Shown here in pieces: positions 1 through 36,681 of a stretch of 36,681 nucleotides of DNA. The stretch spans positions 1-36,681 of the forward strand of contig JAVHMA010000031.1 of NCBI GenBank assembly GCA_031081715.1, in the 5' to 3' direction. Each line of letters starts with the position of its first letter. Position 1 is the first letter of the stretch. The stretch is from Armatimonadota bacterium. Its GTDB lineage: Bacteria > Sysuimicrobiota > Sysuimicrobiia > Sysuimicrobiales > Humicultoraceae. Under the pieces are notes generated by a model, which ran no database searches, had not been told where the DNA came from, and saw nothing but the letters and a program-made list of their open reading frames with translations. The translations under genes were made by a program, and so were the position numbers.

Positions 1-48
1 CGATTCGCGCGCGAAGGCAAGAGACGCAAAGAGCTCCGCGAGGCCGGC

Positions 49-86
49 GTGACATTTTCACGGAACAGATAGGGTGACAAAATCAC
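49..86. promoter_or_regulatory. Pair of 13-bp palindromes, candidate operator
   Basis: Two near-identical dyads lie upstream of the dinB-like gene: GTGACATTTTCAC at 49-61 and GTGACAAAATCAC at 74-86. Each has GTGA/TCAC arms around five bases, and their starts are 25 bp apart. The stretch is much more AT-rich than its surroundings. The half-sites resemble those of CRP/FNR-family regulators, but the centre is five bases instead of six. That this is an operator or promoter for the 144-1412 genes is inference. The rest of 1-143 shows nothing else recognisable. Confidence 0.35.
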
Positions 87-143
87 TGAACGCCGACAGC
101 GGAGAGACCCCGGCATGGCCGCGCGCATGCGTCGGCCTCTACA

Positions 144-659
144 ATGGAGCACATGGACCCCGTCAGGCTCTACGCGTACCTCGAGAAGGCGCGGGACCGG
201 CTGCTGGACTGGATCCGCCCGCTGGACCCGGCGCAGTATGTGCGCGAGTTCCCCTTCGGGAAGCGCACGCTGAGCGCCACGCTCGCGCATATCGCGCTCT
301 CCGAGTGGTTCTATGCGCTCCGGCTGACGCGCAAGACGCCGCCGCCGCGGTCCGGGTGGCCGCTCGACGAGGACCGGCCGCCGCCGTTCGCCGAGCTGGA
401 GGCCGTCTGGCTGGCGCAGGCGCGCCGCACGCGGGCCGCGATCGCCGGTGTCGAGGACTGGAGCCGGGAGCTGGAGTACACGGTCCGGTGGGACGGCACG
501 CCGGTGGTCATCACGGTCAGTCCGGGAGACATCTTCTCGCAGCTTCTGATCCACGAGGCGCACCACCGCGCGCAGGCGATGGCGATGCTGCGCCAGCTCG
601 GCGTCGCGGCCGAGGACCTCGACTACAACGTCCTCATGTACCGGCGGCGGGACGCATAG
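144..659 (+). CDS. DinB/YfiT-like putative metalloenzyme
   Basis: This 171-residue protein fits the DinB four-helix-bundle superfamily, whose members bind a divalent metal through three histidines and often act as thiol-dependent transferases or remain uncharacterised. His49 in LAHIALSEW on one helix and the pair His137/His141 in IHEAHHRAQAMAML near the C-terminus have the usual spacing. Length is typical. It begins at ATG 144; a second in-frame ATG nine bases later is equally possible. It stops three bases before lgt, so the two are probably co-transcribed. The substrate cannot be told from sequence, and there is no sign of a link to the SOS response, from which the family takes its name. 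Confidence 0.8.
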   Translation: MEHMDPVRLYAYLEKARDRLLDWIRPLDPAQYVREFPFGKRTLSATLAHIALSEWFYALRLTRKTPPPRSGWPLDEDRPPPFAELEAVWLAQARRTRAAIAGVEDWSRELEYTVRWDGTPVVITVSPGDIFSQLLIHEAHHRAQAMAMLRQLGVAAEDLDYNVLMYRRRDA

Positions 660-662
660 GCC

Positions 663-1412
663 GTGGCCATGGACCCCGTCCTCATCCAGCTCGGCCCGCT
701 CGCGATCCGCTGGTACGGCGTGCTGCTCGCGGCGACCATCGGCCTCGCCATCGTCGTCGCCTACCGCCTGGGCCCGCGCCTGGGTGTGCCCGCCGCGGTG
801 GTGGACCGGACCGCCGTGACTTGTGCCGTCGCCGCGCTGGTCGGTGCGCGGATCGGCTACGTCGTCTCGCACCCCGGCCAGTTTTCTACGCTCCTCGACG
901 TCGTGCGCGTGGACCAGGGCGGGCTCTCCTCGCACGGCGCGCTGGCGGCCGGGCTGCTCTATGTGACGTGGGCCGCGCGGCGCGCGGGAATCTCGGTCTG
1001 GGCCTTCGCGGACGCGTTCGTGTGGGCGGTCCCCATCGGCAACGTGCTCGTGCGCATCGGGAACTTCATCAACGGCGAGCTCTACGGCGACCCCACGTCG
1101 CTGCCCTGGGGCGTGCGGTTCGCCACCGCGCCGGACGTCCCGCGCCACCCCCTGCAGCTCTACGAGGCGGCGCTGGCGGTCGCGATTTTGCTCTACGCCC
1201 GCCGTGTGGCTGCGCGGCGGCGGTTTGCGGGGGAAGTCTTCTGGACGATCGTGGTCGCGACCTCGCTCGGCCGCCTGGCCTTCGACGCCCTGCGCAGCGA
1301 CGTCCGCGTGCTGGGACCGCTGGCACTGGGGCAGGTCCCGGCGCTGATCCTGGTGGTCTGGGGCGCCTGGGCGCTATGGCAGGGCGCGCGGCACCCGCCG
1401 CAGGCATCGTGA
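663..1412 (+). CDS. lgt: Prolipoprotein diacylglyceryl transferase
   Basis: Lgt transfers diacylglycerol from phosphatidylglycerol to the lipobox cysteine of prolipoproteins in the cytoplasmic membrane, the first step of lipoprotein maturation. The 249-residue protein has several hydrophobic segments, the His91-Gly pair of the catalytic region (SSHGAL), the family signature around residues 131-142 (RIGNFINGELYG) and the later HPLQLYEA segment. Length is slightly short but normal for compact Lgt proteins. The reading frame opens at GTG 663, with ATG 669 as an alternative. It is adjacent to the DinB-like gene and converges on the DUF3054 gene with a 30-bp gap in which no clear terminator hairpin is visible. 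Confidence 0.93.
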   Translation: MAMDPVLIQLGPLAIRWYGVLLAATIGLAIVVAYRLGPRLGVPAAVVDRTAVTCAVAALVGARIGYVVSHPGQFSTLLDVVRVDQGGLSSHGALAAGLLYVTWAARRAGISVWAFADAFVWAVPIGNVLVRIGNFINGELYGDPTSLPWGVRFATAPDVPRHPLQLYEAALAVAILLYARRVAARRRFAGEVFWTIVVATSLGRLAFDALRSDVRVLGPLALGQVPALILVVWGAWALWQGARHPPQAS

Positions 1413-1442
1413 CCCCGATCTCCGAAAACGCCGGGCCTGGCC

Positions 1443-1874
1443 TCACGCGGGCCGCGGACCGCGGCGTCCGACACGCAGCGCCATCGCGACCGCGCGCCAG
1501 ACGAGCAGGCAGACGAGCGTCAGCCCCAGCGCCACGCCCACGAAGATCAGGAAGCTCGGGCCGAAGGGCCGGCCGAGCCAGAGCTGCCTTAGTGCCAGCC
1601 CCGCCGGCACCGCGACCAGCCAGGTGAGCAAAAACCGCGCCGCGGCCGGGCGCCGGTAGGTACCGAGCACGCGGGCGGCGGCGAACCAGGCCAGCCATAG
1701 CGGCACGGCGGTGCGCAAGACCTCCCCGGGGCCGGGCGCGATGTTGTGGAACCGCAGCCCGAGCACGGTGAAGACCAGCAGGCTCGCCGCGTCACCGTAG
1801 GCCAGCCAGGGTGCCGCGGGCCGGAGGCGGCCGCGCAGTACCGGCTTGGCGGGCCCCGCGTGGGCGTCGGACAT
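1443..1874 (-). CDS. DUF3054-type membrane protein
   Basis: This 143-residue protein has about four hydrophobic segments. Features of the DUF3054 family are an N-terminal YGDAASLLVFTVLGLRFHN segment followed by PLWLAWFAAARVLGTYRRP and a central paired-helix hairpin. No biochemical function is established for this family. It starts two bases after the nuoN stop codon and is the last gene of the nuo transcription unit, so it should be co-expressed with complex I. Whether it has anything to do with the complex is unknown; in other genomes I know the family mostly as a stand-alone membrane protein. Confidence is good for the family and nil for function. Confidence 0.75.
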   Translation of the reverse strand: MSDAHAGPAKPVLRGRLRPAAPWLAYGDAASLLVFTVLGLRFHNIAPGPGEVLRTAVPLWLAWFAAARVLGTYRRPAAARFLLTWLVAVPAGLALRQLWLGRPFGPSFLIFVGVALGLTLVCLLVWRAVAMALRVGRRGPRPA

Positions 1875-1876
1875 CG

Positions 1877-3400
1877 TCAGCGCAGCAGCGCCGCCACCTG
1901 CGCGCCGAGCGCGGCGACGGTAGACGGCAGAATGCCCGTCTGGATGACGGCCGCAGCGGCGACCAGGACCGCCAGGTTCAGCAGCGGGCTGGCGTGAAGC
2001 CGCACGGCCGCGCCCGCTGTACCGCTACCGGGGGCGATCGCTGTTGCGTCGGCGTGGACGACCCCGGACCGCTGCGCCGGTGTGACGCCGGCTGAGGGGG
2101 CCGGCGAGAACATGACGTAGGCGACGCGCAGGTAATAGTACACCGAGACCACGCTGGTCAGGAACCCGACCAGCGCCAGGATCACGCCCGGCAGTCCGGC
2201 GTCCGCCGCAGCCAGGAAGACCCCGAGCTTCGCCATGAACCCACCGGTGGGCGGCAGCCCGGCGAGCGAGACCATGAATAGCCCGCCGGCGACGGCGAGC
2301 AGCGGTGCGCGCGCCGAGAGTCCGGCGTAGTCGTCGATCCGGTCGGCCTCAGCGCCGCCGCGCTCCAGCGCGATCGCCACGGCGAACGCCCCGGTGCCCA
2401 TCGCCGCGTAGACCAGCAGGTAGGTGATGACCGCGCCGACCGCCTGGGGGGTCCCGACCGCGACGCCGACGAGCAGGTAGCCGGCGTGCGCGATGCTCGA
2501 GTACGCCAGCATGCGCTTGTAGCTGGTCTGCAGCAGGGCGGCCAGGTTGCCGACGACCATCGTCAGCACGGCCAGCGCGCCGAGCAGCGCGCTCCAGTGC
2601 AGCGCGAGCGCGCCGAGCGTCATGGGGAAGACGCGCACGAGCGCAACGAACGCGCCGATCTTGGCCACCACCGACATGAACGCGGCCGCCGGGAACGGTG
2701 CGCCCTCGTAGACATCGGGCGCCCACGTGTGGAACGGCACCAGCGCCGCCTTGAACCCCAGCCCGATCACGAGCAGGCCCACGCCGGCCGCGGCGCTGGC
2801 GGAGACCGGCTGCGCCGAAAACGCCGCGCCGATCTCGGGCAGGCGCGTGGTGCCGGTCGTCCCGTAGACGAGCGCCACGCCATAGAGAAAGAACGCGCTG
2901 GCGAACGCGCCGAGCAGGAAGTACTTTATGCCCGCCTCTTGCGAGCGGACGCTGCCGCGCCCGGTCGCGGCCAGCACGTACAGCGGCACCGAGAGGGTCT
3001 CCAGCGCCAGGAACAACAGCAGCAGGTCGCGGCTCGCGGCCATGAGCATGGCCCCGAGCCCGGCGACCAGCACCAGGAAGTAGTACTCCCCTCGGTCCAG
3101 CCCGCCCCGGCGCAGGTACTCCGGCGCGACCAGGAGACCGAGCGCGGTCGCCGCCAGCGCGAGCGTCTGACCCGCGCGCGTCAGGCCGTCGCGGACGTAG
3201 GTGCCCGCGAACCCCACCCCATCGGGCAGGCCCAGGCCGAGCCACGCCGCGGCCACTGCGCCCGCCACAGCGGCGACGACCAGGAGCCCGCGGCGTGCGG
3301 GCGGCAGCCACAGGTCGGCCAGCAGCACGACCATCGCCACGGCCAGCACGACGAGTTCGGGCGCGAGGAGGCCGAGCGGCACGGGCGGGATACTGGTCAT
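1877..3400 (-). CDS. nuoN: NADH-quinone oxidoreductase subunit N
   Basis: This is one of the three antiporter-like proton-pumping subunits in the membrane arm of complex I. The 507-residue protein has about 14 hydrophobic segments. It carries the conserved membrane glutamate in LLLLFLALETLSVPLYVLAA, the lysine-containing helix GIKYFLLGAFASAFF and the broken-helix region KAALVPFHTWAPDVYEGAP. The ATG at 3400 overlaps the nuoM stop as ATGA. The frame is open a further 285 bases upstream, but that part is arginine-rich shadow of nuoM. One oddity is a roughly 35-residue polar Ser/Ala/Gly-rich insertion before the last hydrophobic segments, in a presumed loop. Confidence 0.97.
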   Translation of the reverse strand: MTSIPPVPLGLLAPELVVLAVAMVVLLADLWLPPARRGLLVVAAVAGAVAAAWLGLGLPDGVGFAGTYVRDGLTRAGQTLALAATALGLLVAPEYLRRGGLDRGEYYFLVLVAGLGAMLMAASRDLLLLFLALETLSVPLYVLAATGRGSVRSQEAGIKYFLLGAFASAFFLYGVALVYGTTGTTRLPEIGAAFSAQPVSASAAAGVGLLVIGLGFKAALVPFHTWAPDVYEGAPFPAAAFMSVVAKIGAFVALVRVFPMTLGALALHWSALLGALAVLTMVVGNLAALLQTSYKRMLAYSSIAHAGYLLVGVAVGTPQAVGAVITYLLVYAAMGTGAFAVAIALERGGAEADRIDDYAGLSARAPLLAVAGGLFMVSLAGLPPTGGFMAKLGVFLAAADAGLPGVILALVGFLTSVVSVYYYLRVAYVMFSPAPSAGVTPAQRSGVVHADATAIAPGSGTAGAAVRLHASPLLNLAVLVAAAAVIQTGILPSTVAALGAQVAALLR

Positions 3401-4908
3401 CGCGGCTCCCTGGCCTGGGGGACGATGCGCTGCTGTGCCGGGCGCTCCAGACGGTCCAGCGCCGCGCGGACTGCCGCCTCCGAGCGGTCGAGGAGCGGCC
3501 GCGGGTACAGCCCGATGGCGAAGATCAGCGCGACGAGCGGCGCGAACGCCAGCAGCTCGCGCGGGGTGATCTCGGTGAGCCGCTCCGGGTGCCGCGCGGT
3601 CGCCGGGCCGTGCATCACCTGCTGGTAGGCCCACAACAGGTAGACCGCGGACAGGATCACCCCGAGGACGCCCAGCGCGGCCCACCAGGCCGACACACGG
3701 AAGGCGCCCAGCAGGATCAGGAACTCACCGACGAACCCGTTCGTGCCCGGCAGCGCGGCCGACGAGAGCAACACGATCGTGAAGAGCGCGGCGAACCGCG
3801 GCATCCGCGCCGCGACCCCGCCGTAGTCGGCGAGCTCCCGCGTGTGCGTGCGGTCGTAGAGCACGCCCACGATCATGAAGAGCGCACCGGTGCTGATCCC
3901 ATGGTTCACCATCTGGAGCAGGCTGCCCTGGAACCCCTGCTCGTTGAGCGCGGCGATGCCGAGCATGACGAAGCCCAGGTGGCTCACGCTGGAGAACGCG
4001 ATCAGCCTCTTGAAGTCGGTCTGCGCCCACGACACCGCGGCGCCGTAGACGATGCCGACGATCGCCAGCGCGGCCAGCAGCGGCGCGGCGGCGACCAGGG
4101 CCTCGGGGAACAGCATCGGTCCGAACCGGACGAACCCGTAGGTGCCCATCTTCAGCAGCACGGCCGCCAGGATGACGCTCCCCGCGGTCGGCGCCTCGGT
4201 GTGCGCGTCGGGCAGCCAGGTGTGTAGTGGCCAGACGGGCACTTTCACCGCGAACGCGAGCGCAAACGCCGCGAAGAGCCACCCCTGCACGCCGGCGTCC
4301 AGCCGGACCTCCGCCAGACGCTGCAGGTCGAACGTCCGCTCGCCGAGCTGCCCGGCCGCTAGCGCGTGCAGGACCAGGATCGCCACCAGCATGAGCACGC
4401 TCGCCGCCATGGTATAGAGGAAGAACTTGATCGCGGCGTAGCGGCGGTTGGGCCCGCCCCAGACCCCGATCAGGAACGCCATCGGGATCAGCACCGCTTC
4501 CCAGAAGACGTAGAACAACACCAGGTCCAGGCTGAGGAACGTGCCGAGCACCGCGGTCTGCAGCCCCAGCATGGCGATCGTGTACGCCTTGACCCGCTCG
4601 GTGATCGAGCCCCACGAGCCCAGGAGCGCCACCGGGAAGATCACGGCCACCAGGCCGACGAGCAGGAGCGAGATCCCGTCCACGCCCACCGCGTAGCCGA
4701 CCCCCAGCCCCGGGATCCAGGCGGCGCGCTCCACGAGCTGCAGGCCGCCGGAGGAGGCGTCGAACGCGCCGACCACCCGCGCCGCGAGCACGGCCGCCGC
4801 CAGCGAGACCAGCAGGCCCAGCCAGCGAACGGTGTCGGGCCGGCCGCGCGGGATCAACGCGACCAGCAGCGCGCCGACCAGCGGCAGGAAGATGAGCTGC
4901 GTCAGCAT
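3397..4908 (-). CDS. nuoM: NADH-quinone oxidoreductase subunit M
   Basis: This antiporter-like proton-translocating subunit of the complex I membrane arm is 503 residues, the usual NuoM length, with about 14 transmembrane helices. Key features are the conserved glutamate in LVLFYVFWEAVLIPMAFLIG, the helix AAIKFFLYTMAASVL with its buried lysine, and the family motif KVPVWPLHTWLPDAHTEAPT followed by ILAAVLLKMGTYG. It starts at ATG 4908, nine bases after nuoL, and overlaps nuoN by four bases (ATGA), which suggests translational coupling. I see no missing residues in the proton path motifs. Confidence 0.97.
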   Translation of the reverse strand: MLTQLIFLPLVGALLVALIPRGRPDTVRWLGLLVSLAAAVLAARVVGAFDASSGGLQLVERAAWIPGLGVGYAVGVDGISLLLVGLVAVIFPVALLGSWGSITERVKAYTIAMLGLQTAVLGTFLSLDLVLFYVFWEAVLIPMAFLIGVWGGPNRRYAAIKFFLYTMAASVLMLVAILVLHALAAGQLGERTFDLQRLAEVRLDAGVQGWLFAAFALAFAVKVPVWPLHTWLPDAHTEAPTAGSVILAAVLLKMGTYGFVRFGPMLFPEALVAAAPLLAALAIVGIVYGAAVSWAQTDFKRLIAFSSVSHLGFVMLGIAALNEQGFQGSLLQMVNHGISTGALFMIVGVLYDRTHTRELADYGGVAARMPRFAALFTIVLLSSAALPGTNGFVGEFLILLGAFRVSAWWAALGVLGVILSAVYLLWAYQQVMHGPATARHPERLTEITPRELLAFAPLVALIFAIGLYPRPLLDRSEAAVRAALDRLERPAQQRIVPQAREPR

Positions 4909-4917
4909 CGCCCCCGC

Positions 4918-6804
4918 CTACCTCAGCATCCAGAACACCAGGATGAGCACGGTGCCGGCCAGCACGCCTAGCGCGTACTGGCGGGCGTAGCCGGTCTGCC
5001 ACCGCCGTACGTCCGCGCCCAACCGCGCCAGCCCACGGCCTACCCCATTCACCAGCGCGTCGATCGCGCCGAGGTCCACCGGGCCGGCGAGCCACCGCCC
5101 CAGCGCCCGCGCCGGCCGTAGCAGCGCGGCCTCGTAGAGGGCGTCAATGTACCAGCGCTGCTCGAGGACGCCGCCGAGTGCGCCCAGCGCCGGGTCGCGC
5201 CGGCCGCGGTGCAGCGTCCAGCCGAGCGCGACACCGGCCGCGGCCACGGCGACCGAGAGGACCATCAGCGGGCCCGCGGGCGCGTGCACCCCGGCGAGCG
5301 CGCCGTCCGGGTGCGGCAGCGCTGGCTCCAGGAAGCGCAGCAGCGGCTCGCCGGCCGCGCGGGCGCCGAGGCCCCCCCCGGCCACCGAGAGCACCGCGAG
5401 CAGCGCCATCGGCCAGAGCATCACCGGCGGCGCCTCGTGCGGCCGGGCCCCGGGTTCGGCCGGGCGCCCCGAGAAGGTGAGCAGCGCCGCGCGCGTGATG
5501 TAGACCGCGGTCACGAAGGCCGTCAGCAGCCCGAGCAGGTACGGCAGGTAGTTGCCCGTGGCCATCCCGAGCGCGAACGCGTGCTCGAGGATCAAATCCT
5601 TGCTGAAGAATCCGGCAAACGGCGGCACCCCGGCGAGCGCCAGCCCGCCAACGACGAACCCCAGCGCCGTCTGCCGCAGCGGCCGCGCCAGGCCGCCGAG
5701 CCGCCGCACGTCGATGACGTCGTGCATCGCGTGCATGACGCTGCCCGCCGCCAGGAAGAGCAGCGCCTTGAAGAACGCGTGGGTCACCAGGTGGAACATG
5801 CCGGCGGCGGGCGCGAACGCGCCCATCGCCACGAACATATAGCCGAGCTGGCTGATCGTGGAATACGCCAGCACGCGCTTGAGGTCATGCTGACGGAGCG
5901 CGACGGTAGCGGCGAAGAACGCGGTCAAGGCGCCAAGGACCGCGACGACGGCCATCGCCCCCGGCGTCGCCAGGAACAGCCCGCCCAGCCGCGCGATCAG
6001 GAAGACCCCGGCGGTGACCATCGTGGCGGCATGGATGAGGGCGGAGACCGGCGTGGGGCCCTCCATCGCGTCGGGCAGCCACACGTGGAGCGGAATCTGC
6101 GCCGACTTGCCGGTGGCGCCCGCGAACAGCAGCAGCGCCGCGGCCAGACGTACGCCGCCGGGCAACGCGGAGGCGGCCTCGCCGACCTTCAGGATGTCCA
6201 GGCTGCCCACACTGGTGAACAGGAGGAAGAGGCCCAGCAGGAACGCTGCGTCACCCACGCGGTTGGTGACGAAGGCCTTGCGGCCCGCGGTGGCCGCCGC
6301 CGGCCGGTCGAACCAGAACCCGATGAGCAGGTACGAGCAGACGCCCACGAGTTCCCAGCCGACGAACAGCACCAGCAGGTTGCCCGCGGTCACCAGCAGC
6401 AGCATCGCAAAGACGAACAGGTTCAGGTAGGCGAAGAATCGCGCGGGATGCGGGTCGCCTGCCATGTACCCGATCGCGTACACGTGGATCAGGAACCCGA
6501 CCCCGCTCACCACCAGCGCCATGGTGAGCGCGAGCGGGTCCACCAGCAGACTGGCGTCCACCACGAGCGCCCCCGCACCGAACCAGGCGCCCAGCGGCAC
6601 CGGGATCGGGCCCGCCTCCGGGCCGAGCGCGCGGTAGGCGGCGAGCAGCCCGAGTGCCGTGGCGAAGCTTCCGGCCACCGCCGCCGACCCGATCAGGCCG
6701 GGGCCGATGCGCCCGAGGCGCCGGCCCAGCAGGCCGTTCGCGAGCCAGCCGGCCAGTGGCCACGCCAGCAGCAGCAGTACGCCCGCGGGCGCCAGCCCCT
6801 CCAC
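4918..6804 (-). CDS. nuoL: NADH-quinone oxidoreductase subunit L
   Basis: This is the distal antiporter-like pump subunit, 628 residues, with the long amphipathic lateral helix and final anchoring helix expected in the last 90 residues. Visible markers are the membrane glutamate in LLVLFVGWELVGVCSYLLIG, the GRKAFVTNRVGDAAFLLGLF helix, the QIPLHVWLPDAMEGPTPVSA broken-helix motif, and HDLKRVLAYSTISQLGYMF. Translation starts at GTG 6804, one base after the nuoK stop. The C-terminal end reads into nuoM with a nine-base gap. No truncation or frameshift is visible. Confidence 0.97.
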   Translation of the reverse strand: MEGLAPAGVLLLLAWPLAGWLANGLLGRRLGRIGPGLIGSAAVAGSFATALGLLAAYRALGPEAGPIPVPLGAWFGAGALVVDASLLVDPLALTMALVVSGVGFLIHVYAIGYMAGDPHPARFFAYLNLFVFAMLLLVTAGNLLVLFVGWELVGVCSYLLIGFWFDRPAAATAGRKAFVTNRVGDAAFLLGLFLLFTSVGSLDILKVGEAASALPGGVRLAAALLLFAGATGKSAQIPLHVWLPDAMEGPTPVSALIHAATMVTAGVFLIARLGGLFLATPGAMAVVAVLGALTAFFAATVALRQHDLKRVLAYSTISQLGYMFVAMGAFAPAAGMFHLVTHAFFKALLFLAAGSVMHAMHDVIDVRRLGGLARPLRQTALGFVVGGLALAGVPPFAGFFSKDLILEHAFALGMATGNYLPYLLGLLTAFVTAVYITRAALLTFSGRPAEPGARPHEAPPVMLWPMALLAVLSVAGGGLGARAAGEPLLRFLEPALPHPDGALAGVHAPAGPLMVLSVAVAAAGVALGWTLHRGRRDPALGALGGVLEQRWYIDALYEAALLRPARALGRWLAGPVDLGAIDALVNGVGRGLARLGADVRRWQTGYARQYALGVLAGTVLILVFWMLR

Positions 6805-6805
6805 C

Positions 6806-7108
6806 CTAGCCTCGCAGCAGGTCCACGTCGTCGATGTCCACGGTCTCGCGCGATCGGAAGATGTCCACGATCAACGCCAGCCCGACGACGACCTCCACCG
6901 CGGCGATCACCAGGACGAAGAAGACGATCACCTGCCCGTCGATGGACAGGTGCTGCCGCGCGAAGGTGACGAACGCCAGGTTGACCGAGTTGAGCATGAG
7001 TTCGACCGACATGAAGATGATGAGGGCGTTGCGGCGCACGAGCACGCCGGCGGCGCCCAGCGTGAAGAGCACCGCGCTCAGCGCCAGGTACGCCGTCGCC
7101 GGGACCAC
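6806..7108 (-). CDS. nuoK: NADH-quinone oxidoreductase subunit K
   Basis: This small three-helix subunit belongs to the E-channel and proton path of complex I. At 100 residues it has exactly the family length. The two conserved membrane glutamates are present, one in [18 protein letters not shown] and one in [18 protein letters not shown]. It starts at GTG 7108, one base after the nuoJ stop, and is followed after one base by nuoL, so it sits in the usual J-K-L order. Confidence 0.97.
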
Positions 7109-7109
7109 G

Positions 7110-7619
7110 CTAGCGACCCTCCCCCCCGGCCGGCGGTCGCCGGCCGAGCAGCACCGCGGCGACGATGCCCACGAGCATGATGACCGCGGCCAGCTCGAAC
7201 GGCAGCAGGTAGCCGGCCAGGAGCGCCGCGCCCACGGCCTGCGCGGTGCCGAACCCCTGGGGCACCGCGGGAAACGGCCGGGCGGCGCCGAGGGCGGCCA
7301 CGAGCAGCGCGGCCAGGTAGCCGGCCGCCACCGCCGCCGCCGCGACGGCCTGCCGGGGCAGCTTGACCGCCGGGCCCTCGCCCGAGCGAACGTTGAGCAG
7401 CATGATGACGAACAAGAACAGGACGACGATCGCGCCGGCGTAGATGATGACCTGGAGCACGGCGACGAACTGAGCCGCCAGCACCAGGTACGTCACGGCG
7501 AGCGATGCCAGCACGATCAGCAGGGCGATCGCGCTGTGCACCGGCTGCCGCGCGGCCACCACCCCGATCCCGCCGGCGACCGCGAGCGCGGCCGCAGGGA
7601 GGAAGACCGCCCACTCCAC
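7110..7619 (-). CDS. nuoJ: NADH-quinone oxidoreductase subunit J
   Basis: This hydrophobic subunit of the complex I membrane arm has 169 residues and five predicted transmembrane helices. The second and third helices carry the typical [20 protein letters not shown] and [20 protein letters not shown] segments; the latter holds the conserved tyrosine-alanine-glycine pi-bulge region. It starts at GTG 7619, one base after the nuoI stop. The last 20 residues are polar and Arg/Gly rich, as is common in this subunit. Confidence 0.95.
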
Positions 7620-7620
7620 G

Positions 7621-8094
7621 CTACACCTCGCGCCCGGGATCGCGGCCCGATGCGCCCGGATAGGGCTCGGTCAGCATCCCCTTGGTGTAGATCATCGACG
7701 CGCGGGTGTACCCCGCCAGCTCGTAGTCGTGGCCCAGGACGATGGCGCCGGTGGGGCACGCCTCCTCGCAGAAACCGCAAAAGATGCAGCGGAGCATGTT
7801 GATCTGGAACTCCTCGGCGTGCCGCTCGCCCTTGCTCACCTGCCGCTCCGGCGTGTTCTCGGCCGCCTTCACGTAGATCGCCTGCGAAGGGCAGACGATC
7901 ACGCACAGCTCGCAGCCGACGCACCGCTCCAGGCCGTCGGCGTAAAGCGTCAGCCAGTGGCGGCCCTTGAACCGGGCGGCCACGGGCGGCTTCACGTCGG
8001 GGTACGGCGCGGTGACCCGCCGGCGAAACAGGTATCGGCCCGTGATGAGCAGCCCGCGGAGCATGGCGACGGTCTGGCGGAACACCGCGGCCAC
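7621..8094 (-). CDS. nuoI: NADH-quinone oxidoreductase subunit I (2 x 4Fe-4S)
   Basis: NuoI is the hydrophilic-arm subunit carrying clusters N6a and N6b, which pass electrons towards NuoB. The 157-residue protein has two complete ferredoxin motifs. The first is Cys58-x2-Cys61-x2-Cys64-x3-Cys68-Pro and the second Cys103-x2-Cys106-x2-Cys109-x3-Cys113-Pro. The frame opens at GTG 8094; ATG at residue 11 (8064) is an alternative. The N-terminal 30 residues form the amphipathic anchor, followed by a YPDVKPPVAARFKGRH segment typical of the family. It lies between nuoH and nuoJ with gaps of one to four bases. Confidence 0.97.
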   Translation of the reverse strand: MAAVFRQTVAMLRGLLITGRYLFRRRVTAPYPDVKPPVAARFKGRHWLTLYADGLERCVGCELCVIVCPSQAIYVKAAENTPERQVSKGERHAEEFQINMLRCIFCGFCEEACPTGAIVLGHDYELAGYTRASMIYTKGMLTEPYPGASGRDPGREV

Positions 8095-8098
8095 GGTC

Positions 8099-9085
8099 CT
8101 ATCCTCCCCTCCAGGCCAGGATCGCGGCGGTGACGAGCAGGTTCAGGAAGCCGATCTCGATGAGCACTTTCCAGCTCAGCGCCATGAGCTGGTCCTGCCG
8201 CACGCGCGGGAGCGTGGCACGCAACCAGACCGCGAAGAACGCGAAGGCCAGTGTCTTGACGGCCACCCACACCGGCCCGGGGAGCAGCGGGCCGTGCCAG
8301 CCGCCGAGGAAGAGGTTGGCGGCCAGCAGCCCCATGGTCACGATGCCGACGTACTCGCCGACGTAGAACATGGCGAAGTTGAACCCGCCGTACTCGGTCT
8401 GGTAGCCGGCGATGAGCTCCTGCTCCGACTCGGGCAGATCGAAGGGCGCGCGGCCGGTCTCGGCGATCGCGCCAAGCAGGAACAGCACGAACGCCACGGG
8501 CTGGGTGACCGCGAACCAGACGCGCTGCTGCGCGTTCACGATCTCCACCAGGCTCAGCGTGCCGGCCGAGAGCACGACGGACGCCACCGCCAGGCCCAGC
8601 ACCAGCTCGTAGCTGAGCACCTGCGCCGAGGATCGCAGGCTCCCCATCAAGGCGTACTTGCTGTTCGCCGCCCACCCGCCCAGGATGATGCCGTATACCC
8701 CGATCGAGGACGCGCCCAGCACCAGCAGGATGCCCACGTTCACATCCGCCACCACGAGCGGCACCGGGCGGCCCAGCACCGTGAGCGTCGGGCCGAGCGG
8801 GATGACCGCGTAGACGAACAGCGCGGTGATCATCGCGATGCCGGGCGCGATCCAGTAGACGAGCGGGTCGGCGCCGGCCGGCCGGAAGCTCTCCTTGAAA
8901 ATGAGCTTGACCGCGTCCGCGAACGGCTGGAGCAAACCCGCCGGCCCGACGCGGTTCGGCCCGTAGCGGAGCTGGAAGCCGGCGATGAGCCGGCGCTCGA
9001 ACAGCGTCATGTACGCGCACACGGTGAGGACGAGCGCGAGCATGACCGCGCTCTTCACCGCGGCGACCAACAGCGCCTCGACCAT
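8099..9085 (-). CDS. nuoH: NADH-quinone oxidoreductase subunit H
   Basis: NuoH is the membrane subunit that forms the quinone chamber and links it to the proton channels. The 328-residue protein has about eight or nine helices. It carries the family motifs ERRLIAGFQLRYGPNRVGP, QPFADAVKLIFKE and, in the third loop, AETGRAPFDLPESEQELIAG followed by YQTEYGG. ATG 9085 gives the expected N-terminus (MVEALL). The frame is open another 126 bases upstream, but that stretch is Arg/Trp/Cys-rich and overlaps the nuoG end, so it is not coding. It follows nuoG after 19 bases and precedes nuoI by four. Confidence 0.97.
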   Translation of the reverse strand: MVEALLVAAVKSAVMLALVLTVCAYMTLFERRLIAGFQLRYGPNRVGPAGLLQPFADAVKLIFKESFRPAGADPLVYWIAPGIAMITALFVYAVIPLGPTLTVLGRPVPLVVADVNVGILLVLGASSIGVYGIILGGWAANSKYALMGSLRSSAQVLSYELVLGLAVASVVLSAGTLSLVEIVNAQQRVWFAVTQPVAFVLFLLGAIAETGRAPFDLPESEQELIAGYQTEYGGFNFAMFYVGEYVGIVTMGLLAANLFLGGWHGPLLPGPVWVAVKTLAFAFFAVWLRATLPRVRQDQLMALSWKVLIEIGFLNLLVTAAILAWRGG

Positions 9086-9104
9086 CAGCCGGCCCGTCCC
9101 CGGC

Positions 9105-11510
9105 TCACGGCGCGCCGCCCGCGGCCGCCGCCACCAGCGGCCGCACCGTGACCGCGACCACGGCGTGCGGCCATCGCACCAGCGCGTAGGCCGACACCGC
9201 GTCGAACCCACGCGGGAGCAGGACCTGTCCAGGCGCGGTCACGTCGGTCACGCGCGCCTGGAGCACGACGGCGCCGTGCCCGGTCGCCAGCTCGACCAGC
9301 GCGCCCGGCTCGACCCCGAGGCGCGCCGCGTCGTCGGGGTGGATCAGGCAGTGCGGCGCGCCGGCCAGCGCCGTGATGCCGCGGCACCGGCCGGTCGTGG
9401 CGCCCTGCGTGAACAGGTGGTCGATCGTCGCCAGAATCAGCTCGGCGCTTCCACCACCCGCTCCGGCCGCCACAGCGCCCGCCGGCACGTCGCCCGCGAG
9501 CCGGGCGGGCACCGGCGCCACCGGCAGGATGGCCCCGGCCTCGACGCCAGGGGTGGCCGCGCGGAGCGCCTCGAACAACTCGTCCCCGGTGCCGTAGGTG
9601 AACAGCGCGCCCAGCCGCGCGGCGATCAGACTGAAGATCTCGCGGTCGCCCCGCGCGGCCCCGGGTCCGCGCACCGCGGCCCGCAGCGGGAGGGTGCGGC
9701 CCTCCAGGTTCGTCACCGTGCCGTCCTTCTCGGGGAGCACCAGCGACGGCAGCACGACGTCGGCGGCCTCGGCGGTCGCTGAGAGGAAGGCCTCGTGCAC
9801 GACCAGGAACCCCACGCCCCGTCGCGCGGCGTCCCACGCGCTGCGGTCGGTGACCGCGGTGGCCGGGTCGCTGCCGGCGACGTAGAGCACATCCAGGTCG
9901 CCGGCGGCCGCGCGCCGCAGGATCTCCGGCGCCGGCCAGCCGCCGGCCCCGGGCAGCAGCCCGAAGCGCTGCGCGCCGATGTCGTTGCCCTTGCCGCGCG
10001 CGACGTGCAGCACGCCGCCGCTGTGCTCCGCGATCCGTACCGCGGCGGCCAGCACCGCGGACCCGCCCGGGCCGTCGAGCGCGAACCGACCGACGACCAC
10101 GTGGACGCGGCGTCCCGCCGCGATCGCCGCAACCGCGGCCTCCAGGCCCGGCGGCGGGCCGGCCGCGCCGCGCTCCAGCGCGTCGGCCAGCGCGCCGGTC
10201 TCGGCGGCGAGCCGGTCGGCGCGGACCAGGCGCTCCCAGCGCGCGTGGCGGCGCACCTCTAGCCGGCGCGCGTGCAGCAGCAGCAGCGCGGCGCCGCGGT
10301 CCACCGCGGCCTTCATCCGCAACCAGAGGATGGGGTACTCCTCGGTGACGTCGCAGCCGACCAGCAGGAAGACGTCGCCGCGCGCGATCTCCTCCAGCGG
10401 CGCACGCAGTCCCCAGGCGACCTCCAGGCTGGCGCCGCCGGGCGGGGCGTCCACCCGGTGGTCGCGGTGCGGCGTGCCGATGACCTCGCCGAACAGCCGT
10501 GCGGCGACGAGCGCGTCCTCGTTGGACAGGCGTCGGCCGCCCAGGAAGGCGACGCGGCCGGGGGCGCGATCGCGCGCCGCGCGCAGCCGTGAGGCCACCA
10601 GGTCGAGCGCCTCCTCCCACGAGGCCTGGGTCAGGCGGCCGTCGCGCCTCACCAGCGGCGCGGTCAGCCGCTCGCCCGAGGCCACATAGTCGTGGCCGAA
10701 GAAGCCCAGGTCGCACAGCCAGATGTCGTTGACCGCCGGCGCCTCGCGGGCGCGCGTGCGGACGATCTCGCCCCCGCGCACGTCGAACCACACCGCGCAC
10801 CCCAACCCGCAGTGCGTGCAGGTGGACGGCACCGGCTCGTTGTCCCACGGCCGCGCGCGGAACCGGTACGTCCGGCTGGTCAGCGCGCCCACCGGACAGA
10901 TCGCGATGGTGTTGCCGATAAACTTCGACTCCACCGGCAGGGTGAAGGGCGTGTTGATCTCGCTCGTAAACCCGCGCTCGAACCCCTTGAGCGCGTCGTC
11001 GCCGGCGATGATCTCCCCGAAGCGCACGCACCGCCAGCACAGAATGCACCGTTCGCGGTCGAGCGTCAGCACGGGCCCGAGCGAGACCGGCTTCGCGAAG
11101 TCACGCTTGGCCTCCACGAAGCGGCTGCGGCCCGGTCCCCAGCGGAAGGTCTGGTCCTGCAGCGGGCACTCCCCGCCCTTGTCGCAGATGGGGCAGTCCA
11201 GCGGGTGGTTGATGAGGAGGAACTCGAGGATCGCCTCCTGGCCGGCGACGACCTCAGGGTCGGTGGTGGAGACCACCATGCCATCGGCCGCCGGCAGCGT
11301 GCACGACGTCTGCAGCTTTCCCATCCGGTCGACCTTCACCAGGCACATCCGGCAGGCGCCCAGTGGCGGCATCCGGTCGTGGTAGCAGAAGATCGGGATC
11401 TCGATGCCGGCGGCCCGGGCGGCCTGGTAGACGGTGGTGCCCGGCGGCACGGTCACCGCGCGGCCGTCGATGGTCAGCGTGACGGTACGGACCGCCGGGT
11501 CAGTGGCCAC
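9105..11510 (-). CDS. nuoG: NADH-quinone oxidoreductase subunit G
   Basis: NuoG is the large hydrophilic-arm subunit with several Fe-S clusters and a molybdopterin-oxidoreductase-like domain that no longer carries a cofactor in characterised homologues. In 801 residues I find the N-terminal 2Fe-2S ligands (Cys42, 53, 56, 70), the His-Cys cluster (His102, Cys106, 109, 115) and a 4Fe-4S set (Cys155, 158, 161, 205). A further set, Cys231-x2-Cys234-x3-Cys238-x27-Cys266, matches the off-pathway cluster N7. The catalytic-like domain follows to the end and includes a C-terminal aspartate-decarboxylase-like fold. The start is GTG 11510, inside the end of nuoF (11-base overlap). A formate-dehydrogenase alpha subunit would look similar, but the nuo context settles the call. 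Confidence 0.95.
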   Translation of the reverse strand: MATDPAVRTVTLTIDGRAVTVPPGTTVYQAARAAGIEIPIFCYHDRMPPLGACRMCLVKVDRMGKLQTSCTLPAADGMVVSTTDPEVVAGQEAILEFLLINHPLDCPICDKGGECPLQDQTFRWGPGRSRFVEAKRDFAKPVSLGPVLTLDRERCILCWRCVRFGEIIAGDDALKGFERGFTSEINTPFTLPVESKFIGNTIAICPVGALTSRTYRFRARPWDNEPVPSTCTHCGLGCAVWFDVRGGEIVRTRAREAPAVNDIWLCDLGFFGHDYVASGERLTAPLVRRDGRLTQASWEEALDLVASRLRAARDRAPGRVAFLGGRRLSNEDALVAARLFGEVIGTPHRDHRVDAPPGGASLEVAWGLRAPLEEIARGDVFLLVGCDVTEEYPILWLRMKAAVDRGAALLLLHARRLEVRRHARWERLVRADRLAAETGALADALERGAAGPPPGLEAAVAAIAAGRRVHVVVGRFALDGPGGSAVLAAAVRIAEHSGGVLHVARGKGNDIGAQRFGLLPGAGGWPAPEILRRAAAGDLDVLYVAGSDPATAVTDRSAWDAARRGVGFLVVHEAFLSATAEAADVVLPSLVLPEKDGTVTNLEGRTLPLRAAVRGPGAARGDREIFSLIAARLGALFTYGTGDELFEALRAATPGVEAGAILPVAPVPARLAGDVPAGAVAAGAGGGSAELILATIDHLFTQGATTGRCRGITALAGAPHCLIHPDDAARLGVEPGALVELATGHGAVVLQARVTDVTAPGQVLLPRGFDAVSAYALVRWPHAVVAVTVRPLVAAAAGGAP

Positions 11511-12762
11511 GCGTCGCCCCCGCGATGTACCGCTCGTACTCGTCCCGAAAGTGCCGCAACGACGCCACCAGGCTCGGCGGCACGCTCTCGCCCAGCGGGC
11601 AGAAGCAGGTCCCGGTCATCCCGCGCGCGATCCCCTCCAGCAACGCCAGGTCTTCGGGCCGGCCCCGGCCGTGGAGGATGCGCTCCAGGACCTGCGTGGC
11701 CCAGATCGTGCCCTCGCGGCACGGCGTGCACTTCCCGCACGACTCCTCGCGGTAGAACTCCACCGTGCGGGCGATGATCTCGACCATGTCCGCGGAGTCG
11801 TCGATGACGATGACCGCCGCCGACCCCAGCATCGAACCCAGCACCCGCAGGCTGTCGTAGTCCATCGGCACGTCGAGGTGGTCCGCGACAAGCGGCATCG
11901 ACGACGACCCGCCGGGGAACGCGGCTTTGAAGCGCCGGCCCGGCCGCAGGCCGCCCGCGTAGTCGAAGATGAGCGAGCGCAGCTTCACGCCCAGCGGCGC
12001 CTCGTAGACCCCGGGCCGCACCACGTGCCCGCTGACCGAGAACAGCGCCGGCGGCCCGTAGTCCTTGTAGCGCTCCGGCCCCAGCGTCAGGATCACCGGC
12101 ACGTGGCAGAGCGTCTCGACGTTGTTGAGCAGGGTGGGCCGCTGGTAGAGGCCGGCCTGCGCCGGGAACGGCGGCCGCAGCCGCGGCAGGGCGCGGCGCC
12201 CCTCGAGCGACTCGAGCAGCGCGGTCTCCTCGCCGGCGATGTAGGCGCCCGCGCCCGAGTGGACCACGATCTCGACGTCGCGCGCCGACCCAAAGACGCC
12301 ACGCCCCACCAGCCCGGCGGCGCGCGCCTGCTCCAGCGCCGCCTCCAGCGTGCGGCGCGCGCGGTAGAACTCCCGGCGGAGGTAGACGTACGCCTTGCGG
12401 GCGCCGACCGTGAGCGCGGCGATCAGCACGCCCTCGATGAGCAAGTGCGGGGCGCCCTCGAGCAGCGTGCGGTCCTTGAAGGTGCACGGCTCGCCCTCGT
12501 CGCCGTTGACGACCACGTAGGTCACGGGGGCCTGGCGCGGGATGAACTTCCACTTCTGGCCCGTGGGAAAGCCCGCCCCGCCCTTGCCGCGCAGGCCGGA
12601 AGCGACCAGCGCCTCGATCACGGCCTCGGGCGCGAGCTCGCCCGCGGCGACGCGCCGGGCCGCCTCGTACCCGCCGGCCCGCCGGTACGGCTCGAGCTCG
12701 GTCATCCCGGGCGTCTGCGCCCAGCGGAGCACGATCGACTCGGGCATCGCAAACGTCGTCAT
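11500..12762 (-). CDS. nuoF: NADH-quinone oxidoreductase subunit F
   Basis: NuoF oxidises NADH: it binds FMN and NADH and holds cluster N3. The 420-residue protein shows the nucleotide/FMN motif GLRGKGGAGFPTGQKW around residues 57-72, the NGDEGEPCTFKDR segment near 87-98, YIAGEETALLESLEG, and the N3 ligands Cys342-x2-Cys345-x2-Cys348 plus a distal cysteine at 386 or 388. It starts at ATG 12762, three bases after the nuoE stop. An in-frame ATG five codons later is also possible. Its end overlaps the GTG start of nuoG, so F and G are probably translationally coupled. Confidence 0.97.
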   Translation of the reverse strand: MTTFAMPESIVLRWAQTPGMTELEPYRRAGGYEAARRVAAGELAPEAVIEALVASGLRGKGGAGFPTGQKWKFIPRQAPVTYVVVNGDEGEPCTFKDRTLLEGAPHLLIEGVLIAALTVGARKAYVYLRREFYRARRTLEAALEQARAAGLVGRGVFGSARDVEIVVHSGAGAYIAGEETALLESLEGRRALPRLRPPFPAQAGLYQRPTLLNNVETLCHVPVILTLGPERYKDYGPPALFSVSGHVVRPGVYEAPLGVKLRSLIFDYAGGLRPGRRFKAAFPGGSSSMPLVADHLDVPMDYDSLRVLGSMLGSAAVIVIDDSADMVEIIARTVEFYREESCGKCTPCREGTIWATQVLERILHGRGRPEDLALLEGIARGMTGTCFCPLGESVPPSLVASLRHFRDEYERYIAGATRGH

Positions 12763-12765
12763 CGG

Positions 12766-13251
12766 CTACGGGTAGCGCTCCAGCAGGCGGTCGATGTCGC
12801 CGGGGGTCACGCGTGCCCAGCGGTCCTCGTCGACGAGCACCGCCGGCGCCTCCTCGCACGCGGCCAGGCACTCCACGGTGCGCAGCGTGAACCGCCCGTC
12901 GGCGGTGGTCTCGCCCGACGCCACGCCCAGCCGCTCACCGAACCGGCGCACCACGGCCGCGCAGCCGTTGAGCATGCACGCCAGGTTCGTGCACACCTGA
13001 ATGACATGGCGCCCGACGGGCTTCAGGTAGAACAGGCGATAGAACGACGCGACCGACGCGACCTCGGAGACGGGCAGGTCGAGCGCCTCCGCTACGCCGG
13101 CCAAGGCCTCGGGCGAGAGGTAGCCGTGCTCCCGCTGCGCCACGAACAGCGCGGGCAACAGCGCGGACTGCCGGTGTTCGTAGAGGCCGACGAGCCGCGC
13201 GATCTCGGCCCGCGCCTCGGCCCCGAGCGGGCGGGCGGGCGGCCCACTCAC
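12766..13251 (-). CDS. nuoE: NADH-quinone oxidoreductase subunit E
   Basis: NuoE is the thioredoxin-fold 2Fe-2S protein (cluster N1a) that partners NuoF. The protein has 161 residues, the usual length. The four ligands are Cys87, Cys92, Cys128 and Cys132 (C-x4-C and C-x3-C), preceded by the helical domain with ALFVAQREHGYLSPEAL. It begins at GTG 13251, overlapping the nuoD stop by four bases (GTGA). No insertion or missing ligand is visible. Confidence 0.97.
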   Translation of the reverse strand: MSGPPARPLGAEARAEIARLVGLYEHRQSALLPALFVAQREHGYLSPEALAGVAEALDLPVSEVASVASFYRLFYLKPVGRHVIQVCTNLACMLNGCAAVVRRFGERLGVASGETTADGRFTLRTVECLAACEEAPAVLVDEDRWARVTPGDIDRLLERYP

Positions 13252-14426
13252 CGGTCGACGTCCCCGAGCACGATGTCGATGCTCGCGATGGCGACCACCA
13301 CGTCGGCCACGGTGCCCCGGTGAATCATCACCGGCAGCGCCTGCAGGTTGTTGAACGACCCGCTCCGCACGCGCACGCGGGCAGGCCGGTTGCTCCCGTC
13401 GCTCACCAGGTAGTACCCCTTCTCCCCACGCGGCGACTCGACCGCAGCGTAGACCTCGCCGGGAGGGGGGTGCAAGCCTTCGCTCACGAGCTTGAACTGG
13501 TGGATGACGGCCTCCATGCTGCGCGTGAGCTCCGCACGCGGGGGCAGCGCCACCTTGCGGTCATCTACGATCCACGGCCCGCCCGGAAGCCGGTCGAGGG
13601 CCTGCGTGATGATGCGCCGGCTCTGCCGCATCTCCTCGAGCCGCACGAGGTAGCGGTCGAAGGCGTCCCCGTTCCAGCGCACAGGGACGTCGAAATCGTA
13701 CTGGTCGTAGCCGCTGTAGGGGAACGCCTTCCGCACGTCGTAGGCGACCCCCGAGCCCCGCAGCATCGGCCCGGTGCACCCATAGCGCAGGGCGTCCTGG
13801 GCGCTCAGCACCGCGATGCCCTCGGTCCGCCGCCGCCAGATCAGGTTGTCGGTCAGCAGCCGGTCGTACTCGTCGATCCGCGCCGGGAGCCGGTCCATCA
13901 GCGCGCGCACCCGGGCCTCGAACCCCTCCGGCAGATCCCACTGCATCCCACCGATGCGGAGGAAGCCGTGCATCATGCGCTGTCCGGAGACCATCTCGAG
14001 GATGTCGAGGATCTCCTCGCGATCCTGCAGGCAGTAGAGGAACAGACTGGTCACGTTCAGATCGATCGCGCTCGACCCCAGCGCGACCAGGTGGCTGGCG
14101 ATGCGCGACAGCTCCGAGAGGATCACGCGGGCGGCCTGGGCGCGCGGCGGCGGCGTCACCCCGAGCAGCTTCTCCACCGCGAGCACATAGGCGGTCTCCT
14201 CGACGAACGTGGCCAGGTACTCGATGCGCGCCGGGAAGACGATGTTCTGGTGGTAGGTCCGGTGCTCCATCTCCTTCTCGAACCCGGTGTGGAGGTAGCC
14301 GATCACCGGGGTGGCCCCCAGGATCACCTCGCCTTCGAGCTCGAGCACGAGTCGCAACACCCCGTGCGTCGAGGGGTGCTGCGGGCCCATGTTCAGGATG
14401 ATCGTCTCGGTCCGGGCCTCAGGCAT
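13248..14426 (-). CDS. nuoD: NADH-quinone oxidoreductase subunit D (49 kDa)
   Basis: This hydrogenase-large-subunit-like protein forms the quinone-binding cavity with NuoB. The 392-residue protein begins with the characteristic MGPQHPSTHGVLRLVLELEG segment containing a conserved histidine, has a TGFEKEMEHRTYHQN segment, and contains EYLATFVEETAYVLAVEKL, whose Tyr70 should be the quinone-site tyrosine. It ends in the family-typical SIDIVLGDVDR. ATG 14426 is well placed. NuoC is a separate gene 68 bases upstream, so there is no NuoCD fusion of the E. coli type. Confidence 0.97.
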   Translation of the reverse strand: MPEARTETIILNMGPQHPSTHGVLRLVLELEGEVILGATPVIGYLHTGFEKEMEHRTYHQNIVFPARIEYLATFVEETAYVLAVEKLLGVTPPPRAQAARVILSELSRIASHLVALGSSAIDLNVTSLFLYCLQDREEILDILEMVSGQRMMHGFLRIGGMQWDLPEGFEARVRALMDRLPARIDEYDRLLTDNLIWRRRTEGIAVLSAQDALRYGCTGPMLRGSGVAYDVRKAFPYSGYDQYDFDVPVRWNGDAFDRYLVRLEEMRQSRRIITQALDRLPGGPWIVDDRKVALPPRAELTRSMEAVIHQFKLVSEGLHPPPGEVYAAVESPRGEKGYYLVSDGSNRPARVRVRSGSFNNLQALPVMIHRGTVADVVVAIASIDIVLGDVDR

Positions 14427-14494
14427 CTCGCGTTCGCGCGTCTCCCCCGGTCGCGGGCCGCCGGGCTGCGGCGGGCGCGGACCGGTCTCGCGCC

Positions 14495-15019
14495 CTACGG
14501 GCGCGGCGGCGTCCTGGGTACGATCTCGCTGGGTGTCCTCGGCGTGTGCCCGAGGAACTCGACCGGCTCCTCCGTGAGCGGGAAGTCCTTGCGGAGCGGA
14601 TGGCCCTCCCAGTCATCGGGCATCAGGATCCGGGTCAGACGCGGGTGCCCGGTGAACCGAATCCCGAACATATCGTACACTTCGCGCTCCAGCCAGTCCG
14701 CTCCCGCCCACAGCCCGGTGACGCTCGCCACCGTTGGCGGGTCGCCCTCGACGACCGCACGCACACGGAGCCGCTCTGGCGGCGCGTACCAGGTCAGCAG
14801 GTAGACCACCTCGAACCGTGGTGCCACCGGGTGGCGGTCCACCGCGGTCAGGTCGGTCAGCACCGGCGGCCCGCCGGGCGCCTCGTGCAACAACCGCAGC
14901 GCGTCGAGCGCGCGCGCGCCGGGGACGACCAGGGTGACCTCGTCGCGGAAGGCGACGACCCGCGCTTCGGGCCCGAACTGCTCGACGACCTGCGCGGCGC
15001 GCGCGGCGGGACCGATCAT
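14495..15019 (-). CDS. nuoC: NADH-quinone oxidoreductase subunit C (30 kDa)
   Basis: NuoC is a hydrophilic-arm subunit that packs against NuoD. The protein has 174 residues. The family signature is present as [18 protein letters not shown] followed by [22 protein letters not shown] 15019 overlaps the nuoB stop as ATGA. The frame is open for 363 bases upstream, but that part is a low-complexity Arg/Pro/Gly shadow of nuoB. The C-terminal tail after the PVEFLG segment is short and Pro/Arg rich. A 68-bp gap to nuoD follows, the largest internal gap of the operon, and shows no obvious hairpin. Confidence 0.95.
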
Positions 15020-15507
15020 CGGCGGCCCCCGCTGCGGTCGATCTGCTCGAGCAGCTGCAGGAACCCGTGCAGCAGCGCCTCGGGACGGGGCGGGCAGCCC
15101 GCGACATAGACGTCCACCGGGATGATCTTGTCCACCCCTTGGACCAGCGCGTAGTTGTTGAACACGCCGCCGCAGGACGCGCAGTCGCCCATGGCGATGA
15201 CCCACTTGGGCTCGAGCATCTGGTCGTAGATGTGGCGGATGACCGGCCCCATCTTCTGGGAAACGCGGCCCGAGACGATGAGGAGGTCGGCCTGGCGGGG
15301 CGAGGCGCGGAAGAGCTCGCTGCCGAATCGGGCCAGGTCGAAGCGCGCGGCCGCGGTAGCCATCATCTCGATCGCGCAGCACGCCAGCCCGAACTGCGCG
15401 GGCCAGATGCTGCTGCGGCGCGCCCAGGCCTTCATCCGCTCCACGGTTGTGGTCAGGAGCCGCCGCTCGACCTCCGCGGCCTCGGGCGGGCGGGCGGCCG
15501 TGGTCAC
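15016..15507 (-). CDS. nuoB: NADH-quinone oxidoreductase subunit B (cluster N2)
   Basis: NuoB carries cluster N2, the direct electron donor to quinone. The 163-residue protein has the tandem cysteines Cys43-Cys44 ([10 protein letters not shown]), Cys109 in GDCASCGG and Cys138 in the GCPPRPE motif, the four expected ligands. The start is GTG 15507, overlapping the nuoA stop as GTGA. An upstream GTG at 15513 and a long open frame in front exist, but the extension does not resemble NuoB. Helical segments around [16 protein letters not shown] and the [19 protein letters not shown] end are typical. Confidence 0.97.
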
Positions 15508-15866
15508 TCCCACTCCAGGGCCCCCCGCTTCCAGGCGTAGACCAGCCCCAGTCCCAGCAGGCCGACGAAGACCGCCATGGCGTTGAACGCGTAGACGCCG
15601 AACTGCCGGAAGGCGACCGCCCAGGGGAACAGGAACGCGGTCTCGATGTCGAACAGGATGAACAGCATCGCGATCACGTAGTAGCGGATCGGGATGCGCT
15701 CGCGCGCCGAGCCCACGGGCCACACCCCGGACTCATAGGGCAACAGCTTGGGGGGCGTCGGGCGGCGCCCGCCGAGCAGCGCGTGCGCGCCGAGCAGCGC
15801 CACGGTGATCCCCACGACCAGGACGAAGTGGACGAGGACGGGCAGATACTCGGTGAGGGCGGTCAT
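15504..15866 (-). CDS. nuoA: NADH-quinone oxidoreductase subunit A
   Basis: This three-helix membrane subunit near the quinone chamber has 120 residues, the family norm. It carries the loop motif [20 protein letters not shown] between helices 1 and 2 and the second-helix motif [20 protein letters not shown] with the conserved acidic residues. It is the first gene of the nuo operon and starts at ATG 15866, about 43 nt downstream of a -10-like element. The Shine-Dalgarno is weak (GCGAGCG). Confidence 0.97.
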
Positions 15867-15908
15867 CGCTCGCGGGTGGCGACCGCGGGCCCGGCGGCGG
15901 CCGGCATC

Positions 15909-15937
15909 ATCATCGCAGAGGGCGGTGGGGGTGTCAA
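15909..15937 (-). promoter_or_regulatory. Candidate nuo operon promoter
   Basis: Read on the minus strand, a perfect TTGACA -35 hexamer (15937-15932) is followed by exactly 17 bases and GATGAT (15914-15909), which matches the TATAAT consensus in four of six positions. The element lies in the 78-bp gap between the cysteine desulfurase stop and the nuoA ATG, and would leave a leader of roughly 35 nt. In sequence this GC-rich, a consensus -35 with ideal spacing is notable. Activity is inferred. Confidence 0.55.
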
Positions 15938-15944
15938 CGCCGCC

Positions 15945-17108
15945 TCACGCCCGCCGGGCAGGCAGGCGCCGCACCGACGCCAGGATGCGCGGAAGCAGCG
16001 CCAGCACGTGGTCGACCTCCGCTTCGGTCGTCGGTCGTCCCAGCGAGAAGCGCAGCGTGCCGGCCGCGAGCGCGGGGGGTAAGCCGAGCGCGACAATGAC
16101 GTGCGAGGGCTCCAGGCTGCCCGAGGTGCACGCCGACCCGCTGGACGCCGCGACGCCCTCGAGGTCGAGCGCCAGCAGCAGCGACTCGCTGTCCGCGTCC
16201 TCGAACGAGACGCTCACGATCCCGGGGAGACGGCGGGTCGGGTGCCCGTTGATCCGCGCGCCCGGGAGCGCGGCCAGGCCCGCCGCGAGCCGGTCGCGCA
16301 GGCATCCGAGGCGCGCGGCGTCGTCTGCCAGGCGCGCCGCGGCGAGGCGCGCCGCGACACCGAACCCCACGATGGCCGGAACAGGCTCCGTGCCGCCGCG
16401 GCGACCATGCTCCTGGCTGCCACCGTGCAGGAGCGGCTCCAGCCGAACCCCGGCGCGGACGTAGAGCGCCCCCACTCCCTTCGGCCCGTAGCGCTTGTGC
16501 GCGGACAACGAGAGCAAATCTACCCCCAACGTCGCCACGTCGAGGGGCACGATGCCGGCGCTCTGCGTCGCGTCGGTGTGCACGAGCACGCCGTGCGCGC
16601 GCGCGACCGCGGCGACCTCCGCAACCGGGCCCAGCGTGCCGATCTCGTTGTTGCCGTGCATGAGGGAGATCAGGCGCGTCTGCGGCCGGATCGCGCGGCG
16701 GACCGCGTCGGGGTCGACCAGCCCGTCGCCGTCCACCGGCAACACCGTGACCGCGGCGCCCAGGCGCTCCGCCCACCGGCAGGGCTCCAGCACCGCGTGG
16801 TGCTCCGTGGCCGCGGTGATGAGGTGAGTCTGCGCGGGGCCGTGCGCGAAGACCACGCCCAGGATCGCGGCGTTGTTGGCCTCGGTGGCGCCCGAGGTGA
16901 AGACGATCTCCCGCGGCCCGGCCCCCACGAGCGCGGCCACTGCGCGCCGGGCGTCGTCCACCGCGGCGCGCGCCGCCTGCCCGTAGTGGTGGACGCTGCC
17001 CGGGTTGCCGAACTCCTCGGCGAGGAACGGCGCCATGGCCGCGCGCACCTCGGGATCGACCGGGGTCGTGGCCGCGTAGTCCAGGTAGATACCGTGCCGT
17101 TGTGCCAT
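15945..17108 (-). CDS. Cysteine desulfurase, IscS/NifS type
   Basis: This PLP enzyme removes sulfur from L-cysteine as an enzyme-bound persulfide for Fe-S cluster or thiocofactor assembly. The protein has 387 residues. It begins with IYLDYAATTPVDPEVRAAM, has the PLP-binding EHHAV segment and HTDATQSAG, the Schiff-base lysine in SAHKRYGPKGVGALY, and the catalytic cysteine in SSGSACTSGSLEPSHV. The extended cysteine loop indicates the group I IscS/NifS subclass over SufS. ATG 17108 is used; upstream in-frame codons look like shadow sequence. No IscU, SufU or regulator gene is adjacent. It ends 78 bp before nuoA, which may benefit from its product. Confidence 0.93.
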   Translation of the reverse strand: MAQRHGIYLDYAATTPVDPEVRAAMAPFLAEEFGNPGSVHHYGQAARAAVDDARRAVAALVGAGPREIVFTSGATEANNAAILGVVFAHGPAQTHLITAATEHHAVLEPCRWAERLGAAVTVLPVDGDGLVDPDAVRRAIRPQTRLISLMHGNNEIGTLGPVAEVAAVARAHGVLVHTDATQSAGIVPLDVATLGVDLLSLSAHKRYGPKGVGALYVRAGVRLEPLLHGGSQEHGRRGGTEPVPAIVGFGVAARLAAARLADDAARLGCLRDRLAAGLAALPGARINGHPTRRLPGIVSVSFEDADSESLLLALDLEGVAASSGSACTSGSLEPSHVIVALGLPPALAAGTLRFSLGRPTTEAEVDHVLALLPRILASVRRLPARRA

Positions 17109-17115
17109 CCACAGC

Positions 17116-17121
17116 ATTATA
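17116..17121 (-). promoter_or_regulatory. Perfect TATAAT -10 box, leaderless-type spacing
   Basis: The minus strand reads GATATAATGCTGTGGATG: a consensus TATAAT ends seven bases before the ATG of the cysteine desulfurase. No TTGACA-like -35 is visible 16-18 bases upstream (CATCCC region). A -10 this close to the start codon would put the transcription start at or next to the ATG, as in leaderless promoters known from Deinococcus-Thermus and actinobacteria. Inference from spacing only. Confidence 0.45.
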
Positions 17122-17145
17122 TCGTGGCGCGCGCCTCCGGGATGG

Positions 17146-17661
17146 TCAGGCCTGGGCCTGCGCCGCCGGGCCGCGGCTGTCCAGGTAGGACAGCAGCTCG
17201 TCGAGGGCCCGGATGTCCACGCCGTACTGGAGAAACCGGATGCCGCCCACCGCTGCGCGGACCGCCTCGAGGTGGAGCCGGCGGTCGTCCACATAGAGCA
17301 CCTGGTCGGGCTCGAGCGCGGTGCCCCGGCCCCGCAGCTCGTCGAGCAGTGCCCGGATCGTGCGATCCTTGTGCGGGTGCGGCTCGACCTTCCGGTGGTC
17401 GAAGTACCGACCCAGGTCGAGCAGGGTGAAGATCTCTTCCACCGGCTCCGGCTCGTTCCATGACGCGCAGGCCACGATCAGCCCGCGCTGGCGCAGCCCC
17501 TCGAGCGTGCGGTGCACGCCCGGGAACAGGGTCACGCGCACGCCGGCCTGGTCCTCGACGGCATCCGTCGCCACGCGCCGGAGTGGCCGCGCCAGCGCCG
17601 TGACGTTGGGATGGTTCCACAGCGTCAGGTCGCAGTCCAGGATCACCAGGCGTACAGCCAC
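17146..17661 (-). CDS. HAD phosphatase, magnesium-dependent phosphatase-1 type
   Basis: This 171-residue haloacid-dehalogenase-fold phosphatase has the catalytic motif ILDCDLTLW, with nucleophile Asp9, acid/base Asp11 and the Trp15 typical of the MDP-1 group. Motif II is Ser67 in ACASWNEP, motif III the lysine region RKVEPHPHKDRT (Lys98 likely), and motif IV VLYVDDRRLH (Asp125/Asp126). Characterised MDP-1 enzymes act on phosphotyrosine or sugar-phosphate-like substrates; the substrate here is unknown. It starts at GTG 17661, 24 bases after the phosphoesterase gene. It is probably part of the 15945-18950 cluster, though a separate promoter appears to serve the desulfurase. Confidence 0.8.
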   Translation of the reverse strand: MAVRLVILDCDLTLWNHPNVTALARPLRRVATDAVEDQAGVRVTLFPGVHRTLEGLRQRGLIVACASWNEPEPVEEIFTLLDLGRYFDHRKVEPHPHKDRTIRALLDELRGRGTALEPDQVLYVDDRRLHLEAVRAAVGGIRFLQYGVDIRALDELLSYLDSRGPAAQAQA

Positions 17662-17685
17662 TGCGCCCTCCGAAGCGGTGCCGGC

Positions 17686-18366
17686 CTACCCGCGCCGGCC
17701 CGTGCGCATCCGCGCGACCCAGGGCGCGGGCTGCGGGTGGTCGGGCGGGAACCGCCGCGCCGCCTGCTCGACGTCGTAAGCCACGCGGCGCACCTCCGCG
17801 ATCCACCCGGCCGGGCCGCGCTCGAGCAGCGCGAAGCTGGCACGGGCGTCGCCGTCGAACGGAAACCCGACGCTGCCGGCGTTGACCACCAGCCCGCCGT
17901 CGGCGGTCCTGCCCACCCACGGCATGTGGATGTGTCCGTAGGCGACCGCGGCGGCGCGCGCCTCCCGGAGCATGCGCGCGAGCAGCGCGGCGTCCGCGTG
18001 GCGGGGCAGGACGTCGGAGATGCTCCACGGCGTGGCGTGCACGACGACCAGGTCGTCGAGCCGGTACTCGAACGGCAGCCCGGCCAGGTAGCGGCGCGAG
18101 GCGTCGTCAAGCGCCGCCTGGGTCCAGGCGACGAGCGGGTCTCCGAACGCGGCCGCCCCGGACCCGAGCCACTCGTCCGTGTTGCCGCGCACGCACGGGA
18201 TGCCGAGCGCCCGGACACGCCCCGTCGCGGCCTCCGGGTCGGGCCCACCGAGGGCCAGGTCGCCGCCGCAGACCACGTGGTCCGGTCCCAGGCGGGCGAT
18301 TGCCTCCAGCACGGCGGAGAGCGCGACCGCGTTGCCGTGCACGTCGGAGAAGACCGCGACCCTCAC
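17686..18366 (-). CDS. Calcineurin-like metallophosphoesterase (YfcE/MJ0936-like)
   Basis: This 226-residue dimetal phosphoesterase has all five family motifs in order: Asp8-x-His10 (FSDVHGNAVAL), Asp36 (CGGDLALGGPDP), Asn62 (RGNTDEW), His110 (VVVHATPW) and His145-x-His147 (YGHIHMP). Size and motif order fit the small single-domain phosphodiesterases; the natural substrate of such proteins is usually unknown. The start is GTG 18366, overlapping the Nudix stop by four bases (GTGA), so translation is probably coupled. It is followed by a second, unrelated phosphatase gene 24 bases downstream, giving three phosphohydrolase-type genes in a row. Confidence 0.88.
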   Translation of the reverse strand: MRVAVFSDVHGNAVALSAVLEAIARLGPDHVVCGGDLALGGPDPEAATGRVRALGIPCVRGNTDEWLGSGAAAFGDPLVAWTQAALDDASRRYLAGLPFEYRLDDLVVVHATPWSISDVLPRHADAALLARMLREARAAAVAYGHIHMPWVGRTADGGLVVNAGSVGFPFDGDARASFALLERGPAGWIAEVRRVAYDVEQAARRFPPDHPQPAPWVARMRTGRRG

Positions 18367-18950
18367 GGGCTCGCCTCCGGGGCCGGCGAGAGGCCGATCA
18401 CCGTGACCAGCGAGTGCAGGATGCGCGCCGTCACGCCCCAGACGACGTGCGGCGGGCAGTCATAGAACAAGACCTCGTGCGGACGGCCGTCCCGGACGAC
18501 CCGCTCGACCCGCAGCGCCCCGGGACGCATGAAGCGCTCGAGGGGGACCGTGATGATCTCCGCGATCTCGTTCGGGTTCGCCCGCAGGCTCCCGACCCCG
18601 GGGATGGCACCGACGAACGGCGTGATGGCGAACCCGGAGACCACGGTCTCCACCTCGTCGAGCCGGCCCCACACGTCCACCGCATCGGGCGGCAGCCCGA
18701 TCTCCTCGTGGGTCTCCCGCAGCGCGGTCGCGCGCAGGTCGGCGTCGCCCGGTTCCTCTCCGCCTCCCGGGAACGCGATCTGGCCCTTGTGGTGCTCCAC
18801 GAGCTCTGTCCGCCGGGTCAACAGGACGTGCGCGGCGCCCTGGAGCTCGAAGAGCGGGACCAGCACGGCTGCGCGCCGATACCCGTGCGGGGCCAGGTTT
18901 CGCGGCCGCACTGCGGCCACGCGCGCCTTCAACGGCTCCAGAACCGACAT
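18363..18950 (-). CDS. Nudix hydrolase, CoA pyrophosphatase type
   Basis: This 195-residue Nudix protein is probably a coenzyme A diphosphatase (NudL-like), which splits CoA or acyl-CoA into 3',5'-ADP and phosphopantetheine. Evidence is the subfamily motif LLTRRTELVEHHKGQIAFPG leading into the Nudix box GGEEPGDADLRATALRETHE with Arg78, Glu79, Glu82, Glu83 and Gly85. The glutamate expected early in the general Nudix box is alanine here, as is common in this subfamily. ATG 18950 is chosen because upstream in-frame sequence does not fit the family. It is divergent from the ThyX gene and begins the minus-strand cluster. Confidence 0.87.
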   Translation of the reverse strand: MSVLEPLKARVAAVRPRNLAPHGYRRAAVLVPLFELQGAAHVLLTRRTELVEHHKGQIAFPGGGEEPGDADLRATALRETHEEIGLPPDAVDVWGRLDEVETVVSGFAITPFVGAIPGVGSLRANPNEIAEIITVPLERFMRPGALRVERVVRDGRPHEVLFYDCPPHVVWGVTARILHSLVTVIGLSPAPEASP

Positions 18951-19042
18951 TGGGGACTCACGGGGTGGTTCGGCGGACGGCGCCGGGGTCTCCTTCCCCC
19001 AAAGCAGCTCGACCAAGGGCGGACGCAAGAGGTTGTGGGCCG

Positions 19043-19098
19043 GTGCCGTGACGTCCCCCACCCCTGGTAGGGAGACCAGCAGGAGTTCCGAGCGGCAC
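19043..19098 (+). promoter_or_regulatory. Possible structured leader before tandem thyX
   Basis: The 181-bp gap 18951-19131 holds no recognisable known riboswitch. It could fold: GTGCCG at 19043-19048 pairs with CGGCAC at 19093-19098, enclosing a small hairpin CTGGT (19064-19068) with ACCAG (19075-19079). Downstream, a GGGG/CCCC pairing abuts the GGGGGGAAGG Shine-Dalgarno region just before the ATG. In GC-rich DNA such pairings arise easily by chance, so this is a weak call. Confidence 0.2.
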
Positions 19099-19131
19099 GG
19101 GGAAACACTGAGGGACCCCGGGGGGAAGGCC

Positions 19132-20631
19132 ATGTACCCACAGTTCGCCTCCGCAAGTGGCACGCCATCGCAGCGACAACGCGACATCTACCTCCTCAGC
19201 CCCAGGCTCCTTCCCCCTGAGGTCATAGCGGTGGCGTTCGCCAAGACCTCCCGGAGCCCGAAGCCGTTCCGGGAGATCGCCCATGAGCTCACCGAGGCGG
19301 CCTCGAGCGAGTTCCACGAGAAGTGGGTGCTGGGCTACGGCCACGCCTCGGTGGCCGAGCACGCCGTGCTGCACCTGGCCTTCGAGAACGTCTCGCGCCT
19401 GGCGGTCGAGTGCCTGGAGAGCAACCGCCTGTGCTCGTACACCGAGAAGTCCACGCGCTACCAGATCTTCGACACCTTCTACGTACCGCCGGCCGTGGCC
19501 GCGGGGCCGCACGCCCGGCGGTACGTCGCCGCGTGCCGGCGGCTGTTCGAGACCTACCAGGCGAGCCTGGACCCGGTGCGCCGGGTCGTCGAGGCCGCGT
19601 CCCCGCGGCGCGACGACGAGACCGAGCGCGTCTACCAGGCGCGCATCCGGTCGCGGTACGTGGATGTCTGCCGCTTCCTGCTCCCGTGCGCGACCGTCGC
19701 GAACGTGGGCATGACCGCCAACGCGCGCGCGCTGGAGCACGCCATCGTCAAGATGCTCTCGCACCCGCTCGAGGAAGTCCGCGCGATCGGCGAGGAGGTC
19801 AAGCGGGTCGCGCAGGCCGAGGTCCCCACGCTGGTCAAGTACGCCGCGCCGAATCCCTACCTCATGGAGACGGCGCGGGCACTGGCCGCGGAGGCCGCGG
19901 CCGATCCGGCGGAGGCCCCATGGCGTCCCGATCCGGCGGTGCGGCTCGTGCACTACGACCGTGACGCCGAGACCCGCATCGTGGCGGCCTGCCTGTACCG
20001 CCACGGCCGGATGCCGTACACGCGCGCCTGGGACCGGGCGGCGCGAATGACCCCCGAGGAGCGGGCAGCGGCGATCGCGCAGGCCCTGTCACGGCTGGGC
20101 CGCCACGACGCGCCGCTCCGCGAGGCGGAGCACGCCGCGTACACCTTCGAGATCGTCTGCGACCAGGGCGCGTACTTCGACCTCAAGCGCCACCGCATGA
20201 TGACGCAGAGCCCGCAGGCGCCCACCGTGGAGCTGGGCTACGCCGTGCCCCGCATGATCGACGAGGCCGGGATGGGCGACGCCTACCGCGAGGCGATCGA
20301 GGAGGCCGCGGAAGCCGCCCGGGCCGTGGGCCGCGACCACCCTGACGAGGCGGCCTACCTGGTCACCAACGCCCACAACCGCCGTATGCTGGCGACGATG
20401 AACCTGCGCCAGCTCTACAGCCTGGTGCCGCTCCGCGCGCGCGAGGCCGGGCACTTCTCCTACCGGCGCATCGCCCTGCTCATCCACGAGGCGGTCCGTG
20501 CGGTCCATCCGGCCCTGGTCGCCCACGTCCGATTCGGCTACGACCCGCCGGCCGCCGCGGAGCTGGAGGCCCGGTGCTTCACGGAGGTGGCGTGCACCGC
20601 CGGGCGGCTCACCGCGCCCGCCGGCGGCTAG
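19132..20631 (+). CDS. thyX: Tandem-domain FAD-dependent thymidylate synthase (ThyX)
   Basis: ThyX makes dTMP from dUMP using methylenetetrahydrofolate, FAD and NAD(P)H. This 499-residue protein is about twice the usual ThyX length and contains two ThyX-like halves, roughly 10-245 and 265-475. The N-half has YGHASVAEHAVLHLAFENVS, then Arg99 and Ser107-Thr-Arg109-Tyr110 (SYTEKSTRY), but Ser97-Asn98 where ThyX has Arg-His. The C-half has EHAAYTFEIVCDQGAYFDLK and Arg353-His354-Arg355, but Ala363 and Thr365 where the serine and arginine belong. The second conserved region appears in both: NARALEH near 197 and NLRQLYSLVPLRAREAGHFS near 424. An active site shared between halves is inferred. ATG 19132 follows a GGGGGGAAGG ribosome-binding site. 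Confidence 0.88.
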   Translation: MYPQFASASGTPSQRQRDIYLLSPRLLPPEVIAVAFAKTSRSPKPFREIAHELTEAASSEFHEKWVLGYGHASVAEHAVLHLAFENVSRLAVECLESNRLCSYTEKSTRYQIFDTFYVPPAVAAGPHARRYVAACRRLFETYQASLDPVRRVVEAASPRRDDETERVYQARIRSRYVDVCRFLLPCATVANVGMTANARALEHAIVKMLSHPLEEVRAIGEEVKRVAQAEVPTLVKYAAPNPYLMETARALAAEAAADPAEAPWRPDPAVRLVHYDRDAETRIVAACLYRHGRMPYTRAWDRAARMTPEERAAAIAQALSRLGRHDAPLREAEHAAYTFEIVCDQGAYFDLKRHRMMTQSPQAPTVELGYAVPRMIDEAGMGDAYREAIEEAAEAARAVGRDHPDEAAYLVTNAHNRRMLATMNLRQLYSLVPLRAREAGHFSYRRIALLIHEAVRAVHPALVAHVRFGYDPPAAAELEARCFTEVACTAGRLTAPAGG

Positions 20632-20667
20632 CGCCCCCGCCGCGCACGTCGTTGGGAGGCTGCGACC

Positions 20668-21585
20668 ATGGGGTTCCTCAAACTCGTCGTCTATATCGTC
20701 GGACTCGGTCTGGCGGCGGTCGCCTTCCGCCGGGCGCTCACCATCCGGCCGAGCGGACCGGGCCGCAGCCAGGTCCTGGGTGCGAACGCCGCGCTGCTCC
20801 TGGCCGCGCTGCTGATCGCGGTGGCGACGCTGGGCGTCGCGGCCAGCTTCGGGCAGGTGCCCGCGGGCTACCGCGGGGTCGTCCTGCGCTTCGGGGCACC
20901 GACCGGCACCATTCTCCCCGAGGGACTCTACATGGTCGTGCCGTTCATCAACGCCGTGGAGCTGCTCTCGGTGCAGGTGGTGGCCTACGAGGCGGTCGCG
21001 GAGGCGGCCTCGCGCGACCTGCAGGACGTCCGCACCAAGGTCACCCTAAACTACTCGCTCGACCCGAACCGCGTGGTCGACATCTACCGTCAGCTCCGCC
21101 AGGACTACGAGGCGCGCATCATCCGGCCGGCCATCCAGGAGTCGGTCAAGGCTGCGACCGCGCGGTTCACGGCCGAGGAACTCATCACGCGTCGCCCCGA
21201 GGTGCGCGACGCGATCCAGCAGAACGTCAGCCAGCGGCTGGTGCGGTTCGGGCTGCGCGACGAGGCCATGTCGATCACCGACTTCGCGTTCAGCAAGGCG
21301 TTCAACGAGGCGATCGAGGCCAAGGTCACGGCGCAACAGCAGGTGCTGAAGGCGGAGCGCGACCTCCAACGCGTCCGGCTCGAGGCGCAGCAGCAGATCG
21401 AGCAGGCGCGCGCCCAGGCCGAGGCGCTGCGCATCCAGAAGGAGAATGTGACGCCGCAGCTCGTCGAACTCCGGCGCATCGAGGCGGAGATCCGAGCCAT
21501 CGAGAAGTGGAACGGCCAGCTCCCGACGTACGTGGCGGGGCCGGTGCCGATCCTCGATGTCTTCCGGAACCCCACTCCGCGCTAG
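20668..21585 (+). CDS. SPFH/prohibitin-family membrane protein
   Basis: This 305-residue Band-7 protein has two N-terminal hydrophobic stretches (about 4-20 and 40-62), then the SPFH domain from QVPAGYRGVVLRFGAPTGTI onward, and a charged Gln/Glu/Arg-rich coiled coil at about 205-265. The LPEGLYMVVPFINAVELLSV segment is typical of the prohibitin branch. Such proteins form ring-like membrane scaffolds and often modulate FtsH-type proteases. No protease or NfeD gene is adjacent, so the partner is unknown. ATG 20668 follows a GGGAGG ribosome-binding site, 36 bases after thyX. The stop shares the palindrome CTAG with the stop of the convergent cupin gene. Confidence 0.9.
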   Translation: MGFLKLVVYIVGLGLAAVAFRRALTIRPSGPGRSQVLGANAALLLAALLIAVATLGVAASFGQVPAGYRGVVLRFGAPTGTILPEGLYMVVPFINAVELLSVQVVAYEAVAEAASRDLQDVRTKVTLNYSLDPNRVVDIYRQLRQDYEARIIRPAIQESVKAATARFTAEELITRRPEVRDAIQQNVSQRLVRFGLRDEAMSITDFAFSKAFNEAIEAKVTAQQQVLKAERDLQRVRLEAQQQIEQARAQAEALRIQKENVTPQLVELRRIEAEIRAIEKWNGQLPTYVAGPVPILDVFRNPTPR

Positions 21586-21926
21586 CCGGCCGCGGCGGGC
21601 ACGTCAGCCTCGCGCGGCACTAGGACGTAGGCCAGCGTCAGCAGCTCGCGGTTGCCGTAGAACCGGTGTGGCACGCCGCGCGGCACGAAGGCGATCGCGC
21701 CCGGGCCGATCGGGTAGTCGCGGTCCCCGAGCCGCAGCACGCCGTGACCGCCCAGGCACGCGTAGACCTCATCCTGGTCGTGCGTGCCCTGCGTGTCCAC
21801 CCCGCCCGGCAGTATCCGCAGCACCCCGGCGACGAGGCCAGGGCGCGCGAACAGCTTGTGGAACTGTTGGGGCGTCTGCCCGAGCGACTCCACGACCTTG
21901 AACGCATCCCATACCTGGCCGTCCAT
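21582..21926 (-). CDS. Small cupin-domain protein
   Basis: This 114-residue single-domain cupin has a second motif that is canonical (GPGAIAFVPRGVPHRFYGN, with His87). The first motif, GGVDTQGTHDQDEVYACLGG, keeps His49 and a glutamate but lacks one of the two usual histidines, so metal binding may be altered. Cupins of this type act as dioxygenases, isomerases or small-molecule sensors; nothing here picks one. ATG 21926 follows a GGGAGG site. It is divergent from the FAH-family gene and convergent with the SPFH gene. Confidence 0.8.
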   Translation of the reverse strand: MDGQVWDAFKVVESLGQTPQQFHKLFARPGLVAGVLRILPGGVDTQGTHDQDEVYACLGGHGVLRLGDRDYPIGPGAIAFVPRGVPHRFYGNRELLTLAYVLVPREADVPAAAG

Positions 21927-22051
21927 CACGCGCCTCCCGACGCCGCGGCGTCCCTGCGGACCAGTTGGGAGACCGCGGCCCGGATTCCTCCAGCACCCCG
22001 CGTGCGCAACAGACCGCGCGGGGACCGCCAACCCCGTCCCGGAGGTGAGCC

Positions 22052-22978
22052 ATGCGATTCGTGACTGTCCAGACCGGCATCGGCCCGCAGCCCGGCCTGC
22101 TCGACGGCGAGCACATCTTCCTGCTGGCGCCGCTGCTGCGCCGCGCGGCCGGCGGCCGGCGCGCCGCCGACGCCGCGGGTGACCTGGTCTCGTTCATCGA
22201 GCGCGGCAGCCTGACGGCGGCCCGGGCCGCCCTGGCGCTCGGCCGCCGCCTGGTGCGGGCGGACCGCGCGGCCGGGGTCGCCCTGCCGGCGGCGCGCGCC
22301 CGGCTGCTCGCGCCGATCCCCCGGCCGCGCAAGAACATCGTCTGCGTGGGCCGCAACTACGCCGAGCACGCCCGTGAGAGCGGCGGGGCCGTGCCCACGA
22401 TCCCGGTCTTCTTCACCAAGGCACCCACCGCGGTGGTCGGGCCGGAGGCCGCGGTGGTGCACCACGCGGCCACCCAGGCACTGGACTACGAGGTGGAGCT
22501 GGCGGTCGTCATCGGCCGCCGCGGGCGCGACATCCCCGTCGAGCGCGCGCTCGACCACGTCTTCGGCTACACGATCATGAACGACGTGACCGCGCGCGAC
22601 CTGCAGCGCCGCCACGAGCAGTGGTTCAAGGGGAAGACGCTCGACACGTTCGCGCCGCTGGGCCCGGCGGTGGTGCACCGCTCGCTCATCCCGGACCCGC
22701 AGGCGCTGCGTCTGCGCACGCGCGTCAACGGTCAGACCCGCCAGGACAGCACCACGGCGAAGATGGTGTTCAGCGTGGCGCACCTGATCTCGGTGCTGTC
22801 GGCGGGCCTCACGCTCGAGCCCGGGGACATTGTGGCCACGGGGACGCCCGAGGGCGTGGCGATGGGGATGACCCCGCCAGCGTGGTTGCGGCCGGGCGAC
22901 GTGGTCGAGGTCGAGATCGAGGGGATCGGGGTGCTCCGCAACCGCATCGTCGCGCCGCCGGCCCGGGGCCGCGCCTGA
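22052..22978 (+). CDS. Fumarylacetoacetate hydrolase family protein
   Basis: This 308-residue FAH-superfamily enzyme consists of a variable N-terminal domain (1-85) and the FAH fold. Markers are RKNIVCVGRNYAEHARESGG (His106), the metal ligands Glu147 and Glu149 in ALDYEVELAVVIG, Asp178 in YTIMNDVTARDLQ, and KGKTLDTFAPLGPAVV. Members hydrolyse C-C bonds of acylpyruvates or decarboxylate oxaloacetate-like compounds, or hydrate and isomerise in aromatic meta-cleavage routes; the substrate cannot be assigned. ATG 22052 follows GGAGGTGAG. The divergent cupin could be a partner, but no catabolic operon is visible around it. Confidence 0.9.
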   Translation: MRFVTVQTGIGPQPGLLDGEHIFLLAPLLRRAAGGRRAADAAGDLVSFIERGSLTAARAALALGRRLVRADRAAGVALPAARARLLAPIPRPRKNIVCVGRNYAEHARESGGAVPTIPVFFTKAPTAVVGPEAAVVHHAATQALDYEVELAVVIGRRGRDIPVERALDHVFGYTIMNDVTARDLQRRHEQWFKGKTLDTFAPLGPAVVHRSLIPDPQALRLRTRVNGQTRQDSTTAKMVFSVAHLISVLSAGLTLEPGDIVATGTPEGVAMGMTPPAWLRPGDVVEVEIEGIGVLRNRIVAPPARGRA

Positions 22979-22987
22979 CGAGGACGC

Positions 22988-23013
22988 GGAACCGTCACGC
23001 GGCGTGACACGTT
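22988..23013 (+). promoter_or_regulatory. ECF-sigma-like promoter of the cupredoxin gene
   Basis: GGAACC at 22988-22993 is followed by 16 bases and CGTTCT from 23010. This layout resembles ECF-sigma promoters (GGAAC-type -35, CGT-type -10, 16-17 bp apart). A start near 23020 would give a leader of about 65 nt before the ATG at 23085. No ECF sigma gene is in the window. The match is by eye and short elements occur by chance. Confidence 0.4.
22994..23008. repeat. Perfect 15-bp palindrome GTCACGC-G-GCGTGAC
   Basis: Two perfect 7-bp arms flank one central base. The palindrome occupies almost exactly the spacer between the -35-like and -10-like elements described above. A one-base loop rules out an RNA hairpin of normal type, so a protein-binding operator is the simpler reading. 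A binding factor there would block sigma or RNA polymerase or, as with MerR-type activators, distort the spacer. Confidence 0.45.
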
Positions 23014-23043
23014 CTTTACGTTGCGGTGGTACGAACGCGACAG

Positions 23044-23059
23044 CCCCGGGTGACCGGGG
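23044..23059 (+). other. Small hairpin in cupredoxin leader
   Basis: CCCCGG and CCGGGG arms (23044-23049 and 23054-23059) enclose GTGA, a compact tetraloop hairpin in the presumed 5' leader. It lies about 11 bases upstream of the AGGAGGG ribosome-binding site near 23070. It could stabilise the mRNA; no known riboswitch is recognised. Confidence 0.3.
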
Positions 23060-23084
23060 GCCGAAGTACGAGGAGGGACGCTCC

Positions 23085-23528
23085 ATGAGTCAGGCACGTC
23101 ATCGCCACGTCCGGACGGCGATCGCCGCCCTGCTGGTCGCCGGCCTGGCCGCCGGCCTCTCCACCGCCGCGCTGGCGCAACCCGCGCGGCGCGTGGTCAT
23201 CGAGGTCAAGATGGACTCGTTCAAGTTCGAGCCCTCGCAGATCCGCTTCAACGAGGGCGACACCGTCGTGCTGCGCCTGGCCAACGTGGACGCGCGCAAC
23301 CGCCGGCACAACCTGGCGTCGGCGTGGCTCAACAACGTCGAGCTGACCGTGCGCGGCGACGTCGTGCAGGGTACCAGCGAGGGTCGCAAGTGGGTGGCGC
23401 TGGAGGCGGGGAAGCAGGGCGAGGTGGAGTTCGTGGCGCGTGGCCGTGGCTCGGCGGCATTCATCTGCAGCCTGTTCAACCACGCCGAGCAGGGCATGAC
23501 GGGCGCGTTCATCGTCGGCGGGCCGTAG
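23085..23528 (+). CDS. Secreted cupredoxin (type 1 copper) protein
   Basis: This 147-residue exported protein has a signal peptide of about 31 residues ending in STAALAQ, followed by one cupredoxin domain. Copper ligands are His75 (RRHNLAS) and the C-terminal cluster Cys128-x4-His133-x4-Met138 in FICSLFNHAEQGM, which gives the full His2-Cys-Met blue-copper set. SFKFEPSQIRFNEGDTVVLR is the typical first strand pair. It is likely a periplasmic or surface electron carrier or copper-binding protein. ATG 23085 follows AGGAGGG at ideal spacing; the open frame upstream is not coding. It stands alone between an unusual promoter and a hairpin terminator, so it is probably monocistronic. Confidence 0.87.
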   Translation: MSQARHRHVRTAIAALLVAGLAAGLSTAALAQPARRVVIEVKMDSFKFEPSQIRFNEGDTVVLRLANVDARNRRHNLASAWLNNVELTVRGDVVQGTSEGRKWVALEAGKQGEVEFVARGRGSAAFICSLFNHAEQGMTGAFIVGGP

Positions 23529-23552
23529 CCGTCCGACGGGGGGTCGCGGACC

Positions 23553-23579
23553 GGGGGGCGGCCGAGGGGGCCGCCCCTC
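23553..23579. terminator. Strong hairpin between convergent genes
   Basis: GGGGCGGCC (23555-23563) and GGCCGCCCC (23569-23577) form a perfect 9-bp stem with a five-base loop, extendable by a G-T and a G-C pair. It lies between the convergent cupredoxin and secreted-protein genes and could serve both strands. There is no T-tract on the plus side, so intrinsic termination efficiency is uncertain. Confidence 0.6.
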
Positions 23580-23595
23580 CGCGTTGCACGGGAGC

Positions 23596-23988
23596 CTAGT
23601 TGCCCAGGTCGCGGGCGTAGACGATGACCAGCGGGCGCGTGCGGGTGGCCGTCCCGCTGCAGAGCCGGCGGCCGCCCGAGGTGATCTCGAACTCCAGGGC
23701 CTCGACCCGGTGCAGCACGCGCCAGATCGCGCCCCAGGCGAGCCCGACCTCGGCCTCCAGCAGCTCGCGGGTGTGCGCGGCCGCATGGTGCGACCGGTAG
23801 GTCGGCGACTCCCAGGCCATCACCAGGCCGCGACCGCCGTTGGTGCTGCGGCTGGAGCGCACCTGTCCCCTGCCCAGGATGTTCTCCGCGAGGTTCTTTG
23901 CGATGTCGGCGGTCTCGTCCGTCGGCGCCGCGGACAGCGGCGACGTCGCCGTCAGAACGAGGCAGACCGCGAGGAAGATCGGCCGCAT
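23596..23988 (-). CDS. Secreted protein of unknown function
   Basis: I do not recognise this 130-residue protein. It has a signal peptide (MRPIFLAVCLVLTATSPLSA) and then a mixed polar domain with two cysteines in all, Cys9 in the signal and one in GGRRLCSG near the end, so no internal disulfide is expected after export. The middle has an HHAAAHTRELLEAEVGLAWG helix-like stretch. The start at ATG 23988 is chosen for the signal peptide; the frame is open further upstream but reads as GC-rich shadow. It is divergent from the dipeptide-type binding-protein gene and convergent with the cupredoxin. Confidence 0.6.
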   Translation of the reverse strand: MRPIFLAVCLVLTATSPLSAAPTDETADIAKNLAENILGRGQVRSSRSTNGGRGLVMAWESPTYRSHHAAAHTRELLEAEVGLAWGAIWRVLHRVEALEFEITSGGRRLCSGTATRTRPLVIVYARDLGN

Positions 23989-24103
23989 GGCCGGTCGTTC
24001 GCCGCCGCCCGGCCGGCTCCTGCGGTCCAGAGAGGGAACCGGACAGGGGCGCCGTACCATAACAGGCAGCCCGCCAGGTGTGCATCGCTCGACACTATGG
24101 TCG

Positions 24104-24113
24104 AAGGGGGGAG
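24104..24113 (+). promoter_or_regulatory. Ribosome-binding site deciding a TTG start
   Basis: AAGGGGGGAG lies four bases before TTG at 24118. The in-frame ATG at 24097 has no good ribosome-binding site at proper distance and would begin inside a less typical signal peptide. The TTG start is therefore preferred. Confidence 0.6.
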
Positions 24114-24117
24114 CGCG

Positions 24118-25689
24118 TTGAGAACCACGTCCCGCATCGGCATCCTGCTCGCGCTGCTGGCCCTGGTCCTGTCCATGCAGCACCAGCCGGCCGGCGCCCA
24201 GGCCGCGCCCCGGCAGCTCCGCATCGCGGTCGGCATCGACGCAGACACGCTCGACCCGATCAGCCAGACGACCACCACTGTCATCAACATGGTGGACTAC
24301 ATCTACGAGCCGCTCGTGGACGCCGAGTACGTCGAGCGGCCCGGCGAGATCGTCCCGAAACTCGCCACGCGGTGGCAGATCTCGCGCGACGGCCTGCAGT
24401 ACACGTTCACGCTGCGCTCGGGCGTCACGTTCCACGACGGGACGCCGCTCAACGCGGCGGCCGTCAAGTTCAGCCTGGAGCGCCTGCTCGACCCGCGCAA
24501 CCGGGTCCCAAACCGCCACCTCTACGCCGCGATCCAGTCAGTGGACGTGGTTAACGACACCACGGTGCGCCTCACCCTCCGGCAGCCGAGCCCGCTGCTG
24601 CTGGCCAACCTGGGCGGGAACACCGCGGCGATCCTGTCGCCGGCGGCGGTCCAGCGCGCGGGCGACCGGTTCAGCGTCGCGCCCGCGGGCGCCGGCACCG
24701 GCCCGTACATGTTCAAGGAGTGGCGCCGCGGCGAGGGCATCACGGTCGAACGCAACCCGCGCTACTGGGGGACCCGGCCCGTGTTCGAGGAGGTGCACTT
24801 CCGCGTGGTCCCCGACGCGGGCACGCGGCTCACGCAGCTGCTGGCGGGCGACGTCCACATGGCGATGCTGCCGCCGGCGCCCGACGTCCGGAACTTGCGG
24901 CGCAACGAGCGGGTGCGCATCGTGGAGGCCGCCACCGACCGTACGATCTTCCTGGTGTTGAACACCCAGTGGGGACCGTTCCGCGATGTGCGGGTGCGGC
25001 AGGCGATGAACTACGCCATCAACAAGAAGGCGATCCTGGCCAGCGTGCTCTTCGACCTGGGCACGGTGGCGGTCTCGCCGTGCCCGCCGATGATGTTCGG
25101 CGGCGTGCCGGTTGCGCCCGACGGCTGGCCCTACAACCCCATCCGGGCCAAGCAGCTCCTGGCCGAGGCCGGCTACGCGGACGGGTTCGAGGTCAACTTC
25201 TTCACGCCGACCGGCCGGTACATCCAGGACTTCCAGTTCGCGCAGGCGATCGCCTCGCAGCTCCGCAACGTGGGCGTCCGCGCGAACGTCAGCACCATGG
25301 ACTGGCCGTCCTACGTGGCGATGATCCTCACCCCGCCCGACCGCACGCGCATCCAGATGATCGTGCTGGGGTGGGCGTGGCCGGTCCTCGACTGCGACGG
25401 CGCACTCTACGGCCAGTTCCACTCGAGCTCGCACCCGCCCACGGGCCTGGGCCCGGCGTACTACAAGAACGACCGGGTGGACGATCTGCTTGTGCGGGGT
25501 CGCAACGAGGTGGACCCGGAGCGGCGGAAAGCGATCTACCGCGAGGCGCAGCAGCTCATCTGGAACGACGCGCCGTGGGTCTTCCTGTGGACGCAGAAGT
25601 GGTACGTGGCCACGGTGCGGAACCTGGAAGGGGTGCGCATCCTCCCGATCGAGAAGTGGGACACGAGCAAGGCCACGTGGAGGCCCTAG
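24118..25689 (+). CDS. ABC transporter substrate-binding protein, peptide/nickel family 5
   Basis: This 523-residue extracytoplasmic solute-binding protein of the SBP_bac_5 family has a signal peptide ending near PAGAQA. Domain markers are LRIAVGIDADTLDPISQ, ETVYEPLV-like NMVDYIYEPLVDAEY, LATRWQISRDGLQYTFTLRS, VTFHDGTPLNAAAVKFSLER and GTGPYMFKEWRRGEGITVER. No lipobox cysteine follows the signal, so it looks soluble or periplasmic instead of a lipoprotein. It heads the operon with two matching permeases. Typical ligands are di- or oligopeptides, nickel, opines or glycosides; the ligand is not predictable here. ATG 24097 is the alternative start. Confidence 0.92.
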   Translation: MRTTSRIGILLALLALVLSMQHQPAGAQAAPRQLRIAVGIDADTLDPISQTTTTVINMVDYIYEPLVDAEYVERPGEIVPKLATRWQISRDGLQYTFTLRSGVTFHDGTPLNAAAVKFSLERLLDPRNRVPNRHLYAAIQSVDVVNDTTVRLTLRQPSPLLLANLGGNTAAILSPAAVQRAGDRFSVAPAGAGTGPYMFKEWRRGEGITVERNPRYWGTRPVFEEVHFRVVPDAGTRLTQLLAGDVHMAMLPPAPDVRNLRRNERVRIVEAATDRTIFLVLNTQWGPFRDVRVRQAMNYAINKKAILASVLFDLGTVAVSPCPPMMFGGVPVAPDGWPYNPIRAKQLLAEAGYADGFEVNFFTPTGRYIQDFQFAQAIASQLRNVGVRANVSTMDWPSYVAMILTPPDRTRIQMIVLGWAWPVLDCDGALYGQFHSSSHPPTGLGPAYYKNDRVDDLLVRGRNEVDPERRKAIYREAQQLIWNDAPWVFLWTQKWYVATVRNLEGVRILPIEKWDTSKATWRP

Positions 25690-25709
25690 CCCCGGACGTC
25701 CGTCGTGCG

Positions 25710-25743
25710 GCGGGGGCCGCGGCCGGCCGGCCGCAGCCCCCGC
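25710..25743 (+). other. Intercistronic stem-loop after binding-protein gene
   Basis: GCGGGGGC-type arms at 25710-25717 and 25736-25743 enclose a 16-bp palindrome (25719-25734, GGCC repeats). This gives a very stable hairpin in the 82-bp gap between the binding-protein and first permease genes. In ABC-importer operons such structures often protect the binding-protein mRNA and reduce downstream expression; that role is inferred. Confidence 0.5.
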
Positions 25744-25771
25744 GCGGTCCCCTCCTCCTCTCCCCGGCCTG

Positions 25772-26701
25772 ATGTCCTCGCTGTCGCACTACGTCCTGCG
25801 CCGGGTGGGTCTTGCGCTGCCGACCCTGTTCGGCGTCACGCTCGTCATCTTTCTCATGGTCCGTCTGATCCCGGGCGACCCCGCGCGCATCATCGCGGGC
25901 GTCCAGGCGTCCGACGAGGAGGTCACTCGGATTCGACGCGAGCTCGGGGTGGACCGGCCGATCGCGGTACAGTACGCGCGGTTCCTGAGCCGGCTGCTGC
26001 AGGGTGACCTGGGGCTCTCGGCGGTGACACGCGCGCCCGTGCTGGAGGAGATCGGGCTCCGGCTCCGGCCCACCGGGCTGCTGGCCTTCTCCAGCACGGT
26101 GGTCGCGACCGCCGTCGGCCTGGCCGCGGGCGTCGTGTCCGCGACCCGGCAGTACTCCATCCTCGACTACCTGGTCATGACCGTGGCACTATGCGGGGTC
26201 TCGATTCCGGTCTTCTGGCTGGGCATCATGCTGATGCTGGTCTTCTCGGTCTACCTGCACTGGCTCCCGGCCGGCGGCTACGGCGGCGCGGCGCACTTCG
26301 TGCTGCCGACGCTCACCCTGGCGGCGTTCTCGATCGCCATCATCGCGCGCATGACGCGGAGCAGCCTGCTCGAGACGTTCAACCAGGACTACGTGCGGAC
26401 CGCGCGCGCGAAGGGGGTGCGGCGCCCGGCGGTGATCCTCCGCCACGCGCTGAAGAATGCGCTCATCCCCATCATCACGGTGGTCGGGCTCCAGTTCGGC
26501 GCGCTGCTGGGAGGGGCGATCTTAACCGAGACGACGTTCGCCTGGCCCGGGATGGGTCGCCTGCTCGTCAACGCGATCACCGCGCGCGACTACCCGGTCA
26601 TTCAAGGGGTCGTGCTCACCTTCGCGGTCGTCTTCACCGTGGTCAACTTGGCCGTGGACCTCCTCTACGCGTATGTCGACCCGCGCATCCACTACGGTTA
26701 G
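25772..26701 (+). CDS. ABC transporter permease, DppB/OppB type
   Basis: This is an integral membrane permease of the peptide/nickel importer family, 309 residues, six helices. The N-terminal helix LPTLFGVTLVIFLMVRLIPG followed by a DPARIIAG segment is diagnostic for the DppB branch. The ATPase-coupling EAA loop is DYVRTARAKGVRRPAVILRH, continuing ALKNALIP. ATG 25772 fits the family N-terminus. It ends four bases before the second permease start, or overlaps it if the alternative ATG 26673 is used. Confidence 0.93.
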   Translation: MSSLSHYVLRRVGLALPTLFGVTLVIFLMVRLIPGDPARIIAGVQASDEEVTRIRRELGVDRPIAVQYARFLSRLLQGDLGLSAVTRAPVLEEIGLRLRPTGLLAFSSTVVATAVGLAAGVVSATRQYSILDYLVMTVALCGVSIPVFWLGIMLMLVFSVYLHWLPAGGYGGAAHFVLPTLTLAAFSIAIIARMTRSSLLETFNQDYVRTARAKGVRRPAVILRHALKNALIPIITVVGLQFGALLGGAILTETTFAWPGMGRLLVNAITARDYPVIQGVVLTFAVVFTVVNLAVDLLYAYVDPRIHYG

Positions 26702-26705
26702 GTGG

Positions 26706-27563
26706 GTGGCCGAGCCCCTGCCGCCGCGGCGAGCCGGCGTGCTGCGCCGTCTGGGCCGGCACCGGACGGCTACCGCGGGTGCCGCGATCCTGGCCGCGTT
26801 CGTGGCCGCGACCGTGCTGGCGCCGCTGGTGCTCCCGCACGATCCCAACGAGGCCGACTTCGACCGCGTCCTCCAGCGGCCGTCGGCGGCTCACCCACTG
26901 GGCACCGACCAGCTCGGCCGCGATCTGCTCACGCGCGTGGTCTACGGCGCCCGGGTCTCGTTCCTGATCGGCATCCTGGCCGTGGCGCTCTCCGCCGCGA
27001 TCGGCGTGCCCGTGGGGGTGATCTCCGGCTACCAGGGCGGGCGCGTGGACATCGCGGTCCAGCGCGTGGTGGACCTGATGCTGGCCTTCCCCGGGTTCCT
27101 GCTGGCGCTCACGCTGATCTCGGTCCTGGGCGTCGGGGTGACCAACGTGATCGCCTCCGTGGGGCTGGCCACGGCGCCGACGTACATCCGGCTCGTGCGG
27201 GGCGTGGCGCTGTCGATCGCCTCCCAGGTCTACATCGAGGCCGCGCGCGCCGTCGGCGTCCCGGAGGCGCGCATCATCCGGCGCCACGTGTTGCCCAACT
27301 GCCTCCCGCCGGTCATCGTGCAGTCCACGCTGCAGCTCGGCGCGGCGATTCTCACCGCGGCCGGCCTGGGCTTTCTGGGGTTGGGCGTGCGGCCGCCCAC
27401 GCCCGAGTGGGGAACGATGTTGGGTGAGGGGCAGACCTACCTCTTCTCGTCATGGTACATTGCCACGTTTCCGGGGGTCGCGATCTTCCTGACGGTGATG
27501 GCGTTCAACCTGCTGGGCGACGGCCTGCGCGACGCGCTCGACCCGCGCATGAAGCTCGGCTGA
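26706..27563 (+). CDS. ABC transporter permease, DppC/OppC type
   Basis: This second permease of the importer has 285 residues from GTG 26706; ATG 26673, inside the upstream gene, would add 11 residues and is a real alternative. Family markers are HPLGTDQLGRDLLTRVVYGA near residue 55, RVDIAVQRVVDLMLAFPGFL and the EAA loop VYIEAARAVGVPEARIIRRH, followed by VLPNCLPP, and the final PTPEWGTMLGEG. The two ATP-binding subunits that normally complete this transporter are not found downstream or elsewhere in the window. Confidence 0.92.
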   Translation: MAEPLPPRRAGVLRRLGRHRTATAGAAILAAFVAATVLAPLVLPHDPNEADFDRVLQRPSAAHPLGTDQLGRDLLTRVVYGARVSFLIGILAVALSAAIGVPVGVISGYQGGRVDIAVQRVVDLMLAFPGFLLALTLISVLGVGVTNVIASVGLATAPTYIRLVRGVALSIASQVYIEAARAVGVPEARIIRRHVLPNCLPPVIVQSTLQLGAAILTAAGLGFLGLGVRPPTPEWGTMLGEGQTYLFSSWYIATFPGVAIFLTVMAFNLLGDGLRDALDPRMKLG

Positions 27564-27570
27564 CCTCGCC

Positions 27571-28206
27571 ATGGCGGCCGGGGCTTCGCTGGATCCATCG
27601 GCCCGGGAGGTCCCCCTCTCGGCGGTGCTACTGGCGGCGCTGGCCGACGCCGACCGGGTGCCGGTGCGCGTGGGAGACCTGCTCGACCGGACCGCCGACC
27701 GGGGCTTCGGACTCCTGCTGCTCGTGCTGGGGCTGCCGATGCTCATCCCGTTCCTGCCGCCCGGCTCGTCCACCGTCGTGGGACCCGTCTACGCCGCGTG
27801 CGCCGTGCAGATGCTCCGCGGCGCCCCCCGGCCCTGGGTGCCGCGCCGCTTCCGCGACTGGGTGCTGAGTCCCACCGCGGCCCGCGCGTTGCGCGAGCGC
27901 GGGGTGCCCATCGTCCGGCGGGTCGAGCGGCTCTCGCGGCCGCGCGGCCTGTGGGTGAGCGAGCGCGTCGCCGTGCGGGCCGCCGGGGTGATGGTGCTGC
28001 TGATGGGCGTGGTGCTGCTGAGCCCCCTGCCGTTCCTCAACACGCTGCCGGCGCTGGCGGTGATGATGATCGGCGTGGGGCTGCTCAACCGGGACGCGGT
28101 GTTCATGCTCGCCGGGCTGCTGGCGGGCACGGCTACCCTGGCGCTGGTGGGGCTGTCCGCGGGGCTGATCGTGGTGCTGCTCGGCCGGCTGCGCACCGTC
28201 CCGTGA
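27571..28206 (+). CDS. ExoD-family membrane protein
   Basis: This 211-residue protein resembles the exopolysaccharide-synthesis ExoD family: an N-terminal cytoplasmic segment with VRVGDLLDRTADRGFGLLLL, a hydrophobic pair around LVLGLPMLIPFLPPGSSTVV, a VPRRFRDW-type linker, and two or three C-terminal helices with SPLPFLNTLPALAVMMIGVG and LLNRDAVF. The molecular function of ExoD is not established. It starts seven bases after the DppC-type gene, so it is likely read as the last gene of that operon. It converges on the PHP gene with a 12-bp gap. Confidence 0.87.
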   Translation: MAAGASLDPSAREVPLSAVLLAALADADRVPVRVGDLLDRTADRGFGLLLLVLGLPMLIPFLPPGSSTVVGPVYAACAVQMLRGAPRPWVPRRFRDWVLSPTAARALRERGVPIVRRVERLSRPRGLWVSERVAVRAAGVMVLLMGVVLLSPLPFLNTLPALAVMMIGVGLLNRDAVFMLAGLLAGTATLALVGLSAGLIVVLLGRLRTVP

Positions 28207-28218
28207 GCGGGCGTCGCT

Positions 28219-29736
28219 CTACGCGCGCGGCGTCCCCACCCAGATCGGCGAGCTCCAGGCCCACTGGTGGTTGGTCTGCCTCACACGCACGTAATACCAG
28301 TCCCCCTGACCGTCGCTGCGGTGCTCGAACACGAAGGCCCCCGATGACTCCCGATCGCTCACGGCGCGGCTGAACCGGTACGCTGGCGCCCGAAACCCCC
28401 CCAGGTACCCGACACGGGACGCTTGCCAGAGCGCCGACAGCGGCACGTCAATCACGTGGTCGTTGATCCGTCCGGTGAGACGGGCGCACGCGTCGCCCTC
28501 CAGGCGCAGGCAGATCGCCTGTGTCCCAGGCGTCAGCGGACCGGGGTTGCCCCTCGTGGTGGTCCGTAGGACGACGCGGTCGCCCAGCCGTTCCCACGCG
28601 CTCAGCGCGACCCCGCCGCTGCCGCCCTGGCGGGGCGAGATCGCATCGTCCCCCCGGAGCCGCGGCTCGACATCGAGGAGGCGGCCCCCCTCGACGCCCA
28701 GGTCCACCCGCCACTCCACCGCGTCGGTTCGGTCGCCCCAGCCGAGCTCGAGCGTCACCGCGCACGCGCCGCCCGCACACTCGGCCGCTGGTGGCATCCA
28801 CCGGTGGACGACCCCCCCGTTGTAGACGACATCCACGTAGTCGATCGCGTCGCCCGCCTCGACCGCCACATGGAGGAGCCGCACCGGCGCCGGGTCCACG
28901 ACCGCGCCCATGGGATGTCCATTGAGCGAAAGTGCCAGCGCGATTCGATCGCCGGTCAGCGCGTAGGTCCGCCGCTGCACCAACGCGTCCCAGATCGCCT
29001 CGCGGGTCAACCCCCTGGCCCACACTCCGGCCCGGCCCCAGCCATGGCTGCCCGGGTGCGCGGCGTGATGGTCGGTCGAGCCGATGACGCCGAAGACCTT
29101 GCCGAGGCGCAGGCCGTGCCGCACGGTGCTGCGACCGTCGCGCGGGCCCATGGTGTGCAGGTAAGGATACGGAGCATCGTCGCTCTCCGCGACCCCGTGC
29201 ATCGAGACGATCTCGACCACGGGCGAGAACTCGGGCGTGAACATCCGCCAGTCAATGCCACGATAGCCTGCGCGATAACCGATGTGGTGGGGAATCAGTA
29301 GCGCCTCGGTCCCCGACGCCGCCAGATGGCGCAGCGCGGCTCTCAACTCGTCGAGGTCGGCTGCCTGGATGATCTCTCCCCTCCCGTCCCGGTAGTAGAC
29401 GTTGTGATCGCCATAGCGCAGCGAGTGCCACTCGTAGCTGAGAAACGTGACGAACCGCCCGTCGTCGTTGGCCGCGTCGGTCACCTCGCGCAGGTGTGGC
29501 CACCGCGCCGCCGCCTGCGCGAATCCCTGCCGGTGATAGGCCACCGTCGCGCCGAGGCGCTCGTCGGGCGCCGGCATGTCGGGCCAGACCGCGTGCGCGG
29601 TCACGCTGGCGAAGTCGAGTTGCAGCCGGGCGTTCGTGTAGGCGTCCTCGGGCGTGCCGTGCCCGTAGCCGACGTCGCAATGGCTGTGCAGGTCGCCGTA
29701 GTAGACCCGGAGCCCCTCGTAGCCCGGGACCGTCAC
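28219..29736 (-). CDS. PHP-type metal-dependent hydrolase, DUF3604-like
   Basis: This 505-residue protein has an N-terminal PHP-fold metal site: Asp15-Leu-His17-Ser-His19 (YYGDLHSHCDVGYGHGTPED), His104 in SYEWHS, His111, His150-His151, His180, and Asp222-His223-His224 in GSTDHHAAHPGSHGWG. The RGLTREAIWDALVQRRTYAL region followed by TGDRI is characteristic of DUF3604-type proteins. The C-terminal half looks beta-rich and ends with YYVRVRQTNHQWAWSSPIWV. No signal peptide is visible, so it is probably cytoplasmic. The reaction is unknown; PHP enzymes hydrolyse phosphoesters or related bonds. GTG 29736 overlaps the upstream oxidoreductase stop (GTGA). It is the last gene of the operon. Confidence 0.82.
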   Translation of the reverse strand: MTVPGYEGLRVYYGDLHSHCDVGYGHGTPEDAYTNARLQLDFASVTAHAVWPDMPAPDERLGATVAYHRQGFAQAAARWPHLREVTDAANDDGRFVTFLSYEWHSLRYGDHNVYYRDGRGEIIQAADLDELRAALRHLAASGTEALLIPHHIGYRAGYRGIDWRMFTPEFSPVVEIVSMHGVAESDDAPYPYLHTMGPRDGRSTVRHGLRLGKVFGVIGSTDHHAAHPGSHGWGRAGVWARGLTREAIWDALVQRRTYALTGDRIALALSLNGHPMGAVVDPAPVRLLHVAVEAGDAIDYVDVVYNGGVVHRWMPPAAECAGGACAVTLELGWGDRTDAVEWRVDLGVEGGRLLDVEPRLRGDDAISPRQGGSGGVALSAWERLGDRVVLRTTTRGNPGPLTPGTQAICLRLEGDACARLTGRINDHVIDVPLSALWQASRVGYLGGFRAPAYRFSRAVSDRESSGAFVFEHRSDGQGDWYYVRVRQTNHQWAWSSPIWVGTPRA

Positions 29737-30785
29737 GAGGCCGGCCTCGTGAACACCACCGGCTCGGTGCGGCCGCCGGCCGCAGCACGATAGGCGGCGA
29801 GGATCATCTCTACCGGCCGCCGGCCATCTTCGACACCGAGCGCCGGGCGCCGCCCGGTGCGCAAACACTCGATGAAGTGCCGGGGACCGCCTTGATGAAA
29901 GGCGGCGCTGCCGAACGTGGTCGCCGTCGGTGACGCTTCCCAGGTACCGCGCGGCCCGCCGAGCCGGAAGATCTTCAGAAAGGGCGCACCGGAGAAGTCC
30001 TTCGAGGCCAGGTCCACGCCGGAGAGCAGCGCGCTGCCCTCGCTGCCGTAGACCTCGACGGAGTGCTCGGCCGCGACGAAGTTCCAACTGGTGACGACTT
30101 CGGCCACGGCGCCGCTCGAGAACGTGAAAAGCGCAACGGCCGTGTCCTCGGCTCGCAGACCCAGCGCGCGATGCGAGACCACCGCGGTGACCCGCTCGGG
30201 CGCGCCCAGCAGCCAGAGGAGGAAGTCCGCGGCGTGCACGCCTTCGTCGAGCAGCGTGCCGCCGCCGCTCCGGTCGGGGTCAACGAACCACCGCCGCAGG
30301 AACTCGGGCTGCTGGCCATGGTCGTGGCCGTGCCGGATGCGCACCAGCACCACCCGCCCAAGATCGCCGCGGTGCACGCGCTCCACCAGCTCGTGGTTGA
30401 CCGGATCGAAGCGCTTGGGGAAGTTCTGCATGAACACGATCCCCGACGCCTCGACCGCGCGGGAAATGCGGTCGCAATCGGCGAGGGTCGCTGCCATGGG
30501 CTTCTCACACAGCACGTGCACGCCGGCGCGCGCGGCCTGCTCCACGAGCTCCGCGTGCCGCACGGTCTCCGCCGTGACGCCCACCGCGTCGCACTCGCGC
30601 AGCAGGCTGGCGAGGCTGTCGAAGTACCGGGTGCCGTGGCGCGCCGCGGCCTGCTCGCCGCGCACCCGGTCGTCGTCCCACACGCCCGCCAGCCGCGCCT
30701 CGGGGTGATCGGTGACGGCCTGCGCCCAGAACTCCGCGTGATAGTGCGCGAAGCTGACCAGGCCGAACCGGACCGGCGACCTCAT
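29733..30785 (-). CDS. Gfo/Idh/MocA oxidoreductase lacking a classic glycine motif
   Basis: This 350-residue NAD(P)-dependent dehydrogenase of the Gfo/Idh/MocA family acts on sugars, polyols or related compounds. It has Glu94-Lys95-Pro96 (HVLCEKPMAATLADC) and the catalytic region Asp180-x3-His184-x2-Asp187 (LLDEGVHAADFLLWLLG). The N-terminal Rossmann turn, however, reads GLVSFAHYHAEFWAQAV with no GxGxxG, a variant seen in part of the family, so cofactor binding may differ. ATG 30785 overlaps the preceding gene's stop (ATGA) and its own stop overlaps the PHP gene. The substrate is unknown. Confidence 0.88.
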   Translation of the reverse strand: MRSPVRFGLVSFAHYHAEFWAQAVTDHPEARLAGVWDDDRVRGEQAAARHGTRYFDSLASLLRECDAVGVTAETVRHAELVEQAARAGVHVLCEKPMAATLADCDRISRAVEASGIVFMQNFPKRFDPVNHELVERVHRGDLGRVVLVRIRHGHDHGQQPEFLRRWFVDPDRSGGGTLLDEGVHAADFLLWLLGAPERVTAVVSHRALGLRAEDTAVALFTFSSGAVAEVVTSWNFVAAEHSVEVYGSEGSALLSGVDLASKDFSGAPFLKIFRLGGPRGTWEASPTATTFGSAAFHQGGPRHFIECLRTGRRPALGVEDGRRPVEMILAAYRAAAGGRTEPVVFTRPAS

Positions 30786-31822
30786 GCCGGCTCCACGACC
30801 TCCCAGCATCCGGACGCCGCGGATCGGTAGATCGCCTCGGCGACCAGCACCGAGACCAACCCGGCGCGGGCCGAATCGTCGGGCGGCGCGTCGCCGCGCA
30901 ACATGGCCACGAGGTGCGCGTGCTGCCGCTCGCCCACCCGCGCGGGCGGGAGGTCGGGCGACGACCATGCGACGGAACCGGTCGCATCGGGCAGCGCGAG
31001 GGCCAGCCGCCCTCGCTCGGTGCGCAGCCAGGCGACGCCACGCTCCCCGTAGATCTCCAGGCGAAACCGGTTGGTGCCCGCGACCTCGCTGTAATCCATC
31101 TCGTGCACGGCGCGCAGCCCGGACACGAAGCGATACACCGCCACGGCGTGGTCTTCGTTGTCCGGCCGCACGATCGTCCCGTCGGCGAGCACGCGCTCGG
31201 GCCGCAGCGTGGCCGTCGTGGCCCAGACGGTCTCGATCTCGCCGAGCAGGTGCCGCAGTAGATCGATCCCATGCGTGCCAAGCTGCAACACCACACCCCC
31301 GCCGACGTCGGCTTTGCGGTAAAACCAGGCCGCCCAGTGCGCGCCCGGCGTGGCGTTCCGCTGGCGGACGCTGAGCAGCCGGCCTAGCGCGCCGTCCGCG
31401 ACCAGGCGGCGCGCCTCGTCCACCTCGTCGAAGTAGCGGTGCATGAAGCTCACGAACACCGGGACGCCCGCCGCGCCGGCCGCCCGCAGGATGCGACGGC
31501 ACTCCGCCGCCGTGCGCGCCATCGGCTTCTGGATCAGCATCGGCTTGCCCGCGCGCACGGCGGCCAGGGCTAGGGACTCGTGGGCGGCATCAGGCGCCGC
31601 GATGACGACGGCGTCGATGTCGTCGCGGCGCAGCAGCGCTTCGGGATCGGTCAGCGCGTGCGCGATTCCGTAGCGCGCCGCCTTCGCCCGCACCGCATCG
31701 GCCCGGCGACCGCACAGGGCCAGCACCTCGGCGCCGGCCTCGCGAAGACCGGTGATGTGGTAGTCGCTGATATGACCGGCGCCGATGATGCCGAAGGCCA
31801 GGCGATCACGCCCGCTGCGCAC
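30782..31822 (-). CDS. Gfo/Idh/MocA oxidoreductase
   Basis: This 346-residue NAD(P)-dependent dehydrogenase has a standard Rossmann motif, GIIGAGHISDYH at residues 11-22. Gln98-Lys99-Pro100 (LIQKPMARTAAEC) replaces the commoner EKP, and the catalytic region is GTHGIDLLRHLLGE with His184 and Asp187. It starts at GTG 31822, directly abutting the stop of the binding-protein gene, and overlaps the second oxidoreductase by four bases. Two different members of one dehydrogenase family in tandem suggest consecutive redox steps, or an oxidation followed by a reduction, as in inositol-type or epimerising sugar pathways. That is inference. Confidence 0.9.
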   Translation of the reverse strand: MRSGRDRLAFGIIGAGHISDYHITGLREAGAEVLALCGRRADAVRAKAARYGIAHALTDPEALLRRDDIDAVVIAAPDAAHESLALAAVRAGKPMLIQKPMARTAAECRRILRAAGAAGVPVFVSFMHRYFDEVDEARRLVADGALGRLLSVRQRNATPGAHWAAWFYRKADVGGGVVLQLGTHGIDLLRHLLGEIETVWATTATLRPERVLADGTIVRPDNEDHAVAVYRFVSGLRAVHEMDYSEVAGTNRFRLEIYGERGVAWLRTERGRLALALPDATGSVAWSSPDLPPARVGERQHAHLVAMLRGDAPPDDSARAGLVSVLVAEAIYRSAASGCWEVVEPA

Positions 31823-32863
31823 TTAGGGCTTCCACCTCCCCTTGAGCGTCACGAGGGCCGGGTTGAACTCCTCGACGTAGGCGGTATAGGTATACTCCAG
31901 CGGGTCCACCGGATTCCGGATGCGGCCCGTCTTGGCCAGGAAATCCGTATAGACCTTCATGTCTTCCCAGTACTTCTTGTCGAAGCGCGGATCGAACGAG
32001 TAGTCGCCCCACAGCGCGCGGTTCTGTTCCACCGGCTGCTGCAGGAACCGTGAAATCGTGGTGACCACCTCGTCGCGATTCTTGGGGTCGGAAACGTAGG
32101 CCTGGGCGCGCAGCAGCACGCGCATCATCGCGCGGGCCGCGTGGGGCGCCCGGCGGATGAAGTCCTCGGACGTCACGAAGATCGACCGCGTGTGCGAGGT
32201 CTGGACCTTGCGGCCGGCATCGTCGGCAAAGTGGCTGACCGTGCCGGTGTGCAGGATCTTGACGTTCGCCCGCTGCTGCGCCAGGTATGGCCACGGGTTC
32301 CAGACGATGAACGCCTGGATATTGTTGTTGATCAACGACGTCAGCTGCTCCGGCGGCGGCAGGTTGACGACCTGAAACCTCCGCACGTCCAGCCGGTAGT
32401 ACTCAGCGATGCGGTCGAGCACCGCCGAGGCCACTGACCCCTCGAGCAGCCCGATCCGGATGTTGTAGAGGTCGGCCGGGCGCTGCACATTCGCGTCGGC
32501 CCGCACGACCAGGCGGTCGATGTAGGCCAACGTGTTGGTGCCGAGAATGACGATCGGCAACCCGTTGTGCCGCATGCTGATCGGCGGCAGGTTGCCGGGC
32601 GTCCAGAGCTGGATCTGCCCGGCCGCGAGCGCCTCGCCGGCCAGGGCGCCGGCGGTGAACGTCTTCGTCTCGACCCGGTCGAAGCCGGCCTCGCGGAACC
32701 ACCCCTTCTCGATCGCCATGATGTGCGGCGCGAACACCGGGTCCACGCCGAACCCCATCGAGAGGGTCTTGATCTCCGGCGCGCCGGACGGCGCGGCCAG
32801 CGGCTGCCCCCCGACCGCCAGCACCACCGCAGCGATCACACCCAGACCTGCGAACCAGCGCAT
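31823..32863 (-). CDS. ABC binding protein, nitrate/sulfonate/taurine (SsuA/TauA/NMT1-like)
   Basis: This 346-residue exported solute-binding protein has a signal peptide (about 1-24) ending in GGQPLAA with no lipobox. The NMT1/SsuA fold is shown by PHIMAIEKGWFREAGFDRVE, AGQIQLWTPGNLPPISMRHN, the RPADLYNIRIGLLEGSVASA segment and NNNIQAFIVWNPWPYLAQQR. ATG 32863 is chosen because AAGGAGGG precedes it; the frame extends nine codons upstream without signal character. Ligands in this family include sulfonates, nitrate, thiamine precursors and aromatic acids. The ligand here is unknown. It belongs with the two permeases and ATPase encoded just upstream. Confidence 0.9.
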   Translation of the reverse strand: MRWFAGLGVIAAVVLAVGGQPLAAPSGAPEIKTLSMGFGVDPVFAPHIMAIEKGWFREAGFDRVETKTFTAGALAGEALAAGQIQLWTPGNLPPISMRHNGLPIVILGTNTLAYIDRLVVRADANVQRPADLYNIRIGLLEGSVASAVLDRIAEYYRLDVRRFQVVNLPPPEQLTSLINNNIQAFIVWNPWPYLAQQRANVKILHTGTVSHFADDAGRKVQTSHTRSIFVTSEDFIRRAPHAARAMMRVLLRAQAYVSDPKNRDEVVTTISRFLQQPVEQNRALWGDYSFDPRFDKKYWEDMKVYTDFLAKTGRIRNPVDPLEYTYTAYVEEFNPALVTLKGRWKP

Positions 32864-32869
32864 GTCCGA

Positions 32870-32877
32870 TCCCTCCT
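32870..32877 (-). promoter_or_regulatory. Strong Shine-Dalgarno of the binding-protein gene
   Basis: The minus strand reads AAGGAGGG, six bases before ATG 32863. It is the strongest ribosome-binding site in this operon, in which other genes use overlap coupling, and fits the need for excess binding protein over permease. The surrounding 85-bp gap (32864-32948) is the largest in the operon and shows no clear hairpin. Confidence 0.65.
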
Positions 32878-32948
32878 TGTGATCGTTCACTGCCCCGCCC
32901 GTCTTCGTTGCAGCCAGCGCCCGACGGTGCCTCCTCCACCGCGGGTCG

Positions 32949-33719
32949 TCATGATGCGAAGTGCCACCGGAGCCGCCGCCTGAACAGCGCCTCGCGGATC
33001 AGCCAGTCGGTCAGGAAGTTTAGCGCGCCGATGACCATGATGCCGTACATGATCACGCCGATCTGCCCGAGCTCGCGCGCGTTCATGATCATGAACCCCA
33101 GGCCGCGGTCGGCGGCGATGAGCTCCGCGGCGACGAGCGCACCGAAGCTGAGGCTCCACCCGACGCGCACGCCGGTGGCGACATCCGGCAGCGACGCCGG
33201 CAGCGCGACGTGCATCAGCAGCCGCCAGCCGCCCAGCCCGAGCGTCTGCGCGGCCCGGAACAGGTCCGGGTCGACGCCGGTCATGCCCTTGTACGCGTTG
33301 GTCACCACCGGAAAGAACGCGCCGAGGAAGATGATGAAGACCTTTGACGGCTCGCCCAACCCGAACCAGATGATCGCCATAGGGATCCAGGCCAGCGGCG
33401 GGATCGGGCGCAGCAGCTCGATCGGTGCCCGCACCACGCTCCCCAACCCACGATACCAACCGGACGCGACGCCGATTGCGATCCCCAGGCCCGCGCCGAG
33501 CGAGAACCCCCAGACGATGCGCGTGAGGCTGCTGCCCGCGTGCAACAGCACCCGCTCGAGCGGCACCAGCGTCACCGCGGCCCGCGCCACCTCGAACGGG
33601 CCGGGAAAGATGGCCGGGTTGATCAGGCCCCACGTGGCGATCGCCTGCCAGACCGCGAGCACGACGGCGATCCCGGCCCACGAGATCCAGATGTCGCGCA
33701 CCGCGTAGCGCGCGGTCAC
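32949..33719 (-). CDS. ABC permease, SsuC/TauC type (second)
   Basis: This 256-residue permease has about six helices. Family markers are PPLAWIPMAIIWFGLGEPSK, FFPVVTNAYKGMTGVDPDLF and the EAA-loop region AQTLGLGGWRLLMHVALPAS. The ending with ADRGLGFMIMNARELGQIGV is typical for the nitrate/sulfonate/taurine branch. The start is GTG 33719, overlapping the first permease stop (GTGA); the open frame upstream is shadow. It is clearly different in sequence from the other permease, so the transporter core should be a heterodimer. Confidence 0.92.
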   Translation of the reverse strand: MTARYAVRDIWISWAGIAVVLAVWQAIATWGLINPAIFPGPFEVARAAVTLVPLERVLLHAGSSLTRIVWGFSLGAGLGIAIGVASGWYRGLGSVVRAPIELLRPIPPLAWIPMAIIWFGLGEPSKVFIIFLGAFFPVVTNAYKGMTGVDPDLFRAAQTLGLGGWRLLMHVALPASLPDVATGVRVGWSLSFGALVAAELIAADRGLGFMIMNARELGQIGVIMYGIMVIGALNFLTDWLIREALFRRRLRWHFAS

Positions 33720-34537
33720 CGTTCGACCGCCTCCAGGCCGGTGCTCCACGGCAACAGCACGCGCTCGAGCCGGTCGAGCAGGCGGGCCAGCGCGAATCCG
33801 AATAGCGCGATGAAGATCATACCGACCATGGCGGTGTCGCTGCGGTAGAACGTGCGCGCCTCCATGATCAGGGCGCCCAGGCCCTTGATCGTCCCGATCA
33901 TCTCCACGCCGACGATGACCATGAAGGCCAGGCCCAGGGCGACCTTCATCCCCGCAAAGATCCGCGGCGTCGAGGCGGGCAACACGACCCGGGTGAACAC
34001 CTGGCGCGGCGTGGAGCCCAGCATCCGGCCGGCGCGGATCAGCTCCGGATCGACGGACTTCACGCCCTCGACGACGTTCGTCAGGATCACCCAGAAGCAC
34101 CCGTAGGCGATGAGCAGCACGCGCGAGCGCTCGCCCACGCCGAACCACGCCACCGCGAGCGGCAACAGGCTGATCGTCGCGACCGATCGGGCAAACGTGA
34201 CGACCGGCGCCGTGGCCTGGTCAAGCGCGCGCACGCCGCCGATGACGAGGCCGAGCGGGACGGCCAGCGCCGCGGCGAGCACGTAGCCCTGGACGATCCG
34301 CGCGATCGTGGCACCGACATGCTGCCACACGGTCACGCCCACGGGAAACCCGACGACGACGAGATCCCAGATCGTGACCGCGAGTCGCGACGGCCGCGGG
34401 AAGTGATAGGCGCTCAAGAGGCCGACGCGGCCCGCGGTCTCCCAGGCGACGAGCAGCACGGCGACCGTCACCGCGCCCACGGCGCGTTCCGACCCGGGGG
34501 GGCGCGCGCTAGAAGATGCTACCGTGGATGTCTTCAT
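33716..34537 (-). CDS. ABC permease, SsuC/TauC type (first)
   Basis: This 273-residue permease has about six helices. Markers are TISLLPLAVAWFGVGERSRV, FWVILTNVVEGVKSVDPELI, the EAA-loop region GRMLGSTPRQVFTRVVLPAS and EMIGTIKGLGALIMEARTFY. ATG 34537 lies 29 bases inside the ATPase gene, giving a longer overlap than elsewhere in this operon. Most sulfonate/taurine importers use one permease gene as a homodimer; the paired permeases here make a heterodimer likely. Confidence 0.92.
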   Translation of the reverse strand: MKTSTVASSSARPPGSERAVGAVTVAVLLVAWETAGRVGLLSAYHFPRPSRLAVTIWDLVVVGFPVGVTVWQHVGATIARIVQGYVLAAALAVPLGLVIGGVRALDQATAPVVTFARSVATISLLPLAVAWFGVGERSRVLLIAYGCFWVILTNVVEGVKSVDPELIRAGRMLGSTPRQVFTRVVLPASTPRIFAGMKVALGLAFMVIVGVEMIGTIKGLGALIMEARTFYRSDTAMVGMIFIALFGFALARLLDRLERVLLPWSTGLEAVER

Positions 34538-35270
34538 AGTAGGCCATGAACTCCGTCGACGAGCGCTGCCGGGGCCGCGGCATCGGGATCGGCACCTCCC
34601 GCCGGACCCGCCCGGGGTGCGGGCTCAGCACGACGACACGGTCCGAAAGGTAGATCGCCTCCATGATGCTGTGCGTGACGAAGACCACAGTCTTGCGCCG
34701 TGCCCCCCAGATGCGCAACAGTTCCTCCTGCATCTCGGCGCGGGTGAGCTCGTCGAGCGCGCCGAACGGCTCGTCCATCAGCAAGATCTCGGGATCGGTG
34801 GCTAGCGCGCGCGCGATGGCGACGCGCTGCTTCATGCCCCCGGACAACTCCCGCGGGTACTTGTCCTCGAAACCCCGCAGCCGCACCAGGTCGATCAGCT
34901 CCCGCGCGAGCGCGCGGCGCCGATCTCTCGGCACGCCCAGGTTGCGCGGACCGAACTCGACATTCTCGATGGCCGTCAGCCATGGAAACAGCGCGGAGTG
35001 CTGGAACACCATGCCACGGTCGGGCCCCGGCCCCTCGACCCGGCGGCCGTCAATGCACACCTCACCCTCGGTCGGCCGGAGGAGTCCGGCAATGAGGTTG
35101 AGCAGGGTGGTTTTCCCACAGCCGCTGCGGCCGACGACGGACACGAACTCGTTAGCCCCGATCGTCAGGTTGATATCCTGCAAGGCCAGGCCACGCTCCG
35201 GGTCGGCCGCCGGGAACTGACGGCTGACCCCGTTCACGACGATCTTGGGTGTCGCGGCGGGCTGGTTCAC
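34509..35270 (-). CDS. ABC transporter ATP-binding protein, SsuB/TauB type
   Basis: This 253-residue ATPase powers the adjacent importer. It has Walker A GRSGCGKTT (48-56), Q-loop Gln90 (GMVFQHSALFPWLT), signature LSGGMKQR (142-149), Walker B ILLMDEPFG (162-170) and switch His200 (VFVTHSIMEAIYLSDRVVVL). The PHPGRVRREVPIPMPRPR tail is typical of the nitrate/sulfonate/taurine subfamily. GTG 35270 is preferred because it makes the recurrent four-base overlap (GTGA) with the ROK gene stop. GTG 35288 would add six residues. Confidence 0.93.
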   Translation of the reverse strand: MNQPAATPKIVVNGVSRQFPAADPERGLALQDINLTIGANEFVSVVGRSGCGKTTLLNLIAGLLRPTEGEVCIDGRRVEGPGPDRGMVFQHSALFPWLTAIENVEFGPRNLGVPRDRRRALARELIDLVRLRGFEDKYPRELSGGMKQRVAIARALATDPEILLMDEPFGALDELTRAEMQEELLRIWGARRKTVVFVTHSIMEAIYLSDRVVVLSPHPGRVRREVPIPMPRPRQRSSTEFMAYYEDIHGSIF

Positions 35271-36295
35271 TCGACGAGTCGCCCCCACGCCAGCAGTCCG
35301 GCACCGGCGACCGCCGCGCGATGACCGAGGCTCGAGAGTCGCACCTCGACCGACGTCCGAATCGCGGGCGGCAGCCGCTCACTCAGCACGGCGTCGGCCG
35401 CATCGAGCAGCAGTGCACCGGCGTCGGCTAGCCCGCCGCCGACGACCACCACCTGCGGACTCACGAGGTTGACCAGCGACACCAACGCCGCGCCCAGAAA
35501 CCGCCCGGCCTCGGAGAGCAGCCCGACCGCAAGCGCGTCTCCTCCGCGTGCCGCCTGGACCACATCCGCCGCGCTGACCGGGCCGCTCAGCGCGCGCAGC
35601 GTGGTCGGCGCGCCACGGTCGACGGCGGCCTGGGCCTCGCGCGCGACGGCCGAGCCCGAGGCGTACTGCTCGATGCACCCGCGCGCGCCACACCAGCACG
35701 GCCGGCCGCCGGCGTCAACGCTGAGATGGCCGATCCGGCCTGCACCCCCCAGGTGCCCGCGTACGAGCCGGCCGCCGGCGATGATCCCGCCGCCGATGCC
35801 CGTGCCGAGCACGACCACGACCGCATCCGGCACGCCGGCGGCTGCGCCGACCGCCGATTCGCCGACCGCGGCGGCGTGACCGTCGTTGTGCACGACAACC
35901 GCAAGCCCGGCGGCTTCGGCGAGGCGCCGCCCGAGCGCGAGCCCCGTCCACCCAGGCAGCGCCGGCGTGGCGTAGCGCACGGTTCCCGCACGCGAGTCCA
36001 CGATGCCGGGCGTGGCCAGGCCGACGCCGACCACATCGCGCGCGAGGTTGCGGGCGACGCCCGCGGCCTCGCGCACCAGCACCGCCAGCCGCTCGATCAC
36101 CACCTCCGCGCCATCGGCGGCCAGCGTCGGCACGGCATCGAGCACGCTGACCTCACCGGAGCGCGACACGAGTCCCACGGCCACTTTCGTGCCGCCTAGG
36201 TCGATACCGATGACCTGCCCCCGACCGCTGGATACGGCCGACCCGGACGCCGCGGGTCGGGCCGCCGAACGCCGGTCTCCCTGGACGCGCTTCAC
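35267..36295 (-). CDS. ROK-family kinase with altered sugar-site motif
   Basis: This 342-residue ROK protein has the ATP motif GIDLGGTKVAVGLV (30-43), catalytic Asp138 in VVVHNDGHAAAVGE, LGTGIGGGIIAGGRLVRGHL and the zinc site His190, Cys200, Cys202, Cys207 (CWCGARGCIEQYASG). There is no N-terminal helix-turn-helix, only a roughly 26-residue polar extension, so it is a kinase and not a NagC-type repressor. The conserved glutamate of the ExGH sugar-binding motif is arginine here (Gly186-Arg187-Ile-Gly-His190), which hints at an unusual substrate. GTG 36295 overlaps the upstream DUF3604 stop (GTGA). Confidence 0.88.
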   Translation of the reverse strand: MKRVQGDRRSAARPAASGSAVSSGRGQVIGIDLGGTKVAVGLVSRSGEVSVLDAVPTLAADGAEVVIERLAVLVREAAGVARNLARDVVGVGLATPGIVDSRAGTVRYATPALPGWTGLALGRRLAEAAGLAVVVHNDGHAAAVGESAVGAAAGVPDAVVVVLGTGIGGGIIAGGRLVRGHLGGAGRIGHLSVDAGGRPCWCGARGCIEQYASGSAVAREAQAAVDRGAPTTLRALSGPVSAADVVQAARGGDALAVGLLSEAGRFLGAALVSLVNLVSPQVVVVGGGLADAGALLLDAADAVLSERLPPAIRTSVEVRLSSLGHRAAVAGAGLLAWGRLVE

Positions 36296-36681
36296 CCGCG
36301 GGCTACCCACACCGGGCTCGCCCAGGCGACCTCACCGTCAACCTGAACGGCGCGGAGATAGTAGTAGACGCGCGTGCCTGCGGCGGGCGGACGCGGGTCC
36401 TCCCACGTGAACTCGAAGTCCTCGTGGCCCGGGTGCGCCGCGTGCATGGGCGCGCCGTCGCGGATCACGACGACCTCGGCCAGCGGCGCGGTGCCATGCA
36501 CGCGACCGCGCACGACGACCGGCACGTCCGGGCCGAGCGCGACTCGTCCGCCGAGCGGGACGTCGTTCACGGAGAACCACACCAGGATCCGCGCCCCGGT
36601 GGTCGCGTAGGTCCGCCGCTCGCGCATCGCGTCGAAGATCGCGCCCTCGTCGAGCCGGTCGGCAAAGACCGCGGTCAGGCC
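36292..36681 (-). CDS. DUF3604/PHP-like protein, C-terminal part (cut by window edge)
   Basis: Only the last 129 codons are in the window; the frame is open through the right edge. The visible part starts GLTAVFADRLDEGAIFDAMR, followed by ERRTYATTGARI, matching the region after the PHP site in the complete protein at 28219-29736. It ends in YYYLRAVQVDGEVAWASPVW, like that paralogue's WYYVRVRQTNHQWAWSSPIW. A beta-rich domain lies between. The metal-binding N-terminal half must lie outside, so activity cannot be judged. It is the most upstream gene of the operon visible here and overlaps the ROK gene by four bases. Confidence 0.8.
   Translation of the reverse strand, partial: GLTAVFADRLDEGAIFDAMRERRTYATTGARILVWFSVNDVPLGGRVALGPDVPVVVRGRVHGTAPLAEVVVIRDGAPMHAAHPGHEDFEFTWEDPRPPAAGTRVYYYLRAVQVDGEVAWASPVWVARG

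What the first reader, a model, noticed from the sequence alone, without database searches (positions are those of the whole stretch)
19132..20631. Tandem ThyX whose two halves carry complementary parts of the signature motif
The ThyX signature is Arg-His-Arg, then seven residues, then Ser-x-Arg-Tyr. The N-half has Ser97-Asn98-Arg99 followed in register by Ser107-Thr-Arg109-Tyr110: the second part is intact and the first lost. The C-half has Arg353-His354-Arg355 followed by Ala363 and Thr365: the first part is intact and the second lost. Each half also keeps a version of the NxR second motif. This looks like duplication, fusion and division of labour, so that a fold needing four identical chains could be built from two heteromeric halves. 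I recall roughly 500-residue double ThyX proteins in a few bacterial phyla but not a mechanistic description.
Basis: partly seen in the sequence, partly recalled or inferred. Interest (0 to 1): 0.65.

Follow-up and report, generated by a model that had tools for sequence, protein, structure and literature searches.

The report
Double ThyX with a split active site
This bacterium makes the DNA building block thymidylate with an enzyme whose gene was doubled and fused long ago, and each half has kept a different part of the active site, so working sites can apparently form only where the two unlike halves meet.

Summary
The ORF at 19132-20631 (499 aa) holds two ThyX domains (PF02511). The N-half keeps S107-x-R109-Y110 and has lost RHR; the C-half keeps R353-H354-R355 and has lost SxRY. 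This is a lineage-wide pattern: in 110 tandem ThyX proteins (own phylum, Chloroflexota, one Patescibacterium, plasmids and phages) all N-halves have S-x-R-Y/F, none has the first Arg of RHR, all C-halves have R353 and R435, and none has S-x-R-Y. The split matches ThyX structures: one subunit supplies RHR and the Arg activating dUMP, another supplies the dUMP phosphate anchors and SxRY. A third supplies the folate/FAD His and Ser, also an N-half property here. So a homodimer should be a pseudo-tetramer with two complete composite sites and two dead ones. The protein is the only thymidylate synthase in its genome; among 31 relatives tandem ThyX, ordinary ThyX and ThyA never co-occur, and DHFR appears only with ThyA. 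AlphaFold supports both folds. The domain duplication in Chloroflexi was noted in 2009 as uncharacterised (PMC3224940); I found no account of the split site. Composite site and oligomer are inferred, not shown.

The parts
19132..20631 (+). Tandem thyX gene, 499 aa
   Evidence: Open frame; two PF02511 matches; orthologues at 59-77% identity with the same start region; AlphaFold model pLDDT 89.7, pTM 0.88
19120..19129 (+). G-rich stretch GGGGGGAAGG just upstream of ATG, possible ribosome-binding site
   Evidence: Sequence read; inference only
19132..19860 (+). N-half: ThyX domain supplying SxRY and dUMP phosphate-anchor residues
   Evidence: PF02511 100 bits; hits PDB ThyX chains by sequence; hhalign 97.5% to canonical ThyX
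19342..19350 (+). H71 and S73, equivalents of T. maritima H53 and T55 (M. tuberculosis S71)
   Evidence: Aligned; H 93/110 and S/T 110/110 in the family; C-half has P328/R330 instead
19396..19398 (+). R89, equivalent of M. tuberculosis R87 (dUMP phosphate)
   Evidence: 87/110; C-half equivalent is Q345
19420..19428 (+). S97-N98-R99: degenerate RHR of the N-half
   Evidence: no Arg at 97 in any of 110
19450..19461 (+). S107-T108-R109-Y110: intact S-x-R-Y of the N-half
   Evidence: S 110/110, R 110/110, Y/F 110/110
19672..19674 (+). R181, equivalent of M. tuberculosis R172 / T. maritima R147 (dUMP phosphate)
   Evidence: 110/110; C-half has A408 there
19720..19728 (+). N197-A-R199: NxR motif of the N-half
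19861..19935 (+). Linker between the halves, variable in length and sequence
   Evidence: Gappy, unconserved stretch; lower model confidence
19936..20631 (+). C-half: ThyX domain supplying RHR and the dUMP-activating Arg
   Evidence: PF02511 66 bits; modelled alone pLDDT 89.9 and matched to ThyX structures, best E 1.7e-9, TM 0.68 to 1o27
20188..20196 (+). R353-H354-R355: intact RHR of the C-half
   Evidence: R 110/110, H 109/110, R 108/110
20218..20226 (+). A363-P364-T365: where S-x-R would be in the C-half
   Evidence: no S-x-R-Y/F in 110
20401..20409 (+). N424-L-R426: NxR motif of the C-half
20434..20436 (+). R435, equivalent of M. tuberculosis R199 / T. maritima R174 (dUMP activation)
   Evidence: 110/110; N-half has Met/Leu/Trp there

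Best explanation
The gene encodes a flavin-dependent thymidylate synthase (ThyX) made of two fused, diverged ThyX domains, and it is the organism's only thymidylate synthase. In ordinary ThyX four identical subunits form four identical sites, each built from three subunits. Here the roles are divided. The C-half plays the 'A' subunit: RHR holds the FAD, and R435 activates dUMP. The N-half plays the 'C' subunit: R89, R109 and R181 anchor the dUMP phosphate, and S107 and Y110 cover the reaction centre. The N-half probably also plays the 'B' subunit (H71, S73, R199 at folate and FAD). Two chains should pair into a pseudo-tetramer with two complete sites at N:C interfaces and two degenerate ones, about one FAD and one dUMP per 55-kDa chain. 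Shown here: the residue split, its universality, both folds (as predictions), mutual exclusion with other synthases. Inferred: the activity, the composite sites, the 2 live + 2 dead count, and the assignment of the B role.
For: Residue split in register with canonical ThyX and fixed in 110 of 110 tandem proteins, including divergent Chloroflexota groups and plasmid and phage copies. Subunit roles taken from PMC6514825 (R95, R199 from subunit A; R87, S105, R107, Y108 from C; S71, R190 from B), PMC11940539 (H53 from a third monomer) and PMC9571937 (R87, R107, R172 on the phosphate) predict which residues should stay together. Only thymidylate synthase found in the genome. Among 31 relatives: 8 tandem, 12 canonical ThyX, 10 ThyA, 1 incomplete genome with none, no overlaps; DHFR in 7 of 10 ThyA genomes and 0 of 20 with either ThyX type. 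39 of 40 other tandem genomes lack ThyA. Both halves under purifying selection, pN/pS 0.14-0.39. Each half has the ThyX fold in predicted models. In phage Tunturi_5 the tandem gene follows a dCMP deaminase gene, the dUMP supplier.
Against: No activity, oligomer or ligand data. The AlphaFold model is of one chain and shows no interface between chains. N188 and R190 are kept in both halves, so the B role is not cleanly assigned; H71 is Asp in 17 of 110. R99 (third residue of RHR) is still Arg in 101 of 110 N-halves, so the degenerate site may keep some FAD contact. NCBIfam's thyX model scores below its cut-off (70.1 against 87.9 bits).
Confidence: 0.85

Rival explanations
1. One half is catalytic and the other is a scaffold or regulatory pseudoenzyme, as in some double-domain deaminases.
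For: Each half has lost part of the signature; the C-half evolves somewhat faster than the N-half in several pairs.
Against: Neither half has a full set: the N-half lacks the equivalents of R95 and R199 in every sequence, the C-half lacks SxRY in every sequence and an Arg at the R172 position in the listed letters. A scaffold half would not keep exactly the complementary set invariant.
Confidence: 0.06
2. The protein is a ThyX-related flavin-dependent pyrimidine methylase with another substrate or product, like PolB of Streptomyces cacaoi, and thymidine is salvaged.
For: Low sequence similarity to characterised ThyX; PolB (4p5b) is among the structural matches.
Against: Sole candidate synthase in the genome and mutually exclusive with ThyA and ThyX in relatives; absence of DHFR as in ThyX organisms; next to dCMP deaminase in a phage.
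Confidence: 0.05
3. The pattern is neutral decay of a redundant duplicate domain, without division of labour.
For: Loss of motif residues is what decay would look like in a single sequence.
Against: The same complementary residues are kept in all 110 sequences, spanning several deep groups, and both halves are under purifying selection.
Confidence: 0.01

Closest known systems
Canonical homotetrameric ThyX (FDTS; T. maritima TM0449, M. tuberculosis ThyX; PF02511)
   Same: Fold of both halves, active-site residues taken together, genomic role as sole dTMP synthase without DHFR
   Different: Two fused unlike domains; no half has the full RHR-x7-SxRY signature; only two of four sites can be complete
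Domain-duplicated ThyX of Chloroflexi noted by Valas and Bourne 2009 (PMC3224940)
   Same: Very probably the same protein family: duplicated ThyX as sole thymidylate synthase in most Chloroflexi and a few other species
   Different: That paper says only that it is duplicated and uncharacterised; the passage found gives no motif analysis or mechanism
Thermus thermophilus Thy1 with an extra C-terminal domain (PDB 6j61)
   Same: ThyX with additional C-terminal sequence; appears among the structural matches
   Different: Listed chains are about 240 residues, so not two full ThyX domains (only the entry title and length were seen)
Duplicated-and-fused enzymes with one composite site, such as pepsin versus retropepsin, or the single-chain herpesvirus dUTPase (from general knowledge)
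   Same: A homo-oligomeric enzyme became a single chain whose halves keep different parts of the site
   Different: Unrelated folds and reactions; here fusion still seems to need dimerisation

Membership tests
ThyX (flavin-dependent thymidylate synthase) | Sequence match to Pfam PF02511 over the gathering score | tested here: met
   Two matches, 100 and 66 bits against 24.8
ThyX (flavin-dependent thymidylate synthase) | NCBIfam equivalog TIGR02170 over its cut-off | tested here: not met
   70.1 bits against 87.9; the model describes contiguous single-domain ThyX
ThyX (flavin-dependent thymidylate synthase) | RHR-x7-SxRY signature in one domain | tested here: not met
   RHR only in the C-half, SxRY only in the N-half; the full set exists only across the two halves
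ThyX (flavin-dependent thymidylate synthase) | ThyX fold | tested here: met
   Predicted whole-chain model and C-half model match ThyX crystal structures
ThyX (flavin-dependent thymidylate synthase) | Homotetramer with four sites at three-subunit interfaces | not testable with these tools
   No multimer prediction or coordinates available; a pseudo-tetramer of two chains is inferred
ThyX (flavin-dependent thymidylate synthase) | dTMP synthesis with FAD, NADPH and methylene-tetrahydrofolate | not testable with these tools
   Indirect support: sole synthase, no ThyA, no DHFR
Duplicated ThyX of Chloroflexi (PMC3224940) | Two ThyX domains in one chain, sole thymidylate synthase | tested here: met
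   about 55 of 151 Chloroflexota genomes have the tandem form and the nearest relatives outside the window's own phylum are Chloroflexota

The most novel reading that the evidence does not exclude
Tandem ThyX is an ancient and widespread obligate two-chain pseudo-tetramer with exactly two live sites, each made from one C-half and both N-halves, and the two degenerate sites have taken on another fixed job (allosteric, or structural binding of FAD or folate), since P328, R330, Q359 and Q362 of the C-half and R99 of the N-half are themselves nearly invariant in the window's group. The very divergent L163/L177 group could then be a second, independent fusion with the same division of roles.
Probability: 0.2. 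Interest if true: 0.75.

Novelty: new variant of a known kind. Interest (0 to 1): 0.6.

Why it matters
It would be a natural experiment that separates the subunit roles of the ThyX active site. Residues that act in trans in a homotetramer are written here on different halves of one chain, so their roles can be mutated one at a time, which homotetrameric ThyX does not allow. It also means that a large group of bacteria (much of Chloroflexota, part of the window's phylum, some plasmids and phages) depends on, or carries, a thymidylate synthase that a standard naming model scores below its cut-off and that has not been characterised.

Tried and rejected
Searching for a hidden second synthase: no ThyA in the genome and no ThyX outside this gene. 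Looking for unfused N-like and C-like partner genes among odd Chloroflexota matches: the 275-aa hit in G211 is a single-domain ThyX with a changed RHR (L193), and G191 carries a canonical ThyX, so no split pair was found. Independent origins of the tandem: 23 of 25 N-halves and 23 of 25 C-halves form single clades and one origin for all is not rejected (p-AU 0.61), so convergence is not claimed. Five apparent RHR matches in N-halves were a regex artefact (downstream RYR or a shifted match). Literature searches for a tandem ThyX mechanism found only PMC3224940.

Full report
Observation. The frame 19132-20631 (+) gives 499 aa without a stop. Pfam Thy1 matches it twice, 100 and 66 bits. S107-T-R109-Y110 in the N-half, R353-H354-R355 ... 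A363/T365 in the C-half, NxR in both. Profile alignment of each half to canonical ThyX, M. tuberculosis ThyX included, gives the equivalences used below. The C-half finds no PDB chain by single-sequence search but matches ThyX by profile and by predicted structure.

More than one sequence. Relatives were taken from the genome's own phylum, from genome contigs (349 stretches with a relative, best 80 kept, mostly Anaerolineae and other Chloroflexota), from a 151-genome draw of Chloroflexota (20 divergent members read), and from viral contigs, phages and plasmids. In 110 proteins: N-half S107, R109 and R181 110/110, position 110 Tyr or Phe in all, no Arg at position 97, position 208 never Arg; C-half R353 and R435 110/110, H354 109/110, R355 108/110, no S-x-R-Y/F in the motif region, no Arg among the listed letters at position 408. 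The pattern holds in five or more sequence groups, including Bacillus/Paenibacillus plasmid copies whose C-half has RHN.

Why the split makes sense. A review of the M. tuberculosis and H. pylori structures assigns one active site to three subunits: A gives R95-H96-R97 and R199, C gives R87, S105, R107 and Y108, B gives S71 and R190 (PMC6514825). R87, R107 and R172 hold the dUMP phosphate (PMC9571937), and H53 of T. maritima comes from a third monomer (PMC11940539). Mapped here, every A residue is kept in the C-half and lost in the N-half, except that R97's equivalent R99 is still Arg in most N-halves; every C residue is kept in the N-half and lost in the C-half (R87's equivalent varies in the divergent groups). 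Of the B residues, H71 and S73 are N-half only, while NxR is in both. So an N:N or C:C site would be incomplete and only an N:C site can be whole. In a 222 tetramer with two N and two C halves this leaves two whole sites and two degenerate ones. This last step is inference; no interface was modelled.

Function. The genome has no ThyA and no other ThyX. Among 31 relatives the tandem form (8), canonical ThyX (12, two of them split by inteins) and ThyA (10) never co-occur; one 69%-complete genome has none. DHFR, needed to recycle the product of ThyA but not of ThyX, is found in 7 of the 10 ThyA genomes and in none of the 20 with either ThyX form. Of 40 other tandem genomes 39 lack ThyA; the exception, G041, has partial ThyA-like matches on two contigs that also carry a canonical ThyX. 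In the Chloroflexota draw about 55 of 151 have the tandem form, counted as two or more matches per genome with three doubtful cases removed; the six genomes with a full-length or nearly full-length ThyA have no ThyX. Both halves are under purifying selection (pN/pS 0.14-0.39). Phage Tunturi_5 carries the tandem gene directly after a dCMP deaminase gene and Euzebya plasmid pEDY32-46I carries it near dCTP deaminase. These support dTMP synthesis; none proves it. The genomes compared are related, so the counts are not independent events.

Structure. AlphaFold gives pLDDT 89.7 and pTM 0.88 for the whole chain with the same order of helices and strands in both halves, and matches to ThyX crystal structures over one half. 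The C-half alone gives pLDDT 89.9 and matches ThyX at E down to 1.7e-9, TM 0.68 to 1o27.

History. In the tree of halves, 30 N-halves form one clade and 30 C-halves another; with motif columns removed and plasmid and phage copies added, 23 of 25 each do so, with similar branching in both, and a single origin for all is not rejected. The window's protein is nearest to members of its own phylum, then to Chloroflexota. In the window's phylum the tandem form is confined to one family and one further genome, which fits acquisition from Chloroflexota, though this was not tested formally.

What is known. [quoted passage not shown] Six literature searches found nothing on its motifs or mechanism; most subscription journals are not in the library. 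I therefore call it a new variant of a known kind: its existence is known, the split site is, as far as I could find, not described.

Gene neighbourhood. Around it lie NUDIX, metallophosphoesterase, HAD phosphatase, class-V aminotransferase, band-7, cupin and FAA-hydrolase genes; nothing there bears directly on thymidylate.

Noticed in passing
L028/L037 (G022:C12) and L029/L038 (G025:C76); probably G075:C13: Canonical ThyX genes of related genomes are interrupted in frame between RHRTA and SVNEYSTRY by an intein-like insert (starts CLAAGT, ends IVTHN), right inside the ThyX signature.
   Followed up: partly
L193 (G211:C12, 31500-36500): Single-domain ThyX with QWWKYVVGSDHTMEAWNESSRRY: SxRY kept but RHR replaced.
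   Followed up: no
L163 (G198) and L177 (G160): Very divergent tandem ThyX with the same polarity (N-half SQRY, C-half RHR); long branches, origin unclear.
   Followed up: partly
L188, L189 (plasmids of Paenibacillus rhizovicinus and Bacillus licheniformis, about 210-230 kb): Tandem ThyX on large plasmids, C-half motif RHN instead of RHR.
   Followed up: partly
L098 (Patescibacteria contig): Tandem ThyX with KRNR in place of KRHR in the C-half, the only change of that His seen.
   Followed up: no
L190/L192 (Parabacteroides distasonis record NZ_OY725790.1): Tandem ThyX a few genes from a DHFR gene on a record labelled plasmid that looks chromosomal by gene content; it may have replaced thyA.
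   Followed up: no
G092, G102, G135 and G100, G188, G226: Chloroflexota genomes without ThyX: some have only partial ThyA-like matches in 500-600 aa frames, and three large genomes have neither.
   Followed up: no
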